From: Rhizobium sp. Q54
GTDB lineage: Bacteria; Pseudomonadota; Alphaproteobacteria; UBA828
Direction of reading: 5' to 3'
DNA: 35,316 nt
NCBI GenBank assembly: GCA_945892755.1
Contig: CAMDDO010000030.1
Span: 1-35,316, forward strand
In this document: positions 1 through 35,316 of the stretch, one piece after another
Numbering within the stretch: the stretch's first letter is position 1
Layout: each line of letters starts with the position of its first letter
Translations under genes and position numbers: made by a program
Notes under the pieces: model-generated
Told to the model about the DNA's origin: nothing
Databases searched by the model: none
The model's input: only the letters and a program-made list of their open reading frames with translations

Positions 1-2
1 GC

Positions 3-227
3 CAGCCCGAGGCCGACATGTTCGGCTTTCAGACCAATTATGGCGTGAGCGAAGGCGTCACACTGGGCGTCAGCTATGGCCGGTTGATCGAGCAGGACCG
101 TTTGCTCGGCGCGGCCAGCACTGGCGCCTTCGCGCTCGGCGAATCGACCTTTCAATTATATAACATCCGTTCACTGCTTTTGCGGGAGCGCCGTTGCGCG
201 GCTGTTGGACACCGAATCAAGCCGTGA
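3..227 (+). CDS. C-terminal fragment of an exported, possibly beta-barrel protein (5' end outside window)
   Basis: The frame is open from the first bases of the window to a TGA at 225-227, so the gene starts upstream. The visible residues alternate polar and hydrophobic positions with aromatic residues and Gly-rich turns (for example GVSEGVTLGVSYGRL), a pattern common in outer-membrane beta-barrels and porins. The last 15 or so residues (LRERRCAAVGHRIKP) are basic, do not look like a strand and lack the usual terminal Phe. The true C-terminus may therefore have been altered, or the assignment may be wrong. No family can be named from about 75 residues. It lies 224 bp upstream of the ammonium transporter. 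Confidence 0.4.
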   Translation, partial: QPEADMFGFQTNYGVSEGVTLGVSYGRLIEQDRLLGAASTGAFALGESTFQLYNIRSLLLRERRCAAVGHRIKP

Positions 228-451
228 AAGCGCCCTTATCAACAGCTCCATGCACAGGTTCGAAGCAGCCGATTGGCACCGGGGTCGGCTGCGCGGGCGG
301 GCTCACCGATGGCGATAAGATGTGGACACATGACTCGGGCCCGTGGACAATTCCGCCACTGGGAGACTTCGAGTCGCTGAACGCTGCGCTGCCGGCCATG
401 GGGGTCGCCGAATCGCAAATAATGCGAAGGCGACATAGAGGGGAGCTTGGT

Positions 452-1873
452 ATGTCCAGTTTGCCCGATGCTTTGAACGTCATCTTCACCGAGGCCTACT
501 ATTGGATCACGGTGGTGATGATGTTCCTGATTCACGTCGGCTTCTGCACTTATGAAGTCGGCGTCGCCCGCCGCAAGAACGCGATGACCGTGGTGATGAA
601 GAACACCATGCTCATCCCACTGGTGACCGTGACGTTCTTCTTCTTCGGTTGGTGGGTCTATTTCGCGTTCTCGAACGTGCCATTCAACGGCGGCTTCATC
701 GACGCGCCCTTCGCGCTGCCGTGGGGCGAGCTGATGGGCGGGCCGCATATGGGCGGCGGCGCGGACGCCAACGCTCCGATCTGGGCGCGCCTGAACGGCG
801 TGTTCTGGGCGGCGTTCCTGCTCTTCTCGTGGACCACCGCCTCGATCATCTCGGGCGCGGTGATGGAGCGCATCAGGACCGGTGCGTTCTTCATGTTCGC
901 GGTCTTGGTCGGCTCGTTCACTTGGATTCTCGATGCCTCCTGGGGCTGGAACCCGGCGGGTTGGATGGTTCAACTGATGGGCTATCACGACGCCTACGCC
1001 TCGGGTGTCGTGCACGCCATCGCCGGCGGCTCGGCGCTTGGGATTCTCCTCGTGCTCGGCCCGCGCATCGGCAAGTTCGGGCCCAAGGGCGAGGTCCGCA
1101 CCATTTTGCCGCACAATCCTTGGCTGGTGACGATCGGCCTGTTTCTGATCTTCACCGGATTTTGGGGCTTCTACGCCGCCTGTAATATCCCGATCTTCGA
1201 TATCGATTCGACCGACGGGGTATTCTATTCGGCGACCAACATCTATCTGATGCCGACGACGCTATCGGGCATCACCTTCAACTTCATCCTGTCATTGTCC
1301 GGCGGCCTGATGGCCGCCTACATCGTTAGCAAAGGCGATCCGTTCTGGACCTATTCGGGCGGCCTGTGCGGCATCATCTCGGCTTCGGCCGGCAATGATC
1401 TCTACCACCCGGTCATCGCCTTCGGCGTCGGCGGCGCCGGCGCCGCGTTCGCCTATGTGCTGCACGGCTTCGTCGAGCGCAGGTTCAAGATCGACGACCC
1501 GGTCGGCGCGGTGGCGGTGCACGGCTATGGCGGCTTTTTCGGCACCGTGGTCGCCGGTTTCATATTGTGGGGCTACCCGGCGGCCAATCCGACCAGTGAA
1601 GGGGTGGCATGGTTCGCCACCGCCGAGGGCCAGCCGATGATCAACCCGCTCGGGAATATCATCGGTGCGATCATCATGTTCTGGGTGCTCGGCTTCATAC
1701 CCTGCTATGCGCTTGCCCGTGTGCTCAAGAGGTTCAACATGCTGAGAGTGCCGCGCGAGGTCGAGCTCGCTGGGTTCGACACCGCAAAGTACGGCGATCC
1801 CTATCCCTACTTCCCGCATGTCGAGACCGAGTTCGATCAGATCGAACGCGAACACGCCAAGGACAAGCACTAG
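452..1873 (+). CDS. amt: Ammonium transporter (Amt/MEP/Rh family)
   Basis: An inner-membrane channel protein for NH4+/NH3 uptake. The protein from this start is 473 aa with about eleven hydrophobic segments. Family landmarks are present: the substrate-site Asp (D180), eight residues before the first pore histidine (H188 in SGVVHAI), and the second pore histidine H357 in VAVHGYGG. This D-x7-H spacing matches AmtB. The frame is open further upstream to 194, but the leading residues are low-complexity and unlike any Amt. The ATG at 452 follows a purine-rich GAGGGGAG, so it is preferred. Unlike most proteobacterial amtB genes there is no glnK next to it. It shares an operon with a small membrane protein whose Shine-Dalgarno overlaps the amt stop codon. 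Nitrogen control would be expected, but no clear sigma-54 site was found. Confidence 0.93.
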   Translation: MSSLPDALNVIFTEAYYWITVVMMFLIHVGFCTYEVGVARRKNAMTVVMKNTMLIPLVTVTFFFFGWWVYFAFSNVPFNGGFIDAPFALPWGELMGGPHMGGGADANAPIWARLNGVFWAAFLLFSWTTASIISGAVMERIRTGAFFMFAVLVGSFTWILDASWGWNPAGWMVQLMGYHDAYASGVVHAIAGGSALGILLVLGPRIGKFGPKGEVRTILPHNPWLVTIGLFLIFTGFWGFYAACNIPIFDIDSTDGVFYSATNIYLMPTTLSGITFNFILSLSGGLMAAYIVSKGDPFWTYSGGLCGIISASAGNDLYHPVIAFGVGGAGAAFAYVLHGFVERRFKIDDPVGAVAVHGYGGFFGTVVAGFILWGYPAANPTSEGVAWFATAEGQPMINPLGNIIGAIIMFWVLGFIPCYALARVLKRFNMLRVPREVELAGFDTAKYGDPYPYFPHVETEFDQIEREHAKDKH

Positions 1874-1882
1874 GAGGTCACG

Positions 1883-2131
1883 ATGCTGATATCGAGCGTG
1901 CTATCGACCGGCCTGTCGTCGTTCAGTAACCCGACTACGATCGGACCAATGTATCCGGGCGTCGGCGTCGAATGGTTGTTGGTGATCATCATCTTTGTCG
2001 CCTGGTTGGGCTGGCAAATCTATCAGTTCCGCAGCGAAGGCAAGGAGCTGAAGCGTCAGGCCGAGCATTTTCGCAAGGTCGGCCTCGACAAGGTGATGAA
2101 AGCCGATATTCATCGCGACACGATGCAATAG
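1883..2131 (+). CDS. Small single-pass membrane protein co-transcribed with amt
   Basis: An 82-aa protein not recognised as a named family. A polar N-terminus of about 28 residues is followed by one hydrophobic segment (about residues 29-47, VEWLLVIIIFVAWLGWQIY). A highly charged, probably helical tail of about 35 residues follows, which by the positive-inside rule should be cytoplasmic. Translation is supported by a perfect AGGAGG at 1872-1877 that overlaps the amt stop codon and lies 5 nt before the ATG, implying translational coupling. A strong terminator follows 52 bp later, so the operon is amt plus this gene only. A role as an Amt accessory or stability partner is inference from position alone. 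Confidence 0.75.
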   Translation: MLISSVLSTGLSSFSNPTTIGPMYPGVGVEWLLVIIIFVAWLGWQIYQFRSEGKELKRQAEHFRKVGLDKVMKADIHRDTMQ

Positions 2132-2183
2132 CCCCGCGCACGCCAAAGCGCGCGTCAGGCTGATCGACTGTTTGAGATGTTGC

Positions 2184-2219
2184 GGGGCGGGCTCGATTGG
2201 GCCCGCCCCTTTCTTTTTC
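2184..2219 (+). terminator. Rho-independent terminator of the amt operon
   Basis: A perfect 9-bp G/C stem (GGGGCGGGC at 2184-2192, GCCCGCCCC at 2201-2209) with an 8-nt loop is followed directly by a T-rich tract at 2210-2219. This is the clearest intrinsic terminator in the window. Confidence 0.92.
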
Positions 2220-2354
2220 TGGCATCGCCGCAAGCGCGACCCCTGCGCCGCGATTGGTCATGCCAGGAATAGCGTTTGCCTGACATGAAACGCACGACTA
2301 TCGTTGCCGCGATTTTCCGCGGACGAACGCGGCGCAAAGAAGAGGTTTGAAGCG

Positions 2355-4061
2355 ATGGCGACTGCCCCGGTTTCTCTCCACGAGCGCTACAAGACCGACA
2401 TCGAAATCGCGCGCGACGCGAAGAAGCGTCCGGTGCTGGAACTGGCCAAGGACAGACTCGGCATTGCCGCGGAAAATCTTGAGCCTTATGGCCACTACAA
2501 GGCCAAGATCGGCCTGCCCTATATCAAGAGTCTGGAGAGCAAGCCCGACGGCAAATTGATCCTGGTCAGCGCGATCACGCCGACGCCGGCCGGCGAAGGC
2601 AAGACCACGACGACGGTCGGCCTTGGCGACGGGCTCAACCGGATCGGCAAAAAGGCGATCATCTGCCTGCGCGAGCCGAGCCTCGGCCCCTGCTTTGGCG
2701 TGAAGGGCGGCGCGGCCGGCGGCGGCTACGCCCAGGTCGTACCGATGGAGGACATCAACCTCCACTTCACCGGCGATTTCCATGCCATCGGCACGGCCAA
2801 CAATCTGCTCGCGGCGTTGACCGACAATCACATTTATTGGGGCAACGCGCTCGGCATCGACCCGCGTCGGGTGACCTGGCGCCGTGTGCTCGACATGAAC
2901 GATCGCGCCTTGCGTTCGATCGTCTCCTCGCTTGGCGGGGTCGCCAACGGTTTCCCGCGCGAGGATGGTTTCGACATCACGGTCGCCTCCGAAGTGATGG
3001 CGATCTTCTGCCTGTCGCGCGACGCGGCGGATTTGCGCCAGCGGCTCGGCAATATCATCGTCGGCTATACGCGCGACAAGAAGCCGGCGCGGGCGCGCGA
3101 ACTGAAGGCGGATGGCGCCATGGCCGTGCTCCTGAACGAGGCGCTCGCGCCCAATCTGGTGCAAACGGTCGAGAACAACCCGGCGCTGATCCATGGCGGG
3201 CCATTCGCCAACATCGCGCACGGTTGCAACTCGGTGATCGCCACCCGCGCCGCGCTCAAGCTGGCCGACTATGTGGTCACCGAGGCCGGCTTTGGCGCCG
3301 ATCTCGGCGCCGAGAAGTTTTTCGATATCAAGTGCCGAAAGGCCGAACTCAAACCCGCTTGCGCCGTCGTGGTCGCCACCGTGCGCGCGCTCAAGATGCA
3401 CGGCGGCGTCGCAAAGGATGATCTGAAGACCGAGAATCTCGCGGCCCTCAAGAAAGGCGTTTCCAACCTTGAGCGCCACGTCAAGAACGTCGGCAAGTTC
3501 GGCGTTCCCGTGGTGGTTGGCATCAACCGCTTTTCGGCCGACACCGAGGCGGAGATCAAGCTGGTTCGCGAGGCTTGCGCGACGCTCGGCGTCGAGGCGG
3601 TGCTCTGCGACCACTGGGCGCTCGGCAGCGCCGGCACGGAGGAGCTTGCCCGCACTGTGGTGCGCACGATTGAGACCAAGCCGTCCAATTTCAAGCCGCT
3701 CTACCCCGACGAGATGAAGCTATGGGACAAGGTCGCGACCATCGCGCGCGAGCTCTATGGCGCATCGGAGATCGTCGCCGACAGCGCGATCCGCAAGCAG
3801 TTCGCCGAATTGCAGGATGGCGGTTTCGGCCATTATCCGGTGTGCATCGCCAAGACCCAGTACAGCTTCTCGACGGACCCTAATTTGAAGGGCGCACCGA
3901 GCGGTCACGTCGTGCCGATTCGCGAGGTCCGTCTCTCGGCCGGCGCCGAATTCGTGGTGGTCATCTGCGGCGAAGTCATGACCATGCCGGGCCTACCCAA
4001 AGTGCCCGCGGCAAACTCGATCGAGCTCGACGGCAGCGGCAATATCGTCGGTCTGTTCTGA
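2355..4061 (+). CDS. fhs: Formate--tetrahydrofolate ligase
   Basis: A cytosolic one-carbon enzyme that couples ATP, formate and tetrahydrofolate to give 10-formyl-THF. The product is 568 aa, close to the usual 555-560. The family P-loop [13 protein letters not shown] lies at residues 75-87. The conserved block [18 protein letters not shown] and the C-terminal [10 protein letters not shown] are intact. The open frame extends to 2304, but the ATG at 2355 matches the usual family N-terminus and follows a purine-rich stretch (AGAAGAGG). It stands alone between the amt terminator and the paiB-like gene. The enzyme feeds purine and serine/methionine one-carbon pools and can serve formate assimilation. 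No linked folD or gcv gene is present to indicate which role dominates. Confidence 0.97.
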
Positions 4062-4131
4062 ACGCGAGCGCGGCGTTAGAGAAGGCGGCGCATCGTGCTA
4101 TGCTCCGCTTTCAACCAGTGACGGTGGCGGC

Positions 4132-4773
4132 GTGTACATACCGGCTCATTTCGAAGTCGACGACCTGGCCGCCAAACACGCGCTGATCGAGGCGCATTCA
4201 TTCGGCACGCTGATCGTTACCCTTGATGGCCGACTCGAAGCAACCCATCTTCCGTTTCTGCTCGATCGCGGCGGGGGCCCGCATGGTATGTTGCGCGCGC
4301 ATATGGCCCGCGCCAATCCGGCGTGGCGCGCGTTCGACGGCACGACTGAGGCACTCGCGATCTTCTTGGGGGTCGAAGGCTATATATCGCCGGACTGGTA
4401 TGAGAGCAAACACCAAGTGCCGACGTGGAATTATGTCGCGGTTCATGCCTATGGTGTGCCGCGAGAACTCGACGACGCTGGTACGGTTTGTCTGCTCGAC
4501 GAATTGAGCGCGCGTCACGAAGGCGCGCTGCTACCTAAGCCACCATGGACTGCGTCGAAACTTGACCCCGACTATTTCGCTAAATTGCGGCGCGCCATTG
4601 TTGCTTTCGAGATCACCGTGACCAGATTGGAAGGCAAGGCCAAGCTGAGCCAGAACAAGACGGCTGCTGACGTCGCAGGCGCAGCCGCTGCCCTTGACAC
4701 CCAAGGCGATCAATGGAGCCGCGCGCTTGCGAGACAAATGAGACAGGCGATGTCACGCGGCAAAGGCTGTTGA
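4132..4773 (+). CDS. FMN-binding negative transcriptional regulator, PaiB family
   Basis: A 213-aa protein with the PaiB fold, a split-barrel flavin-binding domain. It starts MYIPAHFE and carries the diagnostic block YISPDWYESKHQVPTWNY around residues 84-101, followed by VAVHAYG. Bacillus PaiB is described as a repressor of sporulation and protease genes, but most proteobacterial homologues have no established target and may be flavin- or heme-related oxidoreductase-like proteins. The start is a GTG at 4132 with only weak upstream purines. It is 70 bp from fhs and 72 bp from the stress-protein gene, so an operon is possible but not shown. Confidence 0.88.
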   Translation: MYIPAHFEVDDLAAKHALIEAHSFGTLIVTLDGRLEATHLPFLLDRGGGPHGMLRAHMARANPAWRAFDGTTEALAIFLGVEGYISPDWYESKHQVPTWNYVAVHAYGVPRELDDAGTVCLLDELSARHEGALLPKPPWTASKLDPDYFAKLRRAIVAFEITVTRLEGKAKLSQNKTAADVAGAAAALDTQGDQWSRALARQMRQAMSRGKGC

Positions 4774-4845
4774 TCCACGTCAAGGCCGCTTACGAGAAGC
4801 GAGCGCATATTTGTTTTTAATACGAGCCCTGCAGGGGAGACCTCC

Positions 4846-5682
4846 ATGAGCTTCGGCACGATCTTGCTCCATCTGAATGGCGGCGAGCGCGATGGCGCCA
4901 ATCTTGACTATGCGGTCATGCTGGCGACGCAGCACCGTGCCCATCTCGTCGCGCTGCGCACGATCGCGCCGTTTTACCCGACCATCGGCGCATTCGGTGA
5001 CGCGGCCGTGGGCGTCATCGCCGAGCTGCAGGAGCGTTATCGGGCCAGCGAGCGAGCCGGCGCGGCCAAGACCCGTCAGACCGCGGAGCGGCTGTGCGGG
5101 TCCGCCGACGTCAAGCTTGAGTGGCGCGAGGAAGAGGACTTCGCGGACGACATCGTACCGATCCATGCGCGCTACGCCGACGTTGCAATTGTTGGCCAAC
5201 CCGAGCGCAGCAAGATAGAGCCGAACCATTCTCCCGAATTGCCGGCCAATGTCGTGATGGGTGCCGGTCGGCCGGTGATCGTGGTGCCCTATGCGGGTCG
5301 GTTCGATAAACCGCCACAGCACGTACTGATCGCCTGGAGCGGCACGCGCGAGGCGACCCGCGCCGTCCATGACGCGCTGCCGATCCTCAAGCGAGCGGCA
5401 AAAGTTTCCGTCCTGAGTATCAATCCCAAGGACGGCAAGCATCTGCCGGGGGCCGATATCGCGGCCCATCTTGCGCGGCATGGCTGCAAAGCCGAGGCCG
5501 CGCGCACGGTGTCGAGCGATATCTCGGTCGCCGATGTCATGCTGTCCGACGCCTCCGATATTGGGGCGGATTTCATCGTCATGGGTGCCTATGGGCACTC
5601 GAGGCTGCGAGAGTGGGCACTCGGCGGCGCCACGCGGGACGTGCTCGGCACCATGACCGTCCCGGTCTTGCTCTCTCATTGA
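4846..5682 (+). CDS. Universal stress protein with two tandem UspA domains
   Basis: A 278-aa cytosolic protein made of two Usp domains (about residues 1-140 and 148-278), where single-domain Usp proteins have about 140-150 residues. The second domain ends with the nucleotide-binding pattern GAYGHSRLREWALGG, of the G-x2-G-x9-G-(S/T) type, so ATP binding is likely there. The first domain is degenerate at the equivalent place (VGQPERSKIEPNHSPELP), suggesting a non-binding half. A good Shine-Dalgarno (GGGGAG) precedes the ATG. Such proteins are typically induced by starvation, anoxia or envelope stress. The physiological trigger cannot be told from this sequence. Confidence 0.9.
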   Translation: MSFGTILLHLNGGERDGANLDYAVMLATQHRAHLVALRTIAPFYPTIGAFGDAAVGVIAELQERYRASERAGAAKTRQTAERLCGSADVKLEWREEEDFADDIVPIHARYADVAIVGQPERSKIEPNHSPELPANVVMGAGRPVIVVPYAGRFDKPPQHVLIAWSGTREATRAVHDALPILKRAAKVSVLSINPKDGKHLPGADIAAHLARHGCKAEAARTVSSDISVADVMLSDASDIGADFIVMGAYGHSRLREWALGGATRDVLGTMTVPVLLSH

Positions 5683-6031
5683 CGGCCGTTCGAGGCTTGA
5701 GAGCGGACACGCGCGAAAATCTGGACTTGTCAACAGGCAATCACCTGGCCACGCGGAGGAGCGGCGATTTTTCTTAACCACGTTCGTTGAATCACGTGTC
5801 ATGCCAGTGCAATGGTTAATCTACACCAGATCAACCACTTAGACCGCTTGCACGTTTTCTGAGCAGAGGCCGGAAATACCACGCTCAGCCTATCTTGAAT
5901 GAATGTATGGGCAGCTTTGCCAACAGACTTATCCACAGCCATCGTGGATTGCCCGTGGCGCCGCGCCAAGCCTCTGAATCAGCTAAGCCTCGTGCGTTGA
6001 CCAAGCGGGGGGTTCTGCCAATATCTCAACC
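5683..6031. other. Gene-free spacer (349 bp) with DnaA box, inverted repeat and two GANTC sites
   Basis: No convincing reading frame lies here and base composition is visibly more A/T-rich than the flanking genes. It contains a perfect TTATCCACA at 5929-5937, a 7-bp inverted repeat TTAACCA (5774-5780) / TGGTTAA (5813-5819), and two GAATC sites (5789-5793, 5976-5980), the target of the alphaproteobacterial CcrM methylase. A TTGACC at 5997-6002 and an A/T-rich hexamer CAATAT at 6019-6024 could form a weak uvrC promoter. No intrinsic terminator for the upstream stress-protein gene was seen. Confidence 0.6.
5929..5937 (+). promoter_or_regulatory. Perfect DnaA-box sequence TTATCCACA
   Basis: The nine bases match the high-affinity DnaA box exactly and lie about 95 bp upstream of uvrC in a gene-free spacer. 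A single box without a cluster or adjacent A/T-rich unwinding region does not make an origin. DnaA-dependent transcriptional control of the repair operon, or chance, are the realistic readings. Confidence 0.4.
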
Positions 6032-7999
6032 ATGAGCGCTCTGACCGAACGGCCCCATGGTCCCTCTGGAGCGCCTGTCGAAGCAGCAACAGGATCGCGT
6101 TCGGCGGTCACTTCGGGCGCTTCTTCTCTCGCGCGCGGCGCCGAGGTCGTGCGCGCCGCGTTGCGCAACCTGCCGCTTTCGCCTGGCGTTTACCGCATGC
6201 TCGACCGGCACGGCGAGCCGCTCTATGTCGGCAAAGCCAAGAGCCTTCGCAAGCGCGTCGCGGCCTATGTCAAGGTCGACCGGCTTCCGGTTCGTCTACA
6301 ACGCATGGTTGCGGCGACCACGAGCTTGGAAATCGTTTCGACCCGAAGCGAGGTCGAGGCGCTGTTGCTCGAGAGCAACCTGATCAAGAAGCTCAAGCCG
6401 CGCTACAACATCACGCTGAGGGACGACAAGTCGTTCCCCTATATCCTGATCACCGGCGATCACGACTGGCCCCAAGTCGTCAAATATCGCGGCGCTCGAT
6501 CGCGCCAGGGCGAATATTTTGGTCCTTTCGCGTCGGCTGGCGCGGTCAATCAGACGATCAACGCGCTGCATCGCGCCTTCCATCTGCGCTCGTGCAGCGA
6601 TTCTATCTTCGAGAGCCGTACGCGCCCCTGCCTGCAGTATCAAATCAAGCGCTGCAGCGCGCCATGTGTCGGCCGCATCACCAAGAACGCCTATGCAACG
6701 ATGGTCGACGAAGCGCGACAGTTCCTTTCGGGGCGAAGCCAGGAGATTCAGGAGAAACTCACCCACCAAATGGTCGCGGCGAGCGAAACACTCGCGTTCG
6801 AAACCGCGGCGGCTTACCGCGATCGCATTCGCGCCATGACGTTGATCCAAGCGCGCCAAGGCATCAACGTGGTGGGCCTTGGCGATGCCGATGTCATCGC
6901 GGCCTATACCGAGGCCGGCGAGGCATGCGTCCAAGCGTTTTTCTTCCGCAACGGCCAGAATTTCGGCAACCGCGCCTATTTTCCGAAACACACCGACGAC
7001 GCCTCGACCGCCGACGTGCTGGCCGCCTTCCTCGGTCAATTCTACCAGAGTCACACGCCGCCGCCTTTGGTGCTGGTCAACCAGGCGCTACCCGAGGCCG
7101 CCTTGATTGAGAGCGCGCTTTCTCAGTGCGCCGAGGCCCGTGTCAAGCTCGTCGCGCCGGAGCGTGGCGATAAGTTGAAGCTGGTCGAAAGCGCGCTGCG
7201 CAATGCGCGCGAGGCGCTTGGCCGGCGGTTGGCGGAGAGCGCGACCCAGCGGAGCCTGCTTGAGGGGCTTGCTCAGGCATTGGACCTCGACGAGGCGCCG
7301 ACGCGTATCGAAATCTATGATAACAGCCATGTCCAAGGCGCCAACGCGGTCGGCGCCATGGTCGTCGCGGGACCGGAAGGTTTCATCAAGAGCGCCTATC
7401 GCACCTTCAACATCAAGCTCGCGAGTGCCGAGGCGGGCGCGGCGAAGATCACGCCGGGCGACGATTATGGTATGATGCGTGAAGTGTTCGGCCGGCGCTT
7501 CGGCCGGCTGCTCAGAGAGGATCCCGAGCGAAATCACGGGGCATGGCCCGATCTCGTGCTGATCGATGGCGGCGCCGGGCAGCTTGCCCAGGCGGTTGAG
7601 GTGCTCGGCCAACTCGGCATAGGCGGCGTCACGCTCGCCGCAGTCGCCAAAGGGCCCGAGCGCGACGCAGGCAAAGAGCGTATCTTCATGACGGGTCGCG
7701 CGCCGATCGAGTTCGATCCGAGGGACCCGGTGCTCTACTTCGTGCAGCGCTTGCGCGACGAGGCGCACCGCTTTGCCATCGGCACACATCGCGCGCGACG
7801 CGCCAAGGCCGCAAAGGGCTCGGCGCTGGATGAGATCGCGGGCATCGGCCCGACACGCAAACGCGCGCTTCTCCATCATTTCGGTTCGGCGCGCGCCGTG
7901 TCGCAGGCCGGGATCGATGATCTGATACGCGTTACTGGAATTTCGGCGGCGACCGCGAGGCTGATTTATGACCATTTCCACCCGACGCCGGCGCGCTGA
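6032..7999 (+). CDS. uvrC: UvrABC excinuclease subunit C
   Basis: The nuclease subunit that makes the 3' and 5' incisions around UvrB-bound DNA lesions. The 655-aa product has the GIY-YIG domain (SPGVY at 50-54, YVGKAKSLRKR at 65-75), a cysteine group C188-x11-C200-x7-C208-x3-C212 with the spacing of the [4Fe-4S] site reported for E. coli UvrC, and the UVR (UvrB-binding) motif around 230-268. The C-terminal RNase-H-like catalytic half includes IYDNSHVQG and LVLIDGGAGQL, and terminal helix-hairpin-helix motifs contain DEIAGIGPTRKRALL. About 45 residues precede the first motif, a length normal for alphaproteobacteria. No Shine-Dalgarno lies near the ATG, so it may be leaderless. pgsA follows 4 bp after the stop. 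Confidence 0.97.
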   Translation: MSALTERPHGPSGAPVEAATGSRSAVTSGASSLARGAEVVRAALRNLPLSPGVYRMLDRHGEPLYVGKAKSLRKRVAAYVKVDRLPVRLQRMVAATTSLEIVSTRSEVEALLLESNLIKKLKPRYNITLRDDKSFPYILITGDHDWPQVVKYRGARSRQGEYFGPFASAGAVNQTINALHRAFHLRSCSDSIFESRTRPCLQYQIKRCSAPCVGRITKNAYATMVDEARQFLSGRSQEIQEKLTHQMVAASETLAFETAAAYRDRIRAMTLIQARQGINVVGLGDADVIAAYTEAGEACVQAFFFRNGQNFGNRAYFPKHTDDASTADVLAAFLGQFYQSHTPPPLVLVNQALPEAALIESALSQCAEARVKLVAPERGDKLKLVESALRNAREALGRRLAESATQRSLLEGLAQALDLDEAPTRIEIYDNSHVQGANAVGAMVVAGPEGFIKSAYRTFNIKLASAEAGAAKITPGDDYGMMREVFGRRFGRLLREDPERNHGAWPDLVLIDGGAGQLAQAVEVLGQLGIGGVTLAAVAKGPERDAGKERIFMTGRAPIEFDPRDPVLYFVQRLRDEAHRFAIGTHRARRAKAAKGSALDEIAGIGPTRKRALLHHFGSARAVSQAGIDDLIRVTGISAATARLIYDHFHPTPAR

Positions 8000-8003
8000 A
8001 GCA

Positions 8004-8579
8004 ATGCGGAGAAGCGGATCATCGGGCCTGGTCACGCTGCCAAACGGGCTGACCTTGGCGCGCATCGCGGCGGTGCCTGGAATGGTCGGCCTGCTTTATC
8101 TCGACCAGCCCGCGGCCGCCTTTGCCTGCTTCGGCGTCTTCGTCGCGGCCAGTGTGACCGATTTCTTCGACGGCTATCTCGCGCGCCGGCTCGACCAGAT
8201 GTCGGAGTTCGGCCGCGTCCTTGACCCGATCGCCGACAAGCTTCTGGTCGCGGTCGCCCTGATCATGCTGGCGGCGTTCGACCAAGCCCCCTTGATCGCG
8301 GTTGTCGCCATCATCGGACGGGAGTTGTTCATCTCGGGCCTGCGCGAAGCCCTGGCCGGCCGCATCACGCTGCCGGTGACCTGGCTCGCCAAATGGAAAA
8401 CCGCGAGCCAGATGGGCGCGGTGGCGCTTCTCTTGATCGCGCCGGGTCTCGGTATCGACGCGCTGGCCTCGGCCGGCGAAGGGCTGCTGTGGCTGGCGGT
8501 CGGGCTGAGCTGGGTCACCGCCATCGACTATGTTCGGCATGTTTGGCGCGCGAGCGCGGGCGCCAAGCCCAAAGCGTGA
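8004..8579 (+). CDS. pgsA: CDP-diacylglycerol--glycerol-3-phosphate 3-phosphatidyltransferase
   Basis: An inner-membrane enzyme making phosphatidylglycerophosphate, the committed step to phosphatidylglycerol and cardiolipin. The 191-aa product has the CDP-alcohol phosphotransferase signature D-x2-D-G-x2-A-R-x8-G-x3-D-x3-D, seen as DFFDGYLARRLDQMSEFG followed by RVLDPIADK. It also has the typical start LPNGLTLARI and four to six hydrophobic segments. An ATG at 7968 inside uvrC would add 12 basic residues (MTISTRRRRAEA). The ATG at 8004, just past the uvrC stop, gives the usual length and is preferred. The uvrC-pgsA adjacency is widely conserved in proteobacteria. Confidence 0.95.
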   Translation: MRRSGSSGLVTLPNGLTLARIAAVPGMVGLLYLDQPAAAFACFGVFVAASVTDFFDGYLARRLDQMSEFGRVLDPIADKLLVAVALIMLAAFDQAPLIAVVAIIGRELFISGLREALAGRITLPVTWLAKWKTASQMGAVALLLIAPGLGIDALASAGEGLLWLAVGLSWVTAIDYVRHVWRASAGAKPKA

Positions 8580-8582
8580 GAC

Positions 8583-9128
8583 ATGCGTATCCTTGGCATC
8601 GCAGGGTTTAGTGGCAGCGGCAAGACGACGCTGTTGACTGGGATCCTGCCATTGTTGACCGCACGCGGGCTCGAGGTTGCGACGCTGAAACACGCCCACC
8701 ACGGCTTCGATCCTTTGCCCGTCAACCACGCGAGCCAAGATTGGCGTATCGCCGGCGCGCGAGAAATCGTGCTTGCCGCGCCTGAGCGATATTTGCTCCT
8801 GCATGAATTGCGAGGCGAACCGGAGCCAGCCTTCGAGGCGGTTCTGCCCCTCCTTTCACCGATCGATCTCCTCCTGATCGAGGGCTATAAATTCGCCGAG
8901 CACGACAAGATCGAGGTATTTCGCCACGACAAGGGCGCGCCCTTGCTTGCCGCGACCGATGGCCGTGTCATCGCCTTGGTGACGGATTGCGGCCGGCCCG
9001 CCGGCTTGCCAGCGGCGCGCGCGATCCCGATCTTCGAAATCGACGACATCGTTTCGATTGCACGGTTTGTCGCGGGCCTGTGCGGCGTCAGCCCGAAGGC
9101 ACGCTCCATCGCCGCCGCTCCGTGTTAA
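8583..9128 (+). CDS. mobB: Molybdopterin-guanine dinucleotide biosynthesis adapter protein MobB
   Basis: A GTP-binding protein that assists MobA in attaching GMP to molybdopterin, forming the bis-MGD cofactor. The 181-aa product begins with a P-loop (GFSGSGKTT at residues 8-16). It continues with the MobB blocks ATLKHAHHGFD and LLLIEGYKF, which hold the family's conserved His and Glu-Gly. Length is normal. It starts 3 bp after pgsA and leads a Moco group with moaD and moaE downstream. mobA and the moaA/C genes are not in the window. Confidence 0.94.
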   Translation: MRILGIAGFSGSGKTTLLTGILPLLTARGLEVATLKHAHHGFDPLPVNHASQDWRIAGAREIVLAAPERYLLLHELRGEPEPAFEAVLPLLSPIDLLLIEGYKFAEHDKIEVFRHDKGAPLLAATDGRVIALVTDCGRPAGLPAARAIPIFEIDDIVSIARFVAGLCGVSPKARSIAAAPC

Positions 9129-9153
9129 GCTGACCCCCCATTCGAGAGCGCCG

Positions 9154-9405
9154 ATGAAACTGCTTTATTTCGCCTGGTTGCGTCAGCGCATCGGCCACAC
9201 GGCCGAAGAAATCGCCGTGCCGCCCGAGATCAAGACCGTGCGCGAATTGATCGTTTGGCTCAAGGCGCGCGGCCCCGGCTACGCCGCCGCGCTCGATGAT
9301 CTGAGCGTGGTGCGTGCGGCGGTGAACCAGGACTATGTGCCGCTTGATCATCCGGTGAGGAATGCCGATGAGGTCGCCTTCTTCCCGCCGGTCACGGGGG
9401 GTTGA
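9154..9405 (+). CDS. moaD: Molybdopterin synthase small subunit MoaD
   Basis: A ubiquitin-like sulfur carrier whose C-terminal thiocarboxylate donates sulfur to precursor Z within molybdopterin synthase. The 83-aa product begins MKLLYFAWLRQ and ends in the required Gly-Gly (PPVTGG). The frame is open to 9058, but those codons overlap mobB and do not resemble MoaD, so the ATG at 9154 is chosen. The partner moaE starts 6 bp after its stop. Confidence 0.95.
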   Translation: MKLLYFAWLRQRIGHTAEEIAVPPEIKTVRELIVWLKARGPGYAAALDDLSVVRAAVNQDYVPLDHPVRNADEVAFFPPVTGG

Positions 9406-9411
9406 GAGACC

Positions 9412-9891
9412 ATGATCCGCGTGCAGCGCAAGGATTTCGATGTCGGCGCCGAGATCGCGAAACTGGGCGCCGGCAATCATGCGATCGGCGGCATAGCGAG
9501 TTTCATCGGCACGGTGCGCGAGGGCGCGAGCCATGATGGCGCGGCGAGCCATATCGGCGCGATCACGCTCGAACATTATCCGGGCATGACCGAGCGGCAA
9601 CTGAAAGCAATCGAGGGCGAGGCGCGGGCGCGCTGGACGCTTGATGCGTGCCTGATCATTCACCGTTATGGCCGGCTTGAGCCGGGCGAGCGCATCGTGC
9701 TCGTGGTGACCGCTTCGTCGCACCGTCAGGCCGCGTTGGAGAGTTGCGCGTTCTTGATCGACTGGCTCAAGACCAAGGCGCCGTTTTGGAAACTCGAAGA
9801 TACGGCCGAAGGCGCGCATTGGGTCGAGGCGCGCGCGAGCGACGATCAAGCCACCGCGCGTTGGCAGACCCCACCCAAAGCGGCCGAGTAA
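9412..9891 (+). CDS. moaE: Molybdopterin synthase catalytic subunit MoaE
   Basis: The catalytic half of molybdopterin synthase, which builds the dithiolene of molybdopterin with MoaD. The 159-aa product carries the conserved block IGGIASFIGTVREGA near residues 25-39. It also has RIVLVVTASSHRQAA and the signature LKTKAPFWKLED (residues 119-130), with lysines 120 and 127 in the positions of the catalytic lysines of the E. coli enzyme. The 6-bp gap to moaD fits a co-translated heterodimer. Confidence 0.96.
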   Translation: MIRVQRKDFDVGAEIAKLGAGNHAIGGIASFIGTVREGASHDGAASHIGAITLEHYPGMTERQLKAIEGEARARWTLDACLIIHRYGRLEPGERIVLVVTASSHRQAALESCAFLIDWLKTKAPFWKLEDTAEGAHWVEARASDDQATARWQTPPKAAE

Positions 9892-9928
9892 GCGCTGCCG
9901 CGACAATCTTGATCTTCTGGGGGGCTCA

Positions 9929-10777
9929 ATGGCGATCAAACAGGCGCGCGTGAAGTTATTCGACGGTTGCGCGCTCAATTATCTCGAAGCCGGGCGCGGC
10001 GAGCCCTTGGTCTTCATCCCCGGTTGGTCGCAGACCGCCGAGCAATATCGCGCGCAACTTGACGACCTATCGAACCGCTTTCATGTCTTCGCGTTCGATC
10101 TGCGCGGCCATGGCGATTCGGATAAGCCGACGACCGGCTATCGCATGCACCGTTTGGCGCGCGACGTGCGCGAGACGCTCGCCCGGCTCGATCTCGATAG
10201 CGTGACCTTGGCCGGGCATTCGATGGGCTCCTCGGTGATCTGGTGCTATCACGACTTGTTCGGGCCCGAGCGGCTGAAGCGCGTCATCTTCGTCGATCAA
10301 GGCGCGTGCAATGTTTATCACCCGAGTTGGAGCGAGGCCGAGCGCCTCGAAGCCGGCGCGGTCTTCACGGCGCAATCGCTGCACGATACCGCGATCGCGC
10401 TGGCCGGGCCGGAGGGCGTGCGGACCACCGAGAATTTCGTGCGCACCGCGTTCTTCACCAAGGCCTATCCGGCCGAGCGGCTCGCCTGGGTGATCGCGGA
10501 AAATCTCAAAATGCCGCGCATGGCTGCCGCCAAGTTGATCCTCAATCATTGTATGCAGGATTGGCGCGACGTAATTCCGACCATTCGTCTGCCGACGCTT
10601 GTCGTGGGCGGTGCCGCGAGCCTGTTCGACCCGAAATCACAAACCTGGATCGCCGATCAGATTCCGGGCGCGCGGGCTGAAATCTTCGCCGCCGATGAAG
10701 GCGGCAGCCATTTCATGTTTCTCGAGAACCCGACACGCTTCAACGCGCTGGTGCGCGCGTTCATGACCGAGTGCTGA
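9929..10777 (+). CDS. Alpha/beta-fold hydrolase
   Basis: A 282-aa cytosolic alpha/beta hydrolase of unknown substrate. Visible features are the oxyanion region FIPGWSQTAEQY (29-40), the block FDLRGHGDSDKP (56-67), the nucleophile elbow GHSMGSS with Ser98, a candidate acid Asp234 in GGAASLFDPKSQ, and catalytic His261 in EGGSHFMFLENP. All triad members are present, so it should be active. A GGGGGG purine run precedes the ATG at 9929. It is 37 bp downstream of moaE and probably read from the same transcript, though no Moco role is implied. Its TGA stop abuts the stop of the convergent ilvE. Confidence 0.88.
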   Translation: MAIKQARVKLFDGCALNYLEAGRGEPLVFIPGWSQTAEQYRAQLDDLSNRFHVFAFDLRGHGDSDKPTTGYRMHRLARDVRETLARLDLDSVTLAGHSMGSSVIWCYHDLFGPERLKRVIFVDQGACNVYHPSWSEAERLEAGAVFTAQSLHDTAIALAGPEGVRTTENFVRTAFFTKAYPAERLAWVIAENLKMPRMAAAKLILNHCMQDWRDVIPTIRLPTLVVGGAASLFDPKSQTWIADQIPGARAEIFAADEGGSHFMFLENPTRFNALVRAFMTEC

Positions 10778-11659
10778 TCAGCTCGGCTGTCTGACCAGCG
10801 CGTCGTAATCGGCCATCAGGTTCCGCGTGATCGGGCCGACCTGATAATTATGCTGGTCGATCTCGCCAACCGGCGTCACCTCGGCGGCGGTGCCGGTCAG
10901 GAACACCTCGTCGGCCGTGGCAAGCTCGGCCGGCATGATGGCGCGCTCGGTGACCGTGACACCGCGCTTGCGCGCCAGATCCATCACGGTCCGCCGCGTG
11001 ATGCCATCGAGAAAACAATCGGGCGTCGGCGTGTGCAGCGCGCCGTCCTTGGCGAGAAAGACATTCGCCCCGGTCGCCTCGGCGAGCTGGCCGCGATAAT
11101 CCAACATCAGGGCGTCGTGATAGCCCTTGGCCTCGGCCTTGTGCTTGGAGAGCGTGCAGATCATGTAAAGCCCGGCGGCCTTGGCCTTGACCGGCGCGGT
11201 ATCCGGCGCCGGGCGGCGCCAATCGGAGATCGTCAGCTTGATGCCCTTGGTGCGCGCCTCGTCGCCGAAATAGCGCGGCCACTGCCAGGCCGCGATGGCG
11301 ACATGGATTTTGGTCTGCTGCGCGGCGACGCCCATTTGCTCGGGTCCGCGCCAGGCGATCGGGCGAACATAGCCATCGACGATCTTGTTGGCCTTGATCA
11401 CAGCGTTGCACGCGGCGTCGATCTGATCGCGGCTATAGGGGATCTCGAAGCCAAGCTGACCGGCCGAGAAAAAGAGCCGCTCGGTGTGGGGCCTGAGCTT
11501 GAAGATGCGCCCCTCATAGGCGCGCTCGCCCTCGAACACGGCGCTGGCATAATGCAGTGCATGGCTCAGCACGTGGATCTTCGCGGCGCGCCAGTCGACC
11601 AGCTGGCCATCGAGCCAGATAACGCCGTCGCGATCGTCATAGGGGATCAAATCGGCCAT
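10778..11659 (-). CDS. ilvE: Branched-chain amino acid aminotransferase (class IV PLP enzyme)
   Basis: It transaminates 2-oxo acids to leucine, isoleucine and valine. The 293-aa product has the fold-type IV features: the early block LSHALHYASAVFEGERAY (31-48), the PLP-lysine K160 in VKAKAAGLY, the DALMLDYRGQLAEATGANVF segment that binds cofactor, and TGTAAEVTPVGEID near the end. Length matches the short bacterial BCAT group. It is divergent from the MarR-type regulator across a 96-bp spacer that holds a long palindrome, so that regulator may influence it. Its TGA stop is immediately next to the hydrolase stop on the other strand. Confidence 0.95.
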   Translation of the reverse strand: MADLIPYDDRDGVIWLDGQLVDWRAAKIHVLSHALHYASAVFEGERAYEGRIFKLRPHTERLFFSAGQLGFEIPYSRDQIDAACNAVIKANKIVDGYVRPIAWRGPEQMGVAAQQTKIHVAIAAWQWPRYFGDEARTKGIKLTISDWRRPAPDTAPVKAKAAGLYMICTLSKHKAEAKGYHDALMLDYRGQLAEATGANVFLAKDGALHTPTPDCFLDGITRRTVMDLARKRGVTVTERAIMPAELATADEVFLTGTAAEVTPVGEIDQHNYQVGPITRNLMADYDALVRQPS

Positions 11660-11719
11660 GGCGCACGTTGTCCTTACGCTGACGCTGGGCGTGTCGGCGC
11701 TGCGGTAGCACCAACGCTA

Positions 11720-11748
11720 TTGCCTTGCCTAGCATCGGCGGGTATTTA
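11720..11748 (+). promoter_or_regulatory. Sigma-70-type promoter for the marR gene
   Basis: A -35 hexamer TTGCCT (11720-11725), a 17-bp spacer and a -10 hexamer TATTTA (11743-11748) lie just upstream of the marR ATG at 11756. Initiation 7-8 nt after the -10 would place +1 on or next to the start codon, giving a leaderless mRNA. No Shine-Dalgarno is present, which fits. Confidence 0.55.
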
Positions 11749-11771
11749 AGTCAACATGGCTGACATAAATA
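11743..11771. promoter_or_regulatory. 29-bp near-perfect palindrome, probable MarR operator
   Basis: The half-sites TATTTAAGTCA (11743-11753) and TGACATAAATA (11761-11771) are inverted with one mismatch in eleven positions around a 7-bp centre. The palindrome spans the -10 element and the ATG (11756) of the marR gene, so binding would block its transcription. MarR dimers bind palindromes of about this size near their own promoters. A minus-strand TTGACT within it could also be the -35 of ilvE. Confidence 0.65.
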
Positions 11772-12241
11772 CCGGGCCAAACCCGCTGTTCTTGCGCGAG
11801 GACCAGCTCCATCAGGCCATGGAGCTGCTGTTCTATGCCTACCGCGATTTCACCGCCGAGTGCGACGCCATGTTGGCGACCTACGGCTTTGGCCGCGCCC
11901 ACCACCGCGTGATCTATTTCGTCGGGCGTTATCCGGCGCTCTCGGTCAGCGAGCTTTTGGGCATCCTTCGCATCACCAAGCAAAGCCTGTCGCGCGTCTT
12001 GGGCGAGCTGGTCGAACAGGGCTTCGTCTCCTCGCGTCCAGGCCCGACCGACCGGCGCCGGCGCGTCCTGGAGCTGACCGAGAAGGGCCGCGTGCTCGAA
12101 AGCCGGCTCTCGACCATACAGCGCGCCTGCATCGCGCGGGCCTATCGCGAGGCTGGCGGCGAGGCGGTCGCCGGCTTTCGCAAGGTGCTGCTCGGCATCT
12201 TGAACGGCGACGACCGTAGACGCTTCGAGCGCGGCGCCTAG
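11756..12241 (+). CDS. MarR-family transcriptional regulator (PetP-like)
   Basis: A 161-aa winged-helix dimeric regulator. Residues about 20-50 form the helical dimer arm. LSVSELLGILRITKQSLSRVLGELVEQG (about 62-89) is the helix-turn-helix, and PGPTDRRRRVLELTEKG (about 95-111) is the wing with the conserved D-x-R motif. It sits directly upstream of an OmpR-type regulator and an EnvZ-like kinase. The MarR-plus-OmpR pairing resembles petP-petR of Rhodobacter capsulatus, described in connection with cytochrome bc1 expression. Equivalence here is inferred from gene order and family only. The gene's promoter and start codon are covered by a long palindrome, suggesting autoregulation. Confidence 0.9.
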   Translation: MADINTGPNPLFLREDQLHQAMELLFYAYRDFTAECDAMLATYGFGRAHHRVIYFVGRYPALSVSELLGILRITKQSLSRVLGELVEQGFVSSRPGPTDRRRRVLELTEKGRVLESRLSTIQRACIARAYREAGGEAVAGFRKVLLGILNGDDRRRFERGA

Positions 12242-12261
12242 GCGCGTCAGGGCCGCGACCC

Positions 12262-12267
12262 TATAAT
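12262..12267 (+). promoter_or_regulatory. Consensus -10 hexamer TATAAT upstream of the response regulator
   Basis: An exact TATAAT lies between the marR stop and the response-regulator ATG at 12276, eight bases before it. The matching -35 region (around 12239-12244) is poor, so a secondary promoter is suggested rather than shown. No Shine-Dalgarno precedes the ATG, so any transcript starting here would be nearly leaderless. Confidence 0.4.
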
Positions 12268-12275
12268 CCCACGGC

Positions 12276-13010
12276 ATGAAAAGCGAAAGCGGTGGCGCCG
12301 AGAGCGCGGACGGCGAGGCCCGGCACATCCTCGTGGTCGACGATGACGATCGCCTGCGCGCGTTGATCGCGCGTTATCTGGGCGATCAGGGCTATCGCGT
12401 GACGGGTGCCAAGGACGCAAAAGATGCCAAGGCGAAACTGGCCGGCATGGCGTTCGACCTGATCGTGGTCGACGTCATGATGCCGGGCCAGAACGGCATA
12501 GAGTTGACCCGCGCGTTGCGCGATACGCTCGATTTGCCGATCCTGATGCTGACCGCCATGGGCGAGCCCGAAGATCGAATCGCCGGCCTCGAAGCCGGCG
12601 TTGACGACTATCTCGCGAAGCCGTTCGAGCCGCGCGAGCTGGTCTTGCGCATCGCGACCATCCTGCGCCGTGCCGCGCCGCGCACGCCGGCCATCGAGCC
12701 GGTGGCATCACCGCTCAAGCTCGGCTCATTCCGCTTCGACCGCAATCGCGATCTTCTCCTCAACGACGATGCGCCGGTCAGGCTGACCACGGCCGAGGCG
12801 GGGCTGCTTCGCATTTTCGCCGCGGCGCCGGGGCGAACGCTGAGCCGCGACGCGCTTTGCGAGGAGATCGGCGCGGACCCGACGGGGCGCGCCCTCGACG
12901 TGCAGATCATTCGCCTCAGGCGCAAGATCGAAGCCAATCCGAAAGAGCCGCGCTACCTCGTGACGGTCTGGGGCGAGGGCTATGCGCTTCGTCCCGATCC
13001 CGACGGTTGA
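12276..13010 (+). CDS. OmpR-family response regulator (PetR/OmpR-like)
   Basis: A 244-aa DNA-binding response regulator. The receiver domain spans about residues 16-132, with the acidic pocket D22-D24, phospho-acceptor D66 (DLIVVDVMMPG), the Thr/Ser switch in MLTAMGE and Lys115 in AKPFEPRE. A winged-helix effector domain follows (about 148-240), with ALDVQIIRLRRKIE as recognition helix and LVTVWGEGYAL at the terminal hairpin. All phosphorylation residues are intact. The kinase gene starts 29 bp after this stop, so the two form a cognate pair. The N-terminal 15 residues are Ser/Gly/Glu-rich and probably disordered. Confidence 0.94.
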   Translation: MKSESGGAESADGEARHILVVDDDDRLRALIARYLGDQGYRVTGAKDAKDAKAKLAGMAFDLIVVDVMMPGQNGIELTRALRDTLDLPILMLTAMGEPEDRIAGLEAGVDDYLAKPFEPRELVLRIATILRRAAPRTPAIEPVASPLKLGSFRFDRNRDLLLNDDAPVRLTTAEAGLLRIFAAAPGRTLSRDALCEEIGADPTGRALDVQIIRLRRKIEANPKEPRYLVTVWGEGYALRPDPDG

Positions 13011-13038
13011 GCGTCCGGCTCATGCCACGACCCCTGCC

Positions 13039-14367
13039 ATGCGCCAGCTGAAACAGCTCCTGCCGAAAAGTCTGTTCTGGCGCTCCTTCCTGATCGTGCT
13101 GATCCCGGTCGTGCTGCTGCAGGGCGCGGTCGCGCTGATCTTCATCGACCGGCACATCGAGAATACGACGCGCCGGCTGGCGGCGGGCGTGGCGGGCGAT
13201 GTCGCGTTCCTGCTCGATTCGCTGCGCGTGATCGACGATCCGTCACTGCGGCAATGGACCGTGCAGCGCGCCCACGAAGCGCTCCAAATCACGCTGGATC
13301 GGACCGAAGCGAGCGCCGCCGAGCCGCTGGTCGCCGGACGCGACAGCGGCTTCGTCACGGAGGCGCTTTATCGCGCGCTGTTCGAGCACCTGCGCGTTCC
13401 GATCGAGGTGCGCGAGGCGCGCGCCATCCAGCGTTTCGTCATGCGCGTCGGCTTGCCGGAAGGCACCGCGACCTTGACCGTCGCGCGCAAGCGCCTGGAA
13501 AGCACGACGACCCACATCTTCTTTACCTGGATGGTCGGCGCGGCGGTTTTGTTCACCGGCGTCGCGGTGATTTTCCTGCGCAATCAATTGCGGCCGATCT
13601 CGCGTCTGGCGCGCGCCGCGGAGGCTTTCGGCAAAGGCCGGCCCGTGACCTGGCTCAAGCCCTCGGGCGCCGCCGAAGTCCGCCAGGCGACCGCGGCGTT
13701 TCTCGAAATGCAGCACCGCATCACGCGCCAGATTACCCAGCGCACGGAGATGCTGGCCGGCGTCTCGCACGACCTGCGCGCGCCCTTGACCCGCATGCGG
13801 CTCGAGCTGGCACTGCTGGCTTCGAGCAAAAGTCGGCACGAGGCCGACATCCGGGCGCTCGAAGCCGATGTCGTCGAGATGGAGCACATGATCGACGAAT
13901 ACATCGCCTTCGCGCGCGGCCAGGAGGGCGAGGCGCCGGTCGAGACCGATCTCGCCGCGCTGCTCGACGACGTGGTGGAGGGGGCGAGCCGGCGCGGCGC
14001 CTCGATCGCGCTTCAAACCGAACGGCCGCTCGCGGTCACGCTGCGCCCGGGCGCGATGAAGCGCTGCATCACCAATCTGGTCGACAACGCGATCCGCTAT
14101 GGCGGCGCGGTCAAGGTCGCGACGCTACGGCGCGGCGCGGCGATCGAGATCGCCGTCGAGGACGATGGCCCGGGCATTCCGGAAGCCGACCGCGAACGGG
14201 TCTTCCGCCCGTTCGTGCGGCTCGACGCCTCGCGCGACCCCAATCGCGGCGGCACCGGCCTTGGCCTCACCATCGCGCGCGACATCGCGCGTGGCCATGG
14301 CGGCGATCTGACCTTGAGCGAAGCGGAAGGCGGCGGCGTGCGCGTGGTGCTGAGATTGCCGGTCTGA
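13039..14367 (+). CDS. EnvZ-like membrane sensor histidine kinase
   Basis: A 442-aa inner-membrane kinase. TM1 is about residues 13-36, followed by a periplasmic sensor region of about 120 residues, TM2 about 158-180 and a HAMP linker starting RNQLRPISRLARAAEAFG. The phosphoacceptor is H244 in GVSHDLRAPLTRMR, almost the same as in EnvZ. The ATP-binding domain has the N box (NLVDNAIRYG), G1 box (EDDGPGIP), F box and G2 box (GGTGLGLTIARDI). The frame opens earlier at 12982 inside the response-regulator gene, but the ATG at 13039 gives a normal N-terminus right before TM1. Its stop abuts the stop of the convergent csaA-like gene, leaving no room for a terminator. Confidence 0.93.
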   Translation: MRQLKQLLPKSLFWRSFLIVLIPVVLLQGAVALIFIDRHIENTTRRLAAGVAGDVAFLLDSLRVIDDPSLRQWTVQRAHEALQITLDRTEASAAEPLVAGRDSGFVTEALYRALFEHLRVPIEVREARAIQRFVMRVGLPEGTATLTVARKRLESTTTHIFFTWMVGAAVLFTGVAVIFLRNQLRPISRLARAAEAFGKGRPVTWLKPSGAAEVRQATAAFLEMQHRITRQITQRTEMLAGVSHDLRAPLTRMRLELALLASSKSRHEADIRALEADVVEMEHMIDEYIAFARGQEGEAPVETDLAALLDDVVEGASRRGASIALQTERPLAVTLRPGAMKRCITNLVDNAIRYGGAVKVATLRRGAAIEIAVEDDGPGIPEADRERVFRPFVRLDASRDPNRGGTGLGLTIARDIARGHGGDLTLSEAEGGGVRVVLRLPV

Positions 14368-14709
14368 TCAGAACAACCGCGCGCCATTGGGCACCGGGCG
14401 GTCGGGCGCGATGAGCACGATGCGGCCCTTGGCATCGGGAAAGCCCAGGACCAGAACCTCGGAAAGAAACGGGCCGATCTGGCGCGGCGCGAAATTGACC
14501 ACGGCGGCGACCTGGCAGCCGATCAACGCCGCCGGCGCATAATGTTCGGTGATCTGAGCCGAGCTTTTCTTCATGCCAAGCTCGGCGCCGAAATCGATCC
14601 AGAGCTTGAACGCCGGCTTGCGGGCCTCGGGGAACGGCTCGGCGCGCACCACCGTGCCGACCCGAACATCGACCTTCAAGAACTCGTCGAAGCTGATCGT
14701 CGCGCTCAA
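14368..14709 (-). CDS. tRNA-binding domain protein, CsaA-like
   Basis: A 113-aa OB-fold protein of the tRNA-binding (EMAP II/Arc1p/MetRS-C) type. FDEFLKVDVRVGTVVRAE opens the fold. KLWIDFGAELGMKKSSAQ carries the family's SSAQI-like motif, and the C-terminus is of CsaA type (LGFPDAKGRIVLIAPDR then VPNGARLF). Bacillus CsaA is described as an export-related chaperone and tRNA binder. No ATG is available near the domain start. A TTG at 14709, two bases after the TetR stop, gives exactly a CsaA-sized protein and implies translational coupling. The open frame continues upstream to 14907 only as a shadow of the TetR gene. Confidence 0.85.
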   Translation of the reverse strand: MSATISFDEFLKVDVRVGTVVRAEPFPEARKPAFKLWIDFGAELGMKKSSAQITEHYAPAALIGCQVAAVVNFAPRQIGPFLSEVLVLGFPDAKGRIVLIAPDRPVPNGARLF

Positions 14710-14711
14710 GC

Positions 14712-15332
14712 TCAGGCCGGCCTCGGCGCGTCGCTCGGCTCGGGCCGCGCCCTGCCGCGCACCAGACGGATCAACCGGTCGATGCGCCGGAGGTGACCAT
14801 CGAGCGCCTTCATCGTGCGCGCCATATCCGGGCTGTCGTCGCTCAGCCAGACCCGCCAGGCGTCGAGATAGACCAACGCGAGCCCTTTGCGCCGGAGCGC
14901 GCCGCATGGGCCCGACGACGAAATCCCCGCGGCTTCGAGCATCGCCGCCATCGAGCGGCGCAACAGACAGGCGCCGACCAGGCCCGCCTCCGCATCGCCG
15001 AGCGAGCCGCGCAGGATGGAGCGCAGAGCCTCTTTGTGCGGCGCAAGCGCATCGAAGCGGCGCATCAGGACATCGAACAGGCGCTCATGGGCCGGACGAT
15101 CGGCGAGCGCCTGGTCGCGCGCGGCCATGACCTGTGAATCGATGCGCCGGCTAAAGCCCGCGAGCAACGCCGCCTTGGATGAGTAGGCCTCGAACAGAGC
15201 CGCGAGCGTCAGGCCGGCTCGTTCGGCCACCATCTCGAGCGTGACCTCACGCCAGGATCGCTCGGCCGCGAGCGCCAACGCGGCCTCGATCGGATCACTG
15301 GTTTCGCGGGTCTTCCTGGCTCGCTTCGGCAT
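14712..15332 (-). CDS. TetR-like regulator with a COQ9-like C-terminal region
   Basis: A 206-aa protein. Residues about 12-58 form a TetR helix-turn-helix (EVTLEMVAERAGLTLAAL, then LFEAYSSKAAL). The C-terminal half contains LALVYLDAWRVWLSDDSPDM followed by RTMKALDGHL (residues about 151-180), whose W...DDSPD..TM..LD pattern resembles the COQ9 lipid-binding domain, itself a divergent TetR fold used in ubiquinone synthesis. It could be a DNA-binding repressor or a COQ9-type lipid protein. The intact recognition helix makes the former possible. It is 43 bp downstream of proC in a minus-strand operon headed by ubiK, which gives the ubiquinone idea some context. Confidence 0.8.
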   Translation of the reverse strand: MPKRARKTRETSDPIEAALALAAERSWREVTLEMVAERAGLTLAALFEAYSSKAALLAGFSRRIDSQVMAARDQALADRPAHERLFDVLMRRFDALAPHKEALRSILRGSLGDAEAGLVGACLLRRSMAAMLEAAGISSSGPCGALRRKGLALVYLDAWRVWLSDDSPDMARTMKALDGHLRRIDRLIRLVRGRARPEPSDAPRPA

Positions 15333-15375
15333 GATCGCTGAATGCTAGGCCGCGACGCCGACGCGGTCAAACCGC

Positions 15376-16203
15376 TCAGCGCGCAAGCTCGCGCGAGCGA
15401 CTCGTCGCGGCGGCGACGGCGCGGGCCATGAGCGGACCGAGACCGTCGGACGCCAGCAAAACCTCGAGCGCGGCCTGGGTCGTGCCGCCGGGGCTGGTCA
15501 CGTTGCGGCGGAGCTCGGCCGGCGCGGTGCCCGATTCGAGCGCGAGCGCGCCCGAGCCCGCGACCGTGACGAGGGCGAGCCGCGCGGCCAAGGGCACCGG
15601 CAGGCCCGACTCGACGCCCGCCGCAGCGAGCGCTTCGATGAGCAAGAAGACATAGGCCGGCCCGCTGCCCGAAACCGCGGTCACGGCATCTATCAGCGCT
15701 TCGTCTTCGACCCAGGCGACCTCGCCGACCGCGCCAAGCAATTCCGTGGCGCGCTCGCGCATCGCTGGGCTGACGCCCGCGCTTGGACAAGCGACCGTGA
15801 TACCGCGCCCAATCGCCGCCGGGGTGTTCGGCATGGCCCGCACGATCGGCACCGCGCCGAGTGTCTTAGTGAACGAGCCGATCGTGCGGCCCGCCGCGAT
15901 CGACAGCACGAGCGCGCCAGCGCCGGCCAGAGCGCGATAGGCCGGGAGGACGGTTTCCATGATTTGCGGTTTGACCGCCAGCACCAGCACGCCGGGCATG
16001 AACCCGGCTGGCAGCGCCCCGACATCGCTCACGATACGGGCGCCGAGTGCGCTGAGCCGCGAAGCGGTCGCCGCATCGGGCTCGACCACGACGGCATCAT
16101 TCGGCTTGAGCGTGCCGCGCAGCCAGCCGGAGAGCAGCGCGCCGCCCATTTTGCCGCCACCGACCAGGACGACGCCCGGCGGCAGCGTTTGGCGCGCGGT
16201 CAT
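15376..16203 (-). CDS. proC: Pyrroline-5-carboxylate reductase
   Basis: The last enzyme of proline synthesis, reducing 1-pyrroline-5-carboxylate with NAD(P)H. The 275-aa product has the Rossmann motif GGGKMGGALLSGW (15-27), VLAVKPQIMETVL, the MPNTPAAIGRG block and the family signature AVSGSGPAYVFLLIEAL. It ends with the conserved TSPGGTTQAALEVL. Length is normal and no key residue is missing. Its ATG is 4 bp after the stop of the upstream ybjN-like gene, so they are co-translated. Confidence 0.96.
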   Translation of the reverse strand: MTARQTLPPGVVLVGGGKMGGALLSGWLRGTLKPNDAVVVEPDAATASRLSALGARIVSDVGALPAGFMPGVLVLAVKPQIMETVLPAYRALAGAGALVLSIAAGRTIGSFTKTLGAVPIVRAMPNTPAAIGRGITVACPSAGVSPAMRERATELLGAVGEVAWVEDEALIDAVTAVSGSGPAYVFLLIEALAAAGVESGLPVPLAARLALVTVAGSGALALESGTAPAELRRNVTSPGGTTQAALEVLLASDGLGPLMARAVAAATSRSRELAR

Positions 16204-16207
16204 GTGC

Positions 16208-16711
16208 TCAGGCTTGGCCCGCGGTTTCGAAAACCGCGGCCTCGATCGCCTCGGCCGCCGTCTTGCCAGCCCAGATGACGTGCTGAAACGCCGGATAGAA
16301 CCGCTCGCATTCGGCGATCGCGGTCCGAATCAGGTCTTCAATCTGGTCGTTGGTCGGGGGCAAGCCCCCGCGAAACAACATGGCATGCCGGAAGGTCGGC
16401 TGGCCTTCGTCGAGCCAAAGGTCGAAATGACCGATCCAGAGCCGCTCATTGATCATCGCGAGCAGCGGGAACACGCGCTCGCGCATTTCGCGCGGCACCC
16501 GCATGTCGAAGGCGCAGGAAAAATGCAGCCCCTCGATATCGGGCCGGTAGGCAAACCAAAGCTGATAGGCGCACCAGCGGCCGGCATACTCCGCCGCGAG
16601 GTCGTCCTCGCCGCAGCGTTCGAACGGCAGCTCGTTCAGGGCAATCACCTGCTCGACGACGTCGACCGGATTGTGGACGACATCGGCGATCGCCGCCTGC
16701 ATGCGGGCCAT
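16208..16711 (-). CDS. YbjN domain-containing protein
   Basis: A 167-aa protein of the YbjN/type III secretion chaperone-like fold. Typical features are the early NPVDVVEQVIALNELPFERC segment, the central LHFSCAFDMRVPREMRERV block and AMINERLWIGHFDLWLDEGQ. A C-terminal helix follows with LIRTAIAECERFYPAFQHVI. YbjN of E. coli is a pleiotropic regulator affecting motility and stress. The alphaproteobacterial homologues have no settled function. A purine-rich GGAGGCAGAGGGGA leader precedes the ATG on the minus strand. It is 136 bp downstream of ubiK and 4 bp upstream of proC. Confidence 0.87.
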   Translation of the reverse strand: MARMQAAIADVVHNPVDVVEQVIALNELPFERCGEDDLAAEYAGRWCAYQLWFAYRPDIEGLHFSCAFDMRVPREMRERVFPLLAMINERLWIGHFDLWLDEGQPTFRHAMLFRGGLPPTNDQIEDLIRTAIAECERFYPAFQHVIWAGKTAAEAIEAAVFETAGQA

Positions 16712-16847
16712 GGCGTTCCCCTCTGCCTCCGAATCGGGAGGTCAACATCTAGGAGCCGCGTGACTGGCTACCCCTAGACCTGATCCCGCACACCATAATT
16801 GGGGGGAACGCCAAAACAAAGCGCAAAATGTTGCGCTGCCGGGGTTG

Positions 16848-17111
16848 TCAACTTTGTGTTTTTTCGGGCCCAAGCGCCGCCTCGAGGCGCGTCAGTCGCT
16901 CCTGAAGCGCCTCCTGCTCGGTCCGCGCCTTGACGGCCATGGCCTTGACCGCCTCGAATTCGTCGCGGCCGACCACCTCCATGGCCGAAAGCGCGCGCTC
17001 GACCTGCCGGCGGAACAAGGCCTCGACCTCGTGGCGCGCGCCCTGGGCCGTTCCCATCGCGCCGCCGAACAGGCGGGCGAGGTCGTCGAGCAAACGGCTG
17101 TCGATTTGCAT
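16848..17111 (-). CDS. ubiK: Ubiquinone biosynthesis accessory factor UbiK (BMFP family)
   Basis: An 87-aa protein. The first half is an amphipathic helix (RLLDDLARLFGGAMGTAQGA). The second half is a coiled coil with VVGRDEFEAVKAMAVKARTE followed by QEALQERLTRLEAAL, the hallmark of the BMFP/YqiC family. E. coli UbiK interacts with UbiJ and is needed for efficient aerobic ubiquinone synthesis, and the family can fuse membranes in vitro. The ATG follows a strong AGGAGG on the minus strand. It is the likely first gene of the ubiK-ybjN-proC-tetR-csaA group, divergent from hldD across about 105 bp. Confidence 0.92.
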   Translation of the reverse strand: MQIDSRLLDDLARLFGGAMGTAQGARHEVEALFRRQVERALSAMEVVGRDEFEAVKAMAVKARTEQEALQERLTRLEAALGPEKTQS

Positions 17112-17182
17112 ATGGCCGCCTCCTATGGGTGCATTGCCGTCAGCCCACTATGGGAAGCGGCCGGCAGCCCGGCAACCGTAAC

Positions 17183-17211
17183 TTGCCGCGCTCGAGTCCC
17201 ACGCCTATAAC
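17183..17211 (+). promoter_or_regulatory. Sigma-70-type promoter for hldD, leaderless geometry
   Basis: TTGCCG (17183-17188), a 17-bp spacer and TATAAC (17206-17211) precede the hldD ATG at 17218. The start codon A is the seventh base after the -10 hexamer, the usual +1 position, so the mRNA is predicted to begin at the AUG. No Shine-Dalgarno is visible. Confidence 0.6.
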
Positions 17212-17217
17212 CGCGCC

Positions 17218-18204
17218 ATGATCGTGATCACGGGCGGCGCCGGCTTCATCGGCTCGAACCTCGTGGCGGGGCTCGAAGAGCGTGGCGCCAAGGAGTTCGT
17301 CGTTTGCGACACCCTTGGGCACGGCGACAAATGGCGCAACATCGCGAAGCGCGAGTTGGCCGACATCGTTCCGCCCGACCGGTTGATCGATTATCTGAAC
17401 GCACGGCGCGGTCGGATCGAAGCGATCTTCCATTTGGGCGCGATCTCGACCACGACGGAGACCGACGCCGACCTGATCATCCGCACCAACTTTACGGGCA
17501 GTCTCGCGCTCTGGAACCATTGCGCGGCGAACGGCGTCCCCTTCATCTATGCGTCGTCGGCCGCGACCTATGGCGACGGCACGTCGGGGTTCGACGACGA
17601 CGGCACGGTCGCCGGGCTCAGGCCGCTGCGCCCGCTCAATCCCTATGGCTGGAGCAAGCACCTGTTCGACCGACGGGTCGCGCGCCTGGTCGCGGAGCGC
17701 GAGGCGACGCCGTCGCAATGGGCTGGGCTCAAATTCTTCAACGTCTACGGACCGAACGAGTACCACAAAGGCTCGATGCGGAGCGTGGTGGCGACCAATT
17801 TCCCCGCGGCGCGCGAGGCACGGCCAATTCGTCTGTTCAAATCCTACCGTGCCGGGTTTGCCGATGGCGGGCAGAAGCGTGATTTCGTTTGGGTCGGCGA
17901 CTGTGTCGAGGTGATGCTCTGGCTCCTGGTCACGCCGAGCATCAGCGGACTGTTCAACATCGGCACCGGGCGGGCGCGTAGTTTCTATGACCTCGCCGCC
18001 GCGCTTTATGGCGCACTCGGCCGCGCGCCGCTCATCGACTATGTCGACATGCCGGAATCGCTCAGGCCACGCTATCAATACTTCACCGAGGCACGTCCCG
18101 AGCGCTTGCGTGCGGCCGGCTACGCGGCTCCGTTCACCTCGCTCGAAGATGGCGTGCGCGATTACGTGACCAACTACCTCCTCAACGACGATCCCTATCG
18201 CTGA
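17218..18204 (+). CDS. hldD: ADP-L-glycero-D-manno-heptose 6-epimerase
   Basis: The last step in making the ADP-heptose used for the lipopolysaccharide inner core. The 328-aa extended SDR protein has the NAD(P) motif TGGAGFIG (5-12), catalytic Tyr143 and Lys147 in NPYGWSKHLFD, and HldD-specific blocks: HLGAISTTTETD (72-83), KFFNVYGPNEYHKGSM and QKRDFVWVGD. The other heptose genes (gmhA, hldE, gmhB) are not in the window. The lgt start overlaps its stop by one base (TGATG), so the genes are translationally coupled. Confidence 0.96.
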   Translation: MIVITGGAGFIGSNLVAGLEERGAKEFVVCDTLGHGDKWRNIAKRELADIVPPDRLIDYLNARRGRIEAIFHLGAISTTTETDADLIIRTNFTGSLALWNHCAANGVPFIYASSAATYGDGTSGFDDDGTVAGLRPLRPLNPYGWSKHLFDRRVARLVAEREATPSQWAGLKFFNVYGPNEYHKGSMRSVVATNFPAAREARPIRLFKSYRAGFADGGQKRDFVWVGDCVEVMLWLLVTPSISGLFNIGTGRARSFYDLAAALYGALGRAPLIDYVDMPESLRPRYQYFTEARPERLRAAGYAAPFTSLEDGVRDYVTNYLLNDDPYR

Positions 18205-19013
18205 TGCTTGCCATCGGATTTCCCGCGATCGATCCGGTGCTGGTCGAAATCGGACCAGTCTCGATCCGCTGGTATGCGCTCGCCTATGTCGTGGGTCTCC
18301 TCATCGGTTGGCGCTATGTGCGCTATCTCGGGCGCACGCGCTTCGAGGGCCTCGCGCCGCGGGCGATCGACGATCTCCTGATCTGGTGCACGCTTGGCGT
18401 CGTGCTCGGTGGCCGGCTCGGCTATGTGCTATTCTACCAGCCGAGCCATTTCATCGCACATCCCGAGGAGATCCCGCTGATTTGGCAGGGCGGCATGTCG
18501 TTTCATGGCGGCATGCTCGGCACCGTCGTCGCGCTGATCGGCTTCGCCCGCGCGCGCAAGATCAGCGTGCTCAAGATCGCCGACGTGGTCGCCTGCGCGG
18601 TACCGATCGGGCTCTTTTTCGGGCGCATCGCGAACTTCATCAATGGCGAGCTCTATGGTCGGGTCAGCGATGTGCCATGGGCCATGGTCTTTCCAAATGG
18701 CGGGCCGGAGCCACGGCATCCGAGCCAGCTCTACCAAGCCATGATGGAGGGCGTGCTGGCATTCGCGCTGCTGACCGCGCTGGTGCATTTGACTCGCGCT
18801 TCGGCGCGCCCAGGCCTGCTCACCGGCGCATTCCTGGCCAGCTACGCCGTAGCGCGCATCATCGGCGAGTTGTTTCGTGAGCCCGACGCCGATTTCGGCT
18901 TCATCGTCGCCGGCATCACGATGGGCCAAGTGCTCTCACTGCCGATGCTGGTGCTCGGTGCGTTTCTGCTCTACCGCGCGCGACCGGTGCGCGATCTCCA
19001 CGCCAAAAGATGA
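18204..19013 (+). CDS. lgt: Phosphatidylglycerol--prolipoprotein diacylglyceryl transferase
   Basis: An inner-membrane enzyme that attaches diacylglycerol from phosphatidylglycerol to the lipobox cysteine of prolipoproteins, the first lipoprotein maturation step. The 269-aa product has about seven membrane segments, the essential His101 in GGMSFHGGMLG and the family signature GRIANFINGELYGR (140-153). All signature residues are intact. It overlaps hldD by one base upstream and the midA-like gene by four bases downstream (ATGA), making a tight four-gene transcription unit. Confidence 0.97.
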   Translation: MLAIGFPAIDPVLVEIGPVSIRWYALAYVVGLLIGWRYVRYLGRTRFEGLAPRAIDDLLIWCTLGVVLGGRLGYVLFYQPSHFIAHPEEIPLIWQGGMSFHGGMLGTVVALIGFARARKISVLKIADVVACAVPIGLFFGRIANFINGELYGRVSDVPWAMVFPNGGPEPRHPSQLYQAMMEGVLAFALLTALVHLTRASARPGLLTGAFLASYAVARIIGELFREPDADFGFIVAGITMGQVLSLPMLVLGAFLLYRARPVRDLHAKR

Positions 19014-20140
19014 GCGGGTTTCCCGACTATCTGCGCGCGCTCATCGGATCCGAAGGGCCGCAGCCGCTCGAACGCGTCATGGCGGAGGCGCTCGGCCATC
19101 CGGCGCACGGCTACTATGTTGGCCGTGATCCGTTCGGCACGGCCGGCGACTTCGTCACCGCGCCCGAGATCAGCCAGATGTTTGGCGAGTTCATCGGCCT
19201 TTGGTGCGTCGCCAGCTTCGAGCAAATGGGCGCGCCGACGCGGTTCAGATTGATCGAGCTCGGGCCGGGGCGCGGCACGCTGATGGCCGACGCGCTCCGC
19301 GCTTCGAGCCGAATGGCGCGGTTCCATGACGCGCTTGAGATTCACCTTGTCGAGACCAGCCCCGTACTGCGTCGCACGCAGCGCACGACGCTCGGCGACC
19401 GTCGCGTGACGTGGCATGATCGGCTTGACGATGTTCCGGACGGCGCGGCAATCATCCTCGCCAACGAATTCTTCGACGCGCTGCCGGTGCGCCAACTCGT
19501 GACCACGCCCGAGGGCTGGCGCGAGCGGGCGGTGTCACTCGACGACGACGGCGCGACCTTTCGCTTCGCGACTGCCACACGTGCGCCGTCCGCCGTGCCC
19601 GCCTGGCTGCCGCCGGCGGCGCGGTTGCCGTTGGGCTCGGTCGCCGAGCACTCACCCGCGCGCGAGGCCACCGTCGCGATGGTCGGCGCGCGGCTCGCGT
19701 CTTTCGGCGGCGCCGCGCTGATCATTGATTACGGCCACGCGGCAAGCGCCCCTGGCGATACGCTGCAGGCGGTGCGCGCGCATCGTATGGTGCCGGTGCT
19801 TGAGGCGCTGGGCGACGCGGACCTGACCGCGCACGTCGATTTCGCGGCGCTCGCAGGTGTGGCGCGGACACACGGTGCGAAGTCATGGGGCCCGATCACG
19901 CAAGGCCGCTTTCTCACGACATTAGGGATCGAGGCCCGTGCGGCGCGGCTTTCCGCCGGCGCGACGCTCGATCAGGCAAGCGCGGTCGAAGCGGCATGGC
20001 ATCGCCTGACCGCACACGAGATGATGGGCAGACTGTTCAAGGTGCTCGCCCTGACCCCCAGGAATGCAGCGGCGCCGGCCGGATTTGAAGGACTTAAGGG
20101 CACGAGCGAAGCCGCGGAGGCGGCCCTAGCCCATGGTTGA
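19010..20140 (+). CDS. SAM-dependent methyltransferase, MidA/NDUFAF7 family
   Basis: A 376-aa class I methyltransferase. The family-specific N-terminal block is GYYVGRDPFGTAGDFVTAPE followed by ISQMFGE. The SAM motif is LIELGPGRGTLMADALR, with IHLVETSPVLRRTQ, IILANEFFDALPVRQL and later ALIIDYGHA. Human NDUFAF7 methylates a complex I subunit during assembly. The bacterial protein's substrate is not established. It overlaps lgt by four bases and pgeF by eight, so all are expressed together. Confidence 0.92.
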   Translation: MSGFPDYLRALIGSEGPQPLERVMAEALGHPAHGYYVGRDPFGTAGDFVTAPEISQMFGEFIGLWCVASFEQMGAPTRFRLIELGPGRGTLMADALRASSRMARFHDALEIHLVETSPVLRRTQRTTLGDRRVTWHDRLDDVPDGAAIILANEFFDALPVRQLVTTPEGWRERAVSLDDDGATFRFATATRAPSAVPAWLPPAARLPLGSVAEHSPAREATVAMVGARLASFGGAALIIDYGHAASAPGDTLQAVRAHRMVPVLEALGDADLTAHVDFAALAGVARTHGAKSWGPITQGRFLTTLGIEARAARLSAGATLDQASAVEAAWHRLTAHEMMGRLFKVLALTPRNAAAPAGFEGLKGTSEAAEAALAHG

Positions 20141-20942
20141 GCCGATTCGCCATGAACTACTCGACGGTCTGAGGGGCGGATGCATCAGACACGGTTTTTT
20201 CGGCCGCACCGGTGGCGTCAGCAAGGGCGTCTACGGCTCGCTCAATTGCGGGCTCGGCTCGCGCGACGATACGGAATTGGTGCGCGAGAACCGCGCCCGC
20301 GCGCTCATGGCGCTTGGCGTACCGGGCGTCCCATTGTTGACGCCCTATCAAGTGCATTCGCCGCGCGCCCTGGTGGTGCGTGCGCCCTGGGGTGAGGGCA
20401 AGCCACCCGATGCCGATGCCCTCGCGACCGATGTGCCTCATCTCGCGATCGGTGTGCTCGCGGCAGATTGCGTGCCGGCTTTGCTCGCCGATGAAGAGGC
20501 GAGCGTGATCGGTGCCGCGCATGCGGGGTGGAAAGGCGCGATCGGCGGCGTGCTCGAAGCCGCGGTCGAGGCCATGACCAGCCTCGGCGCCAAGCCGTCA
20601 CGCATCGTTGCGGTGCTCGGCCCGTCGATCGCGGCGGCGTCCTATGAAGTCGGTTCGGAATTTCCGGCGCCGTTCCTCGCGCGTAATCCCGATTGGGCGG
20701 ATTTGTTCCGGCCCGCGCCACGCGCCGACCATCTATTGTTCGATTTACCTGGTTATTGTCTGCGCCGCCTGCGCGCGCTTGGCCTACGTGCCGCCGAGGC
20801 GAGTGGGCACGACACTTTCGCCGCCCATGATCGCTTCTTCAGCTATCGGCGTACCTGCCATGCCGGCGAGACCGACTATGGCCGCAACCTATCGACGATC
20901 GTGCTTTCGCCTTTAGGCGCGCCTAATACGCCAGCTCGGTGA
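20133..20942 (+). CDS. pgeF: Peptidoglycan editing factor PgeF (multicopper-oxidase-like YfiH/YlmD family)
   Basis: A 269-aa protein of the YfiH family, whose E. coli member removes L-Ser-containing muropeptide precursors by acting as an amidase. Members have also been described as purine-nucleoside-processing enzymes. The zinc/copper triad is present as H75 (PYQVHS), C113 (AADCVPALL) and H130 (GAAHAGWKG). The usual [20 protein letters not shown] entry is intact. The start overlaps the midA-like gene by eight bases. The last 20 bases overlap the 3' end of the convergent gshA, with no terminator between. Confidence 0.94.
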
Positions 20943-22287
20943 AGACCGGATCGACCGAGCGGTTCCAGCGCGTCTCATAGGCATCGAGCAGCGCCTCGGC
21001 CGCCGTGCGCCCGGTCGCCAATATCTCTTCGAGCGGCGCCAGATATTCTGTCTCATCGGCCGAGCTCTTGCCCTTGCGCGCGCGCCGTTTGAGACCGCCA
21101 TGCGCGATCACCACCATGTCGCGCGCGATCTCAAGCCCGCCGCGCCCGCCAATGCCCGCTTTGAAACCGATCGTCGGCACTTCGGCGCGTAGTTTGACGA
21201 TCGCCTCCGTCGACCAGCCCTTGCAAAGCTGCTGCGCCTCGTCGAGCGCGATCGAATCATAGAGGAGCCCGGTCCAAAGCGCCGGCAATGCGCACAGGCG
21301 CCGCCACGGCCCACCATCGGCGCCACGCATCTCGATATAGCGCTTCAGCCGCACTTCGGGAAACAGCGTGGTCAAATGATCGTCCCAATCAGCGAGCGTT
21401 GGCCGCGCGCCAGGCAGACCGGGTAATTTACCGGCCAGGAAATCGCGAAAAGATTGACCCGCCACGTCAATATATTGGCCGTCCCGCATGACGAAATACA
21501 TCGGTGTGTCGAGGGCATAGTCGACATAGCGCTCGAAACTCATGCCCGCATCGAACACAAACGCCGGAATGCCGCAGCGGTCCGGGTCGGTATCGGTCCA
21601 AATATGGCTGCGATAGCTCAAATAGCCGGATGGCTTGCCTTCGACGAACGGCGAATTGGCGAACAGCGCGGTCGCGATCGGCTGCAAGGCCATGCCGACC
21701 TGCATCTTGCGCACCATGTCGGCTTCGGATTGGTGGTCGAGATTGACCTGCACCGTGCAGGTGCGCGTCATCATATCGAGCCCGAGCGAGCCTTTGAGCG
21801 GCATGTACCGGCGCATTATTTTGTAGCGCCCTTTCGGCATCCAGGGGATCTCATCGCGCCGCCATTTGGGCTGCATACCAAGACCGAGAAAGCCGACGCC
21901 AAGCTCCTTCGCCACTTCGCTCACTTGCGCGAGGTGGGTGTTGAGCTCATTGCACGTTTGATGGAGGTTCTCGACCGGCGCGCCGGAAAGCTCGAACTGC
22001 CCGCCCGGCTCAAGCGACACCGCCTGACCATCAAATGACAGCGCGATGACATTGTCGCCCTCATAGATGGGTTTCCAGCCAAAGCGCGTGAGGCCCTCCA
22101 ACATGGCGCGGATGCCCGCCGGCCCGTCATAGGGCAGCGGGCGCAGATCATCGAGACGGAAGCCGAATTTCTCGTGCTCCGTACCGATGCGCCACGCCGA
22201 TGGCGGCTTGCAGCCCGATTCGAGGTGGGCGACCAGCGCGCGCCTGTTCTCGACCGGCTCCTGTGACGCCTTGGAAGGTCCGCTCAT
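20923..22287 (-). CDS. gshA: Glutamate--cysteine ligase, plant/alphaproteobacterial type
   Basis: The first enzyme of glutathione synthesis, an ATP-dependent ligase of glutamate and cysteine. The 454-aa product shows the GCS2 features of the plant-like group: [11 protein letters not shown] near residue 33, [45 protein letters not shown] and [12 protein letters not shown]. This class is regulated by a redox-sensitive disulfide in plants. Conservation of those cysteines was not assessed. GGGAGG precedes the ATG by about 12 bases on the minus strand, and a GC hairpin lies farther upstream in the leader. It is probably monocistronic. Its 3' end overlaps pgeF by 20 bases. Confidence 0.96.
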
Positions 22288-22319
22288 AGACTTGGGTCGC
22301 CTCCCTTAAGGAAACAGAG

Positions 22320-22338
22320 CCCGGGCAACGGGCCCGGG
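22320..22338 (-). other. GC hairpin in the gshA leader region
   Basis: CCCGGGC (22320-22326) and GCCCGGG (22332-22338) pair perfectly around a 5-base loop, starting 33 bases upstream of the gshA ATG. No T tract follows on either strand, so it is not a standard terminator. It may be a leader structure, or a boundary mark beside the TIR element that begins at 22384. It accounts for most of the gene-free DNA between gshA and that element. Confidence 0.45.
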
Positions 22339-22383
22339 GTGCTTCCCTTACGACGAATCCGGGGCAAGCCGCAAGCGACCGAA

Positions 22384-22683
22384 AGAGTATATTCCGACCA
22401 AGCTGGACCAGTTGCGTTGCGTCGTGGCGAGGCGAGCCGCCAGGCGCGACGCGTCGTGCGCCAATGCGCACGCAGGGCGTGCGACGAGCGATGCGGGGCC
22501 ATCGGTCGAGCGGCGCAACGAAGCGGGCGCCCGCCGCGGCGCAACCCGCAGGGCCAGGGCCTTTTGCGTCGCGGGTTCGTCGCAGGGCTCGCCCGTAGGC
22601 CCCGCTACGCACTTCGCCCTGTTTCTGCCCGCGACGCAAAATTCCTCCGGCGCAACTGATTCACCTTGGTCGGAACATGCTCT
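22384..22683. mobile_element. 300-bp MITE-like element with 33-bp terminal inverted repeats
   Basis: The left end (22384-22416) and right end (22651-22683) are inverted copies matching at 28 of 33 positions. Both contain an exact 11-bp block TTCCGACCAAG and an exact 8-bp block CAGTTGCG, with outer AGAG/CTCT termini. The interior is very GC-rich and full of nested inverted repeats. It encodes no transposase. Open frames on both strands run through it but end or merge into neighbours and look spurious. No target-site duplication is obvious in the flanks. It occupies most of the 478-bp gap between gshA and lemA. A non-autonomous transposable element or an extragenic palindromic repeat family are both possible. 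Confidence 0.65.
22562..22641. repeat. 80-bp triple-stem palindrome inside the TIR element
   Basis: A perfect 14-bp stem joins TTTTGCGTCGCGGG (22562-22575) to CCCGCGACGCAAAA (22628-22641). Inside it a 6-bp stem joins CAGGGC (22583-22588) to GCCCTG (22616-22621), and a 5-bp stem joins CGTAG (22594-22598) to CTACG (22605-22609). As RNA or single-stranded DNA this would form one long hairpin. A competing pairing (AACCCGC upstream with GCGGGTT at 22571-22577) is also possible. Confidence 0.7.
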
Positions 22684-22765
22684 AGGTGACCACGGGCGAC
22701 GCCCGCCTCGGGGCCGTGCTAATCTTCGCCCGTCGCATTCGGCGCGGCAGCCACGCGAGGCACGC

Positions 22766-23329
22766 ATGACCGTCATCTATATTCTGATCGGCGTTGCGGC
22801 ATTTCTGCTGCTCATGCTGATCGTCTTGTTCAACCGCCTGGTGGCCGGACGCAATCAGGTTGAATCCGCATGGCAGCAGATCGACGTGCAGTTGCGGCGG
22901 CGTTACGATTTGATCCCCAATCTGGTCCAAGTGGTCAAGGACTACATGGGCTATGAGCGCGAGACGCTCGAAGCGGTGGTGAACGCGCGCAATTCCGCGA
23001 TGAAGGCCCACGACGGCGGCACGCGCGAGCAACAGATCGCCGCCGAGAATGTGCTCAGCGGTGCGCTTGGCAAGATGTTCGCGCTGAGCGAGGCCTATCC
23101 CGACCTCAAGGCCAATACAAATGTGAGCCAGCTGCAAGAGGAATTGACCACCACCGAGAACAAGATCGCCTTCGCGCGCCAGTTCTACAATGATTCGGTC
23201 GAGGCGCAGAACACGCGGGTCGAATCCTTCCCGTCGAACCTGATCGCCGGTTGGTTCCGCTTCCAACGCCATCCCTATTTCGAAACGCCACCGGAAACCC
23301 GCGAGGCGATCAAGGTTACGCTGCGCTGA
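22766..23329 (+). CDS. lemA: LemA family protein
   Basis: A 187-aa protein with an N-terminal membrane anchor (about residues 3-22) and the long helical LemA domain: RNQVESAWQQIDVQLRRRYD, LIPNLVQVVKDYMGYE, then LEEELTTTENKIAFARQFYN-like and YNDSVEAQNTRVESFPSNLI segments. Function is not settled, but LemA genes are very often paired with a membrane M48 protease, as here 18 bp downstream. The frame is open back to 22412 through the TIR element. Those codons are unlike LemA, and the ATG at 22766, preceded by GAGG, gives the normal length. Confidence 0.93.
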   Translation: MTVIYILIGVAAFLLLMLIVLFNRLVAGRNQVESAWQQIDVQLRRRYDLIPNLVQVVKDYMGYERETLEAVVNARNSAMKAHDGGTREQQIAAENVLSGALGKMFALSEAYPDLKANTNVSQLQEELTTTENKIAFARQFYNDSVEAQNTRVESFPSNLIAGWFRFQRHPYFETPPETREAIKVTLR

Positions 23330-23347
23330 AGGAGCGCGTACCGCACC

Positions 23348-24337
23348 ATGGCCCGCCTCTCGGTCCCTGAAGTGCGCGCGAGCCGTTCGACCGATGCGGC
23401 GCCGGGAAGCACCGATTTTGCCGCGGCGATCGCCGCCAACAAACGCAACACGTTTTGGCTCTGTGTTCTCTTGACGCTGCTGGGCATGGCGTTTGGCGGC
23501 GCCGTGGGCTTTGCGGTTGGCTATTATGGGCCGCCCGAGGCGATCGTGACGGTCGTCATTCTCGGCGCCATCGTCATGCTCGTGATCAGCATGATCGCGA
23601 TTTCGGTCGCATTGAGTTTCGGGGGCTCCGTCGTCTCCCGAATCGCCGGGGCGACCGATGTGAGTGCCGAAGCCGAGCCACAGCTTCACAACGTGGTCGA
23701 GGAAATGTGCATCGCCGCCGGCCTGCCCAAGCCGCGCATCGTGGTGATCGAGACGCCGGCGCTCAACGCCTTCGCCGCCGGGAGGAGCCCCGAGAAGGCC
23801 GTCGTCGGCGTCACGCGCGGCCTGCTCGAGACCATGAACCGCGACGAATTGCAGGGCGTGATCGCGCACGAGATGAGCCATGTCGGCAATCGCGACACGC
23901 TCTATATGACCGCGGTCGCGGTTCTGGTCGGGCTGATCGTGTTGCTCTGCGACGTCATGCGGCGCTTCGGCTATCACGCGGCGCGCGGCGGCGGCCGGCG
24001 GAGCACGGGGTCAGGCTCATTGGCGATGATCATCGTGCTCGTGGTCTCGATCGTCGCCCCGCTCGCCGCCATGGCGCTGCGTATGGCGGTGTCGCGTCAG
24101 CGCGAATATCTGGCCGACGCGACCTCGGTCAAGCTGACGCGCAATCCGCTCGGGTTGATTGCCGCGCTGGAAAAAATCGGCGCCTCGACCACGCGCATGG
24201 AGAGCCCGAACCGCGCGATCCAGCATCTCTTCATCGACAACCCGATCCAACGCTTCGGTGAGCAAGCCTCCGCCCTGATGGCGACTCACCCGCCGATCGA
24301 AAAACGCGTCGCCCGGCTGCTCAATCTCGGCGCGTGA
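23348..24337 (+). CDS. M48-family membrane zinc metalloprotease (HtpX-like)
   Basis: A 329-aa inner-membrane protease of the HtpX group, which degrades damaged membrane proteins. There are two N-terminal hydrophobic segments (about 35-60 and 65-90) and the zinc motif HEMSH at 174-178 (H174, E175, H178). Two more hydrophobic segments follow. A likely third ligand Glu lies in SRQREYLADATSVKL, and the usual IDNPIQRFGEQASALMATHP region comes before the end. It is translated from a good AGGAG and paired with lemA. Its last 17 bases overlap the 3' end of rsmE on the other strand. Confidence 0.92.
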   Translation: MARLSVPEVRASRSTDAAPGSTDFAAAIAANKRNTFWLCVLLTLLGMAFGGAVGFAVGYYGPPEAIVTVVILGAIVMLVISMIAISVALSFGGSVVSRIAGATDVSAEAEPQLHNVVEEMCIAAGLPKPRIVVIETPALNAFAAGRSPEKAVVGVTRGLLETMNRDELQGVIAHEMSHVGNRDTLYMTAVAVLVGLIVLLCDVMRRFGYHAARGGGRRSTGSGSLAMIIVLVVSIVAPLAAMALRMAVSRQREYLADATSVKLTRNPLGLIAALEKIGASTTRMESPNRAIQHLFIDNPIQRFGEQASALMATHPPIEKRVARLLNLGA

Positions 24338-25103
24338 GCGCCTGCCCCAAAAAGGGCCTCGGTCGCTCGGCCCCATCGCCGATCATCGCTTGGATCAACG
24401 CCAACGCCGCCAGCGCGGCGGTCTCGGCCCGCAAGATGCGCGGCCCGAGCGCGATGGTGCGACGCGTCACATTGAGCCGGAGTACCTGCCGATCGGCCTC
24501 CGCAAGGCCGCCCTCGGGCCCGACCAGCACGGCCACGCGGCCAGCCCCAACGCCCTCGGCGCGCAGCGCGGCCAAGGCCCCGGCGATCGGCACACCGCCC
24601 GCCTCGTCGCAAACCAGCAAAATCCGTTCAACTGGCCAGCGATCAAGCGCGCGGCCGAGCGGCGCCGGCGCGACGATCTCCGGCACGTCGAAGCGCTCGG
24701 TCTGCTCCGCCGCTTCGATTGCGCGCGCGCGCAGGCGCTCAATATTGACGCGCTCGGACTGGGTGTGGGCCGTCACAACCGGAATCAGGCGGGAGACACC
24801 GAGCTCGGTCGCTTTCTCGACCAGAAAATCGATGCGGCCGTGTTTGAGCGGCGCGAACAGTAGCCAGAGGTCGGGCGAAAATGTTTGCGCGGCGACCTGC
24901 TGTTCGACGCGAAGTTCGGTGTGCGACTTCCCCACGGCGACCAACACGGCACGCCACGCGCCATCGCGCCCATTGAACAAAATGGCGCCATCGCCCGCCT
25001 TGCGCCTAAGCACGCCGGTCAAATAATGCGCCTGCGCGCGCTCCAACGCGACCATCGCATTGGCGGACAATGCGGCATCGACAAAAAGACGGGGCTCGAT
25101 CAT
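24321..25103 (-). CDS. rsmE: 16S rRNA (uracil(1498)-N(3))-methyltransferase
   Basis: It methylates U1498 of 16S rRNA in the assembled small subunit. The 260-aa product has an N-terminal PUA-like region (RLFVDAALSANAMV, LNGRDG-like FNGRDGAWRA). A SPOUT knot follows with KATELGVSRLIPV, AVLVGPEGGLAEAD and the diagnostic ALGPRILRAETAALAAL. A GTG two codons upstream (25109) is an alternative start, but the ATG at 25103 fits the family N-terminus (MIEPRLF). It is divergent from ubiA, sharing a spacer of about 64 bp. Confidence 0.94.
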   Translation of the reverse strand: MIEPRLFVDAALSANAMVALERAQAHYLTGVLRRKAGDGAILFNGRDGAWRAVLVAVGKSHTELRVEQQVAAQTFSPDLWLLFAPLKHGRIDFLVEKATELGVSRLIPVVTAHTQSERVNIERLRARAIEAAEQTERFDVPEIVAPAPLGRALDRWPVERILLVCDEAGGVPIAGALAALRAEGVGAGRVAVLVGPEGGLAEADRQVLRLNVTRRTIALGPRILRAETAALAALALIQAMIGDGAERPRPFLGQALTRRD

Positions 25104-25131
25104 GGGCACTCGGAGGTCGCGGTGAGTAAGC

Positions 25132-25160
25132 TTGTCGGTTAAGCGGCTTCACGGTATCTC
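25132..25160 (+). promoter_or_regulatory. Possible leaderless promoter for ubiA
   Basis: TTGTCG (25132-25137), a 17-bp spacer and TATCTC (25155-25160) end eight bases before the ATG at 25168. The -10 match is only moderate. The geometry equals that seen at hldD and the marR gene, and no Shine-Dalgarno is present. Confidence 0.35.
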
Positions 25161-25167
25161 CCATGCC

Positions 25168-26073
25168 ATGACATTGGAATCCAGCCCTTCGGACTTCATG
25201 ACGAAGGCGGGCCCCTTCGAACGGCTCGCGCCGCGCGCGCTGAAGCCCTATGTCGCGTTGATCCGGCTGGATAAGCCGATCGGCACATGGCTCCTGCTCT
25301 GGCCGGGTTTCTGGGCGGTCGCGCTCGCCGCCGAGGGCTGGCCCGACGGACGCCTGCTCGGCCTGTTCGCCGCCGGCGCGCTCATCATGCGCAGCGCCGG
25401 CTGCATCTATAACGACATCGTCGACCGTAAGTTCGACGCCATGGTGGCGCGCACCCGAAATCGTCCGCTCGCCTCGGGCGCGCTCAGCGTGCGCCACGCC
25501 ATCATCTTCATGGCGCTCCTGCTGGCCGCCGGCTTGGCGATCCTCGTGCAGCTTCATTGGCTCGCGATCGTGCTTGGCGCGGGCTCGCTCGCCCTTGTTT
25601 TCACCTATCCCTTGATGAAGCGAATCACCCATTGGCCGCAGGTGTTCCTGGGCCTCACCTTCAACTGGGGCGCGTTGATGGGCTGGGCCGCCGCGACCGG
25701 CACGCTCGACTGGCCGGCCGGCCTCCTCTATCTCGGCGGCATCTTCTGGACGCTCGGCTATGACACGATCTACGCGCATCAGGACAAGGAGGACGATGCG
25801 CTGATCGGCGTGAAATCGAGCGCGCTCGCGCTTGGCGCGCGCACGCGACCGTTCCTGATCGCGGTCTATGGCCTAAGCCTTGCCACGTTCGGCGCGGCCG
25901 GCGCGCTACAGGGAATCGCATGGCCGTTTTATCTTGGCCTCGGCGTGGTCGCCGCGCTCTATGGCTGGCAGGCGCTCCTCGCGCGCTTCGACGACCCGGC
26001 CGATTGCCTCGCCAAGTTCAAGGCCAATACCTGGGTCGGCCTCGCGTTGTTCGCCGGCATCGTGGCGGGGTAG
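25168..26073 (+). CDS. ubiA: 4-hydroxybenzoate polyprenyltransferase
   Basis: An integral-membrane prenyltransferase attaching the polyprenyl tail to 4-hydroxybenzoate in ubiquinone synthesis. The 301-aa product has the first Asp-rich motif NDIVDRKFD (82-90: N82, D83, D86, D90), followed by RTRNRPLASG, and the second motif YDTIYAHQDKEDD ending at D210. About eight or nine hydrophobic segments surround them. A TTG at 25132 would give 12 more residues, but the ATG at 25168 is preferred. ubiD lies 2.1 kb downstream on the same strand, separated by two minus-strand genes, so the two are not one operon. Confidence 0.95.
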   Translation: MTLESSPSDFMTKAGPFERLAPRALKPYVALIRLDKPIGTWLLLWPGFWAVALAAEGWPDGRLLGLFAAGALIMRSAGCIYNDIVDRKFDAMVARTRNRPLASGALSVRHAIIFMALLLAAGLAILVQLHWLAIVLGAGSLALVFTYPLMKRITHWPQVFLGLTFNWGALMGWAAATGTLDWPAGLLYLGGIFWTLGYDTIYAHQDKEDDALIGVKSSALALGARTRPFLIAVYGLSLATFGAAGALQGIAWPFYLGLGVVAALYGWQALLARFDDPADCLAKFKANTWVGLALFAGIVAG

Positions 26074-26108
26074 GTGGCATAGTTTCCCAACCGATTTGAC
26101 TTGATCCG

Positions 26109-27635
26109 CTAATCTGGCCCCAGACCATTGTCCAGAACACTCACAAGGCGCATGACGGCGTCGCCGGAGAGTCTGGTCAAAATCACAGCACCGGTAACCA
26201 CCGCGCTGGCCATCGTGCCATAGGCCACATATTCGAGCAGCAGGTCTTCGATACCGTCATCATCAAAATCAGCACGGGCCAGCAGCGTGACGATCGTGCC
26301 GCCATCCTCGTCCTCATATTGGGCTTTGAATGGACCCTCATCAATGACGTTGAATGCCATTGGATGATCTGGCGTCACCCAAGACACGCCCTTTTGAGAA
26401 TCGACAATGTCCTCTTCGTAGTCCGACGAAGAAAGCGTTCCGCGCAGAATGGCCGGTAGGATGTCTGGCGCATTCTCGTCCAAACGAAATTCCTCTAGAA
26501 AGCTGACGCGCGAAGGGCTCGCCTTTTTCATGGCGGCAATCTCCGCGCAGTGAACGCCAAGTCCTACCAGGGCATTCCAGTTCATTTGGTACTGAACGCT
26601 GTAGCCGGCCTTGATCAACCGTTCAAAGTCGGCGCAGACCTTTATGTCCGCTTCCTCCGCCGCCACCCATTCCTGATCGATATACTGCCAGCCGCGCCCG
26701 ACCGTGAACGCATCGCCATCTGGATAAATAGGCGCCTGAAAAGCCTCGTCGATTTTATCCGGCGCCTTGATCGGCAAGTCTGGTGACCATCGCACCGGAA
26801 TCTCGTGGTTCGCCGCGGAACCAACGCGCCACGGCAAATCGGATAGTTGTGGCGCGCTCGGCGCGAGTGACCTTGTGAGTCCCCGCGAATAATTCTTTGC
26901 TACGCGTAAGACTTCGAAGCCCTCCGTTTGACTCAGAGCAAGCAGCCGGGTCCCGCGTCCACTCCCGCCGAATCGGGTGCGAACCGAAACCACCACGTCT
27001 TCAATGCCATCACGCGTGAAATCGCCCCAAGCAAGAAGTCGGAGCGTGGTCTCCTCGTTCCGCCACGCATACGCGGTATGATCGGGCCCAAGGACACGAA
27101 TCGCGGGTTCGATGTCCGGGCCGACGACCGTCTTCCAAAGATCGCGCCACGATTGCGGCGTTGGATCCCACTCAATTGATTCGGCCGCCAACGTCAATTC
27201 GGTATTCTCGGACTCGGCAATACCGCCTGGCAAACGGCTGGGTGCCGTTTCATCGAGCCGAAAGGATGCCAAGAAGCCTTTGGCGGCGGGACTTACCCGC
27301 CTGAGTAGGTGAATTGTGAAGCACGCTGACCCGAACTCACCAACCTCGTCGTATTGGGCCGGATCGGGCTCGTACTCGTTGCGCAGGAGATCGAAATAGC
27401 GCGCGCAATTATCCGCCACGGCTCGTGCCTCACCGGGAGACTCCCAATCGCCCCTCGCGCGAAATCGGATCGGCCTTTCCTTCAAAACCGGCCGCGTCCA
27501 GCGCTCGTCGATCTGATCGAGTGAATCGAGTTGAAGTGCCGGCGACCAGCGCACGGGAAATTCGCCGGCAATCGACGGCCCTGCCTGCATAAGGCCCAGG
27601 ATCGAACCGCCAACCAGCACGAGGCCGCGCCACAT
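26109..27635 (-). CDS. Exported protein of two homologous halves with DxDGIED motifs; function unknown
   Basis: A 508-aa protein of no recognised family. Residues 1-24 look like a Sec signal peptide (MWRGLVLVGGSILGLMQAGP, cleavage after SIA). The mature part is an internal duplication: FPVRWSP (26-32) is repeated as IPVRWSP (279-285), FRLDETAP (125-132) as FRLDENAP (383-390) and DFTRDGIED (205-213) as DFDDDGIED (456-464). Each half has a cysteine pair (C77/C105 and C334/C363), likely disulfides. The DxDGxED loops resemble calcium-binding FG-GAP/VCBS or EF-hand loops. The second copy is more acidic. Codon use is visibly less G/C-biased than that of its neighbours, suggesting acquisition. The frame opens earlier at 27719, but the 27635 ATG starts the signal peptide. 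Confidence 0.8.
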   Translation of the reverse strand: MWRGLVLVGGSILGLMQAGPSIAGEFPVRWSPALQLDSLDQIDERWTRPVLKERPIRFRARGDWESPGEARAVADNCARYFDLLRNEYEPDPAQYDEVGEFGSACFTIHLLRRVSPAAKGFLASFRLDETAPSRLPGGIAESENTELTLAAESIEWDPTPQSWRDLWKTVVGPDIEPAIRVLGPDHTAYAWRNEETTLRLLAWGDFTRDGIEDVVVSVRTRFGGSGRGTRLLALSQTEGFEVLRVAKNYSRGLTRSLAPSAPQLSDLPWRVGSAANHEIPVRWSPDLPIKAPDKIDEAFQAPIYPDGDAFTVGRGWQYIDQEWVAAEEADIKVCADFERLIKAGYSVQYQMNWNALVGLGVHCAEIAAMKKASPSRVSFLEEFRLDENAPDILPAILRGTLSSSDYEEDIVDSQKGVSWVTPDHPMAFNVIDEGPFKAQYEDEDGGTIVTLLARADFDDDGIEDLLLEYVAYGTMASAVVTGAVILTRLSGDAVMRLVSVLDNGLGPD

Positions 27636-27761
27636 GACGCACCCGCCATGGCGGTGGTGGTTAGCCGCACCAAGCGCGCCGACGCAATTCCACCGCCGAT
27701 TGGAACATACCATGAACATGCCGAAGGCGCAAGGGGAGCGAGCGGGCGATCAGGCCTTCGC

Positions 27762-28088
27762 TCAATCGTCGTTCGCGCTCACGATGACGCGGCCGCGGCG
27801 GGGCCACAGCGCACGATCAATGAGACCGATCGCGATGCGCGCATAGTCGATCAACGCGGCAACGCGCCGGCGTCGGCTGAGGCCGGAAAGATCAGGATCG
27901 GCATCGAGCCGCGCAAGCAGAGCTGAGAAGTCGTGCCCGCTGTCCGCGAGGATCGCGCACAGCTCGTCACGCCGCTCGGCGGCGGCGCGCAGCGTGGGCA
28001 CGGCGTCAAGATCGGGCTCGCCCGCGGAATCGGCGATGGCCTTGAAGAAGGCGGCTAGGCGCCGCCGCGTCATGCCAAGGGAGAGCAT
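27762..28088 (-). CDS. Hypothetical protein, 108 aa, basic and helical
   Basis: Not recognised. The sequence is rich in Ala, Arg, Asp and Leu and probably all-helical (TRRRLAAFFKAIADSAGEPD, TLRAAAERRDELCAILADSG, LSRRRRVAALIDYARIAIGL), soluble, with no signal peptide. Codon third positions are strongly G/C, as in the native genes of the window, which supports a real gene. The start could be the ATG at 28088 or at 28073. It is divergent from ubiD across 89 bp and 126 bp upstream of the duplicated exported protein on the same strand, so those two could share a transcript. Confidence 0.5.
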   Translation of the reverse strand: MLSLGMTRRRLAAFFKAIADSAGEPDLDAVPTLRAAAERRDELCAILADSGHDFSALLARLDADPDLSGLSRRRRVAALIDYARIAIGLIDRALWPRRGRVIVSANDD

Positions 28089-28177
28089 GGCCTTAAATCT
28101 GGGGCACCGCCGGGCCGCCGTCCAGCCCTTGACGGCGCGGCCGGGGCCACGATCAATGGCGCAAGAGGGAGAACCCG

Positions 28178-29686
28178 ATGCCCTATGCCTCGCTCCGCGA
28201 TTTCATGGCCCGGCTCGAAGCGGCCGACCGGCTCCGGCGCGTCAAGGCGCCGGTCTCGCCGGTTTTGGAGATGACCGAGATTCAGACCCGCCTCCTGGCC
28301 GAGGGCGGGCCGGCGGCGCTGTTCGAAAACGTCGTGGGGGCGGGCGGGCGGCGTTATGACATGCCGATGCTGGTCAATCTGTTCGGCACGGTCGAGCGCG
28401 TCGCCTGGGGCATGGACCGCGAGCCGCACGAGCTTCGCGCGTTGGGCGAGACGCTCGCCTTCCTGCGCCAGCCCGAGCCGCCGGGCGGTTGGCGCGAGGC
28501 GCTTGAAATGCTGCCGCTCCTGAAAACGGTCATGACCATGAAGCCGAAAATGGTTTCGAGCGCGCCGTGCCAGGAGGTCGTGCTCGAAGGCGATGCGATC
28601 GATTTGGCGCGCCTGCCGATCCAAACCTGTTGGCCGGGCGAGCCGGCGCCCTTGATCACCTGGCCCTTGATCGTGACCAAGGGCCCGGGCGAGGCGCGCG
28701 AGGATAATTACAATCTCGGCATTTACCGTTTGCAGGTGACGGGTGCGCGCTCGACCTATATGCGCTGGCTCAAACATCGCGGCGGCGCGCAGCACCATGC
28801 GCGCTGGAAACAGGCGAAGCGCGAGCCGCTGCCGGCCGCCGCCGTGATCGGCGCCGACCCCGGCACCATCATCGCGGCGGTGGCGCCCGTGCCCGAGACG
28901 CTGTCGGAATATCAGTTCGCCGGCCTCCTGCGCGGCAGGAAGGTCGAGCTCGTGCGCTGCAAAACCGTGCCCCTTGCCGTGCCGGCGCAGGCCGAGATCG
29001 TGCTCGAAGGCCATGTCAGCCTGGATGAGCAGGGCGATGAAGGGCCCTATGGCGATCACACCGGCTATTACAACGCGGTCGAGCCTTTTCCGGTGTTCCA
29101 TATCAGCGCGATCACCATGCGGCGCGAGCCGATCTACCTCTCGACCTTCACGGGCCGCCCGCCCGACGAGCCGAGCGTGCTCGGCGAGGCGTTGAACGAA
29201 GTGTTCGTGCCGCTCTTCATCCAGCAATTCCCCGAGATCGTCGATTTTTGGCTGCCGCCCGAGGGCTGCAGCTATCGCATCGCGGTGGTCTCGATGAAGA
29301 AGGCTTATCCCGGCCACGCCAAGCGCGTGATGATGGCGGTATGGTCGTATTTGCGCCAGTTCATGTACACCAAATGGGTCATCGTGGTGGATGACGACAT
29401 CGACGCGCGCAATTGGAAGGACGTGATGTGGGCGATCTCGACCCGCATGGACCCGGCGCGCGACATCACCATTGTTGAAAACACGCCGATCGATTATCTC
29501 GATTTCGCCAGCCCCGAATCGGGCCTGGGCTCGAAGATCGGCTTGGATGCCACCACCAAATTACCACCCGAAACCAGCCGCGCTTGGGGTACCAAGATTC
29601 GCATGAGCGATGACGTGATCGAAACCATCAACAACAAATGGCCGAGCCTTGGGCTGCCCGGCTCGGGCCAGCCGATCTGGAAATAG
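28178..29686 (+). CDS. ubiD: UbiD family decarboxylase (probable 3-octaprenyl-4-hydroxybenzoate carboxy-lyase)
   Basis: A prenylated-FMN-dependent decarboxylase. The 502-aa length is close to that of E. coli UbiD (497). Conserved segments include [20 protein letters not shown] at the start, [11 protein letters not shown] (177-187), [20 protein letters not shown] (275-294, with candidate active-site glutamates E277 and E288), TGYYN and [14 protein letters not shown]. The presence of ubiA in the same window and the length support the ubiquinone role over other UbiD-type aromatic decarboxylases. The ubiX-type prenyl-FMN synthase it requires is not in the window. GAGGGAGA precedes the ATG. The SDR gene follows after 12 bp. 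Confidence 0.93.
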
Positions 29687-29698
29687 CGGGAGCGAACC

Positions 29699-30685
29699 AT
29701 GGTTGAGCGCGTCGCGTTCGTGACCGGGGCAACCGGCTTCCTTGGCATCAATCTGGTGACAGAGCTGAAAGAGGCGGGCTGGCGCGTGGTCACGTTGCAC
29801 CGGCCGACCTCGAAGCTGAAATTTCTGAAGCCGCTCGGCGTCACGCTGGCCGAGGGCTCGATCAACGATAAGGACTCGCTCCGGCGTGCCATGCCGGAGG
29901 CGCCCGATGCAGTGTTCCACGTCGCGGCCAATCTGAGCCTCGAGAAGAAGGGCGATGCGCGACAGACGCGCGACAATGTCGAAGGCACGCGGAATGTCAT
30001 CGATGTTGCGCTCGAGAAGCATGCGCGCCGCTTCATCCACACCTCATCGGTCGCGGCCTACGGCCTGCAAGAGGCGACCATCAGCGAAACCCTGCGCTCG
30101 ACCGCACTTGCCGCGCCGATCAATTATTCGCGCACCAAATTTCTTGCGGAGGAGGAAGTGCGCGCCGGAGTCAAGCGCGGGCTCGACGCCGTCATCCTCA
30201 ACCCCGCGAATATCATTGGGCCGTTCGACACGCATGGCTGGGCGCGCATAATCCGGCTCGTGGCGACCAAGAAGCTTCCCGGTGTCGGGTCGGGCGGTGG
30301 CGCGTTCTGCCATGTGCGCGAGGTGGCCAAGGCGCATGTCGCGGCGGTCGAGCGCGGGCGAACCGGCGAGAACTATCTGCTCGGCGGCGTGCATGCGAGC
30401 TATAGGGAAATCGCGACGATCGCGGCCTCGCTGACGGGCGGCGGGGCGCCGCGCCGGGCGATGCCGATTTGGCTGATCAATGTGCTTGGTTGGATATTGC
30501 CCCTACTTTCCAAGCTGACCGGCCGCCCACCCGACATCACGCCCGAGGTCGCGCTGATGCTCAGCCTCGATTTCACGGTCGATTCCTCGAAGGCCGAACG
30601 CGAGCTTGGCTACCACCAAGCTCCCTTGCGAGAAATGATCGAGGATTCCTGCCGCTGGCTCAAGGCCGAGGGCCTGATCCCCTGA
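29699..30685 (+). CDS. Extended SDR: NAD-dependent epimerase/dehydratase, dihydroflavonol-4-reductase-like
   Basis: A 328-aa Rossmann protein with TGATGFLG (9-16), the catalytic pair Tyr143 and Lys147 in NYSRTK, the active-site Ser in HTSSVAAYG, and LNPANIIGP. The pattern is that of 4-dihydromethyltrisporate/DFR/HpnA-like reductases that act on carbonyls of lipids or polyketides. The substrate cannot be deduced. A hydrophobic stretch (PIWLINVLGWILPLLSKL, about residues 258-275) may touch the membrane. Its position 12 bp after ubiD implies co-expression, and a role on a prenylated or hopanoid lipid is possible but unproven. Confidence 0.85.
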   Translation: MVERVAFVTGATGFLGINLVTELKEAGWRVVTLHRPTSKLKFLKPLGVTLAEGSINDKDSLRRAMPEAPDAVFHVAANLSLEKKGDARQTRDNVEGTRNVIDVALEKHARRFIHTSSVAAYGLQEATISETLRSTALAAPINYSRTKFLAEEEVRAGVKRGLDAVILNPANIIGPFDTHGWARIIRLVATKKLPGVGSGGGAFCHVREVAKAHVAAVERGRTGENYLLGGVHASYREIATIAASLTGGGAPRRAMPIWLINVLGWILPLLSKLTGRPPDITPEVALMLSLDFTVDSSKAERELGYHQAPLREMIEDSCRWLKAEGLIP

Positions 30686-30813
30686 ATCGCTTGGCGTGCG
30701 CCGAGGACATTGAGCTTGGTTGTAAGCCCGCTTTTCGCGGTGTAGATTTCGGCCACAAGAAGAAAAACAAAGCTGCGCCTGCAGGGACGTCAACATATCA
30801 GGGAGTTTAGGAG

Positions 30814-32361
30814 ATGATCGCGAAGGTCATGCTGCTATCGGGCGCGGCTGTCGCCGCGCTTTGCGTGTTCACGCCGGTTCGCGCCGAAACCGTCGATTAC
30901 AACGCGGAATATGGTGTTACCGACGTGCCGGGCATTTGCTCGTACGCCGATACCGACAAGAAGGACTATACCGGCAAAAAGATCACGATCCTCACCCACG
31001 CCGTGCCGGTGATGGGCGAGCCGGTCGAGTTGCATTCGAAGCAGTTCGAAGAGCTGACCGGCGGCAAGGTCGAAGTGGTCCACGCGCCGTTCGGCGAGCT
31101 CTATCAGAAAATCATGATTCCGTTCCAGACCGGCCAGCACATTTACGACATCGTCTATGGCGGCTCGTACTGGATCGGCGACTGGGCGCCCTACCTCGAG
31201 CCGGTGCCGCAAAAATATCTCGATACCGCCGAGATGAAGGACATCACGCCGGCCTATCAAGGCGTCGCGACCTGGAACGGCCAGCGTCTGCAATACACCT
31301 TCGACGGCGACCGCAACTACTTCAAGTACTACGCCCCGCCGTTCCAGAACGAAGAGAACAAGAAAAAATTCAAGGAGAAATATGGCCGCGACCTCGCCGT
31401 GCCAACCACCTGGGATGAGTACGACCAGGTTGCCGAGTTCTTCTCGGGCTGGGACTGGATGGGTGACGGCAAGACGCACTATGGCTCGACCGAAATCGTG
31501 GCGCGCGACAATGTGGCGTTCTCCAACTTCATCACGCGCGTCGCCTCCCACGCCAAGAACCCGAACGTCAAGGGCGGCTTCTGGTTCGACCTCGAAACCA
31601 TGACGCCGCAGGTCAACAATCCGGGCTTCGTGCGTGGCCTCGAAATGTGGGTCAAGGCGCTGCGCTATATGCCGCCGGGCGGCATCAATTTCGGCATCGC
31701 GGAAGAAATCTTCTCGTGGGGCGGCGGTGAATCGCTCATGAGCGTGACCTGGGACGACGCCTTCGTGCAGGCGCAGCAGCCGGACTCGCCGATCCAGAAC
31801 AAGGTTCTGGTCGGCTCGCCGATCGGCCCCTCGATGGGCTCGCTCGAGGTCTGGAACCGCGCATCCAAGAAATGGGACAAGTTCGAGAAGCCGAGCATCG
31901 CGCCCTATGTGACGTGGGGCTGGGGCGCCGGCGTCACGAAGTCGTCGAAAGAGAAGGAGATGGCGTTCGACTGGTTCTGCTTCTTCTCGAACTACGCGAA
32001 CACCAACCATGACGAAATGATCGGCCGCTTCGGCGTCAATCCGTTCCGCACCAGCCACATGGATTCCAACTATTGGATGAAGGGCGCCGGCTGGAGCCAA
32101 GAAGTCGCGGACAGCTTCGTCAAAATGCTGAAAGGCATGGACACCAGCACCAACCGCGTGTTCGACCTGCGCGTGCCGGGCGTCAACCAGTACTATACCG
32201 CGATGATGAACGGCGTGGCCAAGGCGATGGCGGGCGAAATGAAGCCGCAAGCCGCGCTCGATGAGGTCGCGGCCGAGTGGAAGCGCATCACGGAAGAAAT
32301 CGGCGTCGATGTGGTCCGGGAGGCGTACAAGAACGTCGTACGCCTTGAAGACAACGAGTAA
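30814..32361 (+). CDS. ABC transporter extracellular solute-binding protein (family 1, sugar/polyol type)
   Basis: The periplasmic binding component of the importer that follows. It has 515 aa, longer than the common 400-440 of family 1. A signal peptide covers residues 1-24 with cleavage after VRA. The mature domain has the family pattern ILTHAVPVMGEPVELHSKQF, FEELTGGKVEVVHAPFGE and YDIVYGGSYWIGDWAPYLEP, with aromatic residues typical of carbohydrate sites. An AGGAG touches the ATG and a second GGGAG lies 8 bases upstream of it. Two hairpins follow the gene before the permease, a common device for keeping binding-protein mRNA more abundant. The ligand is unknown. Confidence 0.92.
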   Translation: MIAKVMLLSGAAVAALCVFTPVRAETVDYNAEYGVTDVPGICSYADTDKKDYTGKKITILTHAVPVMGEPVELHSKQFEELTGGKVEVVHAPFGELYQKIMIPFQTGQHIYDIVYGGSYWIGDWAPYLEPVPQKYLDTAEMKDITPAYQGVATWNGQRLQYTFDGDRNYFKYYAPPFQNEENKKKFKEKYGRDLAVPTTWDEYDQVAEFFSGWDWMGDGKTHYGSTEIVARDNVAFSNFITRVASHAKNPNVKGGFWFDLETMTPQVNNPGFVRGLEMWVKALRYMPPGGINFGIAEEIFSWGGGESLMSVTWDDAFVQAQQPDSPIQNKVLVGSPIGPSMGSLEVWNRASKKWDKFEKPSIAPYVTWGWGAGVTKSSKEKEMAFDWFCFFSNYANTNHDEMIGRFGVNPFRTSHMDSNYWMKGAGWSQEVADSFVKMLKGMDTSTNRVFDLRVPGVNQYYTAMMNGVAKAMAGEMKPQAALDEVAAEWKRITEEIGVDVVREAYKNVVRLEDNE

Positions 32362-32379
32362 TCGGTTTTTGGGCCAACG

Positions 32380-32405
32380 GCCGCCCGGTTAAGACACCGG
32401 GCGGC
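32380..32405 (+). other. Intra-operon hairpin after the binding-protein gene
   Basis: GCCGCCCGG (32380-32388) and CCGGGCGGC (32397-32405) form a perfect 9-bp stem with an 8-base loop, 18 bases after the stop. No T tract follows, so it is more likely a 3' stability or attenuating element than a full terminator, since the permease genes continue downstream. Confidence 0.6.
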
Positions 32406-32420
32406 TGCCTCATGGTTGCC

Positions 32421-32442
32421 GGCGGGCCCTGCGGGGTCCGCC
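32421..32442 (+). other. Second intra-operon hairpin before the permease genes
   Basis: GGCGGGCCC (32421-32429) pairs with GGGTCCGCC (32434-32442) with one G-U pair and a 4-base loop, 21 bases upstream of the first permease ATG. Together with the preceding hairpin it fills the 102-bp gap. It could also limit ribosome access to the permease gene. Confidence 0.5.
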
Positions 32443-32463
32443 GTGCCATGATCGGCGGCGCTC

Positions 32464-33342
32464 ATGCTCCAGTCACGATACAAATACGTCTTCCTTTGGC
32501 CGGCGCTCATCGCGCTTCTGGCCGTCATCATCTTTCCGTTGATCTATACGGTGCTGCTCAGCTTTTCGGGCTGGAGCGTCAACCGCATCGGCCTCAACTG
32601 GGTCGGCTGGGCCAATTACGCCCGCGCCATCATCGATCCGCGCTTTTGGCAATCCATGGGCACGCTCTACACCATGGTGGCGCTCTGCGTGCTGTTCGAA
32701 TATGTGCTCGGCTTCGCGCTCGCGCTCCTCTTATGGAAGCAGGCACGAGCCGGGCGCTTCTTCCGCGTCCTCTTCATCGTGCCGATGTGCGTGACACCGG
32801 TCATCATGGCGGTGGTTTGGCGCACCATTTTTCACGAGACGCTTGGGCCGATGAACGATGTGCTCGGCTGGTTCGGCATTCCGCCGGTCAATTGGCTTTC
32901 GACCACCACGCCGGCCTTCGCCACGGTCATCATCATCGATGTCTGGCAATGGACCTCGTTCATCTTCATTTTGATGCTGGCTGGCCTCATGTCGCTGCCG
33001 CACGAGCCGTTCGAGGCTGCGCAGATCGACGGCGCCGGGCCGATCCGCACCTTCATCCACGTTATCTTCCCGCTGATGGCGCCGATCACGCTGGGCGCGC
33101 TCGTCATTCGCTTGATCGAATCATCGAAGCTGATGGACACGATCTACACGCTGACCTCGGGCGGCCCAGGCTCCTCGACCGAGACCACGAGCTACATGCT
33201 TTATATTCGAGGCTTGCGTGAGTTTCAGATCGGCTATACCGCCTCTTTGTCGATTCTCTATCTCATCATCATGCTGGTCGGGCTTACCGTGTTCGCCAAG
33301 GCGATGACGCGCATGATGCGCATCGCCCCGAGTGCGCATTGA
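32464..33342 (+). CDS. ABC sugar transporter permease, MalF/UgpA type
   Basis: A 292-aa inner-membrane permease with six predicted membrane helices. The cytoplasmic EAA loop that docks on the ATPase is EAAQIDGAGPIRTFIHVIFP, near residues 182-201. It belongs to the carbohydrate uptake CUT1 class, in which two different permeases pair. Its TGA stop overlaps the ATG of the second permease by one base, so the heterodimer is made by coupled translation. Confidence 0.95.
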   Translation: MLQSRYKYVFLWPALIALLAVIIFPLIYTVLLSFSGWSVNRIGLNWVGWANYARAIIDPRFWQSMGTLYTMVALCVLFEYVLGFALALLLWKQARAGRFFRVLFIVPMCVTPVIMAVVWRTIFHETLGPMNDVLGWFGIPPVNWLSTTTPAFATVIIIDVWQWTSFIFILMLAGLMSLPHEPFEAAQIDGAGPIRTFIHVIFPLMAPITLGALVIRLIESSKLMDTIYTLTSGGPGSSTETTSYMLYIRGLREFQIGYTASLSILYLIIMLVGLTVFAKAMTRMMRIAPSAH

Positions 33343-34193
33343 TGCGCTTCCCGATTTACATCGGCCTCAAATGGGCGGCGCTCGGGCTCTGGTCGATTTT
33401 CGTCGTTGCGCCATTCCTTTGGGCGCTGACCACCTCGTTCAAATCCGACAATGGCGTGACCCAGGGTGCCACCTACATTCCCTGGGTCGAATACGAACCG
33501 ACGCTCGAAGGCTGGGCGGCGCTGTTTCGCGATCCCGCTCAAGGCGGCATCGAAATTCAAGGGCCGTACCTGGCGAGCGTCCTGGTCACCGCAGCCGCAA
33601 CCTTCGTCGCGCTCGTGCTCGGCACGCTCGCGGCCTATGGGCTTTCGCGCTTCAGCTTCCGCGCCGGACCGATGAAGAACAGCGATATCTCGTTCTTCTT
33701 CATCTCGCAGCGCGTCATGCCGCCGGCGGTGCTGGCGATCCCCTATTTTCTGCTCCTGCAGAATACCTCCTTGCTCGACACCTATGTCGGCATGGTGATC
33801 GTCTACACCACCATGCTGTTGCCGATCGTCGTTTGGGTGATGGTCGATTTCTTCAACACGGTGCCGATCGAGCTCGACGAAGCGGCGCTGATCGATGGCT
33901 GCAACCCGCTGCAAACCTTCTTTCGCATCGTGCTGCCGAATTGCGGGCCGGGCCTCGTGGTCGCGACGCTGCTCTGCATCATCTTTTCGTGGAGCGAGTT
34001 CTTCTTCGCCATGACCCTATCCTTCTCGAATGTGCAGCTCCTGCCGCCAACCGTGGTAATCTTGAACTCCAACAAAGTGCCCTGGTGGAGCTTGAGCGCC
34101 TCCGCGCTCGCCTCGGTGCTGCCCCTCATCATCATCGCGTTCTTCCTCGAGCGTTATCTTTCGCGCGGACGGCTCGCGCGCGCGTTCAAATAG
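33342..34193 (+). CDS. ABC sugar transporter permease, MalG/UgpE type
   Basis: The second permease of the importer, 283 aa, with six membrane helices and the EAA loop DEAALIDGCNPLQTFFRIVL. The N-terminal helix (LKWAALGLWSIFVVAPFLWA) and the following TSFKSDNGV segment are typical of the MalG class. The ATG at 33342 lies in the TGATG overlap with the first permease. A TTG one codon earlier is possible but less likely. The ATPase gene follows after 16 bp. Confidence 0.95.
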   Translation: MRFPIYIGLKWAALGLWSIFVVAPFLWALTTSFKSDNGVTQGATYIPWVEYEPTLEGWAALFRDPAQGGIEIQGPYLASVLVTAAATFVALVLGTLAAYGLSRFSFRAGPMKNSDISFFFISQRVMPPAVLAIPYFLLLQNTSLLDTYVGMVIVYTTMLLPIVVWVMVDFFNTVPIELDEAALIDGCNPLQTFFRIVLPNCGPGLVVATLLCIIFSWSEFFFAMTLSFSNVQLLPPTVVILNSNKVPWWSLSASALASVLPLIIIAFFLERYLSRGRLARAFK

Positions 34194-34209
34194 CAAGCAG
34201 GCGACCGCG

Positions 34210-35268
34210 ATGGCCCAGATCACGATCGACAAGATCGAAAAGCGCTTTGGCCCGACCAAGGCGCTGAGCGATATCAATCTCACCGTGCATGATCGCGAAT
34301 TCGTGGTTCTGGTCGGGCCGTCGGGCAGTGGCAAATCGACTCTGCTTCGCATCGTCGCCGGGCTCGATTTCCCGAGCGAAGGCACCATCGCGATCGACGG
34401 CAAATCGATGAAGGGCGTGGCGCCGAAAGACCGCGACGTCGCCATGGTGTTCCAGAGCCACGCGCTTTATCCGCATATGACGGTCTATGATAATTTGGCG
34501 TTCAATCTGCGCATCCGCGGCATTCCCGCCAGCGAGATCGACGTCAAGGTCAAGGAGGCCGCGACGCGGCTTGAGATCACCGAGCTCTTGAAGCGCCGGC
34601 CGCATCAGATGTCGGGCGGCCAACGCCAGCGCGTCGCGATCGGCCGCGCCCTGGTGCGCGACCCGCGCGTCTTCTTGTTCGACGAGCCGCTTTCCAATCT
34701 CGACGCCGAATTGCGCGCGCGGCTCAGGACCGAAATTAAGCGCCTGCACCGCGAGCTGCAACGCACCTCGGTCTATGTCACGCATGACCAGATCGAGGCG
34801 ATGACCCTGGCCGATCGCGTCGTCGTGCTGCGTGATGGGCGCATCGAGCAGGTCGGCGCGCCGGATGAGCTCTATGCCCGACCGGCCAATATTTTTGTCG
34901 GCGGCTTTATCGGTTCGCCCGCGATGAATCTGGTTGCCGCCAACGGCGCCGATGGATCTCTTGCCCTTGATGGCGGCGAACGGTTCGCCACGTCGACGCC
35001 GGTCCGAGGCCCGGTCATCGCCGGCATGCGCCCCGAGGATTTGATGGTCGTGCCGGAGGGCACGGCTGGTTCGTTCCATGCCCGCGTCAACCTGATCGAA
35101 CCGACCGGCGCGGACACGCTTCTGCTGTGCTCGATCGGCGCCAAGCAGGATTTATGCGTGCGTGTCTCGCGCCATACGCGCGCGGCGGAAGGAGATGCCT
35201 TGACGTTGCGCCCGCGCGACGGCGCGCTTCACCTGTTTCATGCTGAATCCGGTGAGCGTCTTCATTGA
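34210..35268 (+). CDS. ABC transporter ATP-binding protein, MalK/UgpC/SmoK type
   Basis: A 352-aa ATPase energising the importer. It has Walker A GPSGSGKST (36-44), Q-loop VFQSHALYPHMTVYDN, signature MSGGQRQRVAIGRALVRDP, Walker B VFLFDEPLSNLD and the switch His in YVTHDQIEAMTLADR. The C-terminal 110 or so residues form the TOBE/MOP regulatory domain typical of CUT1 ATPases (GMRPEDLMVV near the start of its second half). All catalytic motifs are intact. It is co-directional with the permeases and is followed 23 bp later by an alcohol dehydrogenase start, as in polyol uptake operons. Confidence 0.96.
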   Translation: MAQITIDKIEKRFGPTKALSDINLTVHDREFVVLVGPSGSGKSTLLRIVAGLDFPSEGTIAIDGKSMKGVAPKDRDVAMVFQSHALYPHMTVYDNLAFNLRIRGIPASEIDVKVKEAATRLEITELLKRRPHQMSGGQRQRVAIGRALVRDPRVFLFDEPLSNLDAELRARLRTEIKRLHRELQRTSVYVTHDQIEAMTLADRVVVLRDGRIEQVGAPDELYARPANIFVGGFIGSPAMNLVAANGADGSLALDGGERFATSTPVRGPVIAGMRPEDLMVVPEGTAGSFHARVNLIEPTGADTLLLCSIGAKQDLCVRVSRHTRAAEGDALTLRPRDGALHLFHAESGERLH

Positions 35269-35291
35269 ACGCCCGACCATAGGAGAGCCCC

Positions 35292-35316
35292 ATGAAAGCT
35301 GCCGTGCTACACAAAT
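35292..35316 (+). CDS. 5' end of a probable zinc-type alcohol/polyol dehydrogenase (truncated by window end)
   Basis: An ATG at 35292 follows a clear AGGAGAG (35281-35287). The eight visible codons read MKAAVLHK, the characteristic opening of medium-chain zinc alcohol dehydrogenases (for example sorbitol or threonine dehydrogenase types). The assignment rests on those residues and on the position after a sugar/polyol ABC importer, so the family is likely but the substrate is unknown. Confidence 0.55.

Follow-up and report, generated by a model that had tools for sequence, protein, structure and literature searches.

What is the 300-bp palindromic sequence that separates gshA from lemA in this Rhizobium sp. 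Q54 contig, and how did it come to lie there? We analysed the whole stretch of 35,316 nucleotides, hereafter the window. The first-pass annotation had described inverted ends matching at 28 of 33 positions, strong self-complementarity and the absence of a transposase, and these observations hold. The two arms, at 22384-22416 and 22651-22683, pair at 28/33 positions and lie 234 nt apart; the 300 bp form a far more stable fold than their dinucleotide-shuffled versions do (RNA z = -8.3, DNA z = -6.9; 0 of 200 shuffles equal), and no transposase gene is present within the 302 bp. The inverted-repeat element itself thus stands, whereas its boundaries had to be corrected: by comparison with other copies, the transposition unit spans 22385-22682 (GAG...CTC), and the target dinucleotides extend it to 22383-22684 (Table 1). 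The neighbouring genes encode a GCS2-family glutamate-cysteine ligase (20923-22287, minus strand) and LemA (22766-23329, plus strand); the site of the element is thus a divergent promoter region. No Rfam family was matched by the element at the gathering threshold or at a lax one.

Table 1. Coordinates of the element between gshA and lemA and of its parts (positions in the window)
Feature	Position	Strand	Basis
Whole element including both TA target dinucleotides	22383..22684	.	302 bp; aligned with 14 other copies and with empty sites
Left target dinucleotide (AA; formerly TA)	22383..22384	.	TA in other copies; empty site of sister species fits ACCG-C-TA-G
Left terminal inverted repeat, GAGTATATTCCGACCAAGCTGGACCAGTTGCG	22385..22416	+	Complementary to right arm at 28/33 positions over 22384-22416
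Hairpin Y, inverted and more diverged second copy of the conserved hairpin	22464..22540	+	Covariance model R1, 29.4 bits, E 7.5e-5
Hairpin X, conserved 80-nt hairpin	22558..22637	-	R1, 96.8 bits (window copy part of the R1 training set); covariation on alignment A2; MFE structure equals covariation structure
Right terminal inverted repeat, GAGCATGTTCCGACCAAGGTGAATCAGTTGCG (inward reading)	22651..22682	-	Complementarity to left arm; terminus matches
GANTC (CcrM methylation) site, only in right arm	22658..22662	.	
Right target dinucleotide TA	22683..22684	.	Comparison with copies and empty sites

The first-pass annotation had read the sequence as a MITE or a large palindromic repeat. For such an element, it expected multiple copies with conserved ends in the genome and relatives with an empty gshA-lemA gap, whereas a single copy conserved in the same gap would point to a resident sequence. 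We observed the former pattern, which supports that reading. The window genome (assembly G000; 3.27 Mb, 117 contigs) contains at least four further long copies (contigs C16, C3, C17, C59, C106) and element fragments on contigs C7, C18 and C25, and its 19-bp terminus gives 13 matches with up to three mismatches compared to 0 for the reversed control. About nine further copies are present in the two sister species together, and 11 complete copies, not counting that of the window, could be paired end to end. Several copies are located at contig ends (start of C17 and end of C106 in G000, end of C305 in G002), so that these assemblies probably understate the number of copies. Other palindromes were also encountered in the genus: a second palindromic sequence (CCGCCGGCGGCGGTCCAGACCGTC...) is nested inside L052 (G002:C39) and L054 (G002:C305), and the repeated CCCTCTCCC...GGGAGAGGG palindromes at L018, at L061 and inside L043 apparently form a separate repeat family.

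In both sister species, the gshA-lemA gap is uninterrupted. The empty site of G001 reads GCAAGCGACCG-CTCG-GTGACCACGG and the filled site of the window GCAAGCGACCG-AAA-GAG...CTC-TA-GGTGACCACGG. Four further insertions have empty orthologous sites; three of these align with no gap where the element inserted, and one has small gaps close by. The cleanest pair consists of the empty site AAGTCTAGCAGG and the filled site AAGTC-TA-GAG...CTC-TA-GCAGG. The five occupied/empty comparisons fit insertion at the TA within YTAR, with duplication of the TA. The first-pass annotation had seen no target duplication because the left TA of the window copy has decayed to AA; the 2-bp duplication does exist. The flanking 4-mers are unequal in several copies (left CTAG and right CTAA in L048, L050 and L003; TTAG and CTAG in L049), which favours a 2-bp TA over a 4-bp duplication, with the palindromic targets leaving some room for other duplication lengths. 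Judging from the multiple copies and the empty orthologous sites, we conclude that the element is mobile and that the window copy probably inserted between gshA and lemA after the host species had diverged from its two known sister species. Its strong conserved fold and its divergent promoter position might instead suggest a resident of the gap, either a structured RNA or a region regulating gshA/lemA; this is highly improbable, since the empty sites already refute a locus-specific resident element and the same sequence occurs at unrelated loci with other neighbouring genes.

The interior of the element consists of one 80-nt hairpin in two inverted copies that are arranged head-to-head. In an alignment of the copies from the genus, compensatory changes affect 21 of 102 predicted pairs, in the terminal stem as well as in the inner ones. 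Alignment A2 covers the 80-nt hairpin of 19 elements, with the paired structure set by hand; here, 89% of the cells are paired compared to 68% in shuffled versions, and 18 of the 23 pairs are compensated. The covariation score is 0.534 compared to 0.172 after shuffling and at most 0.139 in slid versions. The energy fold of hairpin X from the window reproduces the hand-set structure. In this hairpin, CAGRAR/GACG and GAA/GA are the internal loops, which do not vary, and CGGGG is the apical loop. Hairpin Y alone folds no better than its shuffles (z = +1.3). Of 67 scanned loci, most have the hairpin in both orientations, as does the window. Some elements are shorter (L053, 191 bp; L178, 148 bp; L238; L317); these have apparently lost one hairpin and kept both ends.

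The core also occurs in other alphaproteobacteria. Exact matches of the inner motif GCGTAKCGGGGNMTACGNNYGAG were detected in 7 of 289 alphaproteobacterial genomes (reversed control: 0), mostly inside inverted-repeat elements of ~270 bp that have the same layout but different ends and belong to genomes of other families. The covariance model of the hairpin matches 30 of 385 alphaproteobacterial genomes (E <= 1e-4), many of them with at least 12 scored candidates. We could delimit 96 elements in 26 genomes, and 72 of these are 263-275 bp long. As the delimitation demanded a TA at one end, the frequency of TA is partly built in, whereas the flanking bases are not: a Y precedes and an R follows in 58 of the 62 two-TA elements with readable flanks. 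One relative resides on a named plasmid of Terrarubrum flagellatum (Hyphomicrobiales), between PTS genes; searches of plasmids with whole elements gave otherwise chance-level matches. The exact 20-bp end has only three matches in named genomes, one of which is the sister MAG Baikal-deep-G55, and a class-wide scan with the short end TAGAGCATGNTC was uninformative, being only modestly above its control. Similarly, the likeness of the AGAGCATG terminus to other alphaproteobacterial palindromes, which had been pointed out in the first-pass annotation, is weak by itself, as the short pattern exceeds its control only modestly across the class. That annotation had recognized neither the TA duplication nor the double-hairpin core, nor that the element is distributed class-wide and that the ends of its relatives are linked to IS1380 and IS5. 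In the open-access literature, we found no description of the core motif or of such MITEs in alphaproteobacteria, and we know of no description of this element superfamily. The sequence is a MITE-like element, but its superfamily, in which the core is conserved and the ends can be exchanged, is apparently undescribed.

Elements of the superfamily are often located exactly at stop codons, where the element end regenerates the TAG; the window copy is not. Flanking reading frames that enter an element open are in the frame closed by its own TAG far more often than in either other frame. Where the open flanking frames have at least 150 codons, 28 of 43 end at the TAG of the element (p = 2e-5 compared to one third), and where only a single frame is open, 38 of 59 do so (p = 1e-6), with related copies within one genome not being independent in these counts. 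At L006, two convergent neighbours both terminate at the two TAGs of the element, and in the empty site of the sister species (GTCTAGGGC) both stop codons overlap in CTAG. At L050, rpmJ ends with ...ARQG at the TAG of the element. The excess may result from the availability of YTAR at stop codons, without active targeting.

A GANTC site about 23 bases into exactly one arm is present in 33 of the 96 elements. None has the site in both arms, compared to about five expected if the arms were independent, a contrast that is weakened by shared ancestry. A CcrM-type methylase is encoded in all three genomes of the genus; it matches the NCBIfam CcrM model over its full length, with a score below the cut-off. 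IS10 provides a precedent in which Dam couples transposition to replication, and by analogy GANTC might possibly play a similar role here. The single-arm GANTC, found in elements of 12 of the 26 genomes, and the methylase could also indicate a CcrM-associated intergenic repeat of the CIR type, which would act in methylation-linked regulation and spread by an unspecified route. Such repeats were reportedly described for Caulobacter and Brucella by Chen and Shapiro in 2003, and they share with our elements the intergenic location and the GANTC in one arm. However, CIRs are described as ~110 bp long with two separate arms, no 5'-3' stem and GANTC at a terminal loop (PMC2229807). CIRs are not known to insert at TA, whereas our elements are ~270 bp long with long terminal repeats, and the arms of the window copy pair end to end (28/33). 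Furthermore, the sampled elements of 14 of the 26 genomes carry no GANTC. We thus regard a CIR-type repeat as quite unlikely.

The terminal repeats differ by branch: one branch has the ends of the IS1380 family and another has the ends of an IS5-family IS. Relatives of the G006, G298 and G330 type have CTAGCCCGCATTTCTCAC-like ends. The G006-type CTAGCCCGCATTTCTCAC is identical to the 18-bp ends of 1663-bp IS1380-family ISs (Pseudomonas putida, Stutzerimonas plasmids), and near-exact CTAGCCCGCATTTCTCAC ends are found on an IS1380-family IS in Bradyrhizobium. In contrast to these ISs, the relatives are ~270 bp long and gene-less, and the ends of the window branch differ. The end of the Terrarubrum element matches one end of a Hymenobacter IS5-family IS over 22 bp, and the window genome also harbours superfamily elements with GAGCCTGTTTGGGAATT-type (IS5-like) ends (L321, G000:C35:21685-21991; L322, G000:C86). 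Thus, one core travels with ends from two or more families of transposases. In L003 (G000:C3:42997-43268), the two arms are of different end types, mismatched at 11 of 34 positions and hybrid-like; this is possibly a trace of end exchange between two subfamilies.

Which transposase moved the window branch? We detected no IS with the exact ends of this branch (GAGCATGTTCCGACCAAG) in the assemblies searched; these are fragmented, and thus an IS could be missing. The window genome has 0 matches to PF13358 or PF13340. An IS630/Tc1-mariner origin was rejected, with PF13358 absent from G000 and G001 and three matches in G002 without matching ends; none of the IS5-type PF13340 loci in the family has TAGAGC ends. 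The window ends GAGCATGTTCCG resemble the IS5-like GAGCCTGTTTSG, the likeness being partial (GAGCMTGTTYSG). Together with the TA duplication, this makes an IS5/IS427-type transposase our best guess, and such a transposase probably moved the window branch. IS711 duplicates the TA of YTAR (PMC2266754), and most of the IS427-group ISs listed for Paracoccus have 2-bp repeats (PMC3281130). As IS1380 ends next to CTAG occur in relatives that share the core, a transposase of the IS1380 type instead of the IS5 type might be considered for the window branch; it is unlikely, however, since the window ends are closer to GAGCCTGTTTSG than to CCCGCATTTCTCAC and the 2-bp duplication fits IS427.

Among known systems, MITEs of the IS5/IS427 (IS711-like) type are similarly short, gene-less and intergenic, with long terminal inverted repeats and a TA duplicated in YTAR. 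Our element differs in that its interior is conserved class-wide and that a parent IS with its ends was not found. The Bru-RS sequences of Brucella are likewise repeated alphaproteobacterial palindromes near YTAR/IS711 biology but have a length of 103-105 bp (PMC2267715). RUP, ERIC and Correia elements are also small mobile repeats that form hairpins and have a terminal TA, but they are shorter and come from other phyla or classes. Both of these comparisons are by description and not by sequence.

Between genomes, the mean identity is 57% for the hairpin, 41% for the ends and 31% for shuffled arms, where the value for the ends is the best of four arm pairings and the hairpin alignment was fitted to the covariance model. 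MITE interiors normally drift, and the conserved core is thus not accounted for by transposition alone. As the core was kept across the superfamily while the ends changed, it is probably functional: it may act as single-stranded DNA or RNA in its folded form, or a protein may bind to it. In the simplest case, it would aid the spread of the element itself. The higher conservation of the core compared to the ends, its invariant internal loops and its covarying stems are also compatible with a selfish or useful RNA, in which a putatively transcribed core is selected for its RNA fold and the transposase ends are mere transport. We consider this possible but clearly the less probable reading, as no strand preference was found (the bias of G-T versus A-C pairs indicated opposite strands in the two alignments) and the hairpin occurs in both orientations inside one element.

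We thus conclude that, in all likelihood, the sequence between gshA and lemA is a full-length non-autonomous element that inserts at the TA of YTAR by means of a DDE transposase acting in trans, and that it combines a class-wide core with exchanged ends. According to this explanation, a DDE transposase encoded elsewhere, here most likely of the IS5/IS427 type, would recognize the terminal inverted repeats of ~33 bp and cut the YTAR target, whose central TA would become duplicated. The ends would change to suit different transposases (IS1380-like, IS5-like), whereas the paired hairpin would be retained. It appears likely that various DDE transposases move the elements in trans and that ends are exchanged, and the identity of the window-branch transposase and the role of the core are what we infer within this explanation. 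More tentatively, and with rather less than even probability, the elements might form a class-wide family with a selected double-hairpin core that has switched transposases via its ends, targets stop codons restored by its own end and couples transposition to replication through one terminal CcrM site.

MITEs are usually seen as dead ends that derive from a single insertion sequence and whose interiors carry no meaning. In our elements, this is reversed: the interior is stable and covarying, whereas the ends are changeable and common to at least two transposase families. Insertion at stop codons offers an explanation for how such elements settle harmlessly between tightly packed genes. If the core is functional, these structured elements, whether selfish or domesticated, would be of a new kind, and they would provide a model for annotating many intergenic repeats of alphaproteobacteria that are so far unannotated.

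Follow-up and report, generated by a model that had tools for sequence, protein, structure and literature searches.

The window analysed here, a stretch of 35,316 nucleotides from Rhizobium sp. Q54, carries a gene for an exported protein built from two tandem copies of an unnamed domain. With moderate confidence, we propose that this protein is an immunity-type inhibitor of T4/pesticin-type lysozymes, likely an orphan that was horizontally gained and that protects against the lysozymes of competitors. It is considered an orphan because no partner lysozyme lies beside the gene, and because the four lysozymes resident in the same genome belong to another clade and have exported partners of another family. 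The proposal draws on computed observations: the tandem repeat, a leader and two cysteine pairs read from the sequence, a predicted order of structural elements shared by both halves, the insertion of the gene, and the association of the domain with lysozymes. The features of the locus are as follows.

26112..27635 (-): open reading frame for the two-domain protein of 508 aa; ATG at 27635, stop codon at 26109-26111
27567..27635 (-): signal peptide as judged by eye from the sequence, residues 1-23
26811..27566 (-): domain copy 1 with linker, residues 24-275, from half-half alignment and AlphaFold2
26112..26810 (-): domain copy 2, residues 276-508, from half-half alignment and AlphaFold2
27321..27407 (-): Cys77 to Cys105, the pair predicted to form a disulfide in copy 1
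26547..26636 (-): Cys334 to Cys363, the pair predicted to form a disulfide in copy 2
26997..27023 (-): FG-GAP-like acidic loop in copy 1, DFTRDGIED at residues 205-213
26244..26270 (-): FG-GAP-like acidic loop in copy 2, DFDDDGIED at residues 456-464
26958..26972 (-): turn past the acidic-loop strand of copy 1, at residues 222-226; putative inhibitory loop, proposed by analogy
26202..26216 (-): equivalent turn of copy 2, at residues 474-478; putative inhibitory loop, proposed by analogy
26078..27758 (no strand): ~1.68-kb stretch missing from sister genomes G001 and G002

A candidate Shine-Dalgarno sequence, GGCGGG, was read by eye 6 bases upstream of the ATG. The neighbouring genes encode UbiA (25132-26073) and UbiD (28178-29686), both confirmed by Pfam, and a small frame without a Pfam name lies between the two-domain gene and ubiD.

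The preliminary description of this DNA had proposed a tandem duplication, and the two halves indeed align over ~230 residues with a local BLOSUM62 score of 183, compared with a mean of 32 and a maximum of 60 for 1000 shuffles of one half. The shared motifs it listed occur in order in both halves, with VRWSP at residues 28 and 281, FRLDE at 125 and 383, and D-F-x-x-D-G-I-E-D at 205-213 and 456-464, and the cysteine pairs (77/105 and 334/363) have the reported spacings of 28 and 29. Two details required correction. The halves, given as about 230-250 residues, measure ~252 and ~233 residues with the linker included, and although both carry the loop described as DxDGIED, its acidic third position is found only in the second. 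The claim of export agrees with a hydrophobic leader at the start of the 508-aa protein, judged by sequence; such leaders are also present at the N-terminus of homologues. Both halves retain both cysteines and the D-x-x-x-D-G-x-x-D loop of the domain family.

AlphaFold2 predicted the same element order for both halves rather than different folds. Copy 1 was modelled with a pLDDT of 86.0 and a pTM of 0.84 (linker model residues 232-255 fell below 50) and copy 2 with a pLDDT of 92.6 and a pTM of 0.90, from input alignments of 30 and 33 rows, respectively. The strands around the candidate turn span model residues 190-198 and 204-212 in copy 1, and 189-198 and 204-212 in copy 2. Neither half matched a PDB fold in Foldseek at E 0.001, nor did half 2, the half searched, match the viral fold library BFVD at that threshold. 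The best VIA results were 2p3p for half 1 (Z 4.8, rmsd 3.8, 90 residues) and 5yqq for half 2 (Z 4.3, rmsd 4.0, 90 residues). The Tsi1 complex entry 3vpj (Z 3.0, rmsd 3.7, 58 residues) was tied with unrelated rows. Since these lists mix unrelated folds, no fold was assigned.

Across the domain family, Asp occupies loop positions 1, 5, and 9 in 61/61, 59/61, and 57/61 rows, and Asn or Asp occupies position 3 in 54/61. This composition is that of FG-GAP calcium loops, a pattern that binds calcium in integrins. The resemblance to FG-GAP/integrin proteins (PF01839) lies in the loop DxxxDGxxD, and a profile search matched the integrin alpha-V loop at E ~1. Unlike FG-GAP proteins, the window protein has one loop per domain; its PF01839 match is a single stretch without repeated blades that scores 18.8 bits, below the gathering cut-off of 22.1. 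The earlier suggestion of calcium binding in the periplasm holds for the type of loop but not as the whole story: any calcium bound by the window protein would probably be structural rather than its function, and gene neighbourhoods point beyond calcium binding to inhibition of lysozyme-type cell-wall enzymes. Both cysteines are kept in 54/55 rows without an HNH fusion versus 2/6 HNH-fused rows (Fisher p 1.4e-4, with rows that are phylogenetically non-independent), as expected for a periplasmic disulfide.

Whole-protein searches of Pfam, NCBIfam, and PDB sequences gave no assignment for the window protein, and PADLOC gave no match; the domain is unnamed in Pfam, NCBIfam, and PADLOC. SaoC (NF040734; E 0.22) was dismissed as a chance match. 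XAC2610_fam (NF047539) did not match the window protein even at E 10; it matched 3/10 relatives at E 0.09-0.25 (12-13 bits, cut-off 35) and exceeded its cut-off in 0/115 genomes of the class. In viral contigs, none of 97 pattern stretches was confirmed as the domain, and the relative L055 had no match among phage records. The available portions of open-licence papers on lysozyme effectors, inhibitors, and immunity proteins contain no description of the family.

Homology searches recovered one-domain homologues, as the preliminary description had anticipated, in five named phyla: Pseudomonadota, Acidobacteriota, Myxococcota, Omnitrophota, and Poribacteria (by record title). The domain was found in 6/95 relatives searched (the window's own genome among the six), in 6/22 genomes of the order, 17/385 of the class, and 3/398 of the phylum, and in 8/369 genomes of a second class within the phylum; a scan of named genomes gave 34 loci. 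Many of these genomes were assembled from metagenomes, and misbinning may affect some of them, a possible example being L035, titled Acidobacteria, which clusters tightly with alphaproteobacterial rows. Three weak hits in the class (L021, L023, L024) are FG-GAP-rich proteins, as read from their sequences. At five alphaproteobacterial loci (L013, L015, L019, L022, L025), a single-domain gene lies 3' of a DUF1489 gene (by Pfam for L013, L019, and L022; by eye for L015 and L025), suggesting a fixed chromosomal site.

Phage_lysozyme was the commonest Pfam family among neighbouring ORFs (5 of 108, after removal from 112 of four ORFs of the doubtful locus L063), the genes being read as upstream and on the same strand. 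With a custom lysozyme profile, 17 of the 44 distinct loci outside the HNH/Poribacteria clade (45 entries, in which the window locus appears twice, once as L067) had a lysozyme no more than 700 bp from the domain, compared with 0/18 loci within that clade. The 17 loci come from 14 genomes or records. They include L127 on a weak lysozyme match (7e-6), and they exclude L130/L101, which has a Pfam lysozyme upstream; some of the other 27 loci are contig ends. Lysozyme density was 17 in 217 kb near the domain versus 4 in 486 kb further off, and 37 control loci without the domain (~185 kb, a set that excludes five further loci fetched by the lysozyme search itself) contained none. These counts are not fully independent of discovery because the lysozyme profile was built from loci first found beside the domain. 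Lysozyme and domain distances also correlate (r 0.56, 0/10,000 permutations, 16 loci, with L120 and L127 left out and L035, whose lysozyme is 2.1 kb away, included), a correlation to which shared species history could contribute.

Individual loci illustrate this pairing. In Pseudoalteromonas sp. THAF3, a lysozyme gene is followed by a domain gene with a 4-bp overlap at two loci; one has two domain genes in a row, and the other adjoins genes for an RHS toxin, an SMI1/KNR4 protein, and an immunity 49 protein. The N-terminal region of the Pseudoalteromonas lysozyme matches PG_binding below threshold. Genome G021, from the window's order, carries two separate tandem single-domain genes and a convergent lysozyme, showing how a fused pair could arise. 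One member of the family is fused to LprI, itself a lysozyme-inhibitor family.

Both window halves fall within a 13-row set of the domain tree in which six rows are lysozyme-adjacent (support 95/85); the tree drops hits that were too short (L063, the first piece of L120, L127), same-contig duplicates, and L048. The halves sit on long branches, and a sister relation between the two was not recovered. No lysozyme lies beside the two-domain gene, and a lysozyme search of the genomes with the closest single-domain homologues (G007, G010, G014, G018) found none. The window protein is therefore a homologue of the lysozyme-partnered family without paired status.

The deviant codon use noted earlier was borne out in a comparison with genes of the window. 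The two-domain gene has a GC3 of 0.644, below most of the window's other genes (htpX 0.845, rsmE 0.798, ubiA 0.856, ubiD 0.843, epimerase 0.805). Among the 24 frames compared, two have lower values (0.46 and 0.44) and one other has 0.66; first-position GC of at least 0.80 suggests that the two lower ones are wrong frames. In the sister genomes G001 and G002, which belong to the same genus and one of which has a UbiD 97% identical to that of the window, ubiA, the small gene, and ubiD are collinear, and the 1.68-kb stretch is replaced by 13 bp (G001) or ~31 bp (G002). Because two sister lineages lack it, the simplest reading is a recent gain in the window lineage, although the stretch may instead have been lost from both sisters. 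At the insertion junction (26056-26075), UbiA ends ~4 residues earlier than in G001.

These observations bear on the possibility that the protein is a general periplasmic calcium-binding or scaffold protein unlinked to lysozymes, with the linkage elsewhere marking a specialised subgroup. Many members do lack a nearby lysozyme, some of them at conserved housekeeping sites after DUF1489 (e.g. L022 and L025), and the widely conserved aspartates of the loop (61, 59, and 57 of 61 rows) would also fit such a role. However, both halves of the protein group in a supported set containing lysozyme-adjacent rows, and a recent insertion with low GC3 is ill-suited to a housekeeping gene, so we consider this explanation unlikely.

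The window genome also contains four lysozyme-like genes of its own (loci L141-L144), detected with the custom profile.

G000:C2:2221-2937 (-): resident lysozyme-like gene
G000:C26:8937-9596 (+): resident lysozyme-like gene
G000:C8:58535-59251 (-): resident lysozyme-like gene
G000:C11:4090-4800 (-): resident lysozyme-like gene

Each has low GC3, lies between housekeeping genes, and converges on a gene whose exported, cysteine-containing product belongs to a second unnamed family, with two tandem copies at one site. A profile comparison found no relation between this partner family and the window domain. The resident cassettes share short stretches of DNA among themselves and none with the window insertion. 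Pfam profile PF00959 at its cut-off matched 0/21 genomes of the family, a null result that is misleading given the four lysozymes recovered by the custom profile. With that profile, no lysozyme was detected in 20 of the remaining 21 genomes of the order, which leaves room for a reading in which the protein inhibits the cell's own peptidoglycan enzymes, or the four resident lysozymes, instead of foreign ones. We regard this as slightly less probable again, since the resident four form their own clade (SH-aLRT 99), each already has an exported partner of an unrelated family, and the window gene adjoins none of them.

Under the favoured reading, inhibition of foreign lysozymes, each half would form a disulfide-braced alpha+beta domain in the periplasm, with its acidic beta-hairpin loop holding a calcium ion and the loop after that hairpin blocking the active site of an incoming lysozyme. 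By analogy with XAC2610, the candidate blocking loops are the turns formed by residues 222-226 and 474-478. Fusion of two copies could confer a wider inhibitory range or greater avidity. Several results weigh against this reading: the window gene has no adjacent lysozyme, 27 of the 44 loci lack one within 700 bp, the DUF1489 sites of alphaproteobacteria have none, HNH- and FGE-fused members exist, the type VI marker is missing from the order, and neither the fold searches nor XAC2610_fam gave a significant match to a known inhibitor.

A close functional parallel is XAC2610 (X-Tfi) of Xanthomonas citri. In the part of its report available (PMC10933484), XAC2610 is the immunity protein against the lysozyme-like effector XAC2609, shares a beta-propeller topology with PliI and Tsi1, binds calcium in the crystal through a 9-residue acidic loop (residues 151-159), and has a Tyr170 predicted to enter the lysozyme active site. 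As far as that account goes, the domain family is likewise an exported partner encoded with a lysozyme-like effector, and likewise has a conserved 9-residue acidic loop followed by a hairpin loop. In contrast, the N-terminal part of the domain described here is helical and its cysteine pair is conserved, the sequence and fold searches gave no significant match, and the window protein combines two domains and lacks a partner effector.

Type VI orphan immunity proteins, such as SMDB11_2280 of Serratia marcescens Db10 (PMC10539506, from the text available), are similar in being immunity-type genes without a cognate effector, and are described there as protecting against non-self effectors. Those orphans lie in or next to effector-immunity loci, whereas the window gene stands alone and PF05943, the only type VI marker used, was found in 0/22 genomes of the order (the E. 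coli control was positive). TseP-TsiP and the WHIX double-blade systems, as far as described in the accessible text (PMC11893102, PMC12135965), likewise pair lysozyme-like effectors that attack peptidoglycan with immunity proteins, and some of these effectors require two. There, a two-toxin effector has two separate immunity genes; in the window, two inhibitor-like domains are fused.

Beyond the form with a leader and the domain, and the one in which the domain precedes LprI, the family includes members in which the domain follows an HNH nuclease or an FGE-sulfatase domain. HNH-fused, leaderless members occur at six loci (L017, L053, L058, L059, L065, L106). HNH exceeds the Pfam cut-off in L017 and was read from sequence similarity in the others, for which Pfam, where scanned, was silent or below cut-off. 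Restriction genes lie near L057, L058, L065, and L066, and adjoin L058 and L065. The HNH- and FGE-fused architectures indicate that the domain has roles beyond that of a periplasmic lysozyme inhibitor. That the domain serves in a defence or toxin system as a sensor or regulator acting on a non-lysozyme target, as the six HNH fusions and these four restriction neighbourhoods might imply, is improbable for the window protein, which has a leader, lacks a nuclease domain, and falls in another part of the tree.

More tentatively, and with some doubt, we suggest a broader picture: an unnamed family, spread over several phyla, whose exported members inhibit T4/pesticin-type lysozymes and have a fold unseen in the PDB. 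In this lineage the domain would have been fused head to tail as a mobile, orphan, two-specificity shield, and elsewhere it would have moved into the cytoplasm, attached to HNH nucleases encoded next to restriction systems. If true, a domain of five named phyla that is blank in Pfam, NCBIfam, and PADLOC would gain a name and a testable role. It would also bring to light lysozyme genes missed by the standard Pfam profile, and provide a naturally occurring example of immunity-type genes that are tandemly fused and travel without their effector.

Two further arrangements were observed. At the Myxococcaceae loci L047 and L049, a large protein encoded ~7 kb from the domain gene has a lysozyme-like region at its C-terminal end. 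In Poribacteria (L041, L044, L046), the domain is C-terminal to an FGE-sulfatase domain (Pfam scans covered L041 and L046), and some of these proteins have cytochrome-like regions.
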